DNA from: Erythrobacter aurantius
GTDB lineage: Bacteria > Pseudomonadota > Alphaproteobacteria > Sphingomonadales > Sphingomonadaceae
Assembly: GCF_023823125.1 (NCBI RefSeq)
Contig: NZ_CP090949.1
Span: 1,884,001-1,948,000, forward strand
DNA length: 64,000 bases
Direction: 5' to 3'
Shown here: positions 1-64,000 of the stretch, piece by piece
Position numbering within the stretch: position 1 is the first letter of the stretch
Layout of the letters: each line of letters begins with the position of its first letter
Made by a program: the position numbers and the translations under genes
The notes under the pieces: generated by a model
Database searches by the model: none
What the model was told of the DNA's origin: nothing
The model's input: the letters and a program-made list of their open reading frames with translations, nothing else

Positions 1-13
1 GGTGGCCATTTTC

Positions 14-33
14 CTCTCCCTCTTGCGGGAGAG
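14..33. repeat. REP-like palindrome downstream of hemA
   Basis: A perfect 7-bp inverted repeat (CTCTCCC at 14-20, GGGAGAG at 27-33) with a 6-base loop lies just past the hemA stop. Palindromes of this CTCTCCC/GGGAGAG type are common intergenic repeats in high-GC proteobacteria. Neither strand has a T-run after the stem, so it is a poor intrinsic terminator but could protect the hemA mRNA 3' end. Confidence 0.5.
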
Positions 34-42
34 TGTGCCGCC

Positions 43-1263
43 TTACGCCGCCTCGCGCAATTCCATATCGAGCCGGTCCCAGATTTCGACGAGTGCCTCG
101 GTCAGCTCGGTCATCATCGCTTCGGTGTGATGCGGGCCGGGGGTGAAGCGCAGGCGCTCCGTCCCGCGCGGAACCGTGGGATAGTTGATCGGCTGCACAT
201 AGACGCCGTATTCGGCCAGCAGAATGTCGCTGATCTTCTTGGCGCGCACCGGATCGCCGACCATCAGCGGAACGATGTGGGTAACGCTGTCCATCACCGG
301 CAGGCCGGCTTCGGCAAACTTCAGCTTGAGCATGGCGGCGGCCTGCTGCTGCGCGTTGCGCTCGACATTGGAAGACTTGAGGTGCTTCACCGATGCGAGC
401 ACGCCCGCGACCAGAACGGGCGACAATGACGTGGTGAAGATGAAGCCAGGGGCATAGCTGCGGATGCAGTCGACGACCTTGTTGCTCGCCGCGATATATC
501 CGCCCATCACGCCGAACGCCTTGCCCAGCGTACCTTCGATGATGTCGATGCGGTGCGCGGCGTTGTCGCGCTCCGAAATGCCGCCACCGTGATCGCCATA
601 CATGCCCACGGCGTGGACTTCGTCGATGTAGGTGAGGGCGTTGTATTTCTCGGCCAGATCGCAGATCGCGTGGATCGGGGCGACATCGCCGTCCATCGAA
701 TAGACGCTTTCGAAAGCGATCACCTTGGGGGTGTTGGCGTCCTCGGCGGCAAGCAGCTCTTCGAGATGCGCCACGTCATTGTGGCGGAACACCCGCTTTT
801 CACAGCCCGAATTGCGGATGCCGGCGATCATGCTGGCGTGGTTCAATTCGTCCGAGAAGATCACGCAGCCCGGCAGCAGCTTTGCCAGCGTCGAAAGCGT
901 CGCATCGTTCGAGACATAGCCGGAGGTGAACAGCAGCGCTGCATCCTTGCCGTGCAGTTCGGCAAGCTCGCGTTCCAGTTCGACATGCAGGTGCGTGTTG
1001 CCACCGATGTTGCGTGTGCCGCCTGAACCCGCGCCGACATCGTGCAGTGCCGCCTCCATTGCGCCGATGACGACATCGTGCTGGCCCATGCACAGGTAAT
1101 CGTTGGAGCACCAGACCGTGATCGGCTTTGGCCCGTTGTGACCGTGGAAACACCGCGCATTGGGATAGGCACCCTTGTTGCGCATGATGTCGATAAACAC
1201 ACGGTAGCGGCCTTCTTCGTGAAGACGGTCAATCGCCTGGTCGAAGATCTGGTCGTAATTCAT
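43..1263 (-). CDS. hemA: 5-aminolevulinate synthase
   Basis: This enzyme condenses glycine with succinyl-CoA to give 5-aminolevulinate, the first step of the C4 haem route used by alphaproteobacteria. At 406 residues it has the usual bacterial length. It is a class II PLP aminotransferase-fold protein: a glycine-rich [12 protein letters not shown] segment near residue 80, the cofactor-contacting DEVHAVG near 214, and the PLP lysine in EGTLGKAFG at Lys248. The ATG at 1263 is used because family similarity begins at once ([10 protein letters not shown]). It is transcribed away from the rest of the window's left block, 171 bases after murI on the same strand. The succinyl-CoA it needs is also the end product of the propionate module at 19-29 kb, although the genes are not linked. 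Confidence 0.97.
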
Positions 1264-1434
1264 GTCTCACGCTTCATGTCTGGTGTGGACGGCACGGCTT
1301 TCTCCGCGCTCTTGACGTCCAGATTCCGAATACACACAGGCCATACAACCCGTCGACGGCCCAAAGGTTTCAGACGACTATCTAAGGAGTCAAAACGGGC
1401 TTGGCCACAGCGATCTTTGCGAGCGATTTGCAGG

Positions 1435-2232
1435 TCAAAAAGCCGCTGCGGCGCTGAATTCGCGAGAGGAAAGTGCAGCGTCCAACCCGCTCGCCGCGTC
1501 AATCGGGCCGGTGACGATAAAGCGGTTCGGCCCGGTCTTTTCCATCGGCTGCCCATCGAGCAGATGCGCGATCCGGCGCGCGATCCCGGCCGCCCCGTCA
1601 ACCAGTTGGACCTGCGGGCCGAACACCAAGCGCAGTTCATCGGCGAGCAGCGGGAAGTGTGTGCAGGCCAGCACCAGCGTATCGATCCGGTCGCCGCCGG
1701 GCATGGCGCGCAAAGCGTCCGCCACGCGCTCTATCACCGCCATGTCGACCGGCTCGCCGCGCAGCTTCGCCTCTGCCGCGCCGACGAATTCGGGCGCAGC
1801 GATCCGCAGCAGGGTCTTGTCGGCTGCAAACTGGTGTTCAAGCTCATCGACATAGCGTTGTCGAATGGTCGCTTGCGTGCCGATCAGGCCGATTGCGCCG
1901 GTTTGGGTCATTGCGGCGGCGGGCTTGATCGCGGGGACTGTGCCGACAATCGGCACTTCCAGCACCTCGCGCACATTTCCCAGCGCGATGGTGCTCGCCG
2001 TGTTGCAGGCGATGCAGACGAGACGCGGGCGGAACCGTTCGCTCATCCGCCCCAGCAGCCCGGCGACGCGGGCGGCAACCTGGGCTTCGGTCTTTTCGCC
2101 ATAGGGCAGGCCCGCCAGATCGGCGGCATAGATCACCGGCGCACCCGGCAGCACCTCGCGCAGCGCGTCATAGACGGTCAGCCCGCCAACGCCGGAATCG
2201 AACAGCAGGATGGGGGAGGACTTTTCCGACAA
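1435..2232 (-). CDS. murI: Glutamate racemase
   Basis: MurI interconverts L- and D-glutamate for peptidoglycan. Both catalytic cysteines are present, in ACNTAS (about Cys76) and ACTHFP (about Cys190), and the N-terminal phosphate-binding FDSGVGG follows the start directly. The open frame runs further upstream to 2418, but that part (Arg/Ser-rich) does not look like MurI and covers a palindromic repeat. I place the start at a TTG at 2230-2232, preceded by GGAG at a 6-base spacing; this gives 265 residues, normal for the family. The Shine-Dalgarno sequence lies next to the end of the repeat at 2241-2330. hemA follows 171 bases downstream on the same strand; plsY is divergent. Confidence 0.93.
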   Translation of the reverse strand: MSEKSSPILLFDSGVGGLTVYDALREVLPGAPVIYAADLAGLPYGEKTEAQVAARVAGLLGRMSERFRPRLVCIACNTASTIALGNVREVLEVPIVGTVPAIKPAAAMTQTGAIGLIGTQATIRQRYVDELEHQFAADKTLLRIAAPEFVGAAEAKLRGEPVDMAVIERVADALRAMPGGDRIDTLVLACTHFPLLADELRLVFGPQVQLVDGAAGIARRIAHLLDGQPMEKTGPNRFIVTGPIDAASGLDAALSSREFSAAAAF

Positions 2233-2240
2233 AACTATCT

Positions 2241-2330
2241 CCGTTCGGGCTGAGCTTGTCGAAGCCCTGTCCTTTTCTTTTCGATGCGGGGCATTAGAAG
2301 AAAGTACCGCCCTTCGACAAGTTCGGGGCG
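2241..2330. repeat. Inverted pair of sphingomonad-type REP elements between murI and plsY
   Basis: Two diverged copies of an element built on CTTGTCGAAG face each other in the 116-base gap between the divergent murI and plsY starts. The left copy (about 2241-2267) contains GAGCTTGTCGAAGCCC; the right copy (about 2309-2330) contains the complement CCCTTCGACAAGTTCGGG. The left copy can also fold on itself through GGGCT/AGCCC. The type is familiar from sphingomonad intergenic regions. The pair could form a long imperfect stem and its left end abuts the murI ribosome-binding site. Confidence 0.75.
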
Positions 2331-2348
2331 ATAGGTTGAGAGGGATTC

Positions 2349-2948
2349 GTGGAACCAATACTCGCAGCGCTTCTGGGATATCTGTCCGGATCGATCCCCT
2401 TCGGCCTGCTGCTGACAAAAGCGGCGGGGCTGGGCGATGTACGCCAGATCGGCAGCGGCAACATCGGCGCGACCAATGTGCTGCGCACCGGGAACAAGGG
2501 GCTGGCGGCAGGCACGCTGTTGCTCGATCTGATCAAGGGGCTGGCCCCGGTGCTGGCGGCCGGGATGATCTGGGCCGGAGACATGGGCGATGTCGCTAAG
2601 GCTTTCGCTGCCGGTGGCGCGGTGCTGGGGCATTGTTTCCCGGTCTGGCTCGGTTTCAAGGGCGGGAAGGGTGTGGCGACCAATGCGGGCGTATCCTTCG
2701 GCCTCGCCTGGCCTGTCGGGCTGGCCTATGCGCTGATCTGGCTTTCGATGCTCGGTATTTTCCGGATTTCCAGCCTTGCCGGGATGAGCGCGGTCGTCGC
2801 CGCCGCTGCCGCATCGGCGCTTTTCGGTTATCCGCAATTCTTCCCCGTTCTGGCCGCGATTGCGGCCCTGATCATCTATCTCCACCGCGAGAATATCGGG
2901 CGGCTCATGAAAGGTGAGGAGCCGAAAATCGGCGCCGGCAAGAAATGA
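2349..2948 (+). CDS. plsY: Acyl-phosphate:glycerol-3-phosphate acyltransferase PlsY
   Basis: PlsY is an inner-membrane enzyme that moves an acyl group from acyl-phosphate to glycerol-3-phosphate, the first acylation in phospholipid synthesis. The 199-residue protein shows the family motifs in order: GYLSGSIPFG near residue 10, GSGNIGATNVLR near 36, HCFPVWLGFKGGKGVAT near 96-112, with several hydrophobic membrane segments between. The start is GTG at 2349, preceded by a GAGAGGG Shine-Dalgarno. The C-terminus is Lys-rich and cytoplasmic. dprA begins 16 bases after the stop and is probably cotranscribed. Confidence 0.96.
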   Translation: MEPILAALLGYLSGSIPFGLLLTKAAGLGDVRQIGSGNIGATNVLRTGNKGLAAGTLLLDLIKGLAPVLAAGMIWAGDMGDVAKAFAAGGAVLGHCFPVWLGFKGGKGVATNAGVSFGLAWPVGLAYALIWLSMLGIFRISSLAGMSAVVAAAAASALFGYPQFFPVLAAIAALIIYLHRENIGRLMKGEEPKIGAGKK

Positions 2949-2964
2949 CGGAAACGCTCATCTG

Positions 2965-4125
2965 ATGGAGCAAACGGGGTCGCAGCCAAAGCTCAGCCAG
3001 CCGGAAGCCTTCGCGCGCATCCGCCTGTTGCGTTCGCCCAATATCGGGCCGGTCAGCTATCGCGCCTTGCTTGCCCGGTTCGGGACGGCAGCGGACGCGC
3101 TGGAGGCGCTGCCCGATCTCGGATCGCGCGGGAAAACGCCTTATCGCCCGATCGCGGCAGACCGGGTCGAGCGCGAGGTAGAGGCGGTGCGCGCGGCGGG
3201 TGCGCGCTACCTGTTCCACGATCAGCCCGATTATCCCGCGCTGCTAGGCGAATTGGAAAGCGCGCCCCCGATTGTGACTTGCCGGGGCAGGCTCGAACTC
3301 GCCAATGCGCCTTGTGTGGCGATGGTTGGCGCGCGCAACGCCAGCGCGGCGGCGGTGAAGCTGGCACGCGATTTCGCGGCCGAACTGGCGAACGCGGGTT
3401 TCACTGTCGTCAGCGGTCTTGCGCGCGGAATCGACGGGGCAGCCCATGAAGCGGCTTTGGGAGCGCATGGCGGCGGCACCATTGGCGTGATCGCCAGCGG
3501 GATCGACATTGCCTACCCGCCGCAGCACAGCGATTTGCAGGAGCGGATCGCCACCGAAGGCTTCCTGATCGCCGAACAGCCCCCCGGCACCGAACCGCGC
3601 GGGCGGCATTTCCCCAGCCGCAACCGGATCATCGCCGGGCTGGCAAGCGGCACTCTGGTGGTGGAGGCCGCGCCGCAATCCGGATCGCTGATCACCGCAA
3701 GGCTGGCCGGGGAGGCAGGGCGCGAGGTCATGGCGATCCCCGGTTCCCCGCTCGACACACGCTCGCACGGCTGCAACCAGCTGATCCGCGACGGGGCGGT
3801 GCTGGTCAGCACGCCGGACGAGGTGATCGAACTGCTCGAAGGCTTCACCGGCGCGCCGCGATCAAGCTTTCGGGTCGAGGATGCGGGCGCACCTTTCGAC
3901 TATGCCGAACTGAGCAAGCTGCAATGGGGCGAGGCACGGGCCGATCTGAGCGGCGACATCACCAATCTGTTGACCAAGGCTCCAATCGGGATAGACGAAC
4001 TGATCCGCCAATCGGGCGCAAGCGCGGCAGAAGTGCACATGGCGCTGCTCGAACTCGAACTGGCGGGCGGGATTGAACGGCATTCGGACGGGGCGGTCAG
4101 CCTGTCCGGCGCTACGGGGGATTGA
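2965..4125 (+). CDS. dprA: DNA-processing protein DprA
   Basis: DprA (Smf) binds single-stranded DNA taken up during natural transformation and loads RecA. It is 386 residues from the ATG at 2965; the frame is open to 2914 but that would overlap plsY and lacks family similarity. An N-terminal helix-hairpin-helix-like part (LLRSPNIGPVSYRALL) is followed by the Rossmann-like core with the signatures MVGARNAS, VSGLARGIDGAAHEAAL, IASGIDIAYP and FPSRNRIIAGL. A C-terminal winged-helix-like region near residues 325-380 (IGIDELIRQSGASAAEV) completes it. The stop overlaps the following ATG by one base. No other competence genes lie nearby. Confidence 0.95.
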   Translation: MEQTGSQPKLSQPEAFARIRLLRSPNIGPVSYRALLARFGTAADALEALPDLGSRGKTPYRPIAADRVEREVEAVRAAGARYLFHDQPDYPALLGELESAPPIVTCRGRLELANAPCVAMVGARNASAAAVKLARDFAAELANAGFTVVSGLARGIDGAAHEAALGAHGGGTIGVIASGIDIAYPPQHSDLQERIATEGFLIAEQPPGTEPRGRHFPSRNRIIAGLASGTLVVEAAPQSGSLITARLAGEAGREVMAIPGSPLDTRSHGCNQLIRDGAVLVSTPDEVIELLEGFTGAPRSSFRVEDAGAPFDYAELSKLQWGEARADLSGDITNLLTKAPIGIDELIRQSGASAAEVHMALLELELAGGIERHSDGAVSLSGATGD

Positions 4126-4757
4126 TGGCGGGACTGAAGCTTTACGAAACGATCGATATCTGGTCCGAGGCCCGGCGGTTGCTGGTTTCGGCCAAGGGGA
4201 CGCTGGGCGCCTATCTCGTGATCATGACGCTGTCGGAAACCGTGGTTGACCGGTTTCCCGAAATTGTCCCCGTCGGATGGGCTGGCTCGGCGATTACGCT
4301 TTTCATGTCCTACTGGCTGACCATCAACATGCTCTATTTCGGGGGATTGGCTCCGAACGGAGTGCAAAAAGGGCTGTTGGCCTTTCTGGGCCTCACATTC
4401 CTTTATGCGATTGTGATCGGCCTTGGCTGGGTAGCCTTGGTGTTTCCCGCATTCTATTTCGGAATCCGTTTCTCTGCCGTGCTGGGATATGGAATGGGCG
4501 AAACGGGTGATTTCAGGGACGCATTCGGGCGATCCTGGAATGCGACCAAGGGCCATTTCTGGGAAATCGCCGGGGCGCTGTTCGTGCCGCTTGTCCTGTC
4601 CGTGATTTCCTTTGCGATCATCGCTTCGTGGGCGGACAAATCGCTTCAGGTGCCGCTCGGCCCCACAATCATGTCCAATTTCTTCGCCGCCGCAACCGGT
4701 GCGACCCTGATCGCGATCGGTTTGGGGGTCTATGCCGCGGCGCGCACGAGAGTGTAG
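4125..4757 (+). CDS. Multi-pass membrane protein of unknown function
   Basis: I do not recognise a named family. The 210-residue product has four to six hydrophobic stretches (for example residues about 26-42, 52-70, 82-110, 146-166 and 184-205), with a charged N-terminal segment (YETIDIWSEARRLL) that could be an amphipathic helix. The ATG at 4125 overlaps the dprA stop (TGATG), so translation is probably coupled; a TTG three bases earlier is less likely. The segment DAFGRSWNATKGHFWEIAG between the third and fourth hydrophobic blocks resembles the repeat seen in YciC/DUF975-like membrane proteins, but this is a loose comparison. Confidence 0.8.
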   Translation: MAGLKLYETIDIWSEARRLLVSAKGTLGAYLVIMTLSETVVDRFPEIVPVGWAGSAITLFMSYWLTINMLYFGGLAPNGVQKGLLAFLGLTFLYAIVIGLGWVALVFPAFYFGIRFSAVLGYGMGETGDFRDAFGRSWNATKGHFWEIAGALFVPLVLSVISFAIIASWADKSLQVPLGPTIMSNFFAAATGATLIAIGLGVYAAARTRV

Positions 4758-4860
4758 ATTTCGGCTTGCCTCGGGCGTCATCAAATCCCACTTGACGCTT
4801 CCCGAAGCCGGGCCCCACTCTCGCGCGTACGTACACGTGTAAGGAAATCAGACCTCTCTC

Positions 4861-7404
4861 ATGCAGCTTGTCATCGTTGAATCGCCCGCCAAGGCGAAGA
4901 CCATCGAGAAATACCTCGGCAGCGACTTCAAGGTCCTGGCCTCCTATGGCCATGTCCGAGATCTGCCACCCAAGGACGGGAGCGTACGGCCCGATGAAGA
5001 CTTCGCGATGGACTGGGAGTTGTACCGGGACAAGCAGAGCCGCTTCAAGGAAATCGCCGACGCTGCAAAGAATGCCTCGCGGCTGGTGCTGGCAACTGAC
5101 CCTGATCGCGAAGGCGAAGCGATCAGCTGGCACGTTCAGGAACTGCTGAAGAAGCGCAAGGCCCTGCCGACCAAGGTTGACCGCGTGACATTCAACGCGA
5201 TCACCAAGCCCGCCGTGACCGAAGCGATGGGCAAGCCGCGCGAGCTCGATCAGCCGTTGATCGACGCCTATCTGGGCCGCCGCGCGCTCGATTACCTGTT
5301 CGGCTTTACCCTTTCGCCGGTGCTTTGGCGCAAGCTGCCCGGTGCGAAATCGGCGGGGCGGGTGCAATCGGTCGCCCTGCGCCTGATCGTTGACCGGGAG
5401 CGCGAAATCGAGGCTTTCCGGCCTGACGAATATTGGTCGGTCCTCGCCAAGCTGGAGCATGACGGGACACAGTTCGACGCGCGGCTGGTGCGCTACAAGG
5501 GGGACAAGCTGGAGAAGCTCTCGCTTGGCGAGCAAGGCATCGCCATGGAGGCGAAAGCGGCTGTCGAGGCAGGTCGCTTCACCGTTGAGGATGTCGAGAA
5601 AAAGCCGCTGAAGCGCAATCCTGCGCCTCCGTTCACCACGTCGACCATGCAGCAGGAGGCCGCGCGCAAGCTCGGCTTCTCCGCCAGTCACACCATGCGG
5701 CTGGCGCAGTCGCTGTATGAGGCGGGCGCGATCACCTATATGCGGACCGACGGCGTGCAGATGGACGGCAGCGCGATTGCCGCCTGTCGCCAGGCAATCT
5801 CGGAGCGGTTTGAAGCGTCATACTGCCCCGAAAAGCCGCGCTTCTACAGCACGAAGGCAAAGAACGCGCAGGAAGCGCACGAGGCCATCCGCCCGACCGA
5901 TTTCAGCCGCGATCGCGCCGGGACGGGCGATGAGGCAAAGCTGTATGCGCTGATCTGGAAACGCGCCATGGCCAGCCAGATGTCGACCGCGCAGCTTGAA
6001 CGCACCACGGTCACTCTGCGCGATGCGACCGGCCAGCATGAACTGCGCGCGACCGGGCAGGTTGTGGTCTTCCCTGGCTATTTCGCGGTCTATCAGGAAG
6101 GCTTCGACGATCAGGACGAGGATGAGGACGGCTTGCTTCCGCTGCTGAAGAACGGCGATCTCCCGGCCAAGAACGCCGTTGAGGCGACCCAGCATTTCAC
6201 CCAGCCGCCGCCGCGCTTTTCCGAAGCAAGCCTCGTCAAACGGCTTGAGGAACTGGGCATCGGCCGTCCGTCGACCTATGCCTCCACCATCCAGACGCTG
6301 CGCGATCGCGATTACGTGCGGATGGAGAAAAACCGTTTCTTTGCCGAGGAATCCGGGCGCTTGCTGACGGCGTTTCTCGAACGGTTCTTCCCCACCTATG
6401 TCGCCTATGACTTCACGGCGGGCATGGAGGATGAACTCGACACGGTTTCGGACGGGCGCGAGGATTACAAAAAGCTGCTCGCCCGCTTCTGGGCGGACTT
6501 CAAGCCCAAGGCTGACGAGGTGATGGAAAAGCTACCTTCGGAAGTGACCGAGGTGCTCGACGATTACCTATCCGACTACCTGTTTCCGCCGCGTGATGAT
6601 GGCAAGGATGCGCGGATGTGCCCGCTGTGCGAGCAGGAAGGCCGCGCTAATGGCCGCCTGAGCCTGCGCGGGGGCAAGTTTGGCGCGTTCATCGCTTGCC
6701 ACAACTATCCCGAATGCAAGTACACCCGCCGTTTCGCCCAGCCGGGCGCGGACGGAGCCGATCCGGCAGAGGAAGGCGTGATGGGGCAGCACCCGGAAAC
6801 CGGTGCGGACATCCACCGCAAGTCGGGACGGTTCGGCCCCTACATCGAGATGGAGGAGGACGGCACCAAGAAGCGAGCCTCGATCCCCAAGGACCTGGAC
6901 GATTTCGATCTCGATTGGGCGGTGAAGCTGCTGGACCTGCCGCGCATCATCGGCGCGCATCCCGAAACGGGCAAGGAGATAGAGGCCGCGATCGGGCGCT
7001 ATGGCCCCTATCTGCGGCACGACGGGAAATACGCCAAGCTGTCGAACACGCGCGAAGTGTTTGAAACCGGCATGAACGCGGCGGTCGCGCTGCTGGCCGA
7101 AGCTGCCAATCGCAAAGGCGGCGGGCGCGGGGCCAAGGCGGAGCCGATCAAGACGCTGGGCGAACACCCCACCAGCGGCGGCGAGATCAAGGTGATGCCG
7201 GGCCGATACGGCCCCTATGTCACCGACGGCACCACCAATGCGACCATTCCCAAGGACGTGAAGCCCGAGGATATCGAGGCGGCGCAGGCGATCGAACTGA
7301 TCGACGCGCGCGCGGCCAAGGGACCGGCCAAGAAAAAGGGGCGCAAGAAAGCCGCCCCCAAGAAAAAGGCCGCTCCGAAAAAGAAGGCCGCTGCCAAGGG
7401 CTGA
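4861..7404 (+). CDS. topA: DNA topoisomerase I
   Basis: This type IA topoisomerase relaxes negatively supercoiled DNA. The Toprim domain opens the protein (VIVESPAKAKTIEKYLG) and includes ATDPDREGEAISWH near residue 80. The active-site tyrosine is Tyr293 in ITYMRTDG. A single four-cysteine zinc-finger-like segment (CPLC ... C ... C) lies at about residues 592-621. It is followed by three TopA C-terminal repeats, each ending GR(F/Y)GPY (near 660, 714 and 783). The last 30 or so residues are a Lys/Ala tail, probably for DNA contact. At 847 residues the length fits alphaproteobacterial TopA. The 103-base upstream gap should hold its own promoter. Confidence 0.97.
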   Translation: MQLVIVESPAKAKTIEKYLGSDFKVLASYGHVRDLPPKDGSVRPDEDFAMDWELYRDKQSRFKEIADAAKNASRLVLATDPDREGEAISWHVQELLKKRKALPTKVDRVTFNAITKPAVTEAMGKPRELDQPLIDAYLGRRALDYLFGFTLSPVLWRKLPGAKSAGRVQSVALRLIVDREREIEAFRPDEYWSVLAKLEHDGTQFDARLVRYKGDKLEKLSLGEQGIAMEAKAAVEAGRFTVEDVEKKPLKRNPAPPFTTSTMQQEAARKLGFSASHTMRLAQSLYEAGAITYMRTDGVQMDGSAIAACRQAISERFEASYCPEKPRFYSTKAKNAQEAHEAIRPTDFSRDRAGTGDEAKLYALIWKRAMASQMSTAQLERTTVTLRDATGQHELRATGQVVVFPGYFAVYQEGFDDQDEDEDGLLPLLKNGDLPAKNAVEATQHFTQPPPRFSEASLVKRLEELGIGRPSTYASTIQTLRDRDYVRMEKNRFFAEESGRLLTAFLERFFPTYVAYDFTAGMEDELDTVSDGREDYKKLLARFWADFKPKADEVMEKLPSEVTEVLDDYLSDYLFPPRDDGKDARMCPLCEQEGRANGRLSLRGGKFGAFIACHNYPECKYTRRFAQPGADGADPAEEGVMGQHPETGADIHRKSGRFGPYIEMEEDGTKKRASIPKDLDDFDLDWAVKLLDLPRIIGAHPETGKEIEAAIGRYGPYLRHDGKYAKLSNTREVFETGMNAAVALLAEAANRKGGGRGAKAEPIKTLGEHPTSGGEIKVMPGRYGPYVTDGTTNATIPKDVKPEDIEAAQAIELIDARAAKGPAKKKGRKKAAPKKKAAPKKKAAAKG

Positions 7405-7473
7405 ACGCTTACGGCGTTGGCAATTCGTTTAGTATTGTCGCCTATCCCTGTCGTCAGACCAGGGACAAGTGCC

Positions 7474-7797
7474 ATGATTGAGATCGAAGTCCAGAACGAG
7501 ACTCACCAAAGCCAGCAGCGCCTTCGCTTTGCGGCGGTGCCGCGCATTGGCGAAGGAATTCGCCTGAGAGAGCCCGATGGCATCTGGGCCAGCTATGACG
7601 TGATCGACGTTTGGTATCAGAAAGCCGAATATGGCGACATCTGGATGCCCTATCTGCACGTCTGCATGACTCCAGGCGAAAGCGCCGCAGGGCAAGACGC
7701 AGAGTTTGACGATTTCGACGAAGACCTTGCGCATGATCTGCGCAACGAAGGGCACTTCGCCTCGCTGGCAGGGGAGGCAGAGCCATTCAAAATCTGA
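7474..7797 (+). CDS. Small acidic protein of unknown function
   Basis: A 107-residue protein starts at the ATG at 7474, preceded by AGGGAC; the frame is open to 7417, but the upstream part has no Shine-Dalgarno and reads like non-coding sequence. It contains no signal peptide or membrane segment. The middle has several aromatic residues (YDVIDVWYQKAEYGDIWMPYL) and the C-terminal third is strongly acidic (EFDDFDEDLAHDL). I do not recognise the family. It lies between topA and a receiver-domain gene, and its last codons overlap an in-frame extension of that gene, so the two are likely cotranscribed. Confidence 0.75.
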   Translation: MIEIEVQNETHQSQQRLRFAAVPRIGEGIRLREPDGIWASYDVIDVWYQKAEYGDIWMPYLHVCMTPGESAAGQDAEFDDFDEDLAHDLRNEGHFASLAGEAEPFKI

Positions 7798-7919
7798 TCA
7801 AACGCACGACCGGCCCGCACAAGCAGGCACAGGGTTCCGAAGGCGAAACGCTGGCCGAAAAGCTCGCCCAGGCGGAGCGCAACCGTGCCCGTGACACGCA
7901 TGTCCCCGAAGGCGAACCT

Positions 7920-8429
7920 GTGGAAGCTCCGGATGACGTGCAGGAGCTGATCGATCCGGTCAGCGGCGAAGTTGTCGAGCCGGACAAGGATTTCGATGCC
8001 ATCGTGCGCGCGGCAAAGGCCATGCGCGACGGTGCGGCCCCGGCACAGGCGCGGCAGGCGGCGCAGAAAATGTGCCTGATCGTCGATGACAGCCGCGTGA
8101 TCCGCAAGGTGTCGAGCAAGATCGCGAAATCGCTGGGCTATGTCCCGGTGGAGGCGCAGGACGGTTTCGAGGCGCTGGCGCGTTGCCGCAAGGCGATGCC
8201 GCATCTGATCCTGACCGACTGGGACATGCCGGAAATGGACGGGCTGGAGTTCGTCAAACAGCTCCGCGCCATCCCCACGCCCAAGGCGCCGGTGGTGGTG
8301 TTCTGCACATCGAAGAACAAGCCCGCCGATGTCCACGCCGGAATTCAGGCAGGCGCAGACGACTACATCGTCAAACCCTTCGACGAAGCGGCACTGCGGC
8401 ACAAGCTGGAGCGGCTGGGGCGGGGGTAA
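7920..8429 (+). CDS. CheY-like response regulator with N-terminal extension
   Basis: A single receiver domain occupies about residues 50-169: the acidic pair in IVDDSRVIRKV, the phosphoacceptor aspartate in LTDWDMPEMDG, the conserved Thr/Ser in FCTSKNK and the lysine in VKPFDE. There is no output domain, so it probably works through protein contacts. The start is uncertain. GTG at 7920 gives 169 residues, and an ATG at 8069 would give the bare receiver. The same frame is open and looks coding upstream to 7785, where an ATT codon follows a strong GGGGAGG, overlapping the previous gene. No kinase gene is adjacent. Confidence 0.88.
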   Translation: MEAPDDVQELIDPVSGEVVEPDKDFDAIVRAAKAMRDGAAPAQARQAAQKMCLIVDDSRVIRKVSSKIAKSLGYVPVEAQDGFEALARCRKAMPHLILTDWDMPEMDGLEFVKQLRAIPTPKAPVVVFCTSKNKPADVHAGIQAGADDYIVKPFDEAALRHKLERLGRG

Positions 8430-8432
8430 CGC

Positions 8433-9089
8433 TCAGCTGATACTGAGGCCCTGATAATCAGTCCTTTGCCAGCCGCCGTCAGGCAGACGGGTGTAGATCT
8501 CTATTCCGGTTCCGCCGCACAACGGGCCACAACCGTGGCCGTACCACATGAAAGCCTTGCCGCGATCGAAATCGACCAGCGGGATCGACAGGACATATGT
8601 CTCGTATTCGTAGGACATGTCCTCAAGGTTTACGGGAGGTGAGTCTTCACTAGGGGCAGGTGTGTGTGAACGCGCCCGGTGAAGGGCGGTCAGCTCACCG
8701 CATTGCTCGATGGCGCTTTCCTTGGTGAGTGCGAGGAATGCGCCCGCTCTCTGCCGGATACCCACGCTCTCGGGATCGCCATTTTCATCGTCAACCAGAT
8801 AGGCGAACAGCAAGTCAGCTTCCTCTGCCGGCATGTCGAACCCCGATTTGCTGGCATCGGTGAGGACGACAGGCTTGTCGGCTTTCTCCATCCTGCTTTT
8901 CGCAAAGTCGGTGACGATCGAACAGCCCACTTCGCGTGCATCGGCGCTTATGTAAGGGGAAATGTCGATGCTGATCGAAGTCTCCACCCCGCCGGAATCC
9001 ATGGCCGCCGTTTCGTCCGGCCCACTTCCCGAACAACCGACCAGCGCGGCTGCGGCAGGCAAGATGAGCATGGCGAACACGCGATGCAT
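8433..9089 (-). CDS. Putative lipoprotein of unknown function
   Basis: The 218-residue product begins with a short signal sequence ending in a lipobox (AALVGC, Cys18), followed by a Ser/Gly-rich stretch, so it is probably membrane-anchored in the periplasm. The rest is acidic with several cysteines (REVGCSIV, EQCGEL, GHGCGPLCGG). I recognise no domain. The ATG at 9089 overlaps the era stop (TGATG), making it the last gene of the lepB-rnc-era run. It converges on the receiver gene with three bases between stops. Confidence 0.8.
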   Translation of the reverse strand: MHRVFAMLILPAAAALVGCSGSGPDETAAMDSGGVETSISIDISPYISADAREVGCSIVTDFAKSRMEKADKPVVLTDASKSGFDMPAEEADLLFAYLVDDENGDPESVGIRQRAGAFLALTKESAIEQCGELTALHRARSHTPAPSEDSPPVNLEDMSYEYETYVLSIPLVDFDRGKAFMWYGHGCGPLCGGTGIEIYTRLPDGGWQRTDYQGLSIS

Positions 9090-9985
9090 CAACGCACCCA
9101 GTCCAGCCCCATTTCCTCGAACACTTCCTTGTCCTCCGACCAGTTCTCCAGCACTTTCACGTGCAGGAACAGGTGGACTTTCACGCCCAGAACTTCGCTC
9201 AATTCCTTGCGTGCCGCTTCGCCGATCGCCTTGATCCGGCTGCCGCCTTTGCCCAGCACGATGGCGCGCTGGTTGTCGCGGGCGACGACGATCTGCTGGT
9301 GGATTTCGAGGCTGCCGTCGGGCCGGGTCTTGTACTGTTCGGGCCGCACCGCGCTGTCATAGGGCAGTTCTTCGTGCAGCTGCTTGTACAGCTGTTCGCG
9401 GGTGATCTCCGCCGCCAGCAGGCGCTCGGATGCGTCCGACACCTGATCCTCGGGATACATCCACACCCCTTCGGGCATCGACGCGGCGAGGGCGGCCTTC
9501 ATTTCCGGCACGCCGTCACCAGTCAGCGCGGAAACGAAGAACACCTCGGCAAAATCGACCTTGGCCGTCAGTTCCTGCGCCAGCGCGAGCAGCGGCTCTT
9601 TCTTCGCCCGGTCAACCTTGTTGAGCACGAGGATCTTCTTTTCCGGCCGGCCTGCCAGCGCCTCCAGCAGCGGTTCGAGTTCGTGCCGGCGCTGCTTGAT
9701 CGGATCGACCAGCAGCAGCACCGCATCCGCGCTTTCCGCGCCTTCCCAGGCGGCGCTGACCATCGCCCGGTCAAGCCGCCGCTTGGGCGCGAAAATGCCG
9801 GGCGTGTCGACGAGGATCATCTGCACATTGTCGTGCAGCGCGATCCCCAGCATCCGGGCGCGCGTGGTCTGCGCCTTGGCAGAGGTGATCGCGACCTTTT
9901 GCCCGACAAGCTGGTTCACCAGCGTCGATTTGCCCGCATTGGGCGCGCCGATGACGGCGACCATGCCGCATTTCTGTTGGGTCAT
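9089..9985 (-). CDS. era: GTPase Era
   Basis: Era is an essential GTPase that binds 16S rRNA during 30S subunit assembly. G-motifs appear in order: GAPNAGKST (G1), VDTPG (G3) and NKVD (G4). A C-terminal KH domain carries the RNA-binding VLGKGGSRIKAIGEAAR segment. The start is the ATG at 9985 after GAGG; the long upstream frame to 10204 covers the end of rnc and is not Era-like. At 298 residues the length is standard. It follows rnc by 76 bases. Confidence 0.97.
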   Translation of the reverse strand: MTQQKCGMVAVIGAPNAGKSTLVNQLVGQKVAITSAKAQTTRARMLGIALHDNVQMILVDTPGIFAPKRRLDRAMVSAAWEGAESADAVLLLVDPIKQRRHELEPLLEALAGRPEKKILVLNKVDRAKKEPLLALAQELTAKVDFAEVFFVSALTGDGVPEMKAALAASMPEGVWMYPEDQVSDASERLLAAEITREQLYKQLHEELPYDSAVRPEQYKTRPDGSLEIHQQIVVARDNQRAIVLGKGGSRIKAIGEAARKELSEVLGVKVHLFLHVKVLENWSEDKEVFEEMGLDWVR

Positions 9986-10061
9986 TGCGTGATTTCCTCG
10001 CTGCCATTCCTCCGCTTTGGCGCGGTGCAGTTGTTCCGATTGGTGAGGGTATTCAGACGGT

Positions 10062-10763
10062 TCAACCGAATTGCTCCAGAAATGCCTGTGCGGCGAGTTT
10101 TTCTGCCGCGCCCTTGCTTGATGCGGTGGCTTCGGCCTCGCCGACCTTGTGAATGCTGACCTTGACGGTGAATCGCGCCGCGTGATCGGGGCCGGAACGG
10201 TCAATCACCTCGTATCGCGGCATGGCCCGGCGATTGCCCGCCGCCCATTCCTGAAGCGCGCTTTTGGGGTGTTTCGCCTTGCCTGCATCGCCCGCCAGTT
10301 CCTTTTCCCACAGGCGATAGATCACGGTGCGGGTCGCGTCATAGCCATTGTCGAGGAAGCTCGCGCCAATGAGGGCCTCCATCACATCGCCAAGGATATT
10401 GTCGCTGTCCGCGCCGCCATCCTCGCGCGCCTGCTTGCCCAGCCTTATGTGGTCGGGCACGCCGATGGTACGGGCGATGCGGGCGCAGATCGAACCGCTG
10501 ACTAGCGCGTTGAGCCGCTGCGAAAGCTGGCCTTCCTGCCCGCGAATGGCGCCGTAAAGCCAGCTTGCGACAGACAGGCCCAGCACCCGGTCGCCCAGGA
10601 ATTCGAGCCGCTGATAGTCGATGTCGGCTGTTTCGCTGCGCGCCGCATTGCTGCCGGAATTGAAGCTGCCGTGGGTCAGCGCTTCAAGCCACACGGCCTC
10701 GTTCTTGACCGCAAAGCCGACGGAATTGAGCCAATCCCTGGTTTCGGGGGGAAGATCGCTCAC
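10062..10763 (-). CDS. rnc: Ribonuclease III
   Basis: RNase III cuts double-stranded RNA, including rRNA precursors. The catalytic domain carries the signature RLEFLGDRVLGL and a second acidic site near GDVMEALIGASFLD. The C-terminal double-stranded RNA-binding domain follows (ALQEWAAGNRRAMPRYEV through KGAAEKLAAQAFLE). The start is a GTG at 10763 whose last bases overlap the lepB stop (GTGA), giving 233 residues; the frame is open to 11129 but that part lies inside lepB. Confidence 0.96.
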   Translation of the reverse strand: MSDLPPETRDWLNSVGFAVKNEAVWLEALTHGSFNSGSNAARSETADIDYQRLEFLGDRVLGLSVASWLYGAIRGQEGQLSQRLNALVSGSICARIARTIGVPDHIRLGKQAREDGGADSDNILGDVMEALIGASFLDNGYDATRTVIYRLWEKELAGDAGKAKHPKSALQEWAAGNRRAMPRYEVIDRSGPDHAARFTVKVSIHKVGEAEATASSKGAAEKLAAQAFLEQFG

Positions 10764-11602
10764 AGCTGCGATCCGATCCGGTTCCAGCGGGCGGCGGTGA
10801 ACCATGTCCACGGCTTGATCCATTCCGCGCTGCCATCGGTCGACCACATGATGACGCTGGCCTTGCCCACCAGCATTTCCTGCGGGACGATCCCCACCGC
10901 ATCGCCGGCGCGCGCTTCGAACCGGCTGTCGCGCGAATTGTCGCGATTGTCGCCCATCACGAACATGTGACCTTCGGGAATGATCCTGGGCCGGATGTTG
11001 TCGGCGGGCGTGTTGCCGAAATCGAGCACTTCGTAGCTCGCGCCGCCCGGCAAAGTCTCGCGGAAACGGCGATAGCTGCACACCGGCTCCCCCGCCGCGT
11101 TCACCGTCTCGTTCCCGCCCCAGTTGCACGAGGTGTTGACCGAAAGCGGGATCTGGAAATCGCCAAGCGGTTCGCGCGGCACGGGCTCGCCATTGAGCAC
11201 GATCTGCCCGTCAACCATTGCGACGGTGTCACCCGGCAGTCCGATGACCCGCTTGATGTAATCGGTCTTGTCCACCGGATGCTTGAAGATCACAGTGTCT
11301 CCGCGCTCCGGCTGGCTGGCGAGAATGCGGCCAGGAATGAGCGGGGCGTCGAACGGCAGCGAATTGCTGGAATAGCCATAGGGCCACTTGGCTGCGAGCA
11401 GGTAATCCCCGTTCCACAGCCGGGGCAGCATGCTTTCCGACGGGATCGAAAACGGCGAGAATACGAAGCTGCGGAACAGCAGCACCGCGATCAACAGCTT
11501 TGCGAGGAACCACAGGAAGCTGAGCAGGCTTTCCGGCTTCTGTTCCGGAGCCAAATCCGTGGAAGCAGCGGGCATGCCGGCAGATTGGGTCTTAACATCC
11601 AT
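10760..11602 (-). CDS. lepB: Signal peptidase I
   Basis: LepB removes signal peptides from exported proteins at the periplasmic face of the inner membrane. One N-terminal membrane segment (about residues 26-48) precedes the catalytic serine in SIPSESMLP (Ser57) and the general-base lysine in DYIKRVIGLPGD (Lys117). Box E, GHMFVMGDNRDNSRDSR, is intact. The start is the ATG at 11602 (MDVKTQS), giving 280 residues; the longer frame overlaps pgi. It leads the lepB-rnc-era-lipoprotein run, with overlaps at two of the three junctions, and is divergent from pgi with 50 bases between. Confidence 0.96.
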   Translation of the reverse strand: MDVKTQSAGMPAASTDLAPEQKPESLLSFLWFLAKLLIAVLLFRSFVFSPFSIPSESMLPRLWNGDYLLAAKWPYGYSSNSLPFDAPLIPGRILASQPERGDTVIFKHPVDKTDYIKRVIGLPGDTVAMVDGQIVLNGEPVPREPLGDFQIPLSVNTSCNWGGNETVNAAGEPVCSYRRFRETLPGGASYEVLDFGNTPADNIRPRIIPEGHMFVMGDNRDNSRDSRFEARAGDAVGIVPQEMLVGKASVIMWSTDGSAEWIKPWTWFTAARWNRIGSQL

Positions 11603-11652
11603 CACCAGTCCCCTTACGCGCCCAGTTAGCCTTGGCAAAGAGGGTTTGCTTG

Positions 11653-13206
11653 ATGACCGATACCGCGAAGACCGACGCCCTTTGGGAGCAATTGCGGGCA
11701 TTGCCTCGCCCCAGCCTCGGCGAATTGTTCGCCGATGATGCGGACCGGGTGAGCAAGCTCAGCCAAAGGCTCGAATTCGATCTGGGCGAACTTGGCCCGG
11801 TGGGCATGCTGCTCGACTGGTCGAAAACCCATCTGGATGACGGGGTGATCGACGCATTCGAGGCGCTGGCCGACGCGAGCGGTTTCGATGCGGCGCGAGA
11901 CGCGCTTTTCAGTGGCGGGATCGTCAACCCGACCGAAGGACGCCCCGCGACCCACGGAGCCATGCGCGGTAGCGGAACCGATGCGCAGGTCGAAGAGGCC
12001 GAGGCGCTGCTGGCGCGCATGGGCATGCTGGTGGAGGCGATTCACGATGGCGCTCTGGGTGAGGTGAAGCACCTGATCCATATCGGTATCGGCGGATCGG
12101 CGCTTGGCCCTGATCTGGCGGTGGATGCGCTGACGCGTGATCTGAAGCTTGTGGATGTGCACGTTGTCTCGAACATCGACGGGCTGGCGCTCGAACAGGC
12201 CTTTGCCGCTTGCGATCCGGCGACAACCCTGATCGCGGTCGCGTCCAAGACCTTCACCACGATCGAAACGATGACCAACGCCGCCAGCGCGCTGAAATGG
12301 CTGGCTGACAACGGCGTGTCTGATCCCGGTGGCCGGGTGATCGCGCTGACGGCCAACCCTGAAGGCGCGGTCGAATGGGGCGTGGACGAAACCCGCGTGC
12401 TGCCTTTCCCCGAAAGCGTGGGCGGGCGCTATTCGCTGTGGTCGAGCATTGGTTTCCCCGTGGCTCTGGCTATCGGGATGGAGGAATTCGGCGCCATGCT
12501 GGCCGGGGCGCAGGCGATGGACACGCATTTCCGCGAGGCACAAGGCCGCGCCAACGGCCCGCTGCTAGCCGCCTTTGGCGACCTCTATTATGCCCGTGTG
12601 CGCGAATGCCAGACGCGCGCGGTGTTCGCCTATGACGAACGGCTCGCACTGCTGCCCGATTATCTCCAGCAGCTTGAGATGGAATCGAACGGCAAGAGCG
12701 TAACTAGCGCGGGCAAGCCGGTCAGCCAGCCGACCGCGCCGATCACCTGGGGCGGCGTTGGGACGGACGCGCAGCACGCGGTGTTCCAGTGGCTGCATCA
12801 GGGCACGCACCTGATCCCGGTCGATTTCATCGCCAGCATCGCACCCGGTGACGAGTTGGACCCCGCGCATCACAAGGCCTTGCTCGCCAATTGCTTTGCG
12901 CAAGGGGCCGCATTGATGGCGGGCGGCAATATGTCGGCTGACGGGAAAGACCCCGCGCGTGCCTTTGCCGGGGATCGCCCATCCGCGATGATCCTGCTCG
13001 ACGATTGCGATGCTGCAACGTTTGGCGCGCTCATCGCCTTTCACGAGCACCGGACCTTTGCCAATGCCGTGCTGATGGGTATCAATCCGTTCGACCAGTT
13101 CGGGGTGGAGTTGGGCAAGAAAATGGCCAAGGCGATCGACAGCGGCGAAGGCGAATTCGACCCCAGCACGGCAGCACTGATGAAGGCCGCGGGCCTTTCA
13201 GCCTGA
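11653..13206 (+). CDS. pgi: Glucose-6-phosphate isomerase
   Basis: Pgi interconverts glucose 6-phosphate and fructose 6-phosphate. Signatures are present: HIGIGGSALGP near residue 142, ASKTFTTIET near 203, the phosphosugar-isomerase motif SVGGRYSLWSSIG near 256, and the catalytic region MESNGKS near 345. The ATG at 11653 is chosen because GAGGG lies upstream at a good distance and the preceding codons do not fit the family. At 517 residues it is slightly shorter than the E. coli enzyme but complete. No other glycolytic gene is adjacent. Confidence 0.97.
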   Translation: MTDTAKTDALWEQLRALPRPSLGELFADDADRVSKLSQRLEFDLGELGPVGMLLDWSKTHLDDGVIDAFEALADASGFDAARDALFSGGIVNPTEGRPATHGAMRGSGTDAQVEEAEALLARMGMLVEAIHDGALGEVKHLIHIGIGGSALGPDLAVDALTRDLKLVDVHVVSNIDGLALEQAFAACDPATTLIAVASKTFTTIETMTNAASALKWLADNGVSDPGGRVIALTANPEGAVEWGVDETRVLPFPESVGGRYSLWSSIGFPVALAIGMEEFGAMLAGAQAMDTHFREAQGRANGPLLAAFGDLYYARVRECQTRAVFAYDERLALLPDYLQQLEMESNGKSVTSAGKPVSQPTAPITWGGVGTDAQHAVFQWLHQGTHLIPVDFIASIAPGDELDPAHHKALLANCFAQGAALMAGGNMSADGKDPARAFAGDRPSAMILLDDCDAATFGALIAFHEHRTFANAVLMGINPFDQFGVELGKKMAKAIDSGEGEFDPSTAALMKAAGLSA

Positions 13207-13505
13207 GCGGATCACGATAAAATCGTCTGATGTGACGGGGTCGGGAGTGGCGATCCTGCGGCCTGTTGCATGTGCGCAACGCCGGAATCGGCGGGTGTTA
13301 CATTGTTGACATGGTGAGGCATCTTATTCCGGGCGAGCGCCATAAAGATTTTACCACGTGAATGATTATGTCGAGTAGACAGGAGTAAGCGCATTCTTGT
13401 TGCAACTGCTCACTGCTCCAGAGTCACATTTGCACTTTTGGAGAATCCGCGTAGTTTGTCCCTGTCGCAACCGCCCCTTAACCATCTCCCCACGAGGTCC
13501 ATCTG
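13207..13505. other. Intergenic region without a recognisable gene
   Basis: These 299 bases separate pgi from a small secreted-protein gene. I see no open frame with a plausible start and no tRNA-like fold. There is a TTGACA at about 13312, but no TATAAT-like hexamer 16-18 bases beyond it. The stretch is less GC-rich than its surroundings in places. It probably holds the end of the pgi transcript and the promoter of the next gene. Confidence 0.4.
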
Positions 13506-13922
13506 ATGAACCGCCTTGCCATGCTCCCCGCAGCAGTCCTTGCTCTTGCGCTTTCTCCAGCCGCGCTGGCCAAGGATGACGCCGGTGAGATGGTGCAGCA
13601 TTCGGCCTCTGGCGAAGCCACGGGTGAGGCGCCGGTCAGGCTGGTTTCGTGGGATGGCGATTTCGAACTGATGAAGACATCGCGCCGCATGCGCGTGTGG
13701 CGTTCGCATCTCGCGTATCGGCTGACAGTGGATGCAGAAGGCAACGTGACAGGTTGTGAACTGACCGAGAGTTTTCGCCTGAAGCACGTGACGGATTCGC
13801 TCTGCGATGTCTTGTCCGAACATCATCATTTCGAACCCGCACAAAACGCTGCGGGGGAGCCGGTCGAGGGCAGCTATTCCTCGCGTATCGCCTATGCCGA
13901 CGTGCGCGATCGGCTTGAATAG
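13506..13922 (+). CDS. Secreted protein with TonB C-terminal-like domain
   Basis: The 138-residue product has a clear Sec signal peptide ending near SPAALA|KDD. The C-terminal half follows the TonB_C pattern: YRLTVDAEGNVTGCELTES, then a helix region and HHFEPAQNAAGEPVEGSYSSRI, matching the usual strand-helix-strand layout with a PA..AAG.PV.G turn. It has no transmembrane anchor or proline-rich linker, so it is not a working TonB. Two cysteines (CELTES and SLCDVL) could form a disulfide. A GAGG precedes the ATG. Function is unknown; small proteins of this build are frequent in sphingomonads. Confidence 0.8.
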   Translation: MNRLAMLPAAVLALALSPAALAKDDAGEMVQHSASGEATGEAPVRLVSWDGDFELMKTSRRMRVWRSHLAYRLTVDAEGNVTGCELTESFRLKHVTDSLCDVLSEHHHFEPAQNAAGEPVEGSYSSRIAYADVRDRLE

Positions 13923-14155
13923 GCTGCTGCGCCAGCATTGCTGCGCTGCAATATAACTTGACACACGGCGGGGTCGCGCCCATTTGCTCACCAACACGTG
14001 ATGCAACCTGCCAGCGTGAAGCGGCGGCATAAACTCCGCCCCGGCAGCGTCACGATCCAATCCCTACAGCTTCCCTATTCACGCGGGCGGTTCTCGAAAC
14101 CCCGCGCTTCGCACGCCCCATTTGCGCGTGCGCACCGCATTTATTGCGAGTATTC

Positions 14156-15595
14156 ATGACACAGTTTTCAGACCTCGGGCTGTCGCAGCCCGTTCTCCAG
14201 GCGCTTGATCTCAAGGGCTATTCCACCCCGACCCCGATTCAGGAACAGGCCATTCCGCCGGTTCTGGCGGGCCGCGACCTGCTCGGCATCGCCCAGACCG
14301 GGACGGGCAAGACCGCCGCTTTCATGCTGCCCAGCATCGATCGTCTGCGCGAAGCCGACAATCGTATTCCGTTCAAATCCTGCCGCATGCTGGTGCTGGC
14401 ACCGACGCGCGAACTGGTGATGCAGATCGCCGCCAGCGCAAAGGAGTATGGTGCGCTGGCCGGATTGAAGGTGCAGTCGATCGTCGGCGGCACTTCTGTC
14501 GGCAAGGATCGCAACAAGCTGCACCGCGGCACCGACATCCTGATCGCGACGCCGGGCCGCTTGCTCGACCTGATTGACCAGAAGGCCTTCAACCTTTCAT
14601 CGGTGGAAGTTCTGGTGCTGGACGAAGCCGATCAGATGCTCGACCTCGGCTTCATCCATGCGCTGCGCACCATCAACAAGCTGGTGCCGGCTGAGCGCCA
14701 GACCCTGTTCTTCAGTGCCACCATGCCCAAGGCGATCAAGGAACTGGTGAGCGGATACTGCAAGAACCCGGTGCAGGTATCGGTTACCCCTGAAAGCACG
14801 ACGGCAGAACGGATCGAACAATATCTGTTCATGGTGCAGCAGGACGAAAAGCAGGCGCTGCTCGACCTGATCCTTTCCGGTCGTCATAAGGTGCCCGGCG
14901 AGTTCGAGCGGGTGCTGATCTTCACCCGGACCAAACACGGCGCGGACCGGGTGGTGAAGAAGCTGTCGCAGCGCGGGATCGTGGCCAACGCGATCCACGG
15001 CAACAAGAGCCAGCCGCAGCGCCAGCGCGCGCTGGACGAATTCCGGCGGGGCAAGACCGCGATCCTCGTCGCCACCGATGTCGCCGCACGCGGGATCGAC
15101 ATTCCCGGCGTCAGCCACGTGATCAATTACGAACTGCCCAACGTGCCCGAACAATATGTCCATCGCATCGGCCGCACAGCGCGTGCGGGCCGCGATGGCG
15201 TGGCGATTGCATTCTGCGCCGAGGACGAACGCGCATATTTGAAGGATATCCGCAAGACGACCGGTGCCGAACTGGAGCGCCTGCCGCTGCCCGACAATTT
15301 CCGTGCCGTGGTCGAAGGTGTCGGACCAACCAAACCCGAACCTCGCGGAGCCACTCGCGTTTCCGCCAAGAAGATCAGGCCGCGGCCCGCAGGGCAATCG
15401 GCTGATCAGGCGAAGGGTGATGGCGCGCCACGTCCGAAGAAGCCGGGCGGCAAACATCCTGCGCGCAAGGGCAAGCCATCGGGGCGTCCCGGTGGCCGTC
15501 CGGGCGGCAATTCCGGCCAGCGTTCTGGCGGGAAGCCGGGCGGAATGCGCCGGGGCGGCAAGGGCCAGCGCGGATCGGGATCACGGTCGGCATAA
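14156..15595 (+). CDS. DEAD-box RNA helicase (RhlE-like)
   Basis: An ATP-dependent RNA helicase. The Q motif (GYSTPTPIQEQAIP), motif I (AQTGTGKT), Ia (PTRELVMQI), II (VLDEADQML), III (SAT), V (ARGIDIPG) and VI (HRIGRTARAG) are all intact within the first 370 residues. The C-terminal 100 residues are a basic, disordered Lys/Pro/Gly/Arg tail with repeated (S/G)GRPGG and SGGKPGG-like units, typical of RhlE-type helicases that bind RNA or phase-separate in the cold. The ATG at 14156 is preferred over a TTG at 14144. It stands alone between two 100-230-base gaps. Confidence 0.94.
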   Translation: MTQFSDLGLSQPVLQALDLKGYSTPTPIQEQAIPPVLAGRDLLGIAQTGTGKTAAFMLPSIDRLREADNRIPFKSCRMLVLAPTRELVMQIAASAKEYGALAGLKVQSIVGGTSVGKDRNKLHRGTDILIATPGRLLDLIDQKAFNLSSVEVLVLDEADQMLDLGFIHALRTINKLVPAERQTLFFSATMPKAIKELVSGYCKNPVQVSVTPESTTAERIEQYLFMVQQDEKQALLDLILSGRHKVPGEFERVLIFTRTKHGADRVVKKLSQRGIVANAIHGNKSQPQRQRALDEFRRGKTAILVATDVAARGIDIPGVSHVINYELPNVPEQYVHRIGRTARAGRDGVAIAFCAEDERAYLKDIRKTTGAELERLPLPDNFRAVVEGVGPTKPEPRGATRVSAKKIRPRPAGQSADQAKGDGAPRPKKPGGKHPARKGKPSGRPGGRPGGNSGQRSGGKPGGMRRGGKGQRGSGSRSA

Positions 15596-15697
15596 GTTTC
15601 AGAAACGGGAGCAATTTTCCTGTCGAAGCTAAGCCAAAATTAAGCATGTCACGCCTATCTGGAGCCTCCGTCGCAAACGAGAGGCCCAGCTAAACCC

Positions 15698-16726
15698 ATG
15701 ATCCGCACCGATACCACGTTGATTGTCGGGGCCGGTGCGAATCGTGAGATCGAAATGCCCGACGGGCCTGACCTGTTGGCGAAAATCGCTGCGGGCTTTG
15801 AATTCGATCGCCTGCATTCGGACGTGAAATCGCGCGATCTGGTGAATTTGGCCAATCTGTTCGAGCGCGTCTCGGATGAAATCGGCCTTTCCTATGATGA
15901 ACTGGTCGGCGGGGCGATGGCTATCCGCGAAGCCACGATTGTCAGCACCTCGATCGACGCCATCCTTGAACAATATGGGCATGATCCGGCGGTGCTTGCG
16001 GCGGGCAAGCTGGCGATTGTCTATTACACGCTTCAGGCGGAATCGAAGTCCACGCTGGCCGCCGAACCGCGCGCTGCGGGTGAGCTTCCGCTGCGCGGCA
16101 CCGAAAACTGGTTGTACCAGCTCGGCCAGCTGATCGTGAAAGGCGTGCCGCGAGCCAAGGCGGAGGAATGCTTCGAAAAGCTATCGATCGTCTGCTTCAA
16201 CTATGACCGGGCAATCGAACATTACCTGCCGTGGGTGGTTCAGCGGGCATTCGGCATGACCTATGAGGAATCGTGCGAGCTTGTCGCCGGGCGGCTGCGC
16301 ATCGTGCACCCCTATGGCGTTGCCGGGCGGTTGCCGTGGCAGGGGGATGAGGAAAACGGCGCGACCTGGGGGCAGGACGATCCGGAAAACATCGTCCAGC
16401 TTTCAAAGCGCATCTTCACCGCCAGCCAGCGCGCTGCCTCGCGCCAGTTCCAGTCCTATCTCCGCGCCGAAATGTCGCGCGGGAAACGTCTGGGTTTCCT
16501 TGGTTTCGGGTTCGATCCGATGAACGTCGCCATGCTGTTTGACGAGCTCGAACATGACAATCCCGACATGCTGATCAGCCTCGTCGACATCGGCGAAGTG
16601 GAGCGCAAGGCGATCCTGCGCCTGATCTATCGCCTCACCGGCATCACCGACGAAAGCCTGATCACGCTGGAAAACATGAAGGCGTTCGAGCTTCTGCGCG
16701 ATTACGGGCGGTTCCTCGAAAGCTGA
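15698..16726 (+). CDS. SIR2-like domain protein
   Basis: The 342-residue protein has landmarks of the SIR2-like Rossmann fold found in bacterial NAD-consuming proteins. The opening strand and glycine loop read LIVGAGANRE (residues 8-17) followed by MPDGPDLLAKI. An FNYDRAIEHYL motif has Asn168 and Asp170, where sirtuins have the catalytic N-x-D. The candidate histidine is His204 in IVHPYGV, and LGFGFDPMN closes the fold near residue 265. There is no membrane segment and no second recognisable domain. Base composition is like the neighbours. In antiphage and toxin families this fold degrades NAD; whether this one does is inference. It stands alone between the helicase and gor genes. Confidence 0.78.
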   Translation: MIRTDTTLIVGAGANREIEMPDGPDLLAKIAAGFEFDRLHSDVKSRDLVNLANLFERVSDEIGLSYDELVGGAMAIREATIVSTSIDAILEQYGHDPAVLAAGKLAIVYYTLQAESKSTLAAEPRAAGELPLRGTENWLYQLGQLIVKGVPRAKAEECFEKLSIVCFNYDRAIEHYLPWVVQRAFGMTYEESCELVAGRLRIVHPYGVAGRLPWQGDEENGATWGQDDPENIVQLSKRIFTASQRAASRQFQSYLRAEMSRGKRLGFLGFGFDPMNVAMLFDELEHDNPDMLISLVDIGEVERKAILRLIYRLTGITDESLITLENMKAFELLRDYGRFLES

Positions 16727-16826
16727 TCTTTCCTGATCCAAAGCGAATGTCTGCGGGCATCCGGTAACGCGGTTGCCCATATGGGCGAACATGCCCATAG
16801 ACAGGCCAAATTCGCGAGGAACACAG

Positions 16827-18182
16827 ATGGCTGACACGCAATACGATTTCGACCTATTCACCATTGGCATCGGTTCTGGCGGAACCCGTGCCAGCCGGAT
16901 CGCGGCAGGACACGGCGCACGTGTTGCCGCCGCCGAGGAATACCGGGTCGGGGGCACCTGCGTGATCCGTGGCTGCGTTCCCAAGAAGATGCTGGTCTAT
17001 GGTGCGCATTTTGCCGAGGACCTTGTCGATGCGCAGAACTTCGGCTGGACGATCGAGGGCAAGAGCTTCGACTGGGTGAAGCTGCGCGATCATGTGCAGA
17101 AGGATATCGATCGGCTCGAAGGGCTGTACGGCGAAACGCTCGACAATCACGGCGTCACCATCTTCCGCGAGCGGGCTGAAATCACCGGCCCGCACGAAAT
17201 CACGCTGGCGAGCGGCAAGGTTGTCACTGCGAAATACATCCTGATCGCCACCGGCGCGCGTCCGCACATGCCCGATTTCGAAGGTAATGAGCACGCAATC
17301 ACCTCGAACGAGGCATTCCACCTCGACGAAGTGCCCAAGCGCATACTGATCGCTGGCGGCGGCTATATCGCCACCGAATTCGCCGGCATATTCAACGAAT
17401 TCGGCAGCAAGGTGACGATCGCCAACCGTTCTGACGTGATCCTGCGCAGCTATGATGCGGCGCTGCGCGACCGGCTGTTGCAGATCTCGCTGACGAAGGG
17501 GATCGAGTTCTGCTTCAACACCGAATTCGAATATGTGAAGAAGCAGGAAGACGGCACGCTGCTGGTCAAGCTGACCGGGCATGAGGAGCGCGTTTTCGAC
17601 CAGGTAATGATCGCGACAGGCCGCGTCCCCAATATCGAAGGGCTGGGCCTTGAAAAGGTCGGCGTCGAACTGGGCGAGCGGGGCCAGATCAAGGTCGATG
17701 AATTTTCGAAAACCAATGTCGATTACATCTATGCCGTCGGCGATGTGACTGACCGGGTGCAATTGACCCCGGTGGCAATCCGCGAGGGCCAAGCCTTTGC
17801 CGATAGCGTATTCGGGCCGGGCGAACCCTATTCTGTCGACCATTCCTGCATCCCCAGCGCGGTGTTCAGCCATCCACCGATCGCCGCTGTCGGGATGACC
17901 GAAGGCGAGGCGCGCAACCATCTGGGCAGCGTCAAAGTGTTCCAGTCCGACTTCCGCCCGATGAAGAACGTCGTCGCAGGCCGGAACGAGCGGGGCCTTT
18001 ACAAGATGATCGTCGATGCCGCGAATGATCGCATCGTCGGCATTCACATGATCGCGCCCGAAGCGCCGGAAATCATGCAGGCCGCCGCGATTGCCGTGAA
18101 AGCCAAGCTGACCAAGGCCGATTTCGATGCGACGGTGGCGATCCACCCGACCATGGCCGAAGAACTCGTGCTGATGAAATAG
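16827..18182 (+). CDS. gor: Glutathione-disulfide reductase
   Basis: This FAD enzyme reduces glutathione disulfide with NADPH. The FAD-binding GIGSGGTRASRIAA (from residue 14) is followed by the redox pair in GGTCVIRGCVPKK (Cys45 and Cys50). The NADPH-binding region begins ILIAGGGYIATEFAG, the second FAD motif is YAVGDVTDRVQLTPVA, and the catalytic His-Glu lies in AIHPTMAEELV at the C-terminus. The VIRGC form of the motif favours glutathione reductase over dihydrolipoamide dehydrogenase. The ATG at 16827 follows GAGGA; 451 residues. The next gene starts 8 bases after the stop. Confidence 0.94.
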   Translation: MADTQYDFDLFTIGIGSGGTRASRIAAGHGARVAAAEEYRVGGTCVIRGCVPKKMLVYGAHFAEDLVDAQNFGWTIEGKSFDWVKLRDHVQKDIDRLEGLYGETLDNHGVTIFRERAEITGPHEITLASGKVVTAKYILIATGARPHMPDFEGNEHAITSNEAFHLDEVPKRILIAGGGYIATEFAGIFNEFGSKVTIANRSDVILRSYDAALRDRLLQISLTKGIEFCFNTEFEYVKKQEDGTLLVKLTGHEERVFDQVMIATGRVPNIEGLGLEKVGVELGERGQIKVDEFSKTNVDYIYAVGDVTDRVQLTPVAIREGQAFADSVFGPGEPYSVDHSCIPSAVFSHPPIAAVGMTEGEARNHLGSVKVFQSDFRPMKNVVAGRNERGLYKMIVDAANDRIVGIHMIAPEAPEIMQAAAIAVKAKLTKADFDATVAIHPTMAEELVLMK

Positions 18183-18190
18183 GGGGCACC

Positions 18191-18913
18191 ATGAACCTAT
18201 CCGACAAGACCGTACTGCTTACAGGCGGCACCAACGGGATCGGCCGCGAAATCGCGTTACAGCTTCGTGCCAAGGGCGCGCAGGCCGTGCTGACAGGGCG
18301 CAACCCTGATCGCGTCGCGGCGATGCGTGCAGAAGGCTTCGAAGTGATCGAGGCAGACCTTTCCAATGCAGCGGGTGTGGACGCTTTGCTGGCGGCATGG
18401 GGTGAGCGTGCGATCGATGTCTTGCTCAACAATGCCGGGCAGCTGGTCGATCACGATTTTCGGAAAGGCGTGCCCGATGCCGATGCGGCAGATGCTGCGA
18501 TCTACGCCAACCTAAACGCCCCGATCCGCCTGATCACCGGGCTGGTCGAAGCGCTCAAGTCGCGGCCCGAAGCAGCCATCGTCAACGTCACCTCCGGCCT
18601 TGCCATTTCGCCTGCAGCGCGCACTCCTGTCTACTGCGCGACCAAATCGGGCCTTCGGTTCTACACGCTGGCCTTGCGCGAGCAGTTGAAGGGGACGGGC
18701 GTGAAAGTGATCGAGGCGCTGCCACCGGTGGTCGATACGCAGATGAACGATGGCAATCCCATGAAGAAAATGCCCGCCGACGAATGCGCCCGCCAGATCA
18801 TCGCCGCTATCGAGCAAGGGCGCGACGAAGCCAACATCGGCATGACCAAGGCGCTGCGGATCGCGGAGAGTATTTCTCCGGCTCTGGCCCGCAGTGTCAC
18901 CCTGAGGTTCTGA
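18191..18913 (+). CDS. Short-chain dehydrogenase/reductase
   Basis: A classical SDR of 240 residues: TGGTNGIGREIA (cofactor glycine motif, residue 11 on), LLNNAGQL, the catalytic serine in NVTSGLA, and Tyr/Lys in YCATKSG. The proline-rich turn after the active site (ALPPVVDTQMNDG) is like DltE-type SDRs. The substrate cannot be read from sequence. The arginine after the first strand (TGRNPDRV) suggests NADP(H). It starts 8 bases after gor and lies upstream of pccB with an 88-base gap. Confidence 0.88.
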   Translation: MNLSDKTVLLTGGTNGIGREIALQLRAKGAQAVLTGRNPDRVAAMRAEGFEVIEADLSNAAGVDALLAAWGERAIDVLLNNAGQLVDHDFRKGVPDADAADAAIYANLNAPIRLITGLVEALKSRPEAAIVNVTSGLAISPAARTPVYCATKSGLRFYTLALREQLKGTGVKVIEALPPVVDTQMNDGNPMKKMPADECARQIIAAIEQGRDEANIGMTKALRIAESISPALARSVTLRF

Positions 18914-19001
18914 ACCGACCAGTGATTTTGACACGTTGACCTTGCGGCAAGGCTGCGGCAACGACCCCTGACAAAAGACCCACAAGTCAGGGACGGGACG
19001 A

Positions 19002-20534
19002 ATGTCAGCCAATATCGCCGAAATGGAACGCCGCCGCGAAGCCGCCCGCATGGGTGGCGGGCAAAAGCGCATCGACGCACAGCACGCCAAGGGCAAGCTG
19101 ACCGCGCGCGAGCGGCTCGACGTGCTGCTCGACGAAGGCAGCTTCGAAGAGCTCGACACCTATGTCGAACATGATTGCGTCGATTTCGGCATGGCGGATC
19201 AACGCATTCCGGGCGACGGCGTTGTCACCGGCAGCGGCACGATCAACGGGCGGCTGGTTTACGTCTTCAGCCAGGATTTCACCGTCTTCGGCGGCAGTCT
19301 GTCGAAACGCCATGCGGAGAAGATCTGCAAGGTGATGGACACCGCGATGAAGGTCGGTGCGCCTGTCATCGGGCTCAACGATTCGGGCGGCGCGCGCATT
19401 CAGGAAGGCGTCGCATCGCTTGGCGGCTATGCCGAAGTGTTCCAGCGCAACGTGCTCGCCAGCGGTGTCGTGCCGCAGATCAGCCTGATCATGGGGCCGT
19501 GCGCGGGCGGGGCGGTCTATTCCCCGGCGATGACCGACTTCATCTTCATGGTGAAGGACAGCTCCTACATGTTCGTCACCGGCCCGGACGTGGTGAAAAC
19601 CGTCACCAACGAAGTCGTCACGCAAGAGGAACTGGGCGGCGCGATCACCCATTCGACCAAGACCAGCGTCGCCGATTGCGCGTTCGAGAACGACATCGAG
19701 ACCCTGCTCGCGACGCGGCGGTTCTTTGACTACCTGCCGCTGTCGAACCGCGAGGACGTGCCGGAGATCCCGACCAGCGATCCGTGGGACCGCGAGGAGC
19801 CGAGCCTCGACACGATCATCCCCGACAATGCCAACCAGCCCTATGACATGCACGAAGTGATCGCTAAGACGCTGGACGAGGGCGATTTCTTCGAAATCCA
19901 GCCCGGCCACGCGGCGAACATCATTTGCGGGTTTGGCCGGGTCGAAGGGCGCACGGTGGGCGTGGTGGCGAACCAGCCGATGGTGCTGGCGGGTGTGCTC
20001 GACATCAATTCGTCAAAGAAAGCCGCGCGTTTCGTGCGGTTCTGCGACGCGTTCGAAATTCCGATCATCACCTTCGTCGATGTGCCCGGCTTCCTTCCCG
20101 GCACGGCGCAGGAGCTGGGCGGGATCATCAAGCACGGCGCGAAGCTGCTCTTCGCCTATGCCGAGGCGACCGTGCCCAAGATCACCGTCATTACCCGCAA
20201 GGCATACGGCGGGGCCTATGACGTGATGGCATCGAAGCACCTGCGCGGCGACCTCAACTACGCATGGCCCACCGCCGAAATCGCGGTGATGGGCGCGAAA
20301 GGCGCGGTGGAGATCATCTTCCGTCAGGATCGCGACGATCCGGCCAAGATCGCCGAAAAGACCAAGGAATACGAAGACCGCTTCGCCAACCCCTTCGTCG
20401 CCGCCCAGCGCGGCTATATCGACGAGGTGATCCACCCCAGCTCAACCCGCCGCCGGATCGCCTTGGGCCTACGCAAACTGCGGACGAAGCAGCTGGAGAA
20501 CCCGTGGAAGAAGCATGACAATATTCCGCTGTGA
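19002..20534 (+). CDS. pccB: Propionyl-CoA carboxylase beta subunit
   Basis: PccB is the carboxyltransferase half of propionyl-CoA carboxylase and makes methylmalonyl-CoA. At 510 residues it has the PccB length. The two crotonase-like halves are visible: [14 protein letters not shown] and [16 protein letters not shown] (CoA site) in the first, and [12 protein letters not shown] with [11 protein letters not shown] in the second. The ATG at 19002 follows GGGACGGGACGA. Its biotin-carrying partner is pccA about 6.5 kb downstream, and the epimerase and mutase of the same pathway lie between them. An AT-rich gene starts 9 bases after the stop. Confidence 0.95.
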
Positions 20535-20543
20535 GGAAAGATT

Positions 20544-21311
20544 ATGGTCGAACCTGTCATTTCAACGGGCGCAGCGCTTGTCGGTGTATCAGCCTGGTTT
20601 TTGAATAAGTTATTTGGCCCGTCAGCCGATGCGATCGGCGAAGAAATCAAAAAATATGGGTCCGACCGGCTTGAGAAGATTTTTAAGCGCGCAGAAGAAA
20701 AAATGAAGAATGGGGACGTCAATTCTTTACCTCCCGGGTTTGCTGGCCTTCTAATTCAAAAAGCTTCTTTTTCCGAAGACAGTTCCATTCTCACCGACCT
20801 TTGGGCTGGCCTAATCTCATCCGCGTCCAAGAATTTTTCGAATAGGCATAGCTTGTATCTCGATATACTATCGCAAATAAGTAGTGAAGACGCTGAAAAC
20901 CTCTTGAAATTGTACAAAGGCATGTATCAAGAAAATTCAACGACATGGCCTCCGGACAAGGCCCGCTTTATGAGATCGTTGATTTTCAATAGATTTGAAG
21001 AAGCCGAAGAAAAAGATTCTGAGAAAGAAATAATGAAGGATTTCCCGGAATTTCCATTTGACGGTTGCGTTATTTACAAGAGATTTGAGACCGTAAGAGA
21101 GAAAAGTCACCCGAAAGGGTATCGGCAGATTTGGCGAGGTTACGTCCAAGGTACAAGCATCGATATTTCTTTGATGTCTCTTCAGCGTCAGGCATTAGTA
21201 CAAGCTTTTGGATTTTCTAAAACAGATAATAATTTGTCAGTTTACTTAGAGGGTTTTGAATTGTCATGGTTAGGAGCCAAATTCGTCTATAATTGCGAGG
21301 GAGAGATATGA
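20544..21311 (+). CDS. Abi-alpha (DUF4393) family protein
   Basis: The 255-residue protein matches the Abi_alpha/DUF4393 pattern. An N-terminal short hydrophobic part is followed by GPSADAIGEEIKKYGSDRLEKI, then a lysine-rich helix, LLIQKASFSEDSSILTDLWAGLI and LDILSQISSEDAENLLKLY (the order 'D-LW-L-', 'L-L-S--DA--L' that marks the family). Family members were named from abortive phage infection, but the mechanism is unknown. Base composition is unlike the neighbours: 21 of 60 bases are G or C in 20881-20940. The start follows GAGGAAAG, and its last codons contain the Shine-Dalgarno of mce, overlapping its ATG (ATGA). This looks like a recent transfer into a metabolic operon. Confidence 0.8.
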   Translation: MVEPVISTGAALVGVSAWFLNKLFGPSADAIGEEIKKYGSDRLEKIFKRAEEKMKNGDVNSLPPGFAGLLIQKASFSEDSSILTDLWAGLISSASKNFSNRHSLYLDILSQISSEDAENLLKLYKGMYQENSTTWPPDKARFMRSLIFNRFEEAEEKDSEKEIMKDFPEFPFDGCVIYKRFETVREKSHPKGYRQIWRGYVQGTSIDISLMSLQRQALVQAFGFSKTDNNLSVYLEGFELSWLGAKFVYNCEGEI

Positions 21312-21760
21312 AACTCGGCCGTCTCAACCACATCGGGGTCGCCACGCCCTCCATCGCGGACTCGATCGCCTTCTACCGCGACGTGATGGGCGCGACGAAG
21401 ATCCACACGCCGTTCGACCTTGAGGAACAGGGCGTGAAGGTCTGCTTCGTCGACACGCCGGGCGCGGATGGGGCGATGAATGGCACGCAAATCGAACTGA
21501 TCGAGCCGTTGGGTGAGAATTCCACCCTCGCAGGCTTCCTCGCCAAGAACCCGCTGGGTGGGCAGCATCACGTCTGTTTCGAAGTCCCCGACATCGAAGA
21601 CGCCCGCGCCGAATTCGAGGCATTGGGCAAGCGCATCCTCGGCCCCACGCGCATCGGGGCGCACGGCACGCCTATCTTTTTCGTCCATCCCAAGGACATG
21701 CAGGGCATGCTTACCGAAATCATGGAAACGCCCAAGGACGACGGGCACTGGTCTAACTGA
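21308..21760 (+). CDS. mce: Methylmalonyl-CoA epimerase
   Basis: This small vicinal-oxygen-chelate metalloenzyme converts (S)- to (R)-methylmalonyl-CoA. Two glyoxalase-fold modules are visible: LNHIGVATPSIADSIAFYRD at the N-terminus and QHHVCFEVPDIEDARAEFEALG in the second half. Metal ligands are the histidine in NHIGVA, the histidine of HHVCF and the glutamate in MLTEIME near the end. The ATG at 21308 lies in an ATGA overlap with the Abi-alpha gene and follows GGGAGAG; 150 residues. It fits between pccB and the mutase functionally. Confidence 0.95.
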   Translation: MKLGRLNHIGVATPSIADSIAFYRDVMGATKIHTPFDLEEQGVKVCFVDTPGADGAMNGTQIELIEPLGENSTLAGFLAKNPLGGQHHVCFEVPDIEDARAEFEALGKRILGPTRIGAHGTPIFFVHPKDMQGMLTEIMETPKDDGHWSN

Positions 21761-21769
21761 ATTTTCCTG

Positions 21770-21829
21770 TCACCCCTGCGCAAGCTGGGGTCTCCGGCCG
21801 CCCGAGATGCCAGCTTTCACTGGCATGAC
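21770..21829. repeat. Two-hairpin REP-like element between mce and mcm
   Basis: Within the 90-base gap two palindromes sit side by side. The first (21772-21791) pairs ACCCC with GGGGT around a GCGCAAGC core. The second (21808-21825) pairs TGCCAG with CTGGCA around CTTTCA. Read on the minus strand they form the pattern GTCATGCCAG...GACCCCAGC...GGGGTGAC, a repeat type widespread in alphaproteobacterial intergenic DNA. No T-run follows on the coding strand, so it should not stop transcription into mcm outright. Confidence 0.65.
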
Positions 21830-21850
21830 GATTATGCTTAGAGGCATCGC

Positions 21851-24004
21851 ATGACCGACAAACCCACCACCGCCGATTGGCAATCGCTCGCAGACAAGGA
21901 AGTGAAGGGCCGCGATCTTACCCGCGCCATGCCCGAAGGCTTCACGATCAAGCCGCTTTACACCGAGGCCGATCACGCAGGCTTCGATCCCGGTCTGCCC
22001 GGTTTTGCGCCGTTCACCCGAGGCGTGAAGGCAAGCATGTATGCGGGGCGCCCGTGGACGATCCGGCAATATGCGGGCTTTTCCACCGCCGAGGAATCCA
22101 ACGCCTTTTACCGCCGCAATCTGGCGATGGGGCAAAAGGGGCTGTCGGTCGCTTTCGATCTTGCCACCCACCGCGGCTATGACAGCGATCACCCGCGCGT
22201 GACCGGCGATGTCGGCAAGGCAGGGGTCGCAATCGACACCGTGGCCGACATGGAAGTGCTGTTCGACCAGATCCCGCTCGATACCATGTCCGTTTCCATG
22301 ACGATGAACGGCGCGGTGATCCCGGTGATGGCGTTCTACATCGTCGCGGCGGAACGTCAGGGCGTTTCGCAAGCGCAGCTTTCAGGCACGATCCAGAACG
22401 ACATCCTGAAAGAGTTTATGGTCCGCAACACCTACATCTATCCGCCCGAACCATCGATGCGGATCGTTTCGGACATTATCGCATACACTTCGGCCAACAT
22501 GCCGAAATTCAACAGCATTTCGATTTCGGGCTATCACATGCACGAAGCCGGGGCGACAGCGGTGCAGGAGCTTGCCTTCACCATCGCCGACGGCAAGGAG
22601 TACGTCACCCGTGCATGTGCCAGCGGGCTGGATATTGATGCCTTTGCTGGGCGGCTGTCGTTCTTCTTCGGCATCGGCATGAACTTCTTCATGGAGATCG
22701 CCAAGCTGCGCGCCGCGCGCACGCTGTGGTACCGGGTGATGGATGGCCTTGGCGCGCAGGATGAACGCTCCAAGATGCTGCGCACCCACTGTCAGACGAG
22801 CGGCGTGTCCTTGCAGGAGCAGGACCCCTACAACAACGTCATGCGCACCACGATCGAGGCGATGGCGGCGGTGCTGGGCGGCACGCAATCGCTCCACACC
22901 AACGCGCTGGACGAAGCCATAGCGCTACCGACCGATTTCAGCGCCCGCATCGCGCGCAACACCCAGCTGGTGCTGCAAGAGGAAAGCGGGATCACCGACG
23001 TGGTCGATCCGCTCGGCGGCTCGCATTACATCGAGGCGCTGACAGCGACGCTGGTGGAGGAAGCCGAGAAGCTGATCGCAGAAGTGGACGCAGCCGGCGG
23101 CATGACCGCCTATGTCGCCACCGGCGCTCCCAAGGCCGCGATCGAGCGCGCGGCAGCGGAAAAGCAGACCAAGGTCGACAAGGGCGAAACCGTGATCGTC
23201 GGGGTCAACAAGTACCGCAAGGACAAGGAAGACCCGATCGACACGCTCGACATCGACAACCAGAAAGTGCGCGCCGGGCAGATCGCTCGCATCGAGCGGG
23301 TGCGTGGCGGTCGTGACGAGGCGGCATGCCGCGCGGCGCTGGCTGCGCTGACCGATGGCTGCAAGAGCGGGGCGAACGTGCTTGCGCTGGCGGTAGAGGC
23401 TGCACGCACCGACGCGACGCTGGGCGAGATTTCGGCCGCGATGGAAGAGGTGTTCGGCCGCCACGATGCGACGCCCGCGCCGGTGAAGGGTGTTTACAAG
23501 AGCGCCTATGAATTCGATCGCCGCTGGGCGCAGGTGACGGACGGTGTGGATGCCGTGGCGCGCCGCCTTGGCCGGGCTCCGCGCATCATGGTCGCCAAGA
23601 TGGGCCAGGACGGCCACGATCGCGGCGCAAACGTGATCGCCAGCGCGTTCAGCGACATGGGCTTTGATGTCGTCTCCGGCCCGCTGTTCCAGACCCCTTC
23701 CGAAGCCTGCGCAATGGCGCTGGAGCATGACGTTGACGTGGTTGGCGCATCGAGCCTTGCGGCAGGTCACAAGACCCTGATTCCCGAACTGATCCGGTTG
23801 CTCAAGGAAGCGGGCCGCGGCGACATCAAGGTGACGGCAGGCGGCGTGATCCCCCCGCAGGACTATGATTTCCTGCGCGAAGCAGGGGTGCAGGGTATCT
23901 ACGGGCCGGGTTCGAACGTGGTCGAATGCGCGGCGGATATTCTCGTGCTGCTCGGCCACAACATGCCGCCATTAGGCGAGGGATTGGACGAGGCGGCGGA
24001 GTGA
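21851..24004 (+). CDS. mcm: Methylmalonyl-CoA mutase, B12-dependent
   Basis: The mutase converts (R)-methylmalonyl-CoA to succinyl-CoA through an adenosylcobalamin radical. It is a single 717-residue chain, as in the large catalytic subunit. The N-terminal TIM barrel carries [15 protein letters not shown] (CoA threading) and [16 protein letters not shown]. The C-terminal cobalamin domain has the axial-ligand motif DGHDRG with His589, followed by the usual SLAAGH and GG motifs. The start ATG at 21851 comes after the repeat element. The stop overlaps the next gene's GTG (GTGA). No MeaB-like chaperone gene is in the window. Confidence 0.97.
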
Positions 24005-24444
24005 GATCGAAGCCTCTTGCGGTGGTTGTGTCTGCGCTTGGCGTGGCAACCGCCGCTATGAGTTCGCCTGTTCTCGCTTGCCCGAGCCTGACGCCGGAAG
24101 GCCTCGCGCAATTCCAGCGATACAAGACCCGGTATCTGGCCGAAGAAAGCGACAAGAGGATCACTGGAACCTTCCATCTTGAAGGGGAAGTCGTCGAGGA
24201 GGAATGGGATTCCCAAGCGCGGATCGGATATGTTGACGTCACAACCCGCAGGGGAATGCGCCGATACCGGATTTACCTCAGAGACGTGATCAATTGCGGC
24301 TTTCCAAATTACTACGTGCAGGATGGAGAGCGCGGAATTTTCTATCTGAAAAGGGACGAAGACCCCGATCCCGATGATCTTGAAGACGGGGTGATCGACA
24401 ACTTCAGCTTCGTCCACTTCGAGCCACGTGGGGCGAGAAAGTGA
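24001..24444 (+). CDS. Secreted protein of unknown function, paralogue A
   Basis: The GTG at 24001 overlaps the mcm stop by four bases; 147 residues. The first 27 residues form a signal peptide ([15 protein letters not shown], cleavage near VLA|CPS), so the product is exported and begins with a cysteine a few residues into the mature part. The core reads [12 protein letters not shown], then [11 protein letters not shown], then [10 protein letters not shown] and [10 protein letters not shown]. It looks like a distant relative of the secreted protein at 26066-26530: K..GTF, an IG.V...RG strand, a buried cysteine, and G.FY/FF.. Function unknown. Confidence 0.8.
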
Positions 24445-25271
24445 TTGATTTGATCCTCGCGGGGGCGGCAGCTGCCATGGCTCCGGCAGAGCTGGAACCG
24501 CAGCCCGTCACGATTGGCGAAGCGTATACGCTTGAGGCAGTCGGGTCAGAACGCGCGGTCAACGTCATCCTGCCGCCCGATTACGCGGCGGAGCCGGATC
24601 GGCGCTGGCCGGTGGTCTATATGCTCGACGGCGCGATCACGCAGGATCTGATGATGGGGGTCGGCCTGATGCGCTGGGGCGCGCTGTGGGGGCGCAGCCG
24701 GGATGCGATTGTCGTCGGGATCGAGACGAAGGATCGCCAGCGCGAATTGCTGCCGCCCACCGGCGATGCTGCAGAACGCGAACGTTATCCGACCGCCGGG
24801 GAAAGCGCCGCGTTCCGGCAATGGCTTACCGAGGTGGTCAAGCCGATGGTCGAGGCGCGTTATCGCCACGATGGCACCGCCGTTCTGGTGGGCGAAAGTG
24901 CGGCGGGGCATTTCGTGGTTGAGACATGGGCCGATCCGCCCGCGATGTTCACCGGCTACGCCGCGATCTCGCCCAGCCTGCAATGGGATTTCGAGGCGCT
25001 GAGCCGCCGCGATCCGGGTGATGCCGTCCGTCCGCCGATCTACCTCAGCCTCGCGGATGAAGGGGGCGCGACGGAAAGCGGGATGGAGCGGCTACTGGCG
25101 AGCCTTCCCGAAAGCCAGGCCTTCTGCTTTTCGTATCGCCGCACGGAGCTGGTCCACGCCAACAGCCTCCACGGCCTTCTGCCCGAGGCGCTGCAATATC
25201 TGCTGGCAACCGATGCGGATTGGCTGGAGGAATATGGCATGGTGCTGCGCTGCGAACGGCGAGGCGGCTGA
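24441..25271 (+). CDS. Alpha/beta-hydrolase fold esterase
   Basis: The 276-residue product belongs to the esterase/BesA-IroE type of alpha/beta hydrolases. The first half has VNVILPPDYAAEPDRRWPVVYMLDGAI and VVGIETKDRQRELLPP. The nucleophile elbow is VGESAAGHF, and a candidate histidine lies in HANSLHGLLPEAL near the C-terminus. A hydrophobic N-terminus (LILAGAAAAMAPA) may be an export signal. Relatives hydrolyse ferric-siderophore or other esters; the substrate is unknown here. The GTG at 24441 overlaps the previous stop (GTGA). The mutase-side genes upstream and the DUF3445 gene downstream abut it. Confidence 0.85.
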   Translation: MIDLILAGAAAAMAPAELEPQPVTIGEAYTLEAVGSERAVNVILPPDYAAEPDRRWPVVYMLDGAITQDLMMGVGLMRWGALWGRSRDAIVVGIETKDRQRELLPPTGDAAERERYPTAGESAAFRQWLTEVVKPMVEARYRHDGTAVLVGESAAGHFVVETWADPPAMFTGYAAISPSLQWDFEALSRRDPGDAVRPPIYLSLADEGGATESGMERLLASLPESQAFCFSYRRTELVHANSLHGLLPEALQYLLATDADWLEEYGMVLRCERRGG

Positions 25272-26066
25272 ATGTCGCTCGGCTTCTCCGTCGACTCGCT
25301 GCTGCCCAAGGCGCGCGGCGGAGGGCAGTTGCGCATGGGGCTGGTCAAGCTGACGGAAGAGCAATGGCTTCAGCCCGAACCCGACCTTGCGGCGCGGAAA
25401 CATGGCTTTGCCGACTGGCCCGAAGGGATCGCGCTTACCCGCTATGCCGAGGCGCCGGGGCGGGAGCTGGCCGCGATGCTCGGCACCGATGGCGGATTGC
25501 CCGAGGCCGCGCTGGCCGCGCATGAGGACATGTGCCTGCTGCAACGTTTCGCGGATGAGGATTACTACCGCCTGATCGGCGCGGCGGTGGCGTGGCCATC
25601 GGACTGGCATCCCAAGGACAAGCTCGGCCTGCCGCTCCGAGCGCTGCACGCGCCGATTGCGGGTTATGAGGAGCAATTGGCGAGCGGGGTCGACCGCTTC
25701 ATGGAAACGCTGCGCCCCGGCCCGATCTATGCGCGCTGCAACTGGTTCATCGCCGCGACGGGAGAGCGCCGCTGGATCGCCGACAGGCCCCCGCAAGAGG
25801 CCTTTGCCCATGTCACTCCGGAGAACGCTGGCGAGACGCTGTTCGTGCGTTCCGAACGCCAGACCCTGCGCCGCCTTCCTGAAACGGGGGCGATCCTGTT
25901 CACCATCGGCATCTATGTCGAACCGCTCGGTGCGCTGTCTGCGGACAATATCGCCATGCTGGGCCGCGCGGTGCAAACGCTTGTCAGCGGCGAAGGCGAC
26001 CGGCGCGGGGCGCCCGCCTATGTTTCGGCTTTGTCCGGATATGCCGATGCAGTAGAACACAAATAG
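25272..26066 (+). CDS. DUF3445 / haem-dependent oxidative N-demethylase-like protein
   Basis: The 264-residue protein matches DUF3445 family members. It has DMCLLQRFADEDYYRLIGAAVAWPSDWHP in the middle, the conserved LHAPIAGYEEQL, RCNWFIAATGE and FVRSERQTLRRLPETGAILFTIGIYV. The best-studied member of the family is a haem-dependent oxidase that demethylates amines; which substrate this one uses cannot be told. No signal peptide is evident, so it is probably cytoplasmic. It starts directly after the esterase stop and its own stop overlaps the next GTG by one base. The gene is in a block that sits inside the propionyl-CoA genes. Confidence 0.85.
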   Translation: MSLGFSVDSLLPKARGGGQLRMGLVKLTEEQWLQPEPDLAARKHGFADWPEGIALTRYAEAPGRELAAMLGTDGGLPEAALAAHEDMCLLQRFADEDYYRLIGAAVAWPSDWHPKDKLGLPLRALHAPIAGYEEQLASGVDRFMETLRPGPIYARCNWFIAATGERRWIADRPPQEAFAHVTPENAGETLFVRSERQTLRRLPETGAILFTIGIYVEPLGALSADNIAMLGRAVQTLVSGEGDRRGAPAYVSALSGYADAVEHK

Positions 26067-26530
26067 TGAACCGCCTCTTGCCTGTTGCGTTTGCCATTGC
26101 GGCCCTTTCGGCTCCGACTGCCGGGCTCGCCTGCGGTCAGGCAAGCGACCGTGTCATTGCCGAACGCCAGCAGGAGTTGGACAGTTTCCGAAAGGTCAAA
26201 GGCACCTTCCGGATAATCGAGCGGATCGAGACGCCTTTCGTCGACTACGAAGGAAACCCTCAGGTCGGCGTTACCCTGATTGGCCGGATCGAAACCCCGC
26301 GCGGGACCGGGTGGAACACGATCCACTCTTTCCAACAAGACCTGATCGTGATGTGCACGCGCTTCTTTCAGCCTCAGGTCGAAGGAGCGGGCGTGTTCTT
26401 TATCGAGCGGAGCGCAGTTCCCGACGAAAGCATTCCTGATGCGCCCGACAGGACCGGCAATTTCTACGAAATGCGCCACTATGACGTAGACCGATTTGTG
26501 CCCAATTGGCGAACCAGAGGTGACCAATGA
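26066..26530 (+). CDS. Secreted protein of unknown function, paralogue B
   Basis: A GTG start at 26066 overlaps the previous stop by one base. The 154-residue product has a signal peptide ending near AGLA|CGQ. The mature protein runs VKGTFRIIERIETP, a strand LIGRIETPRGTGW, DLIVMCTRFFQP and AGVFFIERS. This order resembles the secreted protein at 24001-24444, so the two are probably old paralogues separated by the esterase and DUF3445 genes. No motif suggests an activity. The stop overlaps the LprI-like ATG by four bases. Confidence 0.8.
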   Translation: MNRLLPVAFAIAALSAPTAGLACGQASDRVIAERQQELDSFRKVKGTFRIIERIETPFVDYEGNPQVGVTLIGRIETPRGTGWNTIHSFQQDLIVMCTRFFQPQVEGAGVFFIERSAVPDESIPDAPDRTGNFYEMRHYDVDRFVPNWRTRGDQ

Positions 26531-26934
26531 CCTGGATTTCCCTGATGTTGCTGATCGCTGCACCCGGCGATGACTTGCCTGAATGCAACGAGCAGGCAGC
26601 GGAAATGGGCGTGCAGCAGGAAATGAACATTTGCGCCCATCGCGACTATTTGATCGCGGACGCGGCGCTCAACGCGCAATGGCGTTTGACCCGGCAGACA
26701 ATGCAGGAGCGCGACAGCGAGGCCGAAAAACCCGATTGGGACGAACGTCCGGGCTATTTCGACACTTTGCTGGAGGCGCAGCGCGCCTGGATCGCCTATC
26801 GCGACGCGCATTGCCGGTCGGAGGGTTACTCGGCGCGCGGCGGCAGTCTTGAGCCGCTGCTGGTATCGACCTGCAAGATCCATCTGACCGAACTGCGCAC
26901 GGCCCAGTTGCGCGAACTGGCCGAAACCTATTGA
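26527..26934 (+). CDS. LprI/DUF1311-like secreted protein
   Basis: A 135-residue protein with a short hydrophobic start (WISLMLLIAAPG) and the DUF1311 layout: paired cysteines (PECNEQ, NICAHRDY), then ADAALNAQW, LLEAQRAWIAYRDAHCRSEG and a C-terminal CKIHLTELRTAQL. DUF1311 includes the lysozyme inhibitor LprI of mycobacteria; most members have no tested role. The ATG at 26527 overlaps the previous stop. It is the last of the five overlapping genes between mcm and pccA; pccA starts 85 bases later. Confidence 0.82.
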   Translation: MTWISLMLLIAAPGDDLPECNEQAAEMGVQQEMNICAHRDYLIADAALNAQWRLTRQTMQERDSEAEKPDWDERPGYFDTLLEAQRAWIAYRDAHCRSEGYSARGGSLEPLLVSTCKIHLTELRTAQLRELAETY

Positions 26935-27019
26935 GGCAAGGCAAATCAGCTAGGTTGCGCCGCTCGCAACTGCGCGGCATAGGCCTTTGCCAACCCCGAA
27001 TTCCTCGCGTGGAGAGACG

Positions 27020-29062
27020 ATGTTTTCGAAGATACTGATTGCCAACCGCGGTGAGATTGCCTGCCGCGTGATCCAGACCGCCCGCAAGATGGGCATTGCG
27101 ACCGTCGCGGTCTATTCCGACGCGGATCGCAATGCGCCGTTTGTGCGGATGGCGGACGAGGCGGTCCATATCGGCGCTTCGCCCGCGGCGGAAAGCTATC
27201 TGATCCCGGAAAAGATCATCGCTGCGTGCAAGCAGACCGGGGCCGAAGCCGTGCATCCCGGCTATGGCTTCCTGTCCGAGCGCGCGAGCTTCGTCGAGGC
27301 GCTTGAGGCGGAGAATATCGCCTTCATCGGCCCGCCCGCCGGAGCCATCGCTGCGATGGGGGACAAGATCGAATCGAAGAAGCTGGCAAAGGAAGCGGGC
27401 GTCAACGTCGTCCCCGGCTTCGTCGGCGAAATCCGCGACACCGATCACGCGGTCGAGATTTCGAACGACATTGGCTATCCGGTGATAATGAAGGCTTCTG
27501 CCGGGGGCGGGGGCAAGGGGATGCGCCTTGCATGGTCCGAAGCGGACGTGCGCGAAGGGTTCGAGGCTACCAAGCGCGAAGGCCTCAATTCATTCGGCGA
27601 CGATCGCGTTTTCATCGAGAAATTCATCGAAAACCCGCGCCACATCGAAATCCAGATCCTCGGCGACAAGCACGGCAACATCCTCTACCTGAACGAGCGC
27701 GAATGCTCGATCCAGCGGCGCCACCAGAAAGTGGTCGAAGAAGCGCCTTCGCCCTTCGTTACGCCCAAGATGCGCAAGGCGATGGGCGAACAATGCGTCG
27801 CTCTGGCCCGTGCGGTGGATTATCACTCCGCCGGGACGGTCGAACTGATCGTCAGCGGTGCGGACCCGACGGGCGAGAGCTTCTACTTCCTTGAAATGAA
27901 CACCCGGCTTCAGGTGGAACACCCCGTGACAGAGGCGATCACGGGCGTTGATCTGGTCGAACAGATGATCCGCGTGGCTGCCGGTGAGAAGCTGGAGCTG
28001 ACGCAGGACGACATCGGCATCGACGGCTGGTCGATCGAGAACCGCGTCTACGCCGAAGACCCCTATCGCGGGTTCCTGCCATCAACCGGACGGCTGGTGC
28101 ATTATTCGCCCACGGTTCCGGGTTGGACCGATGACGGAGAGGTTGCAGGCAAGCCGCGGCGCGGGGTCGCACATGGCGTGGGTAGCGTGCGCGTCGACGA
28201 TGGCGTGTTCGAAGGCGGCGAGGTCTCGATGTTCTACGACCCGATGATCGCCAAGCTGATCACCTGGGCACCGACCCGCGAAGAGGCGGCGGATTTGCAG
28301 ATCGAGGCGCTCGACCGGTTCCGCATCAAGGGGCTGGGCCACAATGTCGATTTCCTCAGCGCGATCATGCAGCACCCGCGCTTCCGCTCGGGCGAGCTGA
28401 CCACGGGTTTCATCGCGGAAGAATACCCCGATGGCTTCCACGGTGCGGCCATCAGCGAGGACTTCCAGCGGATGCTCGCGGCGATCTGTGCGGGCAATGA
28501 ATTCACCTGGCAGAGCCGGGCGCGGCGCATTTCGGGCCAGCTTGACGGGGCGCTGGCTGTCACCAGCGAATGGATGGTGAAGATCGGCGATACGCGGCAC
28601 GAAGTCATCCTGGGTGATGGCCATGCCATGGTTGACGGGCACCGTGTCGAAGGGAACTGTGACTGGCTGCCCGGCATGTCGCAGGCGACGGCCACCACCG
28701 CAGACGGCGCGACCTATGGCCTGATCGTCGAACGCGACGGTGCGAACTGGATCATCACGACCCGCGGCGCTGCCACCCGCGCACTGGTGCTGCCGCTGCG
28801 GCTGGCCAGCCACGAAAGCCGGATGATCGAAAAAATCCCGCCGGATCTGTCCAAGCTGCTGATCTGCCCGATGCCGGGGATGCTGGTGAAGCTGCACGTT
28901 GGCGAGGGAGACGAAGTTCAGCCCGGTCAGCCGCTCGCCACGGTCGAAGCGATGAAGATGGAAAACATCCTGCGCGCCGAAAAGGAAGGCGTGATCGCGA
29001 AGATCAACGCGAACGAGGGTGAGAGCCTCGCGGTTGACGCGGTGATTCTGGAACTTGAGTAG
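27020..29062 (+). CDS. pccA: Propionyl-CoA carboxylase alpha subunit
   Basis: PccA carries the biotin carboxylase and biotin carrier activities of propionyl-CoA carboxylase. The biotin-carboxylase domain opens ILIANRGEIACRVI; the ATP-grasp signature is MKASAGGGGKGMRLA and the region EMNTRLQVEHPVTE follows. A middle domain comes next, then a C-terminal biotinyl domain with EAMKMEN, in which Lys646 is the biotin attachment residue. The ATG at 27020 follows GGAGAG, giving 680 residues. It is separated from pccB by the Abi-alpha gene, mce, mcm and the five small genes. Confidence 0.95.
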   Translation: MFSKILIANRGEIACRVIQTARKMGIATVAVYSDADRNAPFVRMADEAVHIGASPAAESYLIPEKIIAACKQTGAEAVHPGYGFLSERASFVEALEAENIAFIGPPAGAIAAMGDKIESKKLAKEAGVNVVPGFVGEIRDTDHAVEISNDIGYPVIMKASAGGGGKGMRLAWSEADVREGFEATKREGLNSFGDDRVFIEKFIENPRHIEIQILGDKHGNILYLNERECSIQRRHQKVVEEAPSPFVTPKMRKAMGEQCVALARAVDYHSAGTVELIVSGADPTGESFYFLEMNTRLQVEHPVTEAITGVDLVEQMIRVAAGEKLELTQDDIGIDGWSIENRVYAEDPYRGFLPSTGRLVHYSPTVPGWTDDGEVAGKPRRGVAHGVGSVRVDDGVFEGGEVSMFYDPMIAKLITWAPTREEAADLQIEALDRFRIKGLGHNVDFLSAIMQHPRFRSGELTTGFIAEEYPDGFHGAAISEDFQRMLAAICAGNEFTWQSRARRISGQLDGALAVTSEWMVKIGDTRHEVILGDGHAMVDGHRVEGNCDWLPGMSQATATTADGATYGLIVERDGANWIITTRGAATRALVLPLRLASHESRMIEKIPPDLSKLLICPMPGMLVKLHVGEGDEVQPGQPLATVEAMKMENILRAEKEGVIAKINANEGESLAVDAVILELE

Positions 29063-29278
29063 ACGGGTCGCGAGCAGGATTGCCCACAACTTTCCTGCTG
29101 GCGAAATTCTATTTCAAACGCCTGTTATTAATCCGCTTCCTCATTGTACGCGGACGACGAAAGCCGTGGAAACAGCGGCTTTCTCCACAGCTGCACTTTC
29201 TACAGGATGGGTTTTGTAGGACAATTCAAGTGCTGATTCGGACTGTGTCCGCATGATCAACCTGTGGGGGATTTGATT
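29063..29278. other. Intergenic region with two small dyads
   Basis: The gap between pccA and a small gene holds a perfect 8-bp inverted repeat (GAAAGCCG at 29159-29166 and CGGCTTTC at 29176-29183) and a 5-bp one (CGGAC/GTCCG, 29239-29251). The first is not followed by a T-run. They could shape the 5' untranslated region or bind a regulator, but I cannot assign a role. No coding frame is seen. Confidence 0.4.
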
Positions 29279-29548
29279 ATGGCTAAGAAAGGCACTGGAT
29301 ACTTCGACCGCAAGGGGCATTTCTTCAAAACCCCGCGCGATGCGACTGTCAGCGATCTTGCCGCATTGCTGGGCCAGATCGGCGAGGGCGAAAGCCTTGC
29401 GCCGGGGATCGCGCACATGCTGCTGGACCGCCTGACGGAAATTGAGCGGCTGTTTGCCGAACATGACGAGATGCTCGCCGAACACGAAGCGGCGAAGGAT
29501 GCCGATCTGGGCGACAAGGTTACGAAACTGCCGCGGCCTGCGGGTTAA
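29279..29548 (+). CDS. Small unknown protein
   Basis: An 89-residue protein. The ATG at 29279 follows a G-run (GGGGG) at a usable distance; an in-frame GTG at 29264 is possible. The N-terminus is basic (AKKGTGYFDRKGHFF), the middle has AALLGQIGEG and the last third is acidic and helical (LFAEHDEMLAEHEAAKDADLGD). It has no signal or membrane segment. I recognise no family. It is separated by 216 bases from pccA and converges with the kinase gene, stops overlapping. Confidence 0.65.
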   Translation: MAKKGTGYFDRKGHFFKTPRDATVSDLAALLGQIGEGESLAPGIAHMLLDRLTEIERLFAEHDEMLAEHEAAKDADLGDKVTKLPRPAG

Positions 29549-30093
29549 GCTGCGATCCGTTCCAGAATCAGCCGCGCCAGAGCATCCGGCGTCTGTGCGT
29601 GGGTATCGACTTCCAAATCATAGCTGATGCCATTGTGCACGCGTTGGGACTGCTCGCACGCAAGCCCGATGAGCCGATCCCCGCGCTCTCTTTCCCGCCG
29701 CTTAAGCTCCGACAGCGGGGCATCGACTTTCACGACAAGGCAGTTGTTCCCCAAGCGCGCACGGTAATCCGCTATCGTGTCCGCTTTGGCAACCTCATCC
29801 ACGATGACGTTGAAGCCGGTTTCCGAAAGCCCTCTGACAAGACGGCGCATTTCCAGCAGCAATGCCTCGCCCGAAGGCCCGTTTGTCATCTGAGGCAAGA
29901 CTTCGCCTTCGCGGCTGACTTCGGCCATGGGAAACCACTCGCGGTCGAATTCACGCCCGTCGGGCAACATGGCGATGAAATTGTCCATCGCCACATGCAG
30001 CCAGATTTCGTGCGAGTATTTCTGGATCGCCTTGGCGAGCGTGGTCTTGCCCGAACTGCTGACCCCGTTGAGGATGATGACGGTCTTTGGCAT
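29545..30093 (-). CDS. Chloramphenicol phosphotransferase-like kinase
   Basis: A P-loop kinase of 182 residues in the chloramphenicol phosphotransferase family. Walker A is GVSSSGKTT (residues 10-18), the catalytic-position aspartate is Asp37 in AMDNFI, and GFNVIVDEV gives the second strand. The family-specific ERERGDRLIGLACEQSQRVH and YDLEVDTHAQTP follow. The Streptomyces enzyme phosphorylates chloramphenicol, but proteobacterial relatives are not known to act on it, and no drug is implied here. The ATG at 30093 overlaps the stop of the cyclase gene by one base, at the end of the aroK-aroB run. Confidence 0.85.
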   Translation of the reverse strand: MPKTVIILNGVSSSGKTTLAKAIQKYSHEIWLHVAMDNFIAMLPDGREFDREWFPMAEVSREGEVLPQMTNGPSGEALLLEMRRLVRGLSETGFNVIVDEVAKADTIADYRARLGNNCLVVKVDAPLSELKRRERERGDRLIGLACEQSQRVHNGISYDLEVDTHAQTPDALARLILERIAA

Positions 30094-30860
30094 CAGTCGA
30101 CAATCGCCACGGCGCGGATCCAGCCTGCGCTGGCGCGTTCGATCTTCACCGGGAAGCAGCTGAACATGAAGCCGTGCAGGGGCAGGCTTTCGAGATTGGT
30201 CAGCTTTTCGATCTGGTAATAGGGTCGGATGCGCCCGGCCTTGTGGCCTTCCCAGATGATCGCCGGATCGCGGCTTTCAGCCCAGCGTTTCGCCGTGTGG
30301 CTGAAGGGCGCGTCCCAGCTCCACGCGTCGGTGCCGACCACTTCGACCCCGCGCTGCGTCAGCCACAGCGTCGCTTCGGCGCCCAGGCCTACGCCTTGGT
30401 CGGTGAAATTGTCGGTGCCATAAACCGCGCCTGACTGAACCAGCACGATGTCGAGCGGTTGCAGATCGTATCCGATACGCGCCAATTCCGCTTCCACCTC
30501 CGCCGCGCTGACCACATGGCCGTGGGGCAGGTGCGAGAAATCGAGCTTCACGCCGGGGCGGAAAAACCGGTCCAGCGGAGCCTCGTCAATGCTGGGGGCG
30601 GGGGATGCACCGTCATCGGTGGTCGAATGGTAATGCCACGGCGCGTCCATGTGGGTGCCGTTATGCGTGCTGAGTTCGAGCATCTCGACCGCCCAGCCTT
30701 CGCCATCGGGCAGGTCGTCCTTTTCCAGCCCCGGAAAGAACATCGCGATCTGCGCCCAAGTGTCCTGATGCGTCATGTAGGTCACTTTGGGCCGCATGAC
30801 TTCGGGATCGGAGATCACGTCCTTGGTGATCGGGATCGACAGATCGACGAAGCGGGTCAT
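30093..30860 (-). CDS. Cyclase-family (kynurenine-formamidase-like) hydrolase
   Basis: The 255-residue product is a metal-dependent hydrolase of the 'cyclase' family. The metal-binding signature [14 protein letters not shown] lies at about residues 62-75, and VDLSIPI opens the protein as in relatives. [13 protein letters not shown] is the second conserved block. Family members include kynurenine formamidase and isatin hydrolase; no tryptophan-catabolic gene is nearby, so the substrate is open. The stop overlaps the next ATG by one base; its own start overlaps the aroB stop. Confidence 0.85.
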
Positions 30861-31987
30861 TCAAGCTCCCCATCCAGAAACGCGGCGACATCCGCCAGTG
30901 CGACATCGCGCGCCATGTAGGCTGCGCCAATTCCCTTCATCAGCAGGAAAGGAAGGGTGCCGGAGCTTTCCATCTTCTTGTCGTGAAGCATGTGATCGAC
31001 CAGCCGCCGTCCGTCGCAATCCATGCCGAGCGTTCCGATTTCCGGCGGCAGGCCCGCAGCGGCGATGGCGCTGGCGGTGCGCTCTGCCTCCGCTTGTGAA
31101 AGCTCGCCTCGCCTCGCCGAATATCGCGCAGCCAACACCATGCCCAGCGCCACGGCTTCGCCATGCAGCAGCCTGTCGGAAAAGCCCGTTTCCGCCTCAA
31201 GCGCGTGGCCGAATGTGTGGCCGAGATTGAGCAAAGCGCGCACCCCGCTCGTCTCGCGCTCGTCCTCGGCCACGATGCGGGCCTTGGCGCGGATCGATGT
31301 GGCGACGGCTTGGTTCAAGGCCTCGGGATCGCGTGCCAGTACCCTGCCGCCGTTTGCCTCCAGCCATGCGAAGAATTCGGCATCGCCAAGCAGGCCGTAT
31401 TTGAGGACCTCGGCATAACCGGCGCGCATCTCGCGGTCGGGCAGGGTGTCGAGCGTCGCGGTGTCCGCCAGCACCAGCGAGGGCTGGTGAAAGGCGCCGA
31501 TCAAATTCTTGCCCGCGGCGGTGTTGATCGCGGTCTTCCCGCCGACCGAAGAATCGACCTGCGAGAGAAGTGTCGTGGGTATCTGCACAAATCCGCAGCC
31601 ACGCTTCAGAATCGCGCAGGCAAAGCCGACAAGATCGCCGACTACGCCGCCACCCAGCGCGAAGACGTGATCGCTGCGGGTAATGCCGAGGCCGAGCAGC
31701 CAGTCGGTCAACCGCGCAAGGCTGTCCCAGCTTTTCGAAGCTTCGCCCGAGGCGACTTCATACCATGCGATCTCATAGCCGTTGCTGGCGAGCGAGCGGG
31801 CAAGGCGTTCCCCGTGATACTTGCGGGCATTCACGTCCGCCACCACCGGCACTGTGCGCCCGGCATAGGGTTCGATGAATTTGCGCGCCTGTACGATTGC
31901 GTCGTCGAGCAAGCCCTGTCCGATCAGCACGTCGTAGGATCGCCCGCCCAATTCGACCCGGACGGGTGGCGGGTTGGTCACAGCCAT
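30857..31987 (-). CDS. aroB: 3-dehydroquinate synthase
   Basis: AroB converts DAHP to 3-dehydroquinate, the second step of the shikimate pathway, using NAD and a metal. Motifs: [16 protein letters not shown] near residue 105, [20 protein letters not shown], and the metal-ligand region [13 protein letters not shown] near 250. The ATG at 31987 is inside the last codons of aroK (10-base overlap) and gives 376 residues; the frame is open further upstream but only within aroK. It is translationally linked to aroK. Confidence 0.96.
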
Positions 31988-32544
31988 TTGTCTATCGCCT
32001 CGATAATGGAACGCGCCGTGTCCTTGTGCGGGGCGTTGTCGCTTGTCACGCGGATATGCGCCTGCGCGTAGAATTCGCGCCGTTTTTCCATGAGATCGGT
32101 CAGGATCTGCTTGGGATCGCCGTTTCTCAACAACGGGCGGGTGTTGCGGCGCGCGGTACGCTCCACCAGCGTGTCGATATCGCAATCGATCCACACTGCG
32201 ACGGCGCGTTCAAGGATCAGCGCACGCGTTTCCGGATCGACGAAGGCGCCGCCCCCGGTGGCAATCACCCCGCGTTCCTCTTCGATCAGGCGCGTGATAA
32301 CGCGGCGTTCCCCGTCGCGGAAATAGGCTTCGCCGAATTCGTCGAAGATTTCCGGGATCGAACGCTGCGCCGCTTCTTCGATCGCGTCGTCGGCATCGAC
32401 AAATTTGCGGCCCAGCATCCCGGCAAGCCTGCGCCCCACTGTCGACTTGCCAGCCCCCATCAGGCCGACCAGCACGACAGGCCGATCCAGCCTTGCGGCC
32501 ACATCGGCAATATCCTTGCGGGTCAAACTTGCGTTACCAGTCAT
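31978..32544 (-). CDS. aroK: Shikimate kinase
   Basis: AroK phosphorylates shikimate. The 188-residue protein has the P-loop GLMGAGKST (residues 27-35), the shikimate-binding DADDAIE near 52, the glycine-rich [11 protein letters not shown], and the C-terminal lid with arginines (RNTRPLL). The ATG at 32544 is chosen from the family N-terminus; the frame is open to 32613. It leads the aroK-aroB-cyclase-kinase run and is divergent from the small membrane protein at 32583 with 38 bases between. Confidence 0.95.
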
Positions 32545-32582
32545 TGCGGCTTGGCCTATAGATGGGGTAGAGCGCGCGCAAT

Positions 32583-32792
32583 ATGTCTGACAATCCGGGC
32601 GCGACCCATGCACAACCGAAAAATCCTTCCGGTTCTCCGATCAAGCGCGGCAGTCCGCCGCGCCGGTGGCCGCTGTATCTTGGTCTGGTGGTGATCGCGG
32701 TGCTGATTGTTGCCTATATCGACGGTGGGCAGGAGCCGATCCGCCCGATCATCGAACCGGTCGCCATGCCGACATCGGAAGGTGCGCAATGA
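32583..32792 (+). CDS. Small single-pass membrane protein
   Basis: A 69-residue protein with a Pro/Ser-rich, positively charged N-terminus (GSPIKRGSPPRRW), one transmembrane segment (LYLGLVVIAVLIVAYI, residues 31-46), and a short periplasmic tail. The stop overlaps the next ATG by four bases (ATGA), so the two are probably coupled. I recognise no family; it is likely an accessory of the larger secreted protein that follows. Confidence 0.7.
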   Translation: MSDNPGATHAQPKNPSGSPIKRGSPPRRWPLYLGLVVIAVLIVAYIDGGQEPIRPIIEPVAMPTSEGAQ

Positions 32793-34663
32793 TGCGGCGC
32801 GAGGGTCTTGTCGCGGGAGTGGCCGCGATTGCACTGGGCGGCGCGTTGGCAGCAGGGCTTTCGACTGGCCTGGCGAGCGCGCAGCAGGCGCCTGAATCCC
32901 TCTTGCCGCCCGGTTTTGACGATCCGGCCCCCACGCCGACCCCGGCTCCACGGCCGACCGCGGCTCCAACCCCGGTGCCTGCCGCGCCGGGTGCGGTGCC
33001 GACCGGCCCCTTGCCGCCTCCCGTTCCCGGTACTCCTGCAGATCTGCCCGCTGCCCCGCAATTGTCCGAGGAGGAATTGTCGCGCCTGCCCTCGCTTGAG
33101 GAACTGGAGGAACTGTCCACCGATCAGCTTGACGATCTGCTCGGGCTCAAACCGAAATTCGACATCCCGCCTGCAGCGCGCCGCTCCATGGCGCGTGTTG
33201 GGCTGATCAGCACCGATGAAGGCGGTTTGCCGTCGCAGGCGCTGGCCCGCCAACCGGCCAAGCTGGTGCGAGCCATCCTGAAGGGGACAAAGGGCCCGCT
33301 GGTATCGCGCTGGGGCCACATCATGATGCGGCGCGCTCTGGCGAGCCGTCTGGCAGCGCCACGCGGAATGAACCCGGCAGAATTCGTCGCATTGCGCGCG
33401 CAAGTGCTCAATTCCATGGGTGAATTCGCTGTCGCGCGCGGTCTGGTGCAGGATGTAGATGCCGGCAATTGGAGCCCGGCGATGACGACGGAGGCGTTGA
33501 AAGCCTATATCGCGACGTCCGATATCGTCGGCGCTTGCCCGGCTGTGCGATTGCAGGGTTCGGCGCGTGAGGATGCACAGTGGGACATGCTCCAGGCAAT
33601 CTGCAACGCCTATGCCGGTGAAGGGGCGCTCGCCGCATCGCAGCTCAACGCCGCGCAGAACCGCGAGATCGCACCAGAGATTGACCTGCTTTTGGCACAA
33701 CGCTTTGCCGGAGCGGCCGGTCGGGGCCGGGGCGGAACCACTGTAAGCTGGGACGGGGTTGAGGAATTGACCCCTTGGCGGTTCGCGCTTGCCAATGCGC
33801 TGGGCGAGGAAATCCCGGCGGGACTGATCGAAGATGCGATCGCGGGGCCGCGCGCCGACTATTACGCAATGGCAGGCGCAACCGCGCCGATGCTGCCGCT
33901 GGACGTGCGTGCCGGGTATGCGGAGCTCGCGGCGAGCCGGGGTATCCTTTCGGCATCGGCCATGGTCGATCTCTACAGCCAGATTTACGCCGAACCCACG
34001 ATTGGCGGGGAATTCTCCGACCGCGCAGCGCGGCTGCGCGAAGCCTATCTGGGCGTCGAGCCGGATAGCCGTATCACCGCCATGCGCGGCCTGTGGGGTG
34101 AAGGGACCATCGGATTTTCTGGGCAGATCCTGACGGCCTTTGCCGCTGCTCGTATTCCCCCTGCCGCCGATCAGGCCGATGATGCAGGAGAACTGATCGC
34201 GTCGATGCTTACCGCTGGCTTGGACAAGGATGCGGCGGCATGGGCCGGAACGGTCGAAGCGGGATCGCTCGGCTGGGCCTTGATCGCGCTCGCCGATCCT
34301 GATGCGGGCCGGGTTGAGGACGATGCGCTCAACGCCTTCGTCGCGTCCGACGATAGCGAGGAAGAACGCAAGTCCGCTTTTCTCGTGGCCGCTCTGGCGG
34401 GGCTGGGCCGCTTGCCGGTGAATGCGGCGGACGGTTATGGCGTTGACCTTTCGCGTCAGACCCGCTGGACCCGGATCATCGATCGCGCGGCGGAAGTGGA
34501 AAACCCGGTGATGGTCGCGCTGCTGGCAGGACTGGGGATGCAGGGGCAAAGCTGGTCGCAGATGACCCCGCTGCATCTCTATTACCTCACCTCCAGCCTG
34601 CGCCGTGTCGGGATGGAAGCCGAAGCCCGGATGATCGCTGCCGAAGCGGTCGCGCGCGGCTGA
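32789..34663 (+). CDS. Large secreted protein with proline-rich N-terminus, unknown function
   Basis: The 624-residue product starts with a signal sequence (LVAGVAAIALGGALAAGL..., cleavage near ASA|QQ). A low-complexity Pro/Ala/Thr stretch (about residues 40-90; units such as PTPTPAPRPTAAP) leads to an acidic linker (LSEEELSRLPSLEELEELS). The remaining 500 residues are alanine-rich and helical, possibly a solenoid of helical repeats, with no catalytic motif I can see. It is encoded between a coupled small membrane protein and xerD, six bases before xerD. It is probably an envelope scaffold or assembly factor; this is inference. Confidence 0.75.
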   Translation: MMRREGLVAGVAAIALGGALAAGLSTGLASAQQAPESLLPPGFDDPAPTPTPAPRPTAAPTPVPAAPGAVPTGPLPPPVPGTPADLPAAPQLSEEELSRLPSLEELEELSTDQLDDLLGLKPKFDIPPAARRSMARVGLISTDEGGLPSQALARQPAKLVRAILKGTKGPLVSRWGHIMMRRALASRLAAPRGMNPAEFVALRAQVLNSMGEFAVARGLVQDVDAGNWSPAMTTEALKAYIATSDIVGACPAVRLQGSAREDAQWDMLQAICNAYAGEGALAASQLNAAQNREIAPEIDLLLAQRFAGAAGRGRGGTTVSWDGVEELTPWRFALANALGEEIPAGLIEDAIAGPRADYYAMAGATAPMLPLDVRAGYAELAASRGILSASAMVDLYSQIYAEPTIGGEFSDRAARLREAYLGVEPDSRITAMRGLWGEGTIGFSGQILTAFAAARIPPAADQADDAGELIASMLTAGLDKDAAAWAGTVEAGSLGWALIALADPDAGRVEDDALNAFVASDDSEEERKSAFLVAALAGLGRLPVNAADGYGVDLSRQTRWTRIIDRAAEVENPVMVALLAGLGMQGQSWSQMTPLHLYYLTSSLRRVGMEAEARMIAAEAVARG

Positions 34664-34669
34664 TTTCCG

Positions 34670-35557
34670 GTGTCGGCGGCGACACAGGCTTTCCTTGAAA
34701 TGCTCGCCGCAGAGCGCGGCGCTGCGGCAAACACTCTGGCAGCATACCGGCGCGATCTTGATGGCGCGGAGGAGGCGCTGGGCGATCTGGCGCAGGCGAG
34801 CCGCGCGGCGGTGGCCAAACTGGCGGGGCAATGGGCCGATCTCGCCCCCTCCACGATCGCGCGAAAGAGCTCCGCCTTGCGGCAGTTCTTCGGCTTCGCC
34901 GTGGACGAAGGCTGGCGCGAGGATGACCCTTCGGGCGCGCTCCCCAATCCGCGCAATCGCAGGCCCCTGCCAAAGGTGTTGTCGCATGAAGCGGTAGAAA
35001 CCCTGCTCGAACGCGCGGAGCTTGAGGCGGGCAGCGGCAATCCCGCAGCGTTGCGGCAATTGGCCCTGATCGAAATGCTGTACGGTTCGGGCTTGCGGGC
35101 GACCGAACTGGTCAGCCTGCCGCTATCCGCCGTGCCGCGCGATGCGCCGCTGATCACGGTGACGGGCAAGGGCGGGCAGGCGCGCATGGTGCCTGTCAGC
35201 GAAAGGGCGCGGCTGGCGCTGTCCGAATGGATCAAGGTGCGGCCCACGACACCGCCTTCGCGGTTCCTGTTTCCTTCGCGCGGGGGCAAGCATCTGACGC
35301 GGGTGCGGCTGTTCCAGTTGCTAAAGGATCTGGCGGTGCGCGCCGGGCTCGATCCGGAGGGGATCAGCCCGCATGTGCTCAGGCATGCCTTTGCCACCCA
35401 CCTGCTGGAAGGCGGGGCGGATCTGCGGGTGCTGCAAACGCTGCTGGGCCATGCCGACATATCCACCACGCAGATTTACACCCATGTTGATGCGGCGCGG
35501 CTGGTCGAACTTGTAAATTCCCGCCATCCTCTTGCCGCGCGGCGCAGTTGCGACTAG
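34670..35557 (+). CDS. xerD: Tyrosine recombinase XerD
   Basis: XerD acts with XerC at dif to resolve chromosome dimers. The N-terminal SAM-like core-binding domain (FLEMLAAERGAAANTLAAYRRDL) is followed by the catalytic domain with the Arg-Lys-His-Arg-His-Tyr set: Arg in GLRATELVSL, Lys in TGKGGQARMVP, His/Arg in HVLRHAFATHLL, His in LLGHADISTT and Tyr in QIYTHVD. The GTG at 34670 lies six bases after the previous stop; 295 residues, standard. It is the housekeeping recombinase and not a phage integrase. Confidence 0.94.
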   Translation: MSAATQAFLEMLAAERGAAANTLAAYRRDLDGAEEALGDLAQASRAAVAKLAGQWADLAPSTIARKSSALRQFFGFAVDEGWREDDPSGALPNPRNRRPLPKVLSHEAVETLLERAELEAGSGNPAALRQLALIEMLYGSGLRATELVSLPLSAVPRDAPLITVTGKGGQARMVPVSERARLALSEWIKVRPTTPPSRFLFPSRGGKHLTRVRLFQLLKDLAVRAGLDPEGISPHVLRHAFATHLLEGGADLRVLQTLLGHADISTTQIYTHVDAARLVELVNSRHPLAARRSCD

Positions 35558-35566
35558 CGACGAGGC

Positions 35567-36511
35567 ATGATTTCATACCTCGAATTCGAGAAGCCCGTCG
35601 CCAATCTGGAAGAGCGCATTGCGGAATTGCGCGGCCTCGATGGCAATGGCGATGTCGACGTGAAAGCCGAGATCGAGCGGCTGGAAGCGAAAAGCGCCGA
35701 ATTGCTGGCCAGCACCTATGCCTCGCTTACGCCGTGGCAGAAGACTCAGGTTGCCCGCCATCCGCAGCGCCCGCACTTCCGTGACTATGTCGCGCATGCC
35801 TTCATCGATTTCATGCCCTTGGGCGGGGATCGCTATTACGGCGACGATCAGGCGATCATGGGCGGCTTTGCCCGGCTGAACGGCCGCCGGGTAATGCTGA
35901 TCGGCCACGAAAAGGGGAACGACACCCAGAGCCGGATCAAGCACAATTTCGGCATGGGCAAACCCGAAGGGTATCGCAAGGCGATCCGCCTGATGGAAAT
36001 GGCGGGACGGTTCGGCCTGCCGGTCGTGACTTTGGTGGACACTTCAGGCGCGTTTCCGGGGATCGAAGCGGAAGAGCGCGGCCAGGCCGAAGCGATTGCC
36101 CGGTCTACCGAGGCGTGTCTCGCACTGCCGGTGCCGATGGTTTCGGTGATCGTCGGCGAAGGCGGATCGGGCGGGGCAGTCGCGCTGGCCAGTGCCGAAC
36201 GCGTGCTGATGTTCGAACACGCGGTCTATTCGGTCATTTCGCCCGAAGGCTGTGCCTCGATTCTGTGGCGCACCGCCGAAAAGGCGGCTGATGCGGCGCA
36301 GGCGATGAAGATCACCGCGCAGCATCTCAAGCGACTGGGTGTGATTGACCGAATCGTGAAAGAACCCGTCGGCGGCGCCCAGCGCAATCCGGCCGAGGCT
36401 GCGGCCAATCTGGGGCAGGCGATCAACGAAGAGCTTGATGCGCTGGACAAACTCGACAGCCAGAGCTTGATGCGGATGCGCGAGGAACGGTTCCTGCAAC
36501 TGGGCGGATAG
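35567..36511 (+). CDS. accA: Acetyl-CoA carboxylase carboxyltransferase alpha subunit
   Basis: AccA is half of the acetyl-CoA carboxylase carboxyltransferase, which makes malonyl-CoA for fatty-acid synthesis. The N-terminal helices ([17 protein letters not shown]) are followed by the alpha-subunit core: [68 protein letters not shown], and a terminal helix. It is 314 residues from the ATG at 35567, preceded by GAGG, and 9 bases after xerD, so it is probably in the same transcript. accD is not in the window. Confidence 0.97.
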
Positions 36512-36616
36512 AGACAGGCGGGCTTGCCCTGCCACGTAATTTCCCGATAGTTAAACCATGCGCCGGGGTGGGTAAGTCGCGGTCATCATGCGACGCCCCG
36601 ATGCGGGAGAGACGCG

Positions 36617-38092
36617 ATGGGGATGACTGCACGCAAATTCTGGATTGCCGGGGCCGCGCCGCTGGCATTGGCGCTGAGCGGGTGCATGGGTGGCGGGGAA
36701 ATCCCTTCGGCATCAACACCGATCACCAATTCCGAAGCGCAACAGGGCGCGCAATATCACCCGCAATTGCTGGCACAGTTCGGCGGCGCGATGGGCGGCT
36801 CGCAGGCGCAATATGTCGAGCAGGTGGGCAAGAATATCGCGGTGCAATCGGACCTCGGCAATGCGCGCGAAAGCTTTACCGTCAGCCTGCTCAATTCCCC
36901 GGTGAACAACGCTTTCGCGGTGCCGGGCGGCTATATCTACACCACGCGCCAGCTGGTCACTCTGATGAACAACGAGGCGGAGCTGGCAGGGGTGCTGGGC
37001 CACGAAGTCGGCCACGTCGCCGCACGCCATTCGCAGCGCCGCCAGCAGACCGCGCAACGCAATTCGATCCTCGGCGTTCTGGGCGCAATCGGCAGCTCCT
37101 TGCTGCTGGGCGACAGCAGCCTTGGCAGCACATTGTCGCGTGGGTTTCTACAGGGTTCGCAGCTGCTTACGCTCAGCTTCTCGCGCTCTCAGGAACTTGA
37201 GGCGGATGATCTGGGTATCCAGTATCTGACCCGTGCGGGCTACGATCCGCGCGCCATGTCGACCGTGCTGGCCAGCCTTGCAGCGCAGAATAGTCTCGAC
37301 GCGCAATTGCAGGGCCGCAATGCAAGCGTGCCCGAATGGGCTTCGACTCACCCCGATCCCGCGAGCCGAGTGCAGCGCGCGTTCTCGGCATCGCAGGGGT
37401 TGCCGGGCAGTGTGACCAATCGTGACACATTCCTGACCCGGATCGACGGGCTGCTGTATGGCGATGATCCCGAACAGGGCGTGATCGAAGGCAGCCGTTT
37501 CATCCATCCCGTCCTGCGGCTCAGCTTCACCGCGCCGCAGGGGTTCTACATGGTCAATTCGACCACCGCCGTCAGCATCAACGGGCAGGGCGGGCAGGCG
37601 CAATTGTCGCTCGCGCCCTATAATGGCGATCTCGACAGCTATGTGCGCCAGCAATTCCGTGCGCTGGGCGGGCAGAACAACAATCTCGCCCCGCAAACAC
37701 TGGAGCGAACCACGGTCAACGGCTTGCGCGCAGCCTATGGGCAGGCGCGGGTCAACAACGGCAACAGCCAGGTTGATGTGACGATCTACGCCTATGAATT
37801 TTCGAATGACCGCGCCTATCACTTCGCCGCGATCACGCCCGCCGGGCGCAGCAACACCTTTGCGCCGATGTTCCAGTCGATGCGGCGAATCACGCAGGCC
37901 GAGGCAGGGCAGGTGATTCCGCGCCGGCTTCAGGTCGTAACGGTGCAGCGGGGCGATACCATTGCCAGCCTCGCACGGCGCATGGCCTATGATCGCGGGC
38001 AGGTAGAACGGTTCCGGGTGCTTAACGGGCTGGGTGCCAACGATTCGTTGGTGGCGGGTCAGAAGGTCAAGCTGGTGGTGCGCGGTCGCTAG
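36617..38092 (+). CDS. M48-family metalloprotease lipoprotein with LysM-like C-terminus
   Basis: The product (491 residues) has a lipobox, ALALSGC (Cys23), so it is a periplasmic lipoprotein. The M48 zinc-protease domain has HEVGHVAARHS (His129, Glu130, His133) and a second glutamate in ELEADDLGIQYL. The BepA-like order is present, but the middle part (residues 270-420) is different. The C-terminal 50 residues (TVQRGDTIASLARRM, FRVLNGLGANDSLVAGQKVKLV) are LysM-like, which would hold the protease to peptidoglycan. It probably acts in outer-membrane protein quality control; that is inference. GGGAGAG precedes the ATG. Confidence 0.9.
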   Translation: MGMTARKFWIAGAAPLALALSGCMGGGEIPSASTPITNSEAQQGAQYHPQLLAQFGGAMGGSQAQYVEQVGKNIAVQSDLGNARESFTVSLLNSPVNNAFAVPGGYIYTTRQLVTLMNNEAELAGVLGHEVGHVAARHSQRRQQTAQRNSILGVLGAIGSSLLLGDSSLGSTLSRGFLQGSQLLTLSFSRSQELEADDLGIQYLTRAGYDPRAMSTVLASLAAQNSLDAQLQGRNASVPEWASTHPDPASRVQRAFSASQGLPGSVTNRDTFLTRIDGLLYGDDPEQGVIEGSRFIHPVLRLSFTAPQGFYMVNSTTAVSINGQGGQAQLSLAPYNGDLDSYVRQQFRALGGQNNNLAPQTLERTTVNGLRAAYGQARVNNGNSQVDVTIYAYEFSNDRAYHFAAITPAGRSNTFAPMFQSMRRITQAEAGQVIPRRLQVVTVQRGDTIASLARRMAYDRGQVERFRVLNGLGANDSLVAGQKVKLVVRGR

Positions 38093-38121
38093 GCGGATCA
38101 CCTGCGCCGGGCACAAAAGAA

Positions 38122-38147
38122 AAGCGGCGGGGAAAACCCCGCCGCTT
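38122..38147 (-). terminator. Intrinsic terminator of the Flp pilin gene
   Basis: A perfect 11-bp stem (AAGCGGCGGGG at 38122-38132, complement at 38137-38147) with a four-base loop lies between the M48 gene and the pilin gene. On the minus strand it is followed by TTTTCTTTTG, a good U-tract, so it should end the pilin transcript. The plus-strand tail is weaker but it may also stop read-through from the protease gene. Confidence 0.85.
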
Positions 38148-38180
38148 CCTTGAAACGTTTAACTCGTTTCGAACGGGCGA

Positions 38181-38351
38181 TTAGCCTTCGTTCTGCATCG
38201 AGGTGTTCACTTCCGAGAAGGTGTCCGACAGGGTGTTGCCCAGCGAACCCATGGCAGTGATTGCAGCGACGGCGATCAGAGCAGCGATCAGGCCGTATTC
38301 GATGGCGGTTGCGCCCTGCTCGTCACGAACGAGGTTCTTGAAAAAGGTCAT
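38181..38351 (-). CDS. Flp-type pilin
   Basis: A 56-residue type IVb pilin. The prepilin-peptidase site is Gly13|Ala14, followed by ATAIEYGLIAALIAVAAI with the Glu-Tyr pair at +5/+6 that marks Flp. The tail is short and hydrophilic. AGGAGA precedes the ATG at 38351 and a strong terminator follows the stop. It is the downstream and more canonical of two Flp genes here. No tad/cpa assembly gene is in the window. Confidence 0.93.
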   Translation of the reverse strand: MTFFKNLVRDEQGATAIEYGLIAALIAVAAITAMGSLGNTLSDTFSEVNTSMQNEG

Positions 38352-38465
38352 TGTAAGTCTCCTGGTTTCAGTCTTCGGTACCCGTGCCCGTCCAAAAATT
38401 CCGAACAGACATACGTGGGATTAATGAGCAGCAGTTGAGAAAGTCCTAACTTGGAACCTTTCCAA

Positions 38466-38657
38466 TCAGTTATTGCCGTTCATGGCATCCACGGATTGCG
38501 TCTCGACCGTGCTCCATGTTTCGATGGTCGCCGTGGCTACGCCTTGGAGAGCACCGATCATCGCGATCACGATCAGACTAACGATCAGTCCGTATTCAAC
38601 AGCGGTGGCGCCAGAATTGTCGTTCCCAATGTGCTTGAGGAATGTCGTCAATTTCAT
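38466..38657 (-). CDS. Second Flp-type pilin
   Basis: A 63-residue protein with a prepilin-like cleavage site, Gly16|Ala17, followed by ATAVEYGLIVSLIVIAMIGAL with Glu21 at +5 and Tyr22 at +6. It differs from the other Flp copy in the N-terminal leader (KLTTFLKHIGNDNS) and in a more varied tail (STVETQSVDAMNGNN). It is encoded 114 bases upstream of the other on the same strand. The gap between them has no strong terminator that I can see, so the two may be cotranscribed. Confidence 0.9.
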   Translation of the reverse strand: MKLTTFLKHIGNDNSGATAVEYGLIVSLIVIAMIGALQGVATATIETWSTVETQSVDAMNGNN

Positions 38658-38733
38658 GATGTCACCCGTGGCTACGTCCCTGATGAGACCGGTAATCGGC
38701 TCAAGGCGTTAAGAAATGGTTGAAGGAAGCCCG

Positions 38734-39165
38734 ATGGTTGGAAAAATTTCCGACAATGCCGATGCGCCGATCTGGGTCGTGGCGGGTGCGCTGCAGGGCA
38801 GGGACGGGCGATGGCTGATGCATCGCAGACCGTTTGACAAGCACCACGGCGGGCTTTGGGAATTCCCCGGCGGCAAGGTCGAAGGTGCTGAAAAACCAAT
38901 AGAAGCACTGGTGCGGGAACTGGAGGAGGAACTCGCGATCAATGTCATGCCGGACGCTTGTCGGCCGGTTGCCTTTGCCGAAGACCGATCTGCGGCGGCT
39001 TCCCCGGCGATTTTAATTCTCCTTTACAAGATCACGGATTGGGCCGGTGAACCGCGTGCGGTCGAAGGTGAGGAAATCCGATGGTTCGACGCAGCGGGCG
39101 TGATGGCGCTTGAAAAGCCGCCGCTTGATCGGGAACTGGCGCATAATCTGTTCGAAAAAGCGTGA
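38734..39165 (+). CDS. mutT: MutT-like NUDIX hydrolase
   Basis: A 143-residue NUDIX protein with the box GGKVEGAEKPIEALVRELEEEL (about residues 42-63). WVVAGALQGRDGRWLMHRRPFDKHHGGLWEFPGGK is the MutT-type opening, so it most likely hydrolyses 8-oxo-dGTP. The ATG at 38734 follows GAAGGAAG and is preferred; an earlier in-frame ATG at 38716 would add six residues. It is divergent from the pilin genes and precedes the tRNA by 51 bases. Confidence 0.88.
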   Translation: MVGKISDNADAPIWVVAGALQGRDGRWLMHRRPFDKHHGGLWEFPGGKVEGAEKPIEALVRELEEELAINVMPDACRPVAFAEDRSAAASPAILILLYKITDWAGEPRAVEGEEIRWFDAAGVMALEKPPLDRELAHNLFEKA

Positions 39166-39216
39166 AACAGGGATTGCAATGCCGCGCACACCCCCTTATG
39201 TGCCGCCCCTCAGCGC

Positions 39217-39293
39217 GCACCCGTAGCTCAGCTGGATAGAGCACCAGACTACGAATCTGGGGGTCAGAGGTTCGAATCCTTTCGGGTGCGCCA
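39217..39293 (+). tRNA. tRNA-Arg (ACG)
   Basis: The 77-base stretch folds as a cloverleaf: acceptor GCACCCG (39217-39223) with CGGGTGC; D-stem GCTC/GAGC; anticodon stem CCAGA/TCTGG around the loop CTACGAA, anticodon ACG; and T-arm AGAGG TTCGAAT CCTTT. The encoded CCA end is at 39291-39293. ACG reads CGU/CGC/CGA after deamination to inosine. Confidence 0.97.
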
Positions 39294-39300
39294 ACAAAAC

Positions 39301-39328
39301 AGCCGGTCCCAGCGGGGCCGGCTTTTTT
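39301..39328 (+). terminator. Terminator after tRNA-Arg
   Basis: A 9-bp stem (GCCGGTCCC, 39302-39310, with GGGGCCGGC, 39314-39322; one T-G pair), loop AGC and six T bases at 39323-39328 follow the tRNA directly. On the minus strand TGTTTTGTT follows the stem, so it may also stop the metallopeptidase transcript that arrives from the right. Confidence 0.9.
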
Positions 39329-39362
39329 GTTTGTGGATCAGGGAAGGGGCGCCGTGGATGCG

Positions 39363-39773
39363 TCAGTCTTCGACCATGGCTTCGAGCGCGTGCATGTCCT
39401 CGTCGGAGAAACCGAAGTGATGGCCTGCCTCGTGGATCACGACGTGACGCACCAGTTCCTCGAACCCGACGCCGGTCTCGTCCATCTCCCGCAGCAGCGG
39501 TTGCCGGAACAGTGTGATCACTGGCGGCAGGGAGGGTTCATCCCACAGCGATCGCTCCGGCAGGGGCGTGCCTTCGTACAGACCGGTGAGTTCCCAGCGA
39601 TCCTCGATCTCGACCGATTCGAGCTGTTCTGCCGTCGCGAACTCCTCGATTCGCACCGTCACCTCCGCCAATTCCTCACGCAGACGCGCCGGGATGCGCG
39701 CCATCACCGCTTGCGCGGCAATTTCGAAATCGGCGCGAGTCGGCTGGGCGAGGGGTGAATTGCTCTCAGTCAT
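39363..39773 (-). CDS. Zincin-type metallopeptidase family protein
   Basis: A 136-residue protein with the minimal-zincin motif HEAGHHFGFSDEDM near the C-terminus, where two histidines and the downstream acidic residue bind zinc. The N-terminal region (ADFEIAAQAVMARIPARLREEL) matches the DUF1025/metallopeptidase family. The function of the family is not established. The ATG at 39773 is chosen because similarity begins there; the frame is open to 39800. It lies opposite the tRNA terminator. Confidence 0.85.
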   Translation of the reverse strand: MTESNSPLAQPTRADFEIAAQAVMARIPARLREELAEVTVRIEEFATAEQLESVEIEDRWELTGLYEGTPLPERSLWDEPSLPPVITLFRQPLLREMDETGVGFEELVRHVVIHEAGHHFGFSDEDMHALEAMVED

Positions 39774-39970
39774 GCCTATATCACCCATACGCAGCGGCAA
39801 AACGCTGCCGCAAATGTCCGCTTCGGCTTCAGTTGCAAATTTCGCATGGAACTCCCTGAAGTCTCGTGGCTTTTAATCCCAGGGATCACAATGAGGAAGT
39901 AAGGGACCGTGGACCGGGTCCAATTGCTTGCCACGAATAGGCCGGAAAACGGCTACAGAGAGATAACGCC

Positions 39971-40591
39971 ATGAACTATATGTCCCATGACCATGATGAT
40001 TTTGACCCGGATAATCCCTTGAACAAGCCAGACGTACCCGAAGACGTGCAGGAAGCCGTCCGCACCCTGATCCGCTGGGCGGGCGATGATCCGACCCGCG
40101 AAGGACTGATTGATACGCCCAAGCGCGTGGGCCGCGCGTGGCTGGAATACTGCCGTGGCAATCAGGAAGACCCAGCGATCCACCTGTCGCGCATCTTCGA
40201 GGAAGTCGGCGGCTACGACGAAATCGTGCTGTTGAAAGACATTCCGTTCCAGTCGCACTGCGAACATCACATGGCACCGATCACGGGCAAGGCGCACATC
40301 GCCTATCTGCCTGACAAGAAGGTCGTCGGCATTTCGAAGCTGGCCCGCGTGCTGCACGGGTTTGCCAATCGCCTGCAGGTGCAGGAGCGGCTGACCGCAG
40401 AGGTCGCACAGTGCATCTGGGACAATCTTGAACCGCGCGGCGTCGCCGTGGTGATCAGCGCCGAACATGGCTGCATGACGGGCCGCGGGGTGAAGGTGCA
40501 CGAGGTGGAGATGCTGACCAGCCGCATGCTCGGCTGCTTCCTCGACGATCACCGCAGCCGCCAGGAAGTCATGAGCCTGATGGGGTATTGA
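39971..40591 (+). CDS. folE: GTP cyclohydrolase I
   Basis: FolE turns GTP into dihydroneopterin triphosphate for folate synthesis. Zinc-binding residues lie in FQSHCEHHMAPI and EHGCMTGRG, and VVGISKLARVLHGFANRLQVQERLT is the substrate-site block. The 206-residue length is usual. The ATG at 39971 follows GAGAGATAACGCC. It stands alone; the 197-base upstream gap should hold its promoter, in which I see no clear operator. Confidence 0.96.
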   Translation: MNYMSHDHDDFDPDNPLNKPDVPEDVQEAVRTLIRWAGDDPTREGLIDTPKRVGRAWLEYCRGNQEDPAIHLSRIFEEVGGYDEIVLLKDIPFQSHCEHHMAPITGKAHIAYLPDKKVVGISKLARVLHGFANRLQVQERLTAEVAQCIWDNLEPRGVAVVISAEHGCMTGRGVKVHEVEMLTSRMLGCFLDDHRSRQEVMSLMGY

Positions 40592-40701
40592 GGCGGTAAC
40601 GCCTGCCCGATTTTCCGCGCCGCTTTCCTACAGGCCCGTCGCCGTGCGAGGGCTTGCATCAATGGTGATGCGGCGGGAAAATTTTCTAAATTTGGATAAG
40701 T

Positions 40702-40731
40702 GTCAATTTCGCCTTTTGGGGCGATTTTGAC
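40702..40731. repeat. Stem-loop with internal loop
   Basis: GTCAA-TT-TCGCC and GGCGA-TT-TTGAC form two 5-bp helices split by a 2x2 T mismatch. The element is in the 245-base gap between folE and the peroxiredoxin gene. It is AT-richer than its surroundings. No T-run follows; its role is unknown. Confidence 0.35.
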
Positions 40732-40796
40732 GTGAATTCAGAAACTTGCCGGGAGAAAACCCGGCTGACACCGTGTCGGCTTTGTCAACTTCGTTC

Positions 40797-40826
40797 GCAG
40801 GTGCAGCATTGCGCTGCTGCACCTGC
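40797..40826. repeat. Perfect 12-bp hairpin after the peroxiredoxin gene
   Basis: GCAGGTGCAGCA (40797-40808) pairs perfectly with TGCTGCACCTGC (40815-40826) around TTGCGC, ten bases beyond the peroxiredoxin stop. Its place suggests a 3'-end element for that minus-strand gene, although no T-run follows on the minus strand. Confidence 0.5.
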
Positions 40827-40836
40827 CACGAAGGTC

Positions 40837-41316
40837 TTACAACTGATCGAGCATGAACTCGGCGCTCGACACCTTGAAATCGCCGGGTGCTTCGACATTG
40901 AGCTGTTCGACGACGCCGTCGTTGACCACCATCGAGAAACGCTGACCGCGCTTGCCCATGCCGAAACCGGCGGCATCCATGGTGAGGCCGATCGCTTCGA
41001 CGAATTCGGCATTGCCGTCAGCCAGCATGGTGATCTCGTCCGATCCGGCGGCCTTGTTCCATGCGCCCATGACGAACGCATCGTTGACGGCGGTGCCGAC
41101 GATTTCATCGACGCCCTTGGCCTTCAGGTCGGCGGCCTTCTCGACAAAGCCGGGCAGGTGGCGGGCCGAACAGGTCGGGGTGAAGGCTCCGGGAACGGAA
41201 AACAGCGCGACTTTCTTGCCCGCGAAATATTCCGACGACTTCACCTGCTGCGGCCCTTCGGCGGTGGCTTTGACGAGGGTTACTTCGGGGAGTTTGTCGC
41301 CAACGGAAATAGTCAT
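40837..41316 (-). CDS. Prx5-type peroxiredoxin
   Basis: A 159-residue thioredoxin-fold peroxidase. The peroxidatic Cys49 lies in PGAFTPTCSARHLPG, and the protein has no second cysteine, so it would depend on an outside thiol such as glutathione/glutaredoxin or thioredoxin. The form (GDKLPEVTL... VNDAFVMGAWNKAAG) is that of the bacterial Prx5/hybrid type. AGGATA precedes the ATG. A hairpin follows the stop. Its divergent neighbour is ahcY, separated by 154 bases. Confidence 0.92.
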   Translation of the reverse strand: MTISVGDKLPEVTLVKATAEGPQQVKSSEYFAGKKVALFSVPGAFTPTCSARHLPGFVEKAADLKAKGVDEIVGTAVNDAFVMGAWNKAAGSDEITMLADGNAEFVEAIGLTMDAAGFGMGKRGQRFSMVVNDGVVEQLNVEAPGDFKVSSAEFMLDQL

Positions 41317-41392
41317 CGAGAAATATCCTTTCGTGTGAGGGAAGCTTGCCGGAACGATATAGACCCGGATCGCCGTGCGGCAACAATTACAG

Positions 41393-41412
41393 ATATAAAG
41401 ATAAGTTTATAT
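41393..41412. promoter_or_regulatory. SahR-like palindrome upstream of ahcY
   Basis: ATATAAA (41393-41399) and TTTATAT (41406-41412) form a perfect 7-bp inverted repeat around a 6-base centre, in a GC-rich genome, 59 bases before the ahcY ATG. The form resembles operators of the ArsR-type regulator SahR described for methionine-cycle genes such as ahcY in proteobacteria. It also faces the divergent peroxiredoxin gene. The regulator is not encoded here, so the assignment is by motif and position only. Confidence 0.55.
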
Positions 41413-41470
41413 TTGCGAAGAACGCAGCCCGCAGCTAGGGCGCAGGGCAAGAAAATATCAGGAGACAGTC

Positions 41471-42889
<1,419 letters not shown>

Positions 42890-42999
42890 GATCGATCCGG
42901 TCAACTTGTTCAGACAGCCCCTGCAATCCGACCAGATTGCGGGGGCTTTCCGTCTCTGTAACGGTTGCAAGGAAGAAAGGTCCGGCATAGCTGGACAGG

Positions 43000-45345
43000 A
43001 TGGAAATCACGCCCACAGCCTTGATTGTAATCGGACTGCTTCTGGCGCTCTGGACGATCGCGGCTGCGGTGGTCATCCTGCGAGCATCGGCCAAGGCGAG
43101 GCGGGCCAAGGCCTTGCAGACCTCGCTCAAGCGGATGCAGCGGATGCTGGATGTCGCGCCTGCGATACCGATGCTGGTACGGGTTGACGGCAGGATCGAA
43201 GCGCCTGAGCGGCTCGCACGATGGCTGGGGCTGCAATCGGTCCCCAAGTATCTGAGCGAGCTTGAAGGAACCGATGGCGAAGGCCTGTCAAAGGATCAGG
43301 TCGAGACGCTCAATGCAAAGGTCAGGCTGACGCAGAAAAGCGCGACACCGTTCCAGATTGTGATCACTCCTCCGGGTTCGCGCCGCAGCCTTGCGATGCA
43401 GGGCGCGCTGGCTGACCCGCAAGTCTCACCCGCTGGCGCGGCGATTGTCTGGGTCTTCGACTTCACGAGCAGCGAAGAGGAACTGGTCCGCCTGCGGGAG
43501 GTCGCGGAACGATCCCAAGCCGATTTCACCGCCTTGATCGGCCTGATCGAAGCGGCGCCGGTGCCGATGTGGTTCCGCGATCCCGATATGCGCCTGCGCC
43601 TCGTCAATCAGGCCTATGTTGAAGCTGTGGGGGCTGAAAGCCTTCAGGCTGTGATCGACGGTCAAATCGAGTTGCTCGAACCCGAAGGCGGGCGTACTCC
43701 CGCGCAGATTGCGCGCGAATGCCTTGAGCGGCAGGCCGAATTGCAGCGCGATGATGCGGTGACGATTGACGGGGAGCGTCGCAGCGTAAGGGTGACCGAG
43801 CTGCCGCTGGGGCACGACGGCGTCGCAGGATACGCCATCGATATCGAGGAACAGCAGCAGGTCACTCGCGAATTCCGGGCGTTCAAGGATGCCCAGCGCG
43901 CCATGCTCGATCAGCTCTCTGTTGGCGTTGCGCAGTTCAATGCGAAGGAGCAGCTGACCTTTGCCAACCGGCCATTCCGTCGCCAGTTCGGCCTGTCGCA
44001 GGGCGTGGTGGAAGCGCGCATTCCGTTCGAGCGGCTTCTGTCGGACGCGCGCGATTTCGGCCGCACGCCTGAAGTCCGCGACTTTCCCGAATGGCGCCGC
44101 GAACGTTCGGCATGGTTCGACGCGGCAGACACGCAGGAAGAAAACTGGCCTCTGCCCGGCGGCACTCACTTGCGGGTGGTCGCGCAACCGATGCCCGATG
44201 GCGGTCTGGTGATGATTGCCGAGGACAGGACCGAGCAACTGGCGCTTTCCGCCACCCGTGACACGCTCTTGCGGACGCGGACGGCGACGCTCGACAGCCT
44301 GTTCGAGGCTCTGGCCATTTTCGCGCCTGACGGATCGGTGCAGCTATGGAACCGCACTTTTGCAGGGACCTGGGGTCTGCCGAGCGAATTTCTCGATACC
44401 CATCCCAGCGCGGAAGGGCTGCTTGAGGCAATCGGGCAGAACCTTGCCAATCCACAAGAGGCGGAACTGATCGGCAGCGTCGTGCGCGCAGCCACGCTGG
44501 ATCGGCGTGAGAAGAACGGTCAGGTGACTCTCACCGATGGCCGGACACTCAGGTTCGCGGGCGTTCCGCTGCCGGACGGCAACGGCCTGCTGACCGTGCT
44601 CGATATCACCGACTCACAGAAGGCGGAAAAGGCGCTGCGCGAACGGGCAATCGCGCTCGAGGAAGCCGACGCGGTGAAGGCCCGCTTCCTTGCCAACATG
44701 TCCTATGAATTCCGCACGCCGCTGACCACGATTGGCGGCTATGCCGAACTGCTCAAGAGCGGAGCGGCTGGCGATCTGGGCGAGCAGGCGGGCGAATATG
44801 TCGATGCGATCCTGACTTCGACCGCACGACTGACCGAGCAGGTCGAAAACGTCCTCGACCTGTCGCAAAGCGAGGCCGGGTTGCTGCCTATCGACAAGCA
44901 GGAGATCGATCTTCTGGCGTTCCTAACGGGTCTGGTGCGCGAAAGGGAACAGGCGATCATCGGCGCAAGGCTTGGGCTAGATCTCAAAGGACGGCGCGGG
45001 CGCGTCGTCGATGCCGATCCGCGCCAGCTGGGTCGGGCGGTCGGCAATTTGCTCGACAACGCGATCGAACACACGCCGGAGGGCGGCAAGATCGTGATCG
45101 AGATACCGAAGCCTTCGGAGAACGACGAATGGCGAGGGATGATCGTGGTCAGCGACAATGGCGAAGGCATGACGCCTGACGAACTCGCCCGTGCCGAGGG
45201 GTCCTTGCGGGGCGGCGATGAAGCGGGCGAGGGCACCGGGCTGGGCATCCGTCTGGCGCGCCAACTGGTCGAAGCGCACGGCGGCACTCTGGAAATGGCG
45301 AGCGAGAAAGGCCGCGGGACAGTCGCCGCGATCACCCTTCCGTGA
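43000..45345 (+). CDS. divL: DivL-type sensor kinase homologue with tyrosine at the phosphoacceptor site
   Basis: The 781-residue protein has one N-terminal transmembrane segment (about 8-28), three or more PAS-like stretches (about 170-560), and a histidine-kinase core. The phosphoacceptor box reads NMSYEFRTPLTTIGGYAELL: the usual histidine is Tyr569. The ATPase part is otherwise intact (LLDNAIEHTPEGG with Asn687; DNGEGM; GTGLGI). This tyrosine is characteristic of Caulobacter DivL, a polarity factor that senses DivK and controls CckA and thereby CtrA, and the length is similar (Caulobacter DivL about 769). The order divL-tsaE-amgK-murU also fits alphaproteobacteria. The stop overlaps the tsaE start by four bases. 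Confidence 0.92.
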   Translation: MEITPTALIVIGLLLALWTIAAAVVILRASAKARRAKALQTSLKRMQRMLDVAPAIPMLVRVDGRIEAPERLARWLGLQSVPKYLSELEGTDGEGLSKDQVETLNAKVRLTQKSATPFQIVITPPGSRRSLAMQGALADPQVSPAGAAIVWVFDFTSSEEELVRLREVAERSQADFTALIGLIEAAPVPMWFRDPDMRLRLVNQAYVEAVGAESLQAVIDGQIELLEPEGGRTPAQIARECLERQAELQRDDAVTIDGERRSVRVTELPLGHDGVAGYAIDIEEQQQVTREFRAFKDAQRAMLDQLSVGVAQFNAKEQLTFANRPFRRQFGLSQGVVEARIPFERLLSDARDFGRTPEVRDFPEWRRERSAWFDAADTQEENWPLPGGTHLRVVAQPMPDGGLVMIAEDRTEQLALSATRDTLLRTRTATLDSLFEALAIFAPDGSVQLWNRTFAGTWGLPSEFLDTHPSAEGLLEAIGQNLANPQEAELIGSVVRAATLDRREKNGQVTLTDGRTLRFAGVPLPDGNGLLTVLDITDSQKAEKALRERAIALEEADAVKARFLANMSYEFRTPLTTIGGYAELLKSGAAGDLGEQAGEYVDAILTSTARLTEQVENVLDLSQSEAGLLPIDKQEIDLLAFLTGLVREREQAIIGARLGLDLKGRRGRVVDADPRQLGRAVGNLLDNAIEHTPEGGKIVIEIPKPSENDEWRGMIVVSDNGEGMTPDELARAEGSLRGGDEAGEGTGLGIRLARQLVEAHGGTLEMASEKGRGTVAAITLP

Positions 45346-45797
45346 GCGAACACGTGCGACATCAACTGCCCGATCTTGCCGCAATGGACGCATTCGGAGG
45401 CCGCATTGCGGAGCGCTTGGAGCCGGGCGATGTCGTCGCTCTCGAAGGCGGTCTGGGGGCGGGGAAGACAACCCTGTCACGCGCTATCCTTGCAGCCCTG
45501 GGGCATGAAGGCGAGGTCCCTTCGCCTACCTTCACCATCATCGAAACCTATGACGCGCCGCCATTGCGGCTGCCCGTGTTGCATGCCGATTTCTATCGGC
45601 TCGACGATCCGGCGGAGGTCGAGGAACTCGGCCTTGATGATTATCGCGACGGTGCCGCCTTGCTGGCGGAATGGCCCGATCATGCGGGCGGATTTGACCA
45701 TGAACCCGCCTGCCTCACGATTGCGCTCGAAGTTGCGGAACAGGGGCGGATTGCAATTGTGAAACCGGGGCGAGATTGGCTAGGGCGGTTGCCATGA
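45342..45797 (+). CDS. tsaE: tRNA threonylcarbamoyladenosine ATPase TsaE
   Basis: TsaE is an ATPase needed for making t6A37 on tRNAs that read ANN codons. The 151-residue protein has Walker A GGLGAGKTT near residue 36, SPTFTIIETY, and HADFYRLDDPAEVEELGLDDY. A GTG start at 45342 overlaps the divL stop (GTGA), and its stop overlaps the amgK ATG (ATGA). Confidence 0.95.
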   Translation: MSEHVRHQLPDLAAMDAFGGRIAERLEPGDVVALEGGLGAGKTTLSRAILAALGHEGEVPSPTFTIIETYDAPPLRLPVLHADFYRLDDPAEVEELGLDDYRDGAALLAEWPDHAGGFDHEPACLTIALEVAEQGRIAIVKPGRDWLGRLP

Positions 45798-46783
45798 TCG
45801 AAATCCCTGCGGGTCTTACCGAATTCGTTGCGCAGGCAGGCTGGGGCGATGCGGATATCGATCCGATCCCCGGTGATGCCTCGTTCCGTCGCTACTTTCG
45901 CCTGCGCCGTGCTTCGGATGAGACGGCGATGCTGATGCATGCGCCGCCGCCGCACGAAGACCCGGAGCCCTTCCTAAAGGTCGCCGCGTGGCTGAATGAT
46001 TGCGGAATGCGCGCGCCGGAGATTCTCGCCGCCGATCCTGCTTTGGGCTGGGTGCTGACCGAGGATTTCGGCAATGACCGGATGCGTGACTGGCTGGACG
46101 TGAACCCGGCACAGGAAGAAACAGCCTATACTGCGGCAATCGATGCCCTTGTCGAATTGCATCGGCAGCCACCGGGGCCGTTCGCGCCTTACGACATGGA
46201 GACTTACCTGCGCGAGGCACGGCTGTTCATAGAATGGTACACTCCGGCGGTGGGCCTTACCGTGGATGAGGCCGGTTTCGAGGCCGCATGGCGCGAAGTG
46301 CTGGCCCCGCTTGAGGCGCGGCAATCGCCGGGAGTGACGGTGCTGCGCGATTATCACGCCGAAAACATCATGCTGCTGGGCGGCGTGGCGACCGCGCCGC
46401 AGGGGCTGATCGATTTTCAGGACGCGCTGGTCGGCCATCCGGCCTATGATCTGGTGTCGCTGTTGCAGGACGCACGCCGCGACGTCGATCCCGGTTTTGC
46501 CGAGCTGATGCTGGAGCATTATCGCGAACAGGCGGGGCAGTTCGACGAACATTTCATCGGCGATTACGCCACGCTGGGTGCTCAGCGGAACGCCAAGATT
46601 GTCGGTATTTTTACCCGGCTCCACAAACGCGACGGCAAGCCGAAGTATCTGACGATGATCCCGCGCGTGTGGCGCTTGCTCGAAGATGATCTGGCCTATC
46701 CCGCACTGGCTCCTGTGGCGGCGTGGTTTGACGCGAATATCCCGGCGGAACTGCGCCGGACTGGCGGAGGAACAATCGCATGA
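45794..46783 (+). CDS. amgK: N-acetylmuramate/N-acetylglucosamine kinase AmgK
   Basis: AmgK phosphorylates MurNAc at the anomeric carbon in the recycling route that bypasses de novo UDP-MurNAc synthesis and gives natural fosfomycin tolerance. It is an aminoglycoside-phosphotransferase-fold protein of 329 residues: DASFRRYFRLR near residue 31, catalytic LRDYHAENIML near 180, and metal site LIDFQDALVGHPAYDLVSL near 203. The ATG at 45794 lies inside the tsaE stop. murU directly follows, which supports the assignment. Confidence 0.93.
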   Translation: MIEIPAGLTEFVAQAGWGDADIDPIPGDASFRRYFRLRRASDETAMLMHAPPPHEDPEPFLKVAAWLNDCGMRAPEILAADPALGWVLTEDFGNDRMRDWLDVNPAQEETAYTAAIDALVELHRQPPGPFAPYDMETYLREARLFIEWYTPAVGLTVDEAGFEAAWREVLAPLEARQSPGVTVLRDYHAENIMLLGGVATAPQGLIDFQDALVGHPAYDLVSLLQDARRDVDPGFAELMLEHYREQAGQFDEHFIGDYATLGAQRNAKIVGIFTRLHKRDGKPKYLTMIPRVWRLLEDDLAYPALAPVAAWFDANIPAELRRTGGGTIA

Positions 46784-47496
46784 GCACGCTTGCCAGCGAT
46801 ACCGCGATGGTGATGGCCGCGGGGATGGGCAAACGGATGCGACCGCTCACGGCCAGTCAGCCCAAGCCGATGGTGCGCGTCGCGGGCAAGCCGCTGATCG
46901 ATCATGCGCTTGATCGGCTTGCTGATGCGGGCGTCACGCGGGCTGTCGTCAATGTCCATTACCTTGCCGACTCGCTTGAAGCGCATCTGATGGCCCGCGC
47001 CGCGCCCAAGGTGATCATCTCCGACGAACGCGCGGAACTGCTGGAAACGGGCGGCGGCCTGATCAAGGCGCGAGAGCACCTTCCCGAAACATTCTTTTGC
47101 CTGAATGCCGACAACATCTGGCTGGACGGCCCCCGCAACGCCTTCAGCGATCTGTCGCGGCGCTGGGACCCCGAACGGATGGATGCGCTTCTGCTGTTAG
47201 TCAGCCATGCGCGTGCCGCCAATTTCAACGGGCCGGGCGATTTCTACATGGACCCGCATGGCAAGCTTTCGCGCAGGATGCCGGGCAGGATAGCGCCATT
47301 CATCTTCACCGGGATCCAGCTGATTTCCCAGCGGCTTCTGCGCGACGCGCCAGAGGGCAGGTTTTCTACCAACATCCTGTGGGATCGCGCCATCGAGGAG
47401 GGACGGCTTTTTGGGGTTTCCTTTACCGGTCAGTGGTTCGAAGTCGGAACCCCGCAGGCAATCGGCCCGACCGAGGATGCGCTGAAGCGTGGGTGA
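46780..47496 (+). CDS. murU: N-acetylmuramate-1-phosphate uridylyltransferase MurU
   Basis: MurU makes UDP-MurNAc from MurNAc-1-phosphate. The 238-residue nucleotidyltransferase has MVMAAGMGKRMRPLTASQPKPMV near the start (residues 9-31), HYLADSLEAHL, ETGGGLIKAREHL, NADNIWL and GPGDFYMD. The ATG at 46780 overlaps the amgK stop (ATGA); its own stop overlaps the addB start by 8 bases. Confidence 0.93.
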   Translation: MSTLASDTAMVMAAGMGKRMRPLTASQPKPMVRVAGKPLIDHALDRLADAGVTRAVVNVHYLADSLEAHLMARAAPKVIISDERAELLETGGGLIKAREHLPETFFCLNADNIWLDGPRNAFSDLSRRWDPERMDALLLLVSHARAANFNGPGDFYMDPHGKLSRRMPGRIAPFIFTGIQLISQRLLRDAPEGRFSTNILWDRAIEEGRLFGVSFTGQWFEVGTPQAIGPTEDALKRG

Positions 47497-50400
47497 AGGG
47501 CAGAAACCCAAAGTCTATTCCATCGCCGCCCACCGCGGCTTTGCCGATGCGCTGGTGGCCGGGATCGTGCCGCGCTACTCGCAACCTGATGTAGGGCTGG
47601 CCCGGCTAACATTGCTGGTCCCCAGCAGCCGCGCCGCGCGGACCATTTCCGAAGCATTTGTGCGGCACAGTGGCGAAACCGGTCGCGACGGGATGCTGAT
47701 GCCGCGCATGGTCACGGTGGGCGATCTCGATCTGGACGAAGCGCTCGGCGTGCTGCTCGATCCCTTGGGTGCGGATGACATCCCGCCCGCGGTTGATCCG
47801 ACACAGCGTTGGTTCGAACTGGAACGGCTGATCGCGCAGGAGCAAGCGGAACAAAAGGAGCGCCCCTTGCCGGGGGCGGCGCGACTGCGGCTGGCGCGGG
47901 ATCTCGCTCGGACGATGGACCGGTTGCTGGTCGAGGGAAAGGAGCCTGAGGATCTCCTCAAGCCCGGCGTGCTAGACATGTTGGGCGACCTTTCACAGCA
48001 CTGGATCGACTCGCTGAGGCTGTTCGCGCGGGTGCAGGAGCGTTGGCGCGCCCGTCTGGACGAACTGGGCGCTGTCGATGCCGCCACCAGGCGCAACATG
48101 CTGTTTGACCTGGCGGCACGCAGATGGCGTGAAAACCCGCCTTCAACCCCGATTGTCGCAGCCGGTGTGACAAGCGCATCCCCGGCGCTTGCCCGGATGC
48201 TGCGCTCGGTTGCCTATCTGCCGGATAGCGCGGTGATTCTGCCCGACCTCGATCTTTCTCTCAGCGATGAGGCATGGGCCGAACTTGGGCGCGCGGGCGC
48301 TACTCCCGAGCCGGGCGGGGAGGTGTTTGGCCGGAACGACGCGCTGACCCACCCGCAATACCACCTCAAGCTGCTGCTGGAGCGCATGGGTGTCGCCTGC
48401 GGCGAGGTGATGCCCTGGCATCGCAAGGGCATGACCGCGTCCGAACCGGCGCGCAGCAGAGCCATCAGCTCGCTGTTCCTGCCGCCACAAGCCAGCCGGA
48501 CGTGGATCGATCTGGATGCCAAGGATCGCCGCCTTAACGGCGTCCGCCTGATGACGAGCGCGACAGCGGAAGAAGAGGCGCAAGCCATCGCGCTGCTGGT
48601 GCGCGAGGCACTGGAAGAGCCGGAAAAGCGGATCGCGGTGGTGACTGCGGACAGATCGCTTGCCCGGCGGGTGACGCAGCATCTGGCGCGTTGGAACATC
48701 GTTGCCGATGATTCCGCAGGACGCGCGCTTTCGGTAACACCGGCAGGGCGGTTGCTCGGCCTGCTGGCGGAGCTTGCTTCCCATGGGCCGAAACCGGCGG
48801 AATTGATCGCGGCTCTTGCGCATCCCCTGGTGCGATCACCTGATCCCGATTTGCGCCGCGGCTGGCTTTCCGGCCTGCGCCGTTTTGACCGCGAATTGCG
48901 CGGTCCCAGCCCCGCATACGGGCTCGGTCCCCTGCGTGATATCGCGCGCCTAGCCGGGGTTGCGGAGTGGTGGGAAGAGGTCGAGGCAATCGTTGCTCCC
49001 TTGCTGCCGGGCGAAGCGGATATCCGATTGGCCGAGGCCCTCGATCGCCTTGTCGAAGCTTCCGAGCAACTGGCGGGCGATGCGATCTGGTCGCGGGAGG
49101 ATGGACGTGCGCTTGCCGCGATGGTCGAAGATCTGCGGCTGAATGCGCGGCTGCTCGAAACCGCGATTGCGCCGAAGGATCTGGCTCCGGTGCTGCACGA
49201 TGCGATGGAGGAAATCGCGGTGCGGCCACCCTATGGCGGGCATCCTCGCGTCGCGATTTATGGTCTGCTGGAATCACGCATGGCCCGCGCTGATCTGGTG
49301 ATCTGCGGTGCGTTGAACGAAGGAAGTTGGCCGCAAACACCCGGCGGCGATGCTTTGCTTGCTCCCGGAGTGTTGCGGGCGATGGGCGTTCCGGCCTCCG
49401 AGTTCAGAATTGGTCTGGCCGCGCACGATCTCGCCGGGGCACTGGGCGCTCCCCAGGTCGTGCTTAGCCGCGCCTTGCGCGATGCCGACGGGCCGACGCT
49501 GCCGTCGCGGTTCCTGTTGCGGGTCGAGGCCCTGCTGGGCGAGCTAGAGGACGATCACCGCGAAAAGCGCATGCCCGGTCTGATGGCGGCGCTTGATCGC
49601 GAAGCGGAGCGGGCGGAAGATTATCCCCGCCCGATGCCAAGCCCGACTGCGGATCAGCGCAAGGTCAGTATCAGCGCCACCGCGCTCGATCGGTTGCTGG
49701 GCGATCCCTACCAGTTCTACGCCCAGCAAATCCTTGGCTTGAGCAAGCTTGAACCGCTTGCCGCCGATCCCTTTGCCGATCCCGCACTGCGCGGAACTCT
49801 CGTGCATGGCATTCTGGAGCAATGGCACAAGCGACGTATGACCGAGCCCGATCTCGCGATTGGTCCCTTCGCCGCCGGGAAATTCGCCGAAAGCCAGGTC
49901 CACCCGCTGTTCAAGGGGCTGTGGCAACCGAGGCTGATCGCCGCGCTCGAACATTTTGCCGAGATGATCGAAAGGAAAGCCGCCGAAGAAGGCCGCGTGG
50001 TGATTGCGGCAGAGACCAAGGGGGAGATGTCTGTTCGCGGCATCAAGGTGCACGGACGGGCCGACCGGATTGACCGCTTGGCAGACGGGACTCTGGCGAT
50101 TGTCGACTACAAGACAGGCACCGTGCGCAGCGGCAAACAGGTCGAGAAAGGGTTCGCGCTGCAAATGGGCGTACTTGGCCTGATCGCGCGCGACGGCGAA
50201 TTCACCTTCGATAATCGGCCCATTTCCGGCGAACCGGTGGAGTTCGAATATTGGACTTTCGCACGCAAGGACGGCCGGTTCGGCAAGGTGGTTGATCCGA
50301 TCAAGAGGACGAATAGGCAGAGCGGACTTCCCCCGGAGGATTTCCTGCCCAAGCATGAGGAGTTCCTCGCGCGTGCGATTGACCGGTATCTGCTCGGCAG

Positions 50401-50518
50401 CGCGCCCTTCATGGCGAAGGAGAACCCCGATTACCCTGGCTATTCGGATTACGACCAGTTGATGCGGCTTAAGGAATGGATCGTCCGTATGACAGGCGGC
50501 GCTGAGGGCCAGTCATGA
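47489..50518 (+). CDS. addB: Double-strand break repair protein AddB
   Basis: AddB is the second subunit of the AddAB helicase-nuclease, which recombines double-strand ends. At 1009 residues it starts with GTG at 47489 within the last codons of murU. The N-terminal half is helicase-like but its Walker A is absent (LLVPSSRAARTI). The C-terminal nuclease has PD-(D/E)XK residues in LVHGILEQWHK and AIVDYKTGTVRSGKQVEKGFALQM. The iron-sulfur cysteines of Bacillus AddB are not visible. The stop overlaps the addA ATG. Confidence 0.94.
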   Translation: MGEGQKPKVYSIAAHRGFADALVAGIVPRYSQPDVGLARLTLLVPSSRAARTISEAFVRHSGETGRDGMLMPRMVTVGDLDLDEALGVLLDPLGADDIPPAVDPTQRWFELERLIAQEQAEQKERPLPGAARLRLARDLARTMDRLLVEGKEPEDLLKPGVLDMLGDLSQHWIDSLRLFARVQERWRARLDELGAVDAATRRNMLFDLAARRWRENPPSTPIVAAGVTSASPALARMLRSVAYLPDSAVILPDLDLSLSDEAWAELGRAGATPEPGGEVFGRNDALTHPQYHLKLLLERMGVACGEVMPWHRKGMTASEPARSRAISSLFLPPQASRTWIDLDAKDRRLNGVRLMTSATAEEEAQAIALLVREALEEPEKRIAVVTADRSLARRVTQHLARWNIVADDSAGRALSVTPAGRLLGLLAELASHGPKPAELIAALAHPLVRSPDPDLRRGWLSGLRRFDRELRGPSPAYGLGPLRDIARLAGVAEWWEEVEAIVAPLLPGEADIRLAEALDRLVEASEQLAGDAIWSREDGRALAAMVEDLRLNARLLETAIAPKDLAPVLHDAMEEIAVRPPYGGHPRVAIYGLLESRMARADLVICGALNEGSWPQTPGGDALLAPGVLRAMGVPASEFRIGLAAHDLAGALGAPQVVLSRALRDADGPTLPSRFLLRVEALLGELEDDHREKRMPGLMAALDREAERAEDYPRPMPSPTADQRKVSISATALDRLLGDPYQFYAQQILGLSKLEPLAADPFADPALRGTLVHGILEQWHKRRMTEPDLAIGPFAAGKFAESQVHPLFKGLWQPRLIAALEHFAEMIERKAAEEGRVVIAAETKGEMSVRGIKVHGRADRIDRLADGTLAIVDYKTGTVRSGKQVEKGFALQMGVLGLIARDGEFTFDNRPISGEPVEFEYWTFARKDGRFGKVVDPIKRTNRQSGLPPEDFLPKHEEFLARAIDRYLLGSAPFMAKENPDYPGYSDYDQLMRLKEWIVRMTGGAEGQS

Positions 50519-53500
50519 GCGCCAAGGTCTTCCCGCTAAAGGACAAGCAGCTGGCCGCCGCCAATCCGGAAGATAACGTCTGGCTTTCCGCCTCGGCCGG
50601 CACAGGCAAGACTCAGGTTCTTTCGGCGCGGGTGTTGCGCCTGTTGCTGACCCCCGGTGTCGATCCGTCGCAAATCCTGTGCCTTACCTTTACCAAGGCC
50701 GGGGCTGCGGAAATGGCCACAAGGATCAACGAGGTGCTGGCGCGCTGGGTCCGGCTGGAAGAGACCGCGTTGTTCAAGGATCTCGGCAACCTTGGCGCCG
50801 ATCAATCCGCAGCGACCATGGCGCATGCACGTACGCTGTTCGCCAGCGTTATCGATTGTCCCGGCGGGGGCCTTCGGATCGATACAATTCACGCCTTCTC
50901 GCAATGGCTGCTTTCGCGCTTTCCTGAGGAAGCGGGCCTGCTGCCCGGCGCAAGACCAATGGAAGATCGCGACCGGGAAATGCTGGCGCGCGATGTTCTC
51001 GCCGAAATGCTGGACAAGGCCGAGGCTGACGGTGACGAAGCCCTGCTTGGCGCGGTTCGCATGTATTCGCTTGAGAAAGGTCCGAACGCGCTGCTGGGCT
51101 GGCTAATGCGGTGTGCGGGTGCTGCCGACTTGTGGGAAGGGCTCGACGCTTGGCAGCCTCCGATGCAAGCGAGGGTAAACCGCCTGATCAGCATCCCCTC
51201 CGACGCGGATGAGCGTTGGGCCGAGGAATTGCTTCATCCCGACAATTTCCCTGACGGGCATCTGCGTTCAATGTTGCCCCTCATGCAGGCATGGAATGCA
51301 AAGGCTGGGCGTGAGGCTTCGGATTTCATTGCGCATTGGCTGGTCGCCGACGTTTCGCAAAGGGCCGAAATAGTCAGTTCGATCTATGACAGCATCCTCA
51401 AGAAAGACGGCGAGCCGCGTGTCATGGCCAAGCCGACCAAGGCGGAGCCGCGATTGCCGGATTGGCAACAGGCGGTGGCTGAAGCGATGGCAGATTACGA
51501 GGCACGCAGGAGGCTGCTCGCTCTTAGTGATTTTCTCACCCCGGCGCTTGAACTGGGGCGGGCATTCTTCCTGCGTTGGGAGGAAGCCAAGGCTCGCGAA
51601 GGATTGCTCGATTTCGACGACCTGATCCGCAAGGCGGGTACGGTGCTGAAGAACAGCACTGCCGCCGACTGGATCCGTTACAAGCTGGATCGCAGTTTCG
51701 ATCACGTCCTGATCGACGAGGCACAGGACACCAACCGCGCACAATGGGATATCGTTCACGCGGTGATAGACGACTATTTCAGCGGCGAAGGCGCGCGAGG
51801 TGACAAGATCCGCACGATCTTCACCGTTGGCGACTACAAACAGGCGATCTTCGGGTTTCACGGTACCAGCCCGGACAATTTCGAGCGCGCCAAGCAGAAA
51901 GTGCATGCGCGGATCGAGGCGGCAAAGGCAAACGCCGCGGCGATCCGTTCGAACCGTCGCATGCCAACGTGGGAAGACCTGGAACTGGGCCTGTCATACC
52001 GGACATCGCCGGTTGTCCTCGATTTCGTCAATCGCGTGATCGAGATGCTCGGCTTTCCCGCTTTCGGTCTCAAGAAGGCGCCCGAACCTCATGAATCCTC
52101 GACACCGGAACTCGGCGGACTCGTTACGCTGTGGGACCCGGTGACTGTGGCTGACAATGAGGAAGAGGATGACGAAGGACGCGGTCCAGACGCCGGCGAG
52201 AATTCCGATTATCAGCAGGGAGAGGAGCGCGGCTGGCTTCCTAAGCATGACACGGTCCTGGCCGAGAAGATCGCAGATCAGGTCCACCAATGGATTTATG
52301 GACCAGAGCCTTTCGTGCTGGAAAAAGGCAAACGCCGCTATGCGCAGGCGGGCGATGTCATGGTGCTCGTTCGCAGACGTGCGGAGCTTGCGCGCGAAAT
52401 CGTCGCCAAGCTTTATGCCAGGGGCGTGCCTGTCGCAGGGGTGGACCGGTTGCGGCTGGGTGATCCGTTGGCGGTGAAGGACCTGATGGCTGCCTTGCGC
52501 TTTGCCGCGCAGCCTCTGGACGATCTCAGCCTTGCCAATCTGCTTTCATCACCCTTGATCGGCTGGTCTCAGGACGACCTTCTGCAATTCCTTCCCCGGA
52601 AGCCCAAGTCGCGTTTGTGGGAGCATCTGCGCGATCATTCCGATGCCAAGGTCATCGAAACGGTCGACAAGCTGCGCGAACTTCTGGCGCGGGCCGATTT
52701 CGAGACGCCTCAGGCATTGCTCGCATGGTTGCTGACGGGGCCATGGAAGGGGCGCAGGCGGCTGGTCGAGCGGTTGGGGCGCGAGGCCAACGATCCGATC
52801 GACGAACTGGTCAACACGGCTTTCGCCTATCAAAGCGGCCACATTCCCAGCCTAGCCGGCTTTATTGCATGGTTCGACGCTTGCGATGGCGAACTCAAGC
52901 GGGACTCCGACGAGGCAACTGGGCAAGTGCGGGTCATGACGGCCCATGGTTCCAAGGGCTTACAGGCGCCAATTGTCATTCTGGCCGATGCGACCGGCAA
53001 GCCGGGCGAGAGTGCTGATCTTGAACTGGTGGATGATCCATTGGGAACCCTTGGCGAAGAAGCGCGCAAGGTGCCTGTGCCCCCGGTTTCCAAGGATGCG
53101 CGCGCCGGGCGGCTGGCCGAAGCCCATGAAGCGGCCCTTGCGGCAAATCTGCAAGAGCATTGGCGATTGCTCTATGTTGCCATGACCCGCGCAGAGGAAG
53201 CGCTGTTCATCGGCGGCGCGCTGACGGCCAAACAGGCGAAGAGCGGTGTCCCGGAGGACAGCTGGTACGCGCATCTTGAAGCCGCTTTTGACCGGGAACG
53301 GATTGACGACCCGATCTGGCTCGGCCGACGCCAGATTGGCGAATTCCCCCGGTCTGGGGAAATGGAAGACAAACCAGATCGGCAGGAAACGGCCGATCTG
53401 CCGCCGTGGCTGACGCAGCCGATTGGGCCGGAACCTCGCCCGCCACGCCCGCTTGCGCCCAGCAGTGCAGGTGAGGTGCAGGGCAGTGATCCCCCGCTTC

Positions 53501-54057
53501 CCGCCGAAGCCGCAGCCCTTGCTGCGCGGCGCGGGACATTGATCCACCGCATGCTGGAACGCCTGCCCGAAATCGCACCTGCGCTGCGGATGGAGAAGGC
53601 GACAGCATGGCTGGAACGGCAGGCTGGCGACCTTGACGAAGCGGTGCGCGCCGAAATGCTCGAAAGCGCGATTGCGGTTGTCGAACAGCCTGAATTTGCC
53701 GAGATATTCTCACCGTCCGCGCTGGCAGAGGTGCCGCTCGCTGCCACTGTCGGCGGAGTCGTGATCGCAGGGACGGCTGACAGGCTACTGGTTACGGAAA
53801 CCCAAGTCACCGTGGTCGATTTCAAGACGACCCGGCGCCCGCCTGGGCGGATCGAGGATATCCCGGTTTCAACCCTGCGCCAGATGTCAGCCTATGCCGC
53901 GGCCTTGGCGAAGATATATCCCGGTCGCACAATTCGCGCGGCAATCCTTTACACCCATGCGCCAAGCCTGTTCGAAATCCCGGCGGTTACACTTGACCTG
54001 CACAAGGATCGTTTGGGAGAGGCGCAGGAAAGCTATGCCCCCGCAGCTATTGAGTGA
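50515..54057 (+). CDS. addA: Double-strand break repair helicase AddA
   Basis: AddA is the 3'-5' helicase and nuclease of AddAB. It is a UvrD-like protein of 1180 residues: Walker A ASAGTGKTQV (residues 26-35), LTFTKAGAAEMATRI, Walker B LIDEAQDTNRAQW, SNRRMPTW-like and VMTAHGSKGLQAPIVIL motifs, and YVAMTRAEEAL near 885. The C-terminal nuclease motif is VVDFKTTRRPPG. Both nuclease centres of AddA and AddB therefore look intact. The ATG at 50515 overlaps the addB stop by four bases. trxA follows 50 bases later. Confidence 0.95.
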   Translation: MSAKVFPLKDKQLAAANPEDNVWLSASAGTGKTQVLSARVLRLLLTPGVDPSQILCLTFTKAGAAEMATRINEVLARWVRLEETALFKDLGNLGADQSAATMAHARTLFASVIDCPGGGLRIDTIHAFSQWLLSRFPEEAGLLPGARPMEDRDREMLARDVLAEMLDKAEADGDEALLGAVRMYSLEKGPNALLGWLMRCAGAADLWEGLDAWQPPMQARVNRLISIPSDADERWAEELLHPDNFPDGHLRSMLPLMQAWNAKAGREASDFIAHWLVADVSQRAEIVSSIYDSILKKDGEPRVMAKPTKAEPRLPDWQQAVAEAMADYEARRRLLALSDFLTPALELGRAFFLRWEEAKAREGLLDFDDLIRKAGTVLKNSTAADWIRYKLDRSFDHVLIDEAQDTNRAQWDIVHAVIDDYFSGEGARGDKIRTIFTVGDYKQAIFGFHGTSPDNFERAKQKVHARIEAAKANAAAIRSNRRMPTWEDLELGLSYRTSPVVLDFVNRVIEMLGFPAFGLKKAPEPHESSTPELGGLVTLWDPVTVADNEEEDDEGRGPDAGENSDYQQGEERGWLPKHDTVLAEKIADQVHQWIYGPEPFVLEKGKRRYAQAGDVMVLVRRRAELAREIVAKLYARGVPVAGVDRLRLGDPLAVKDLMAALRFAAQPLDDLSLANLLSSPLIGWSQDDLLQFLPRKPKSRLWEHLRDHSDAKVIETVDKLRELLARADFETPQALLAWLLTGPWKGRRRLVERLGREANDPIDELVNTAFAYQSGHIPSLAGFIAWFDACDGELKRDSDEATGQVRVMTAHGSKGLQAPIVILADATGKPGESADLELVDDPLGTLGEEARKVPVPPVSKDARAGRLAEAHEAALAANLQEHWRLLYVAMTRAEEALFIGGALTAKQAKSGVPEDSWYAHLEAAFDRERIDDPIWLGRRQIGEFPRSGEMEDKPDRQETADLPPWLTQPIGPEPRPPRPLAPSSAGEVQGSDPPLPAEAAALAARRGTLIHRMLERLPEIAPALRMEKATAWLERQAGDLDEAVRAEMLESAIAVVEQPEFAEIFSPSALAEVPLAATVGGVVIAGTADRLLVTETQVTVVDFKTTRRPPGRIEDIPVSTLRQMSAYAAALAKIYPGRTIRAAILYTHAPSLFEIPAVTLDLHKDRLGEAQESYAPAAIE

Positions 54058-54107
54058 AACGCGAACCCGCCTAAGTTGGGCGTAAGCAAACTTCAGGAGA
54101 CGCCGAT

Positions 54108-54428
54108 ATGGCAACCGTCAATGTAACCGATGACAGCTTCAAGACCGATGTTCTGGACAGCGACACGCCTGTGCTGGTCGATTTCTGGGCCGATTGGTGC
54201 GGCCCGTGCAAGATGATCGCTCCCGCGCTTGAGGAGATCAGCGAGGAACTGGCAGGTCAGGTGAAGATCGCCAAGATGGACATCATGGAAAACACCGGCA
54301 TTCCCGCCGAAATGGGCGTGCAGTCGATCCCGCTGATGGTGCTGTTCAAGAATGGTCAGCCGGTGGCGCGCAAGGTTGGCGCAGCACCTAAGAGCCAACT
54401 CAAGGGCTGGCTCGAAGGCGAACTTTGA
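54108..54428 (+). CDS. trxA: Thioredoxin
   Basis: A 106-residue thioredoxin with the active site WCGPCK (Cys31, Cys34), VDFWADW before it, and the cis-proline region QSIPLMVLFKNGQPV near 75. It is the general cytoplasmic disulfide reductant. AGGAGA precedes the ATG. It ends the divL-to-addA run, or has its own promoter in the 50-base gap. It converges with the inositol-monophosphatase-family gene at 9 bases. Confidence 0.96.
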   Translation: MATVNVTDDSFKTDVLDSDTPVLVDFWADWCGPCKMIAPALEEISEELAGQVKIAKMDIMENTGIPAEMGVQSIPLMVLFKNGQPVARKVGAAPKSQLKGWLEGEL

Positions 54429-54437
54429 TCGCCGCCG

Positions 54438-55241
54438 TCAGGCCAGAACGCGTCCTACAAATTCGTCCCAGATAGCCGGGCTCGAGGCACCGACCAGGCC
54501 CGGCTTGTCCTGCTCGTCGACGCGGTATTCGCTGCCGTCGAGCCGGGCAGCCTTGCCGCCTGCCTCATTGAGCCACAAGACCCCCGCCGCGTGATCCCAC
54601 GCGAGCGTGCGCTTGAAGCTGGAAACGTCGTTTTCACCCATGGCAAGGCGGGGATACTGTTCCGCGGCGCAGCGCGGGATATCGACCAGCGTGTAATGCG
54701 GGGCGAGCTTTGCATCGACCATCGCGGATTGCTCCGGGGTCAGGAAGATGCGGCTCACCGCGGTGACAGGGCGTTCCTGCCCGGTGGGCCTTGCAGCGAT
54801 GCGTTCGCCGTTGATGAAGGCTCCTTCGCCTGCACGGGCGTGGCACAAGCGGTCTGAATTGGGATCGTAAAGCCAGCCGGCGACCGCCTTTCCTGCGTTA
54901 GCCAGTGCGATGATCATCCCGAACGGCTCCTTGCCCTCGGTGAAATTGGCCGTCCCGTCGAGCGGATCGATGATCCAGCATTGCTGTGACAGGTGATCAA
55001 GCACAGATTTGTCGGCGGCGACCGCTTCTTCGCCCACCACGGCGACACCCGGCGCGAGCTTGGTCAGGGCTTCGGTCAGGAAGGCTTCGACTTCGCGGTC
55101 AACCACGGTGACGGGATCGTCGTCGCCCTTCATCTCGATCTCGCTGTCGGCAAGCGCCCGGAACCGCGGCAGCATTGAGCGTTGCGCTGCAAACCGCATC
55201 AGGTCGAGGATTTCCGCATCCAGCGCGCCTAGTTCACTCAT
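54438..55241 (-). CDS. Inositol-monophosphatase-family phosphatase
   Basis: The 267-residue protein has the metal-dependent phosphatase motifs GEE (VVGEEAVAA), DPLDGTANF and WDHAAGVLWLNEAGG. Sphingomonads use members of this family as histidinol-phosphatase (HisN) as well as for inositol-type substrates; the sequence alone does not decide, so no gene symbol is given. Its ATG at 55241 overlaps the argJ stop (ATGA), so the two are in one operon. Confidence 0.9.
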   Translation of the reverse strand: MSELGALDAEILDLMRFAAQRSMLPRFRALADSEIEMKGDDDPVTVVDREVEAFLTEALTKLAPGVAVVGEEAVAADKSVLDHLSQQCWIIDPLDGTANFTEGKEPFGMIIALANAGKAVAGWLYDPNSDRLCHARAGEGAFINGERIAARPTGQERPVTAVSRIFLTPEQSAMVDAKLAPHYTLVDIPRCAAEQYPRLAMGENDVSSFKRTLAWDHAAGVLWLNEAGGKAARLDGSEYRVDEQDKPGLVGASSPAIWDEFVGRVLA

Positions 55242-56464
55242 GACCGGTAATCCGCATTGATGGCGATGTAACCGTGGGTCAGGTCGCAGGTCCAGACCGT
55301 CGCCTTTCCGTCGCCGATGCCGAGATCGACGGTAATATCGATTTCCTGCCCCTTCAGATGCTCGGCAACAGGCGCTTCGTCATAGCCATCGACGGGCAAG
55401 CCGTTTTTCGCCGTCCAGACTCCACCGAAAGCGATCGAAAGCCGGTCACGGTCGGCCGGTTCCCCCGCTTTGCCGACCGCCATTACGACACGTCCCCAGT
55501 TTGCGTCCTCACCCGCGATCGCGGTTTTGACGAGGGGCGAGTTTGCAATTGAAAGGCCGACACGGCGGGCGCTTTCATCGCTCGCGGCGCCGGACACACG
55601 GATGGTGATGAATTTCGTCGCGCCTTCACCGTCGCGTACCACCAACTGCGCGAGCATTCGGCACACATCGTTCAACGCTGCGGCGAAGGCATCTGCCCCG
55701 GGGCTGTCCCATCCTTCGATCCGGGCGTGATCCGCTTTGCCCGTGGCGAAAACCATCACTGTGTCGCTGGTCGAAGTGTCGCCATCGACGGTAATACACG
55801 AAAAGGTGGCGGCATTGGCCCGCCCCAACAATTCCTGAAGGAAGGCGGGAGCCACATTGGCATCGGTAAAGATATAGCCGAGCATGGTCGCCATGTCGGG
55901 GGCGATCATACCCGATCCCTTGATGATGCCGCAAAGCTCGACGCGGATGTCACCGATCATGGCCGAAGCGTGTGCGCCCTTGGCGAAGGTATCGGTGGTG
56001 TTGATCGCGTTGGCGGCATCTTCCCAGCCGCAGGGGGCCGCCTCGATTGCTGCTGCGATCCCGGCTCGCGCCTTGTCGATAGGCAGCGGCACGCCGATAA
56101 CTCCGGTGGAGGAAACGAACACTTCGGTTATCGCGCAGCCGAGCGTGTCAGACACCTGCTTCTGGATTGCCTCCACAGCTTCGCGTCCGCGCCATCCAGT
56201 AAAAGCGTTGGAATTGCCGGCATTGACGATCAGCGCGCTTGCGCTGCCCGCTTTGACCGCCTCACGGCCCAGCTCGACCTCGGATGAGGCGCACAGGGAC
56301 TTGGTGAAAACGCCCGCCACGCTGGTGCCCTGTGCCAGTTCGACAAAGGTCAGGTCGCAACGGTCCCATGTCTTGTATCGCGCCCTTGCCACGCGCAGCG
56401 TAGCGCCCGCGATCGGAGGCATTTCGGGAAAGGGCCGGGCGAGGGGGGAAGTCTTCAGATCCAT
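55238..56464 (-). CDS. argJ: Ornithine acetyltransferase/glutamate N-acetyltransferase ArgJ
   Basis: ArgJ recycles the acetyl group in arginine synthesis. At 408 residues it includes KGSGMIAPDMATML, where the chain is cut between Ala192 and Thr193 and the threonine becomes the nucleophile. SCITVDGDTSTSDTVM and ANWGRVVMAVGK are also present. The ATG at 56464 starts the family N-terminus (MDLKTSPLARPFP), in preference to the open frame up to 56584. It is divergent from the small secreted-protein gene. Confidence 0.95.
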   Translation of the reverse strand: MDLKTSPLARPFPEMPPIAGATLRVARARYKTWDRCDLTFVELAQGTSVAGVFTKSLCASSEVELGREAVKAGSASALIVNAGNSNAFTGWRGREAVEAIQKQVSDTLGCAITEVFVSSTGVIGVPLPIDKARAGIAAAIEAAPCGWEDAANAINTTDTFAKGAHASAMIGDIRVELCGIIKGSGMIAPDMATMLGYIFTDANVAPAFLQELLGRANAATFSCITVDGDTSTSDTVMVFATGKADHARIEGWDSPGADAFAAALNDVCRMLAQLVVRDGEGATKFITIRVSGAASDESARRVGLSIANSPLVKTAIAGEDANWGRVVMAVGKAGEPADRDRLSIAFGGVWTAKNGLPVDGYDEAPVAEHLKGQEIDITVDLGIGDGKATVWTCDLTHGYIAINADYRS

Positions 56465-56586
56465 GCTCGGCGCAATAGGAGCGCTGCCCGCCTGAGTAAA
56501 CGTTCCTGTGATGCCTTGGCGACAAGGCGCAAAACTGTGTCCGCAAGGTAGACGTATTGCGACAAATGCACTATCTCGCGGCAATC

Positions 56587-56865
56587 ATGATGCGTCGCCA
56601 TCTGCTCACACTGTTTGCCCTGTTCAGCGGGTTTGCCGCGCTGCATTCGCCAGCGAGCGCATCTTCGCTTGAATCGATGGTGTTCGATGCGCGGGCATTC
56701 GCACGTGCGAACGATACCGCGTCGTCGCAGGTTTGCGTGTGTGAGCGTCGCGTCGATGAAGCGGCCAAGGCCTGTCCTCCGACAAAGTCCGACAGCCTGC
56801 CGCCCCGCGTCCTGCGGCGAGTCCGCCCTCCGATCATCTTCGGCAGTGAGCGCGCGCTGGAATAG
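56587..56865 (+). CDS. Small secreted protein, unknown function
   Basis: A 92-residue protein with a short, typical signal peptide (MMRRHLLTLFALFSGFAAL..., cleavage near ASA|SSL). A pair of close cysteines (VCVCERR) and one more (ACPP) follow, and the tail is proline/arginine-rich ending IIFGSERALE. I recognise no family. Starts at 56557 (TTG) or 56566 (ATG) are also possible; 56587 is chosen for the signal peptide. The gene is divergent from argJ and 135 bases before secA. Confidence 0.6.
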   Translation: MMRRHLLTLFALFSGFAALHSPASASSLESMVFDARAFARANDTASSQVCVCERRVDEAAKACPPTKSDSLPPRVLRRVRPPIIFGSERALE

Positions 56866-57000
56866 CGCCCTTTCTCTTTGATCTCCGGCAACGCGCGGAT
56901 GCGTCCGGCGCGAATGCCCTTTCACAAAACTGCATCCAGGCAGGCCCCCGACACACGGGGCCGCACGCATATCAGACAGAATTCAAAGGCTTCACCTTTC

Positions 57001-59763
<2,763 letters not shown>

Positions 59764-59796
59764 TGGACATTAGACAAGGCGAGGGGTGAAATCGGC

Positions 59797-60546
59797 GTGC
59801 CGCTGATCCTGCTCCTCGCCATCGGCTTCTTCCTGACAGCGCTGCTGTATGCGAGCGTCGGGTTTGGCGGTGGATCGACCTATTCGGCGCTGCTTGCGCT
59901 GTCGGGCATCGACTATCGCCTGCTGCCGCTCATCTCGCTCGCCTGCAATATCGTGGTGGTTGCTGGAGGAAGCTGGCGCTTTGCCCGTGCGGGAGTGACT
60001 CCGTGGAAAGGCGCAATTGTGCTCACAGGCATTGCCGCACCGGCTGCATTTGTCGGCGGGATGATCCCGATTGACCGTGATGCCTTTATGTTGCTGCTCG
60101 GCGCGAGCCTTGTCTTGACGGGTGTCACCATGCTGATTCCGGTGAGTGAGGCGCACAGTGAAGAGCCGCACCCGCTCGCTCGTGCCATGCCGCTTATCGC
60201 TGCGCCGCTTGGCTTCTTGGCGGGACTGGTCGGAATAGGCGGGGGCATATTCCTTGCCCCGCTACTGCACCTGACGCGCTGGCGCGATGCGCGGGCGATT
60301 GCCGCTACGGCCAGCCTTTTCATTCTGGTGAATTCGTTGTTCGGGCTTGCCGGGCAAATGGCCAAGACCGGGCAGGGCGCCTTTGCGGGAGCCATGACCG
60401 ATGCGTTGCCGCTTGTGATCGCGGTTGTCATTGGCGGCCAGATCGGAAGCCTCATGGCGGTGCGGGTCCTGCCGCTCAAGTGGATCCGTTGGCTGACAGC
60501 GCTGTTGGTGACAGTGGTGGGAGCGCGCCTGCTGACAGGTGTGTGA
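59797..60546 (+). CDS. TauE/SafE-family sulfite exporter-like membrane protein
   Basis: The 249-residue protein has about eight hydrophobic segments and the two related glycine motifs of the TauE/SafE family, GFGGGSTYSALLAL near residue 22 and GIGGGIFLAPLLHL near 147, which mark the inverted repeat of the fold. Members export sulfite, sulfoacetate or other small anions. The substrate is not evident. The GTG at 59797 follows GAGGGG. It is 33 bases after secA and may be in its transcript. Confidence 0.88.
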   Translation: MPLILLLAIGFFLTALLYASVGFGGGSTYSALLALSGIDYRLLPLISLACNIVVVAGGSWRFARAGVTPWKGAIVLTGIAAPAAFVGGMIPIDRDAFMLLLGASLVLTGVTMLIPVSEAHSEEPHPLARAMPLIAAPLGFLAGLVGIGGGIFLAPLLHLTRWRDARAIAATASLFILVNSLFGLAGQMAKTGQGAFAGAMTDALPLVIAVVIGGQIGSLMAVRVLPLKWIRWLTALLVTVVGARLLTGV

Positions 60547-60564
60547 CCCGCAGGCGCTTCACCC

Positions 60565-60969
60565 TCATTCTGGCGGGTAGAAGTAGCCGCCGGTCATTTC
60601 GTCCTTGCCGATCCGTTCACAATCGCGCTTCATCCGGCGGTTGAAACGGGTCACATGATCGCGCGATTGCGCCATTCGGGCCGCTTCTTCAAAGGTTTCG
60701 CGTACATCGTCGTACTCGCGCTGAATGCGGGTATCGAGCCGCTCTTGTGCTTCGGTCCGGTCCATTCCGCCTTCGACTGCGCGATCAACCGCTGCGACTT
60801 TCCATTCTTCGAGACCCGCCATGTCCACGTCCCAGCCATGCTGGCGGCAGGTGTCTGCCATCGAATAGGCGACTGACAGGCGATCATATTGTTTCTGCAG
60901 ATCGCTGCTCAGACCTCCATCAGCCACCAGCATCAAAACAGGTACTGCAAGAAGCGCGATTGGTGCCAT
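60565..60969 (-). CDS. Secreted or anchored unknown protein
   Basis: The 134-residue protein has an N-terminal hydrophobic segment (IALLAVPVLMLVA) acting as signal peptide or anchor. The rest is a helical, charged domain with two cysteines (DTCRQHGWDVD, KRDCERIG) that may be disulfide-bonded and a C-terminal MTGGYFYPPE. No family is recognised. A strong Shine-Dalgarno, GGAGGAAACG, precedes its ATG. Confidence 0.75.
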   Translation of the reverse strand: MAPIALLAVPVLMLVADGGLSSDLQKQYDRLSVAYSMADTCRQHGWDVDMAGLEEWKVAAVDRAVEGGMDRTEAQERLDTRIQREYDDVRETFEEAARMAQSRDHVTRFNRRMKRDCERIGKDEMTGGYFYPPE

Positions 60970-61104
60970 CGTTTCCTCCGTTCGGCATTGCTTGTCCTGA
61001 CAGAGCTAACACCAAGCGGAGCAAAATGTCCAAATCGTAAGAGGAAGTATGGAGCGACGGCCAATACCTCATGGTGCGCCTTCGCCATCTAGAACTCTGG
61101 CGCT

Positions 61105-61118
61105 GAACGCTGGCGTTC
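61105..61118. promoter_or_regulatory. Palindrome before the acyltransferase gene
   Basis: GAACGC and GCGTTC (61105-61110 and 61113-61118) form a perfect 6-bp dyad with a 2-base centre, 37 bases before the ATG of the hexapeptide acyltransferase. Its length and place fit an operator. No named regulator can be assigned. Confidence 0.3.
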
Positions 61119-61155
61119 GGCATAGTCCATGGCGGAGCTTTCAAGAGGACGCTGA

Positions 61156-61755
61156 ATGTCGGACATCTCTGAACACCGAGGCGCACACAAGGAGGCGCTC
61201 ACTCGCTTTCAAAGAGGTGTGCGTGCCGCGAGGTCGCTGTTGGACCCGCGTGCCTGGCTCCACCTCCTGAAAATCGTGAACTATTACAACTACAGCCACG
61301 TTGCCGAACTGCGAAAGATGCGTCTTCCGCAGGAGCGCAGGATCAGTCCCGATGCGGTCTTCGCCAATTCGGAGCGTATCCAACTGGGCGAGCGGATCGA
61401 GATCGGATCGCGGTGCCATTTCTGGGCGGGGCCGGGGCATGGCAGGATCGTGATTGGTGATGACGGCCTGTTTGGGCCTGAAGTGCTGATCACGGCTGCA
61501 AACTACGATTACGATCGCGGATCACCAGTGACGCGCCAGCCGATGAAGGAAGATGACGTCGTCATAGGCGCTGACGTGTGGGTCGGCATGAGGGCGATCA
61601 TCCTGCCGGGCGCGCGGATTGGCGATGGTGCGATCATTGCCGCGGGCGCTGTCGTACTTGGGGAAATTCCGCCCGGCGCGATCGCTGCGGGCGTTCCGGC
61701 AAAGGTCGTCGGTGCTCGAAATGTGCATGGCGCAAACGCCCCTACGAAAGCATAG
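61156..61755 (+). CDS. WcaF-like hexapeptide acyltransferase
   Basis: A 199-residue left-handed beta-helix acetyltransferase. Hexapeptide turns are visible (IQLGERIEIGSRCHFWAGP, then VIGADVWVGMRAIILPGARIGDGAIIAAGAVVLGEIPPGAIAAGVPAKVVG), ending with the family C-terminus. It is of the type that acetylates sugars of exopolysaccharide or O-antigen. The ATG follows GAGGAC. The glycosyltransferase gene follows 11 bases later, so the two probably act together. Confidence 0.9.
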   Translation: MSDISEHRGAHKEALTRFQRGVRAARSLLDPRAWLHLLKIVNYYNYSHVAELRKMRLPQERRISPDAVFANSERIQLGERIEIGSRCHFWAGPGHGRIVIGDDGLFGPEVLITAANYDYDRGSPVTRQPMKEDDVVIGADVWVGMRAIILPGARIGDGAIIAAGAVVLGEIPPGAIAAGVPAKVVGARNVHGANAPTKA

Positions 61756-61766
61756 AGAACACGGCG

Positions 61767-62648
61767 GTGAAGCTTCTTACGATTATCGTTACTTATAACA
61801 GCGCCGATCACATTGCCGCTTGCCTCGACAGCATTTCATGCAGCCGGGCGACGAATGAAATCGTCGTCTTCGACAATGCTTCAGCGGATGCGAGCGCTGC
61901 GATTGCCGAAGCGCATGATGCTGTGAGCGATGTCATCCGGAGCGATACCAACCTCGGCTTTTCGCGGGCGGTGAATCTAGCGGCGAAAGGTCGGCAGTTT
62001 GATTTTCTGCTGCTTGCAAACCCTGACATGCTGCTTGATGGCGATGCGATTGATGCCTTGATCGATGCGGCAAGAGATCATCCTGAGGCCGGAATCTTCG
62101 GTGGGGAGTCGCGCGACACCTTGGGGCGGACATGGCCGGGTGCGGTCCTGAACGACCATAACCTCGCCCACGCTGCCAAGTTTGCACTCCTGTTTGGCGT
62201 GATCCCGTTCACAGGCCGCTTGGCCCCCGACATGCCACCCGGCGGCATACCGAAAGGCACGCACGCAGTGCCCGTCATCGTGGGGTGCCTGATGCTGGTC
62301 CGCGGCTCCTTGTGGGAAGAGATTGGCGGATTAGACGAATTCTTTTTCCTCTATGGCGAAGACGTCGATTTTTGCATGAAGGCACGCGCGCTTGGCCACG
62401 GATGTCTATTCACTGATCGCTGCACCTATTTGCACATTCGCGGTGGCAGTTCTGGCGGGCACGCCGAGATGATGAAACGGGTGCTTCGCGGAAGGCGGCT
62501 CTTGTATCAGCGTTACGCGCATGGCCGGCTTGGAACAGGACTGCTTATCGTAGGAGTGGCCATTCGGGCGCTTCTGGAAACCCTTGCGGGCAGGCAGGGA
62601 ACGTGGAGAGCATGCTGGAGGGATAGAACAGCGTGGCTGACTGACTAG
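61767..62648 (+). CDS. Family 2 glycosyltransferase (rhamnosyl-transferase-like)
   Basis: A 293-residue GT-A-fold protein. It begins IIVTYNSADHIAACLDSI, with VVFDNASADAS (nucleotide-sugar site), and has LLLANPDMLLDGDAI as the DXD-like region, IGGLDEFFFLYGEDVDFCMKARALGH as the acceptor/base block. It is similar in layout to dTDP-rhamnosyltransferases. The GTG at 61767 follows GAGAA. It converges with a second glycosyltransferase, 13 bases between stops. Confidence 0.88.
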   Translation: MKLLTIIVTYNSADHIAACLDSISCSRATNEIVVFDNASADASAAIAEAHDAVSDVIRSDTNLGFSRAVNLAAKGRQFDFLLLANPDMLLDGDAIDALIDAARDHPEAGIFGGESRDTLGRTWPGAVLNDHNLAHAAKFALLFGVIPFTGRLAPDMPPGGIPKGTHAVPVIVGCLMLVRGSLWEEIGGLDEFFFLYGEDVDFCMKARALGHGCLFTDRCTYLHIRGGSSGGHAEMMKRVLRGRRLLYQRYAHGRLGTGLLIVGVAIRALLETLAGRQGTWRACWRDRTAWLTD

Positions 62649-62661
62649 GGCACCAGTGTGT

Positions 62662-63504
62662 CTAGGATTGCCGCGATGTCGCGTCAGTGATCCACGCGGA
62701 TTCCGGGAAAAGCCCCGAGCGCGCGAGGATGCGGGCCAGCACGACCGACGATATGTAGAGTGCGGCGGTCAGCGCCCAGCGAGGCTCCAATGCCTTCTTC
62801 ACAAGGGCGCTGGTCTGGCCCGGTGATCGGGGCAGCCTGTGCCGCGCGCGAACCAGCTGGTTTATCCCCTGCTGCCAGCGCACCCGCACCTGCACCCACG
62901 CCCACCACGTTTTCGGCGGAGAAGTCGTCACAAAGACGGTTTCGATGATTGTCTTTTCGCCATCATTCGCGTGGCCTTCAATGAAGGTGTCGTCCGCGAT
63001 CAGATCGGGAAATTCGCTCCAGCGCGCACGCAAGGCTTCGCTGATGCCGAGGACATGGTGGTAGGCGCTCGATTGGCCATGCGGGAGCGCAAGCCAGAAG
63101 CGGCTGAGTGCCGCGGCAGTCGGGCTTGCGCCAGTGAAGTCGAACCGGATCCGGGGTGAAACCAGTAGGGTTTGGTCATTGAGGCCCGCACTCAAGCGAG
63201 CAAGACCATCGCCGCTTATCCAAACGTCGGAATCCACATAGAACCGGGGGAAAATCGAGCAGTGCAGCTCGCCAAAACGGATCGCACGCGCCTTGCCCTT
63301 GGCGCAGGACAGGATCGTTGCGTGTTCAGAAACCTCGCGTTCAAGGATCGCTTGGCTGTCATCGGTGCAGCCGTTGCACACGAAAACGATCTCGCAGCCC
63401 GGCGGAAGCCCCGAAACGACGCTTCTTGCCCTTTCGGCCAATCCGGATGCCTCGTTGAAGACCGGGATGACCACGCTGAACGGCTTGTCCGCTTTCGTTA
63501 CCAC
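62662..63504 (-). CDS. Family 2 glycosyltransferase
   Basis: The 280-residue product begins FSVVIPVFNEASGLAERA with VFVCNGCTDDSQAI and, in place of a plain DXD, YVDSDVWIS. The following part (LIADDTFIEGH, VRWQQGINQLVRARH) is like processive or membrane-associated family 2 enzymes. A C-terminal hydrophobic segment (ALTAALYISSVVLARIL) may bind the membrane. Start choice: a GTG at 63504, after GGAAG at a good spacing, overlaps the stop of the upstream gene by seven bases. ATGs at 63552 and 63588 are in frame but lie inside that gene. Confidence 0.85.
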   Translation of the reverse strand: MVTKADKPFSVVIPVFNEASGLAERARSVVSGLPPGCEIVFVCNGCTDDSQAILEREVSEHATILSCAKGKARAIRFGELHCSIFPRFYVDSDVWISGDGLARLSAGLNDQTLLVSPRIRFDFTGASPTAAALSRFWLALPHGQSSAYHHVLGISEALRARWSEFPDLIADDTFIEGHANDGEKTIIETVFVTTSPPKTWWAWVQVRVRWQQGINQLVRARHRLPRSPGQTSALVKKALEPRWALTAALYISSVVLARILARSGLFPESAWITDATSRQS

Positions 63505-64000
63505 GGCATTCGCTTCCAGATCTTCCAGCGTCGCGTGATCCTGTCCGACCATCTTTGCCAGCGGCGACGGTATCGATCGCCATACCAAGGCATCAGGCGC
63601 AATCCGTCTTCACCGCGGCTGCGGTAATAATTGGGGACGGGGTGAAAATTGCGCATGCGCAGGTGGAATACATCGAATGCAGCGCTCGCTTGCGGCGGGA
63701 CGATCCAGCGCCAGTCTCCCGCGACGCGCCTGCCTGCCGCCTGCTCTCGCCCGTGGAAGGTCATGTACTGCGATGCCACCGTATGATGATCGACAATCGT
63801 CACTTTCGCGTCGTTGTAGGATGCCAGCACAGCCCGGTTCAGCTCGGTAAGCGCTTCGTCCTTCCAGAGCGGGTTGTGTGAACCCGTCTCAATGCCGAGG
63901 GCACGCGCCACATCAGGAAGCAGGTTGTACCGTTTGACATCGCCAAAATCGCGCGAGGCGATCTCGGTGCACAGATAGAAGCCGTTGAACGGCGCGCAGG
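63498..64000 (-). CDS. Unknown protein, 5' end beyond the window
   Basis: The frame is open from the stop at 63498 to the right edge and reads coding throughout, so the gene is cut by the window. At least 167 residues are seen. They include SRDFGDVKRYNLLPDVARAL, VTIVDHHTVASQYMTFHGRE, GDWRWIVPP and a basic C-terminus (RRRWQRWSDRITRRWKIWKR). I recognise no family. It overlaps the glycosyltransferase start by seven bases and is therefore probably part of the same polysaccharide operon. Confidence 0.8.
   Translation of the reverse strand, partial: CAPFNGFYLCTEIASRDFGDVKRYNLLPDVARALGIETGSHNPLWKDEALTELNRAVLASYNDAKVTIVDHHTVASQYMTFHGREQAAGRRVAGDWRWIVPPQASAAFDVFHLRMRNFHPVPNYYRSRGEDGLRLMPWYGDRYRRRWQRWSDRITRRWKIWKRMPW

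Follow-up and report, generated by a model that had tools for sequence, protein, structure and literature searches.

A predicted abortive-infection gene in a variable slot within the propionyl-CoA operon of Erythrobacter aurantius

The 64,000-nt stretch of the Erythrobacter aurantius chromosome analysed here (hereafter the window) carries a propionyl-CoA/methylmalonyl-CoA operon in which an additional open reading frame (20544-21311, plus strand) lies between pccB and mce. The initial annotation had described this arrangement as an AT-rich gene between the two operon genes, all on the plus strand, and the coordinates together with the Pfam matches of the flanking genes bear this out. We refer to the gap between pccB and mce as the slot, and to the genes found in it as cargo. 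The features discussed below are as follows:

19002..20534, plus strand: pccB, propionyl-CoA carboxylase carboxyltransferase subunit (Carboxyl_trans, PF01039, 671.7 bits), left flank of the slot
20535..20543, plus strand: 9-nt spacer GGAAAGATT with a Shine-Dalgarno-like GGA, of the length and layout of empty-site pccB-mce spacers
20544..21311, plus strand: Abi_alpha/DUF4393 cargo gene, 255 aa, GC 0.42 (PF14337, 51.3 bits)
21297..21305, plus strand: GAGGGAGAG, Shine-Dalgarno-like box for mce inside the last cargo codons, identified by sequence
21308..21760, plus strand: mce, methylmalonyl-CoA epimerase, right flank of the slot (Glyoxalase_4, PF13669, 68.6 bits); its ATG overlaps the cargo stop (ATGA)
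21851..24004, plus strand: methylmalonyl-CoA mutase, mutA (PF01642, 766.4 bits); the mce-mutA gap serves as internal control junction

The composition of the cargo gene is strikingly different from that of its surroundings, with a GC content of 0.42 against 0.618 for the whole window. When a 768-nt frame was moved along the window (63,233 positions), the lowest GC value, 0.419, was found from position 20505, overlapping the cargo gene, and the lowest value among frames that do not touch this gene was 0.542. The base counts given previously were exact upon recounting (21 of 60 bases G or C at 20881-20940 and 38 of 60 at 22681-22740). Elsewhere in the window, a 342-aa ORF (15698-16726) has a sub-threshold match to SIR2_2 (19.6 bits, cut-off 24.5), and a palindrome-like repeat follows mce at 21768-21838 (GTCACCCCTGCGCAAGCTGGGGTC ... 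GGCATGACGA), styled like the repeats that fill or border many of the slot inserts.

The HMM search proposed in the initial annotation supports the assignment of the cargo protein to the Abi_alpha/DUF4393 family (51.3 bits with PF14337, cut-off 29). The match extends over residues 42-128 and profile positions 5-95 of 196, while a relative encoded in the slot at another locus (L173) is matched over positions 10-196; within the 3.42-Mb genome of the window, the cargo gene is the single PF14337 match. All 12 members of an Abi_alpha alignment match PF14337 at E 0.001 and share an invariant P26, a KASFSEDD-like block and a C-terminal LG...C motif, and Abi proteins encoded in the slot share 19-38% identity with that of the window. 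Other resources gave weaker signals: a weak PADLOC match to PDC-S47 (3.6e-5), a weak PHROG match to phrog_2232, of unknown function (6.4e-6), no match in NCBIfam and none among 50,697 phage and 72,556 plasmid records. A word-based search of 5.8 billion proteins, with 552 candidates scored, retrieved five other relatives (36-56% identity), this method being one that misses remote relatives such as the slot Abi homologues. In the predicted structure (pLDDT 77), the N-terminal half is helical and confidently modelled and the C-terminal part is less certain; a fold search with this model returned no match below E 0.001 and no clear known fold.

A member of the same family, EF2833 of Enterococcus faecalis, causes abortive infection with premature lysis of the infected cells, according to the published study (PMC6356687). 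That study describes the family as found mostly on prophages and offers only speculation on the mechanism (PMC6356687). The earlier statement that the mechanism is unknown stands, although a phenotype is on record for this one member. By analogy with EF2833, we infer that the window protein may be an abortive-infection factor. A prophage context, common for Abi_alpha genes though not strictly defining, is absent here: the scanned neighbours (SDR-like, pccB, mce, mutA and pccA) are metabolic.

To place the junction in its evolutionary context, we compared it among relatives. Of the 114 genomes in the genus sample, 103 gave a match to mce (E 1e-40), with pccB upstream in 102 of these 103 loci; the remaining one (L183) ends at a contig end. 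This locus and L051, which has no pccB, were excluded from measurement. Empty sites, which the initial annotation had suggested looking for, do exist: the two genes are separated by only 9 nt with a GGA box in two of the 102 measurable genus genomes, and by an insert of 93-1195 nt in the other 100. A set of 80 named loci from several genera, overlapping with the genus sample in some genomes, comprised 79 measurable junctions, of which nine were empty and 70 filled, with inserts of up to 2,964 nt. Seven of the named loci (L065, L066, L074, L076, L078, L081 and L108; four of them Qipengyuania) have inserts of 2.2-3.0 kb. The GC content of the insert is below that of the flanks in 97 of the 100 genus inserts (means 0.529 and 0.609), and a plus-strand ORF of at least 40 aa is present in 92. 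In 44 of the 92, the cargo ORF takes up almost the whole slot, coming within 20 nt of either flank; the remaining ones may include some non-genes.

The architecture of the junction suggests how the cargo is accommodated. In 11 empty sites, a spacer of 9-10 nt containing a GGA or GG box separates the pccB stop from the mce ATGAAACT. This order recurs in the window as TGA-GGAAAGATT-ATG, except that the ATG is that of the cargo. As the left spacer retains the layout of an empty site, the cargo starts at the position of the mce start in such a site, and the Abi gene probably uses the ribosome-binding site that mce would use. A new box for mce, GAGGGAGAG, sits within the last codons of the cargo, and both this box and the ATGA overlap are present in the sequence as initially described. 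The resemblance noted between the two ends of the gene is real in that both are ribosome-binding sites, the left one with empty-site layout; it does not reflect a target duplication. A single recent insertion with target duplication was accordingly rejected, also because 100 of 102 genomes have an insert at the junction and the inserted material is of many kinds. We also set aside the ATGA overlap as proof of fitting. It is weak evidence because mce begins with ATGAAA, such that any ORF entering mce in that frame stops at ATGA; 36 of the 92 genus cargo ORFs end in this way, roughly the expected one in three. Starts overlapping the pccB stop were counted for 30 of the 92, a figure that depends on the ORF rule, in which the most upstream start is taken. 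The view that a foreign gene was fitted to the operon is nevertheless right in outline, given its foreign composition, its patchy distribution (4 of 114 genus genomes), its start at the old mce ribosome-binding site and the preserved operon order; what the comparison does not support, in the form proposed, is the notion of one gene wedged in.

The cargo is highly diverse. At E 0.001, the 92 cargo ORFs matched 12 Pfam families in all: GIY-YIG (9 ORFs), Abi_alpha (4), OsmC (4), CdiI_2 immunity (4), DMP19 (3), one ORF each for thiolase, DUF4357, Rap1a immunity, tRNA_anti-like and ribbon-helix-helix, and, for the rest, further thiolase models; some of these matches lie below the curated cut-off (e.g. 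ribbon-helix-helix in L127, 20 against 20.5 bits). No integrase or transposase is found among these 12 families, as matched by the longest plus-strand ORF of each insert. PADLOC candidates in the slot cargo are PDC-S47, with up to three members per model, and PDC-S14 together with PDC-S57 (L131), and the cargo of L201 is an ordinary metabolic thiolase. Most slot ORFs are without any Pfam match and could not be named; among the few that could, predicted immunity, nuclease and candidate defence functions appear to stand out. Four loci (L115, L117, L126 and L153) contain 119-aa ORFs of one cluster, with CdiI_2 above cut-off in L115 and L153 when scanned singly; the CdiI_2 slot ORFs are immunity-like genes within a metabolic operon.

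Many unrelated cargo families thus occur across the genus and its relatives, and Abi_alpha recurs in the slot. Homologues of the window protein were detected in 4 of the 114 genus genomes, in all four cases between pccB and mce; the gene is hence not shared with the same composition by all close relatives, the outcome that had been named as contradicting a transfer. A search with PF14337 in 397 family genomes, sampled evenly out of a larger group, gave 10 matches in nine genomes, eight of them with a match over the cut-off. The match lies between pccB and mce in six of the nine (G000, G125, G183, G236, G397 and G505) and outside the slot in G313, G372 (two copies) and G168 (below cut-off). With the addition of G121 and G124, slot Abi_alpha genes are known from eight species with four genus codes, that is, seven species besides that of the window; two further genus searches (10 and 13 genomes) revealed no new slot case. 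The two Abi_alpha genes of G372 (L315 and L320) are located outside the slot, the L320 copy being antisense between ORFs that resemble tsf and pyrH.

Protein-only clustering of the longest cargo ORFs (n=92) yielded 53 clusters, including 37 singletons; the count takes only the longest plus-strand ORF per insert, and L181 contains a second ORF of the GIY-YIG group. A first clustering (43 clusters, one with 29 members) was replaced, as shared repeats had chained loci together. Conserved flanks, many unrelated cargos (53 clusters among 92 ORFs) and some empty sites (2 empty and 100 filled) are thus all present, as in a hotspot. Shared cargo was observed in 3 of 5 pairs of loci above 94% pccB identity, in none of the 70 pairs at 92-94% and in 43 of 1,455 at 84-90%; this comparison includes the 99 of 102 loci with enough pccB (the window's own locus was too short) and counts no non-coding inserts as shared cargo. 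On a FastTree phylogeny of pccB and mce, flanking genes which may themselves recombine (99 rows, the window and 98 others), the cargo changed at least 77 times, non-coding inserts being treated as one state, as compared with 85.2 +/- 1.4 changes after shuffling of the labels (200 shuffles, lowest 81). The observed number falls below the shuffled range, indicating that a link between cargo and descent is present but faint. The four rows of OsmC-like cargo can be explained by a single change, whereas GIY-YIG requires nine changes for nine rows and Abi_alpha four for four.

The adjacent gap of the same operon provides an internal control. By one method applied to the plus-strand ORFs of the named loci, pccB-mce contains 40 clusters among 65 ORFs, against two clusters among 58 ORFs for mce-mutA (78 loci). 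With ORFs of either strand, mce-mutA reaches six clusters among 60, the extra ones being largely antisense ORFs. The length of this gap varies as well (1 to 1831 nt), since 58 of the 78 loci carry a member of either of two gene families there.

Footprints of the route of entry were sought as pieces of the flanking genes in 170 pccB-mce inserts, a set that includes genomes present twice (score of at least 40 and above 60 shuffles). Broken copies of the mce 5' end were detected in 18 of the 170 inserts, corresponding to 15 distinct loci as three genomes are counted twice, and copies of the pccB 3' end in none of the 170. Of the 18 alignments, 17 start with the first or second nucleotide of mce and one with nt 21 (L098); their other ends are scattered, 28 to 88 nt into the gene. 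The relic of L132 agrees at 40 of 40 positions with the mce start of other species and at 33 of 40 with the intact mce of its own locus; the 5' end of that intact gene is most similar to those of loci which carry the same repeat upstream. A similar allele pattern is seen in L139 and L199; best-of-many comparisons favour an 'other' mce, and only clear allele cases were counted. The presence of mce 5' relics without pccB 3' relics suggests import anchored by homology in mce, and the relics would point to one-sided recombination, in which exchange on one side proceeds by homology within mce and the other joint is made illegitimately within the resident copy of that gene. Such footprints of homology-facilitated illegitimate recombination are found in other loci (the relics; L132, L139 and L199) and not in the window, whose own insert contains no mce relic; entry of this particular insert by that route is conjectural, which weighs against the explanation favoured below.

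The pccB end and mce of the window are nearest to the window's own group. This affinity, to a group delimited by how closely mce matches that of the window, is lost in a pccB tract of about nt 150-1000 (window 19152-20001, nt 151-1000), where the window has a value of 0.012 and ranks 1 of 42 (median 0.081). Low values were likewise obtained for the window in the two end segments of the gene, namely the first 150 nt (rank 1 of 42) and the last 480 nt (rank 3 of 42). We rejected this tract as a donor trace of the Abi gene: it stops short of the slot, the end segments are low too, and the group was defined via the window's mce. It hints at an exchange near the slot, not tied to the Abi gene.

All in all, the pccB-mce junction is a hotspot inside an operon, most likely kept variable by recombination. 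In its full form, the explanation that we favour, and consider probable, is that of an operon-internal slot of high turnover whose cargo is exchanged by flank homology, with an Abi factor as the cargo in the window. Cargo would be brought in or replaced via homologous recombination, with the core genes on either side, and chiefly the 5' end of mce, serving as anchors; sites that differ would be joined illegitimately on the left. It would be translated from the pcc transcript, which could allow a promoterless single-gene function to be expressed at once; as proposed in the initial annotation, expression whenever propionate is used is plausible. Judging from the one tested family member, the Abi protein might then act on infected cells by disturbing either the timing of lysis or the membrane, with fewer phages released. 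Our working model is that it would be silent in growth, and lethal or lysis-advancing in infected cells.

The most serious alternative is that operons are loose throughout the lineage, their gaps collecting repeats and short ORFs, and that pccB-mce is one such gap without any special exchange. Other junctions do lend it some weight. Among the best-scoring 30 of 53 genomes with a trpB match, trpB-trpA contains an insert in 18 of 21 same-genus loci and in none of the nine loci outside the genus; among the best-scoring 30 of 54 with a hisF match, hisA-hisF contains one in 6 of 10 same-genus loci and in 1 of 20 outside, the other 19 being without. These inserts in the genus suggest that operon junctions are loose in the lineage generally, which may be the real cause, and the idea of pccB-mce as the only slot was abandoned, since both junctions also hold extra ORFs in the genus. 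In addition, several pccB-mce inserts consist mostly or partly of palindrome-like repeat, and it was such repeats that chained 29 loci in the first clustering. sucC-sucD measured -1 to 5 nt in 24 loci (sucD was not found within the flank in six same-genus loci), and the hisF-hisI control provided three values only. In the genome of the window, the trpB-trpA insert (L265, C1 near 2448977-2450125) is 947 nt long with a nuclease-like ORF, and the hisA-hisF insert (L309) is 172 nt long with a 59-aa ORF. The contrast with mce-mutA shows, however, that not all junctions behave alike: the plus-strand ORFs of that gap in the named loci belong to two families only. Moreover, Abi_alpha genes concentrate at pccB-mce, and the mce 5' relics found by searching the pccB-mce inserts point to a site-linked process. 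We therefore regard general looseness as a rather doubtful substitute for exchange at this slot.

Alternatively, Abi_alpha could be an ancient resident of pccB-mce, evolving fast and lost or replaced in most species. The slot members are highly diverged and spread over four genus codes of the family, and their identity of 19-38% to the window protein would also fit an old presence with many losses. On the other hand, the four genus members need four changes on the flank tree, GIY-YIG scatters alike (nine rows, nine changes), and the Abi_alpha gene of the window keeps a GC content of 42%, all of which makes this scenario unlikely. More improbable still is free-standing homing, in which GIY-YIG nucleases at pccB-mce and DUF559-like nucleases at trpB-trpA would cut empty junctions and drive co-conversion, other cargo, Abi_alpha included, riding along or taking over. 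GIY-YIG matches do occur in 9 of the 92 cargo ORFs, at nine separate places of the tree, and ORFs similar to the nuclease-like one of the window's genome, presumably DUF559-like from their motif resemblance, in 5 of the 21 same-genus trpB-trpA gaps, that genome included; yet 83 of the 92 cargo ORFs, taken as the longest per insert, have no GIY-YIG match. Finally, site-specific integration via an att site within the 5' end of mce is very unlikely: the common starting point of 17 of the 18 relics (mce nt 1 or 2) might resemble an attL/attR duplication, but their ends vary from 28 to 88 nt into mce, the 12 cargo Pfam families include no integrase or transposase, and the genus inserts are all below 1.2 kb.

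Returning to exchange by flank homology, it is tempting to extend it beyond this operon. Tentatively, pccB-mce, trpB-trpA and partly hisA-hisF could be genome-wide, integrase-free cassette slots, in which promoterless immunity or defence genes (Abi_alpha, CdiI-like, antitoxin-like, GIY-YIG and many unknowns) would be exchanged between species via flank homology and expressed at once by the metabolic operon. If this holds true, defence and immunity genes could spread without islands, prophages or promoters, a short spacer in a core operon being enough. The slot would provide candidate single-gene functions and a marker for recent recombination, and it would call for caution against metabolic roles assigned solely by operon position. 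The mechanism of Abi_alpha could then also be tested in a Gram-negative host, where a single locus offers several natural alleles. Word matching in one literature collection returned no report of such an operon slot, which is a weak indication of absence.

Several known systems share part of these traits. Chromosomal integration hotspots between core genes display conserved flanks, many different cargos and empty sites, all of which recur at pccB-mce. The slot differs from them in its position inside a co-directional operon, in holding mostly one small ORF and in the lack of a recombinase among the genus cargo. Insertion of genes into existing operons occurs during operon evolution and likewise places a foreign gene between operon partners; here, however, one gap has been refilled with many unrelated genes, whereas the next gap has received only two families. 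The immunity-gene arrays of the type VI secretion system (T6SS) of Vibrio cholerae have been explained by homology-facilitated illegitimate recombination (PMC5361080). The two cases have in common the proposed one-sided homology, remnants beside new cargo and immunity genes among the cargo; they differ in that the slot is flanked by propionate-catabolism and not by effector genes, and in that its cargo families are mutually unrelated. Lastly, EF2833, the Abi-alpha (DUF4393) protein of prophage 6 of E. faecalis V583, resembles the window protein in its PF14337 match above cut-off and in its size (272 against 255 aa) (PMC6356687). In contrast to EF2833, the window gene belongs to a metabolic operon instead of a prophage, and it is remote in sequence.
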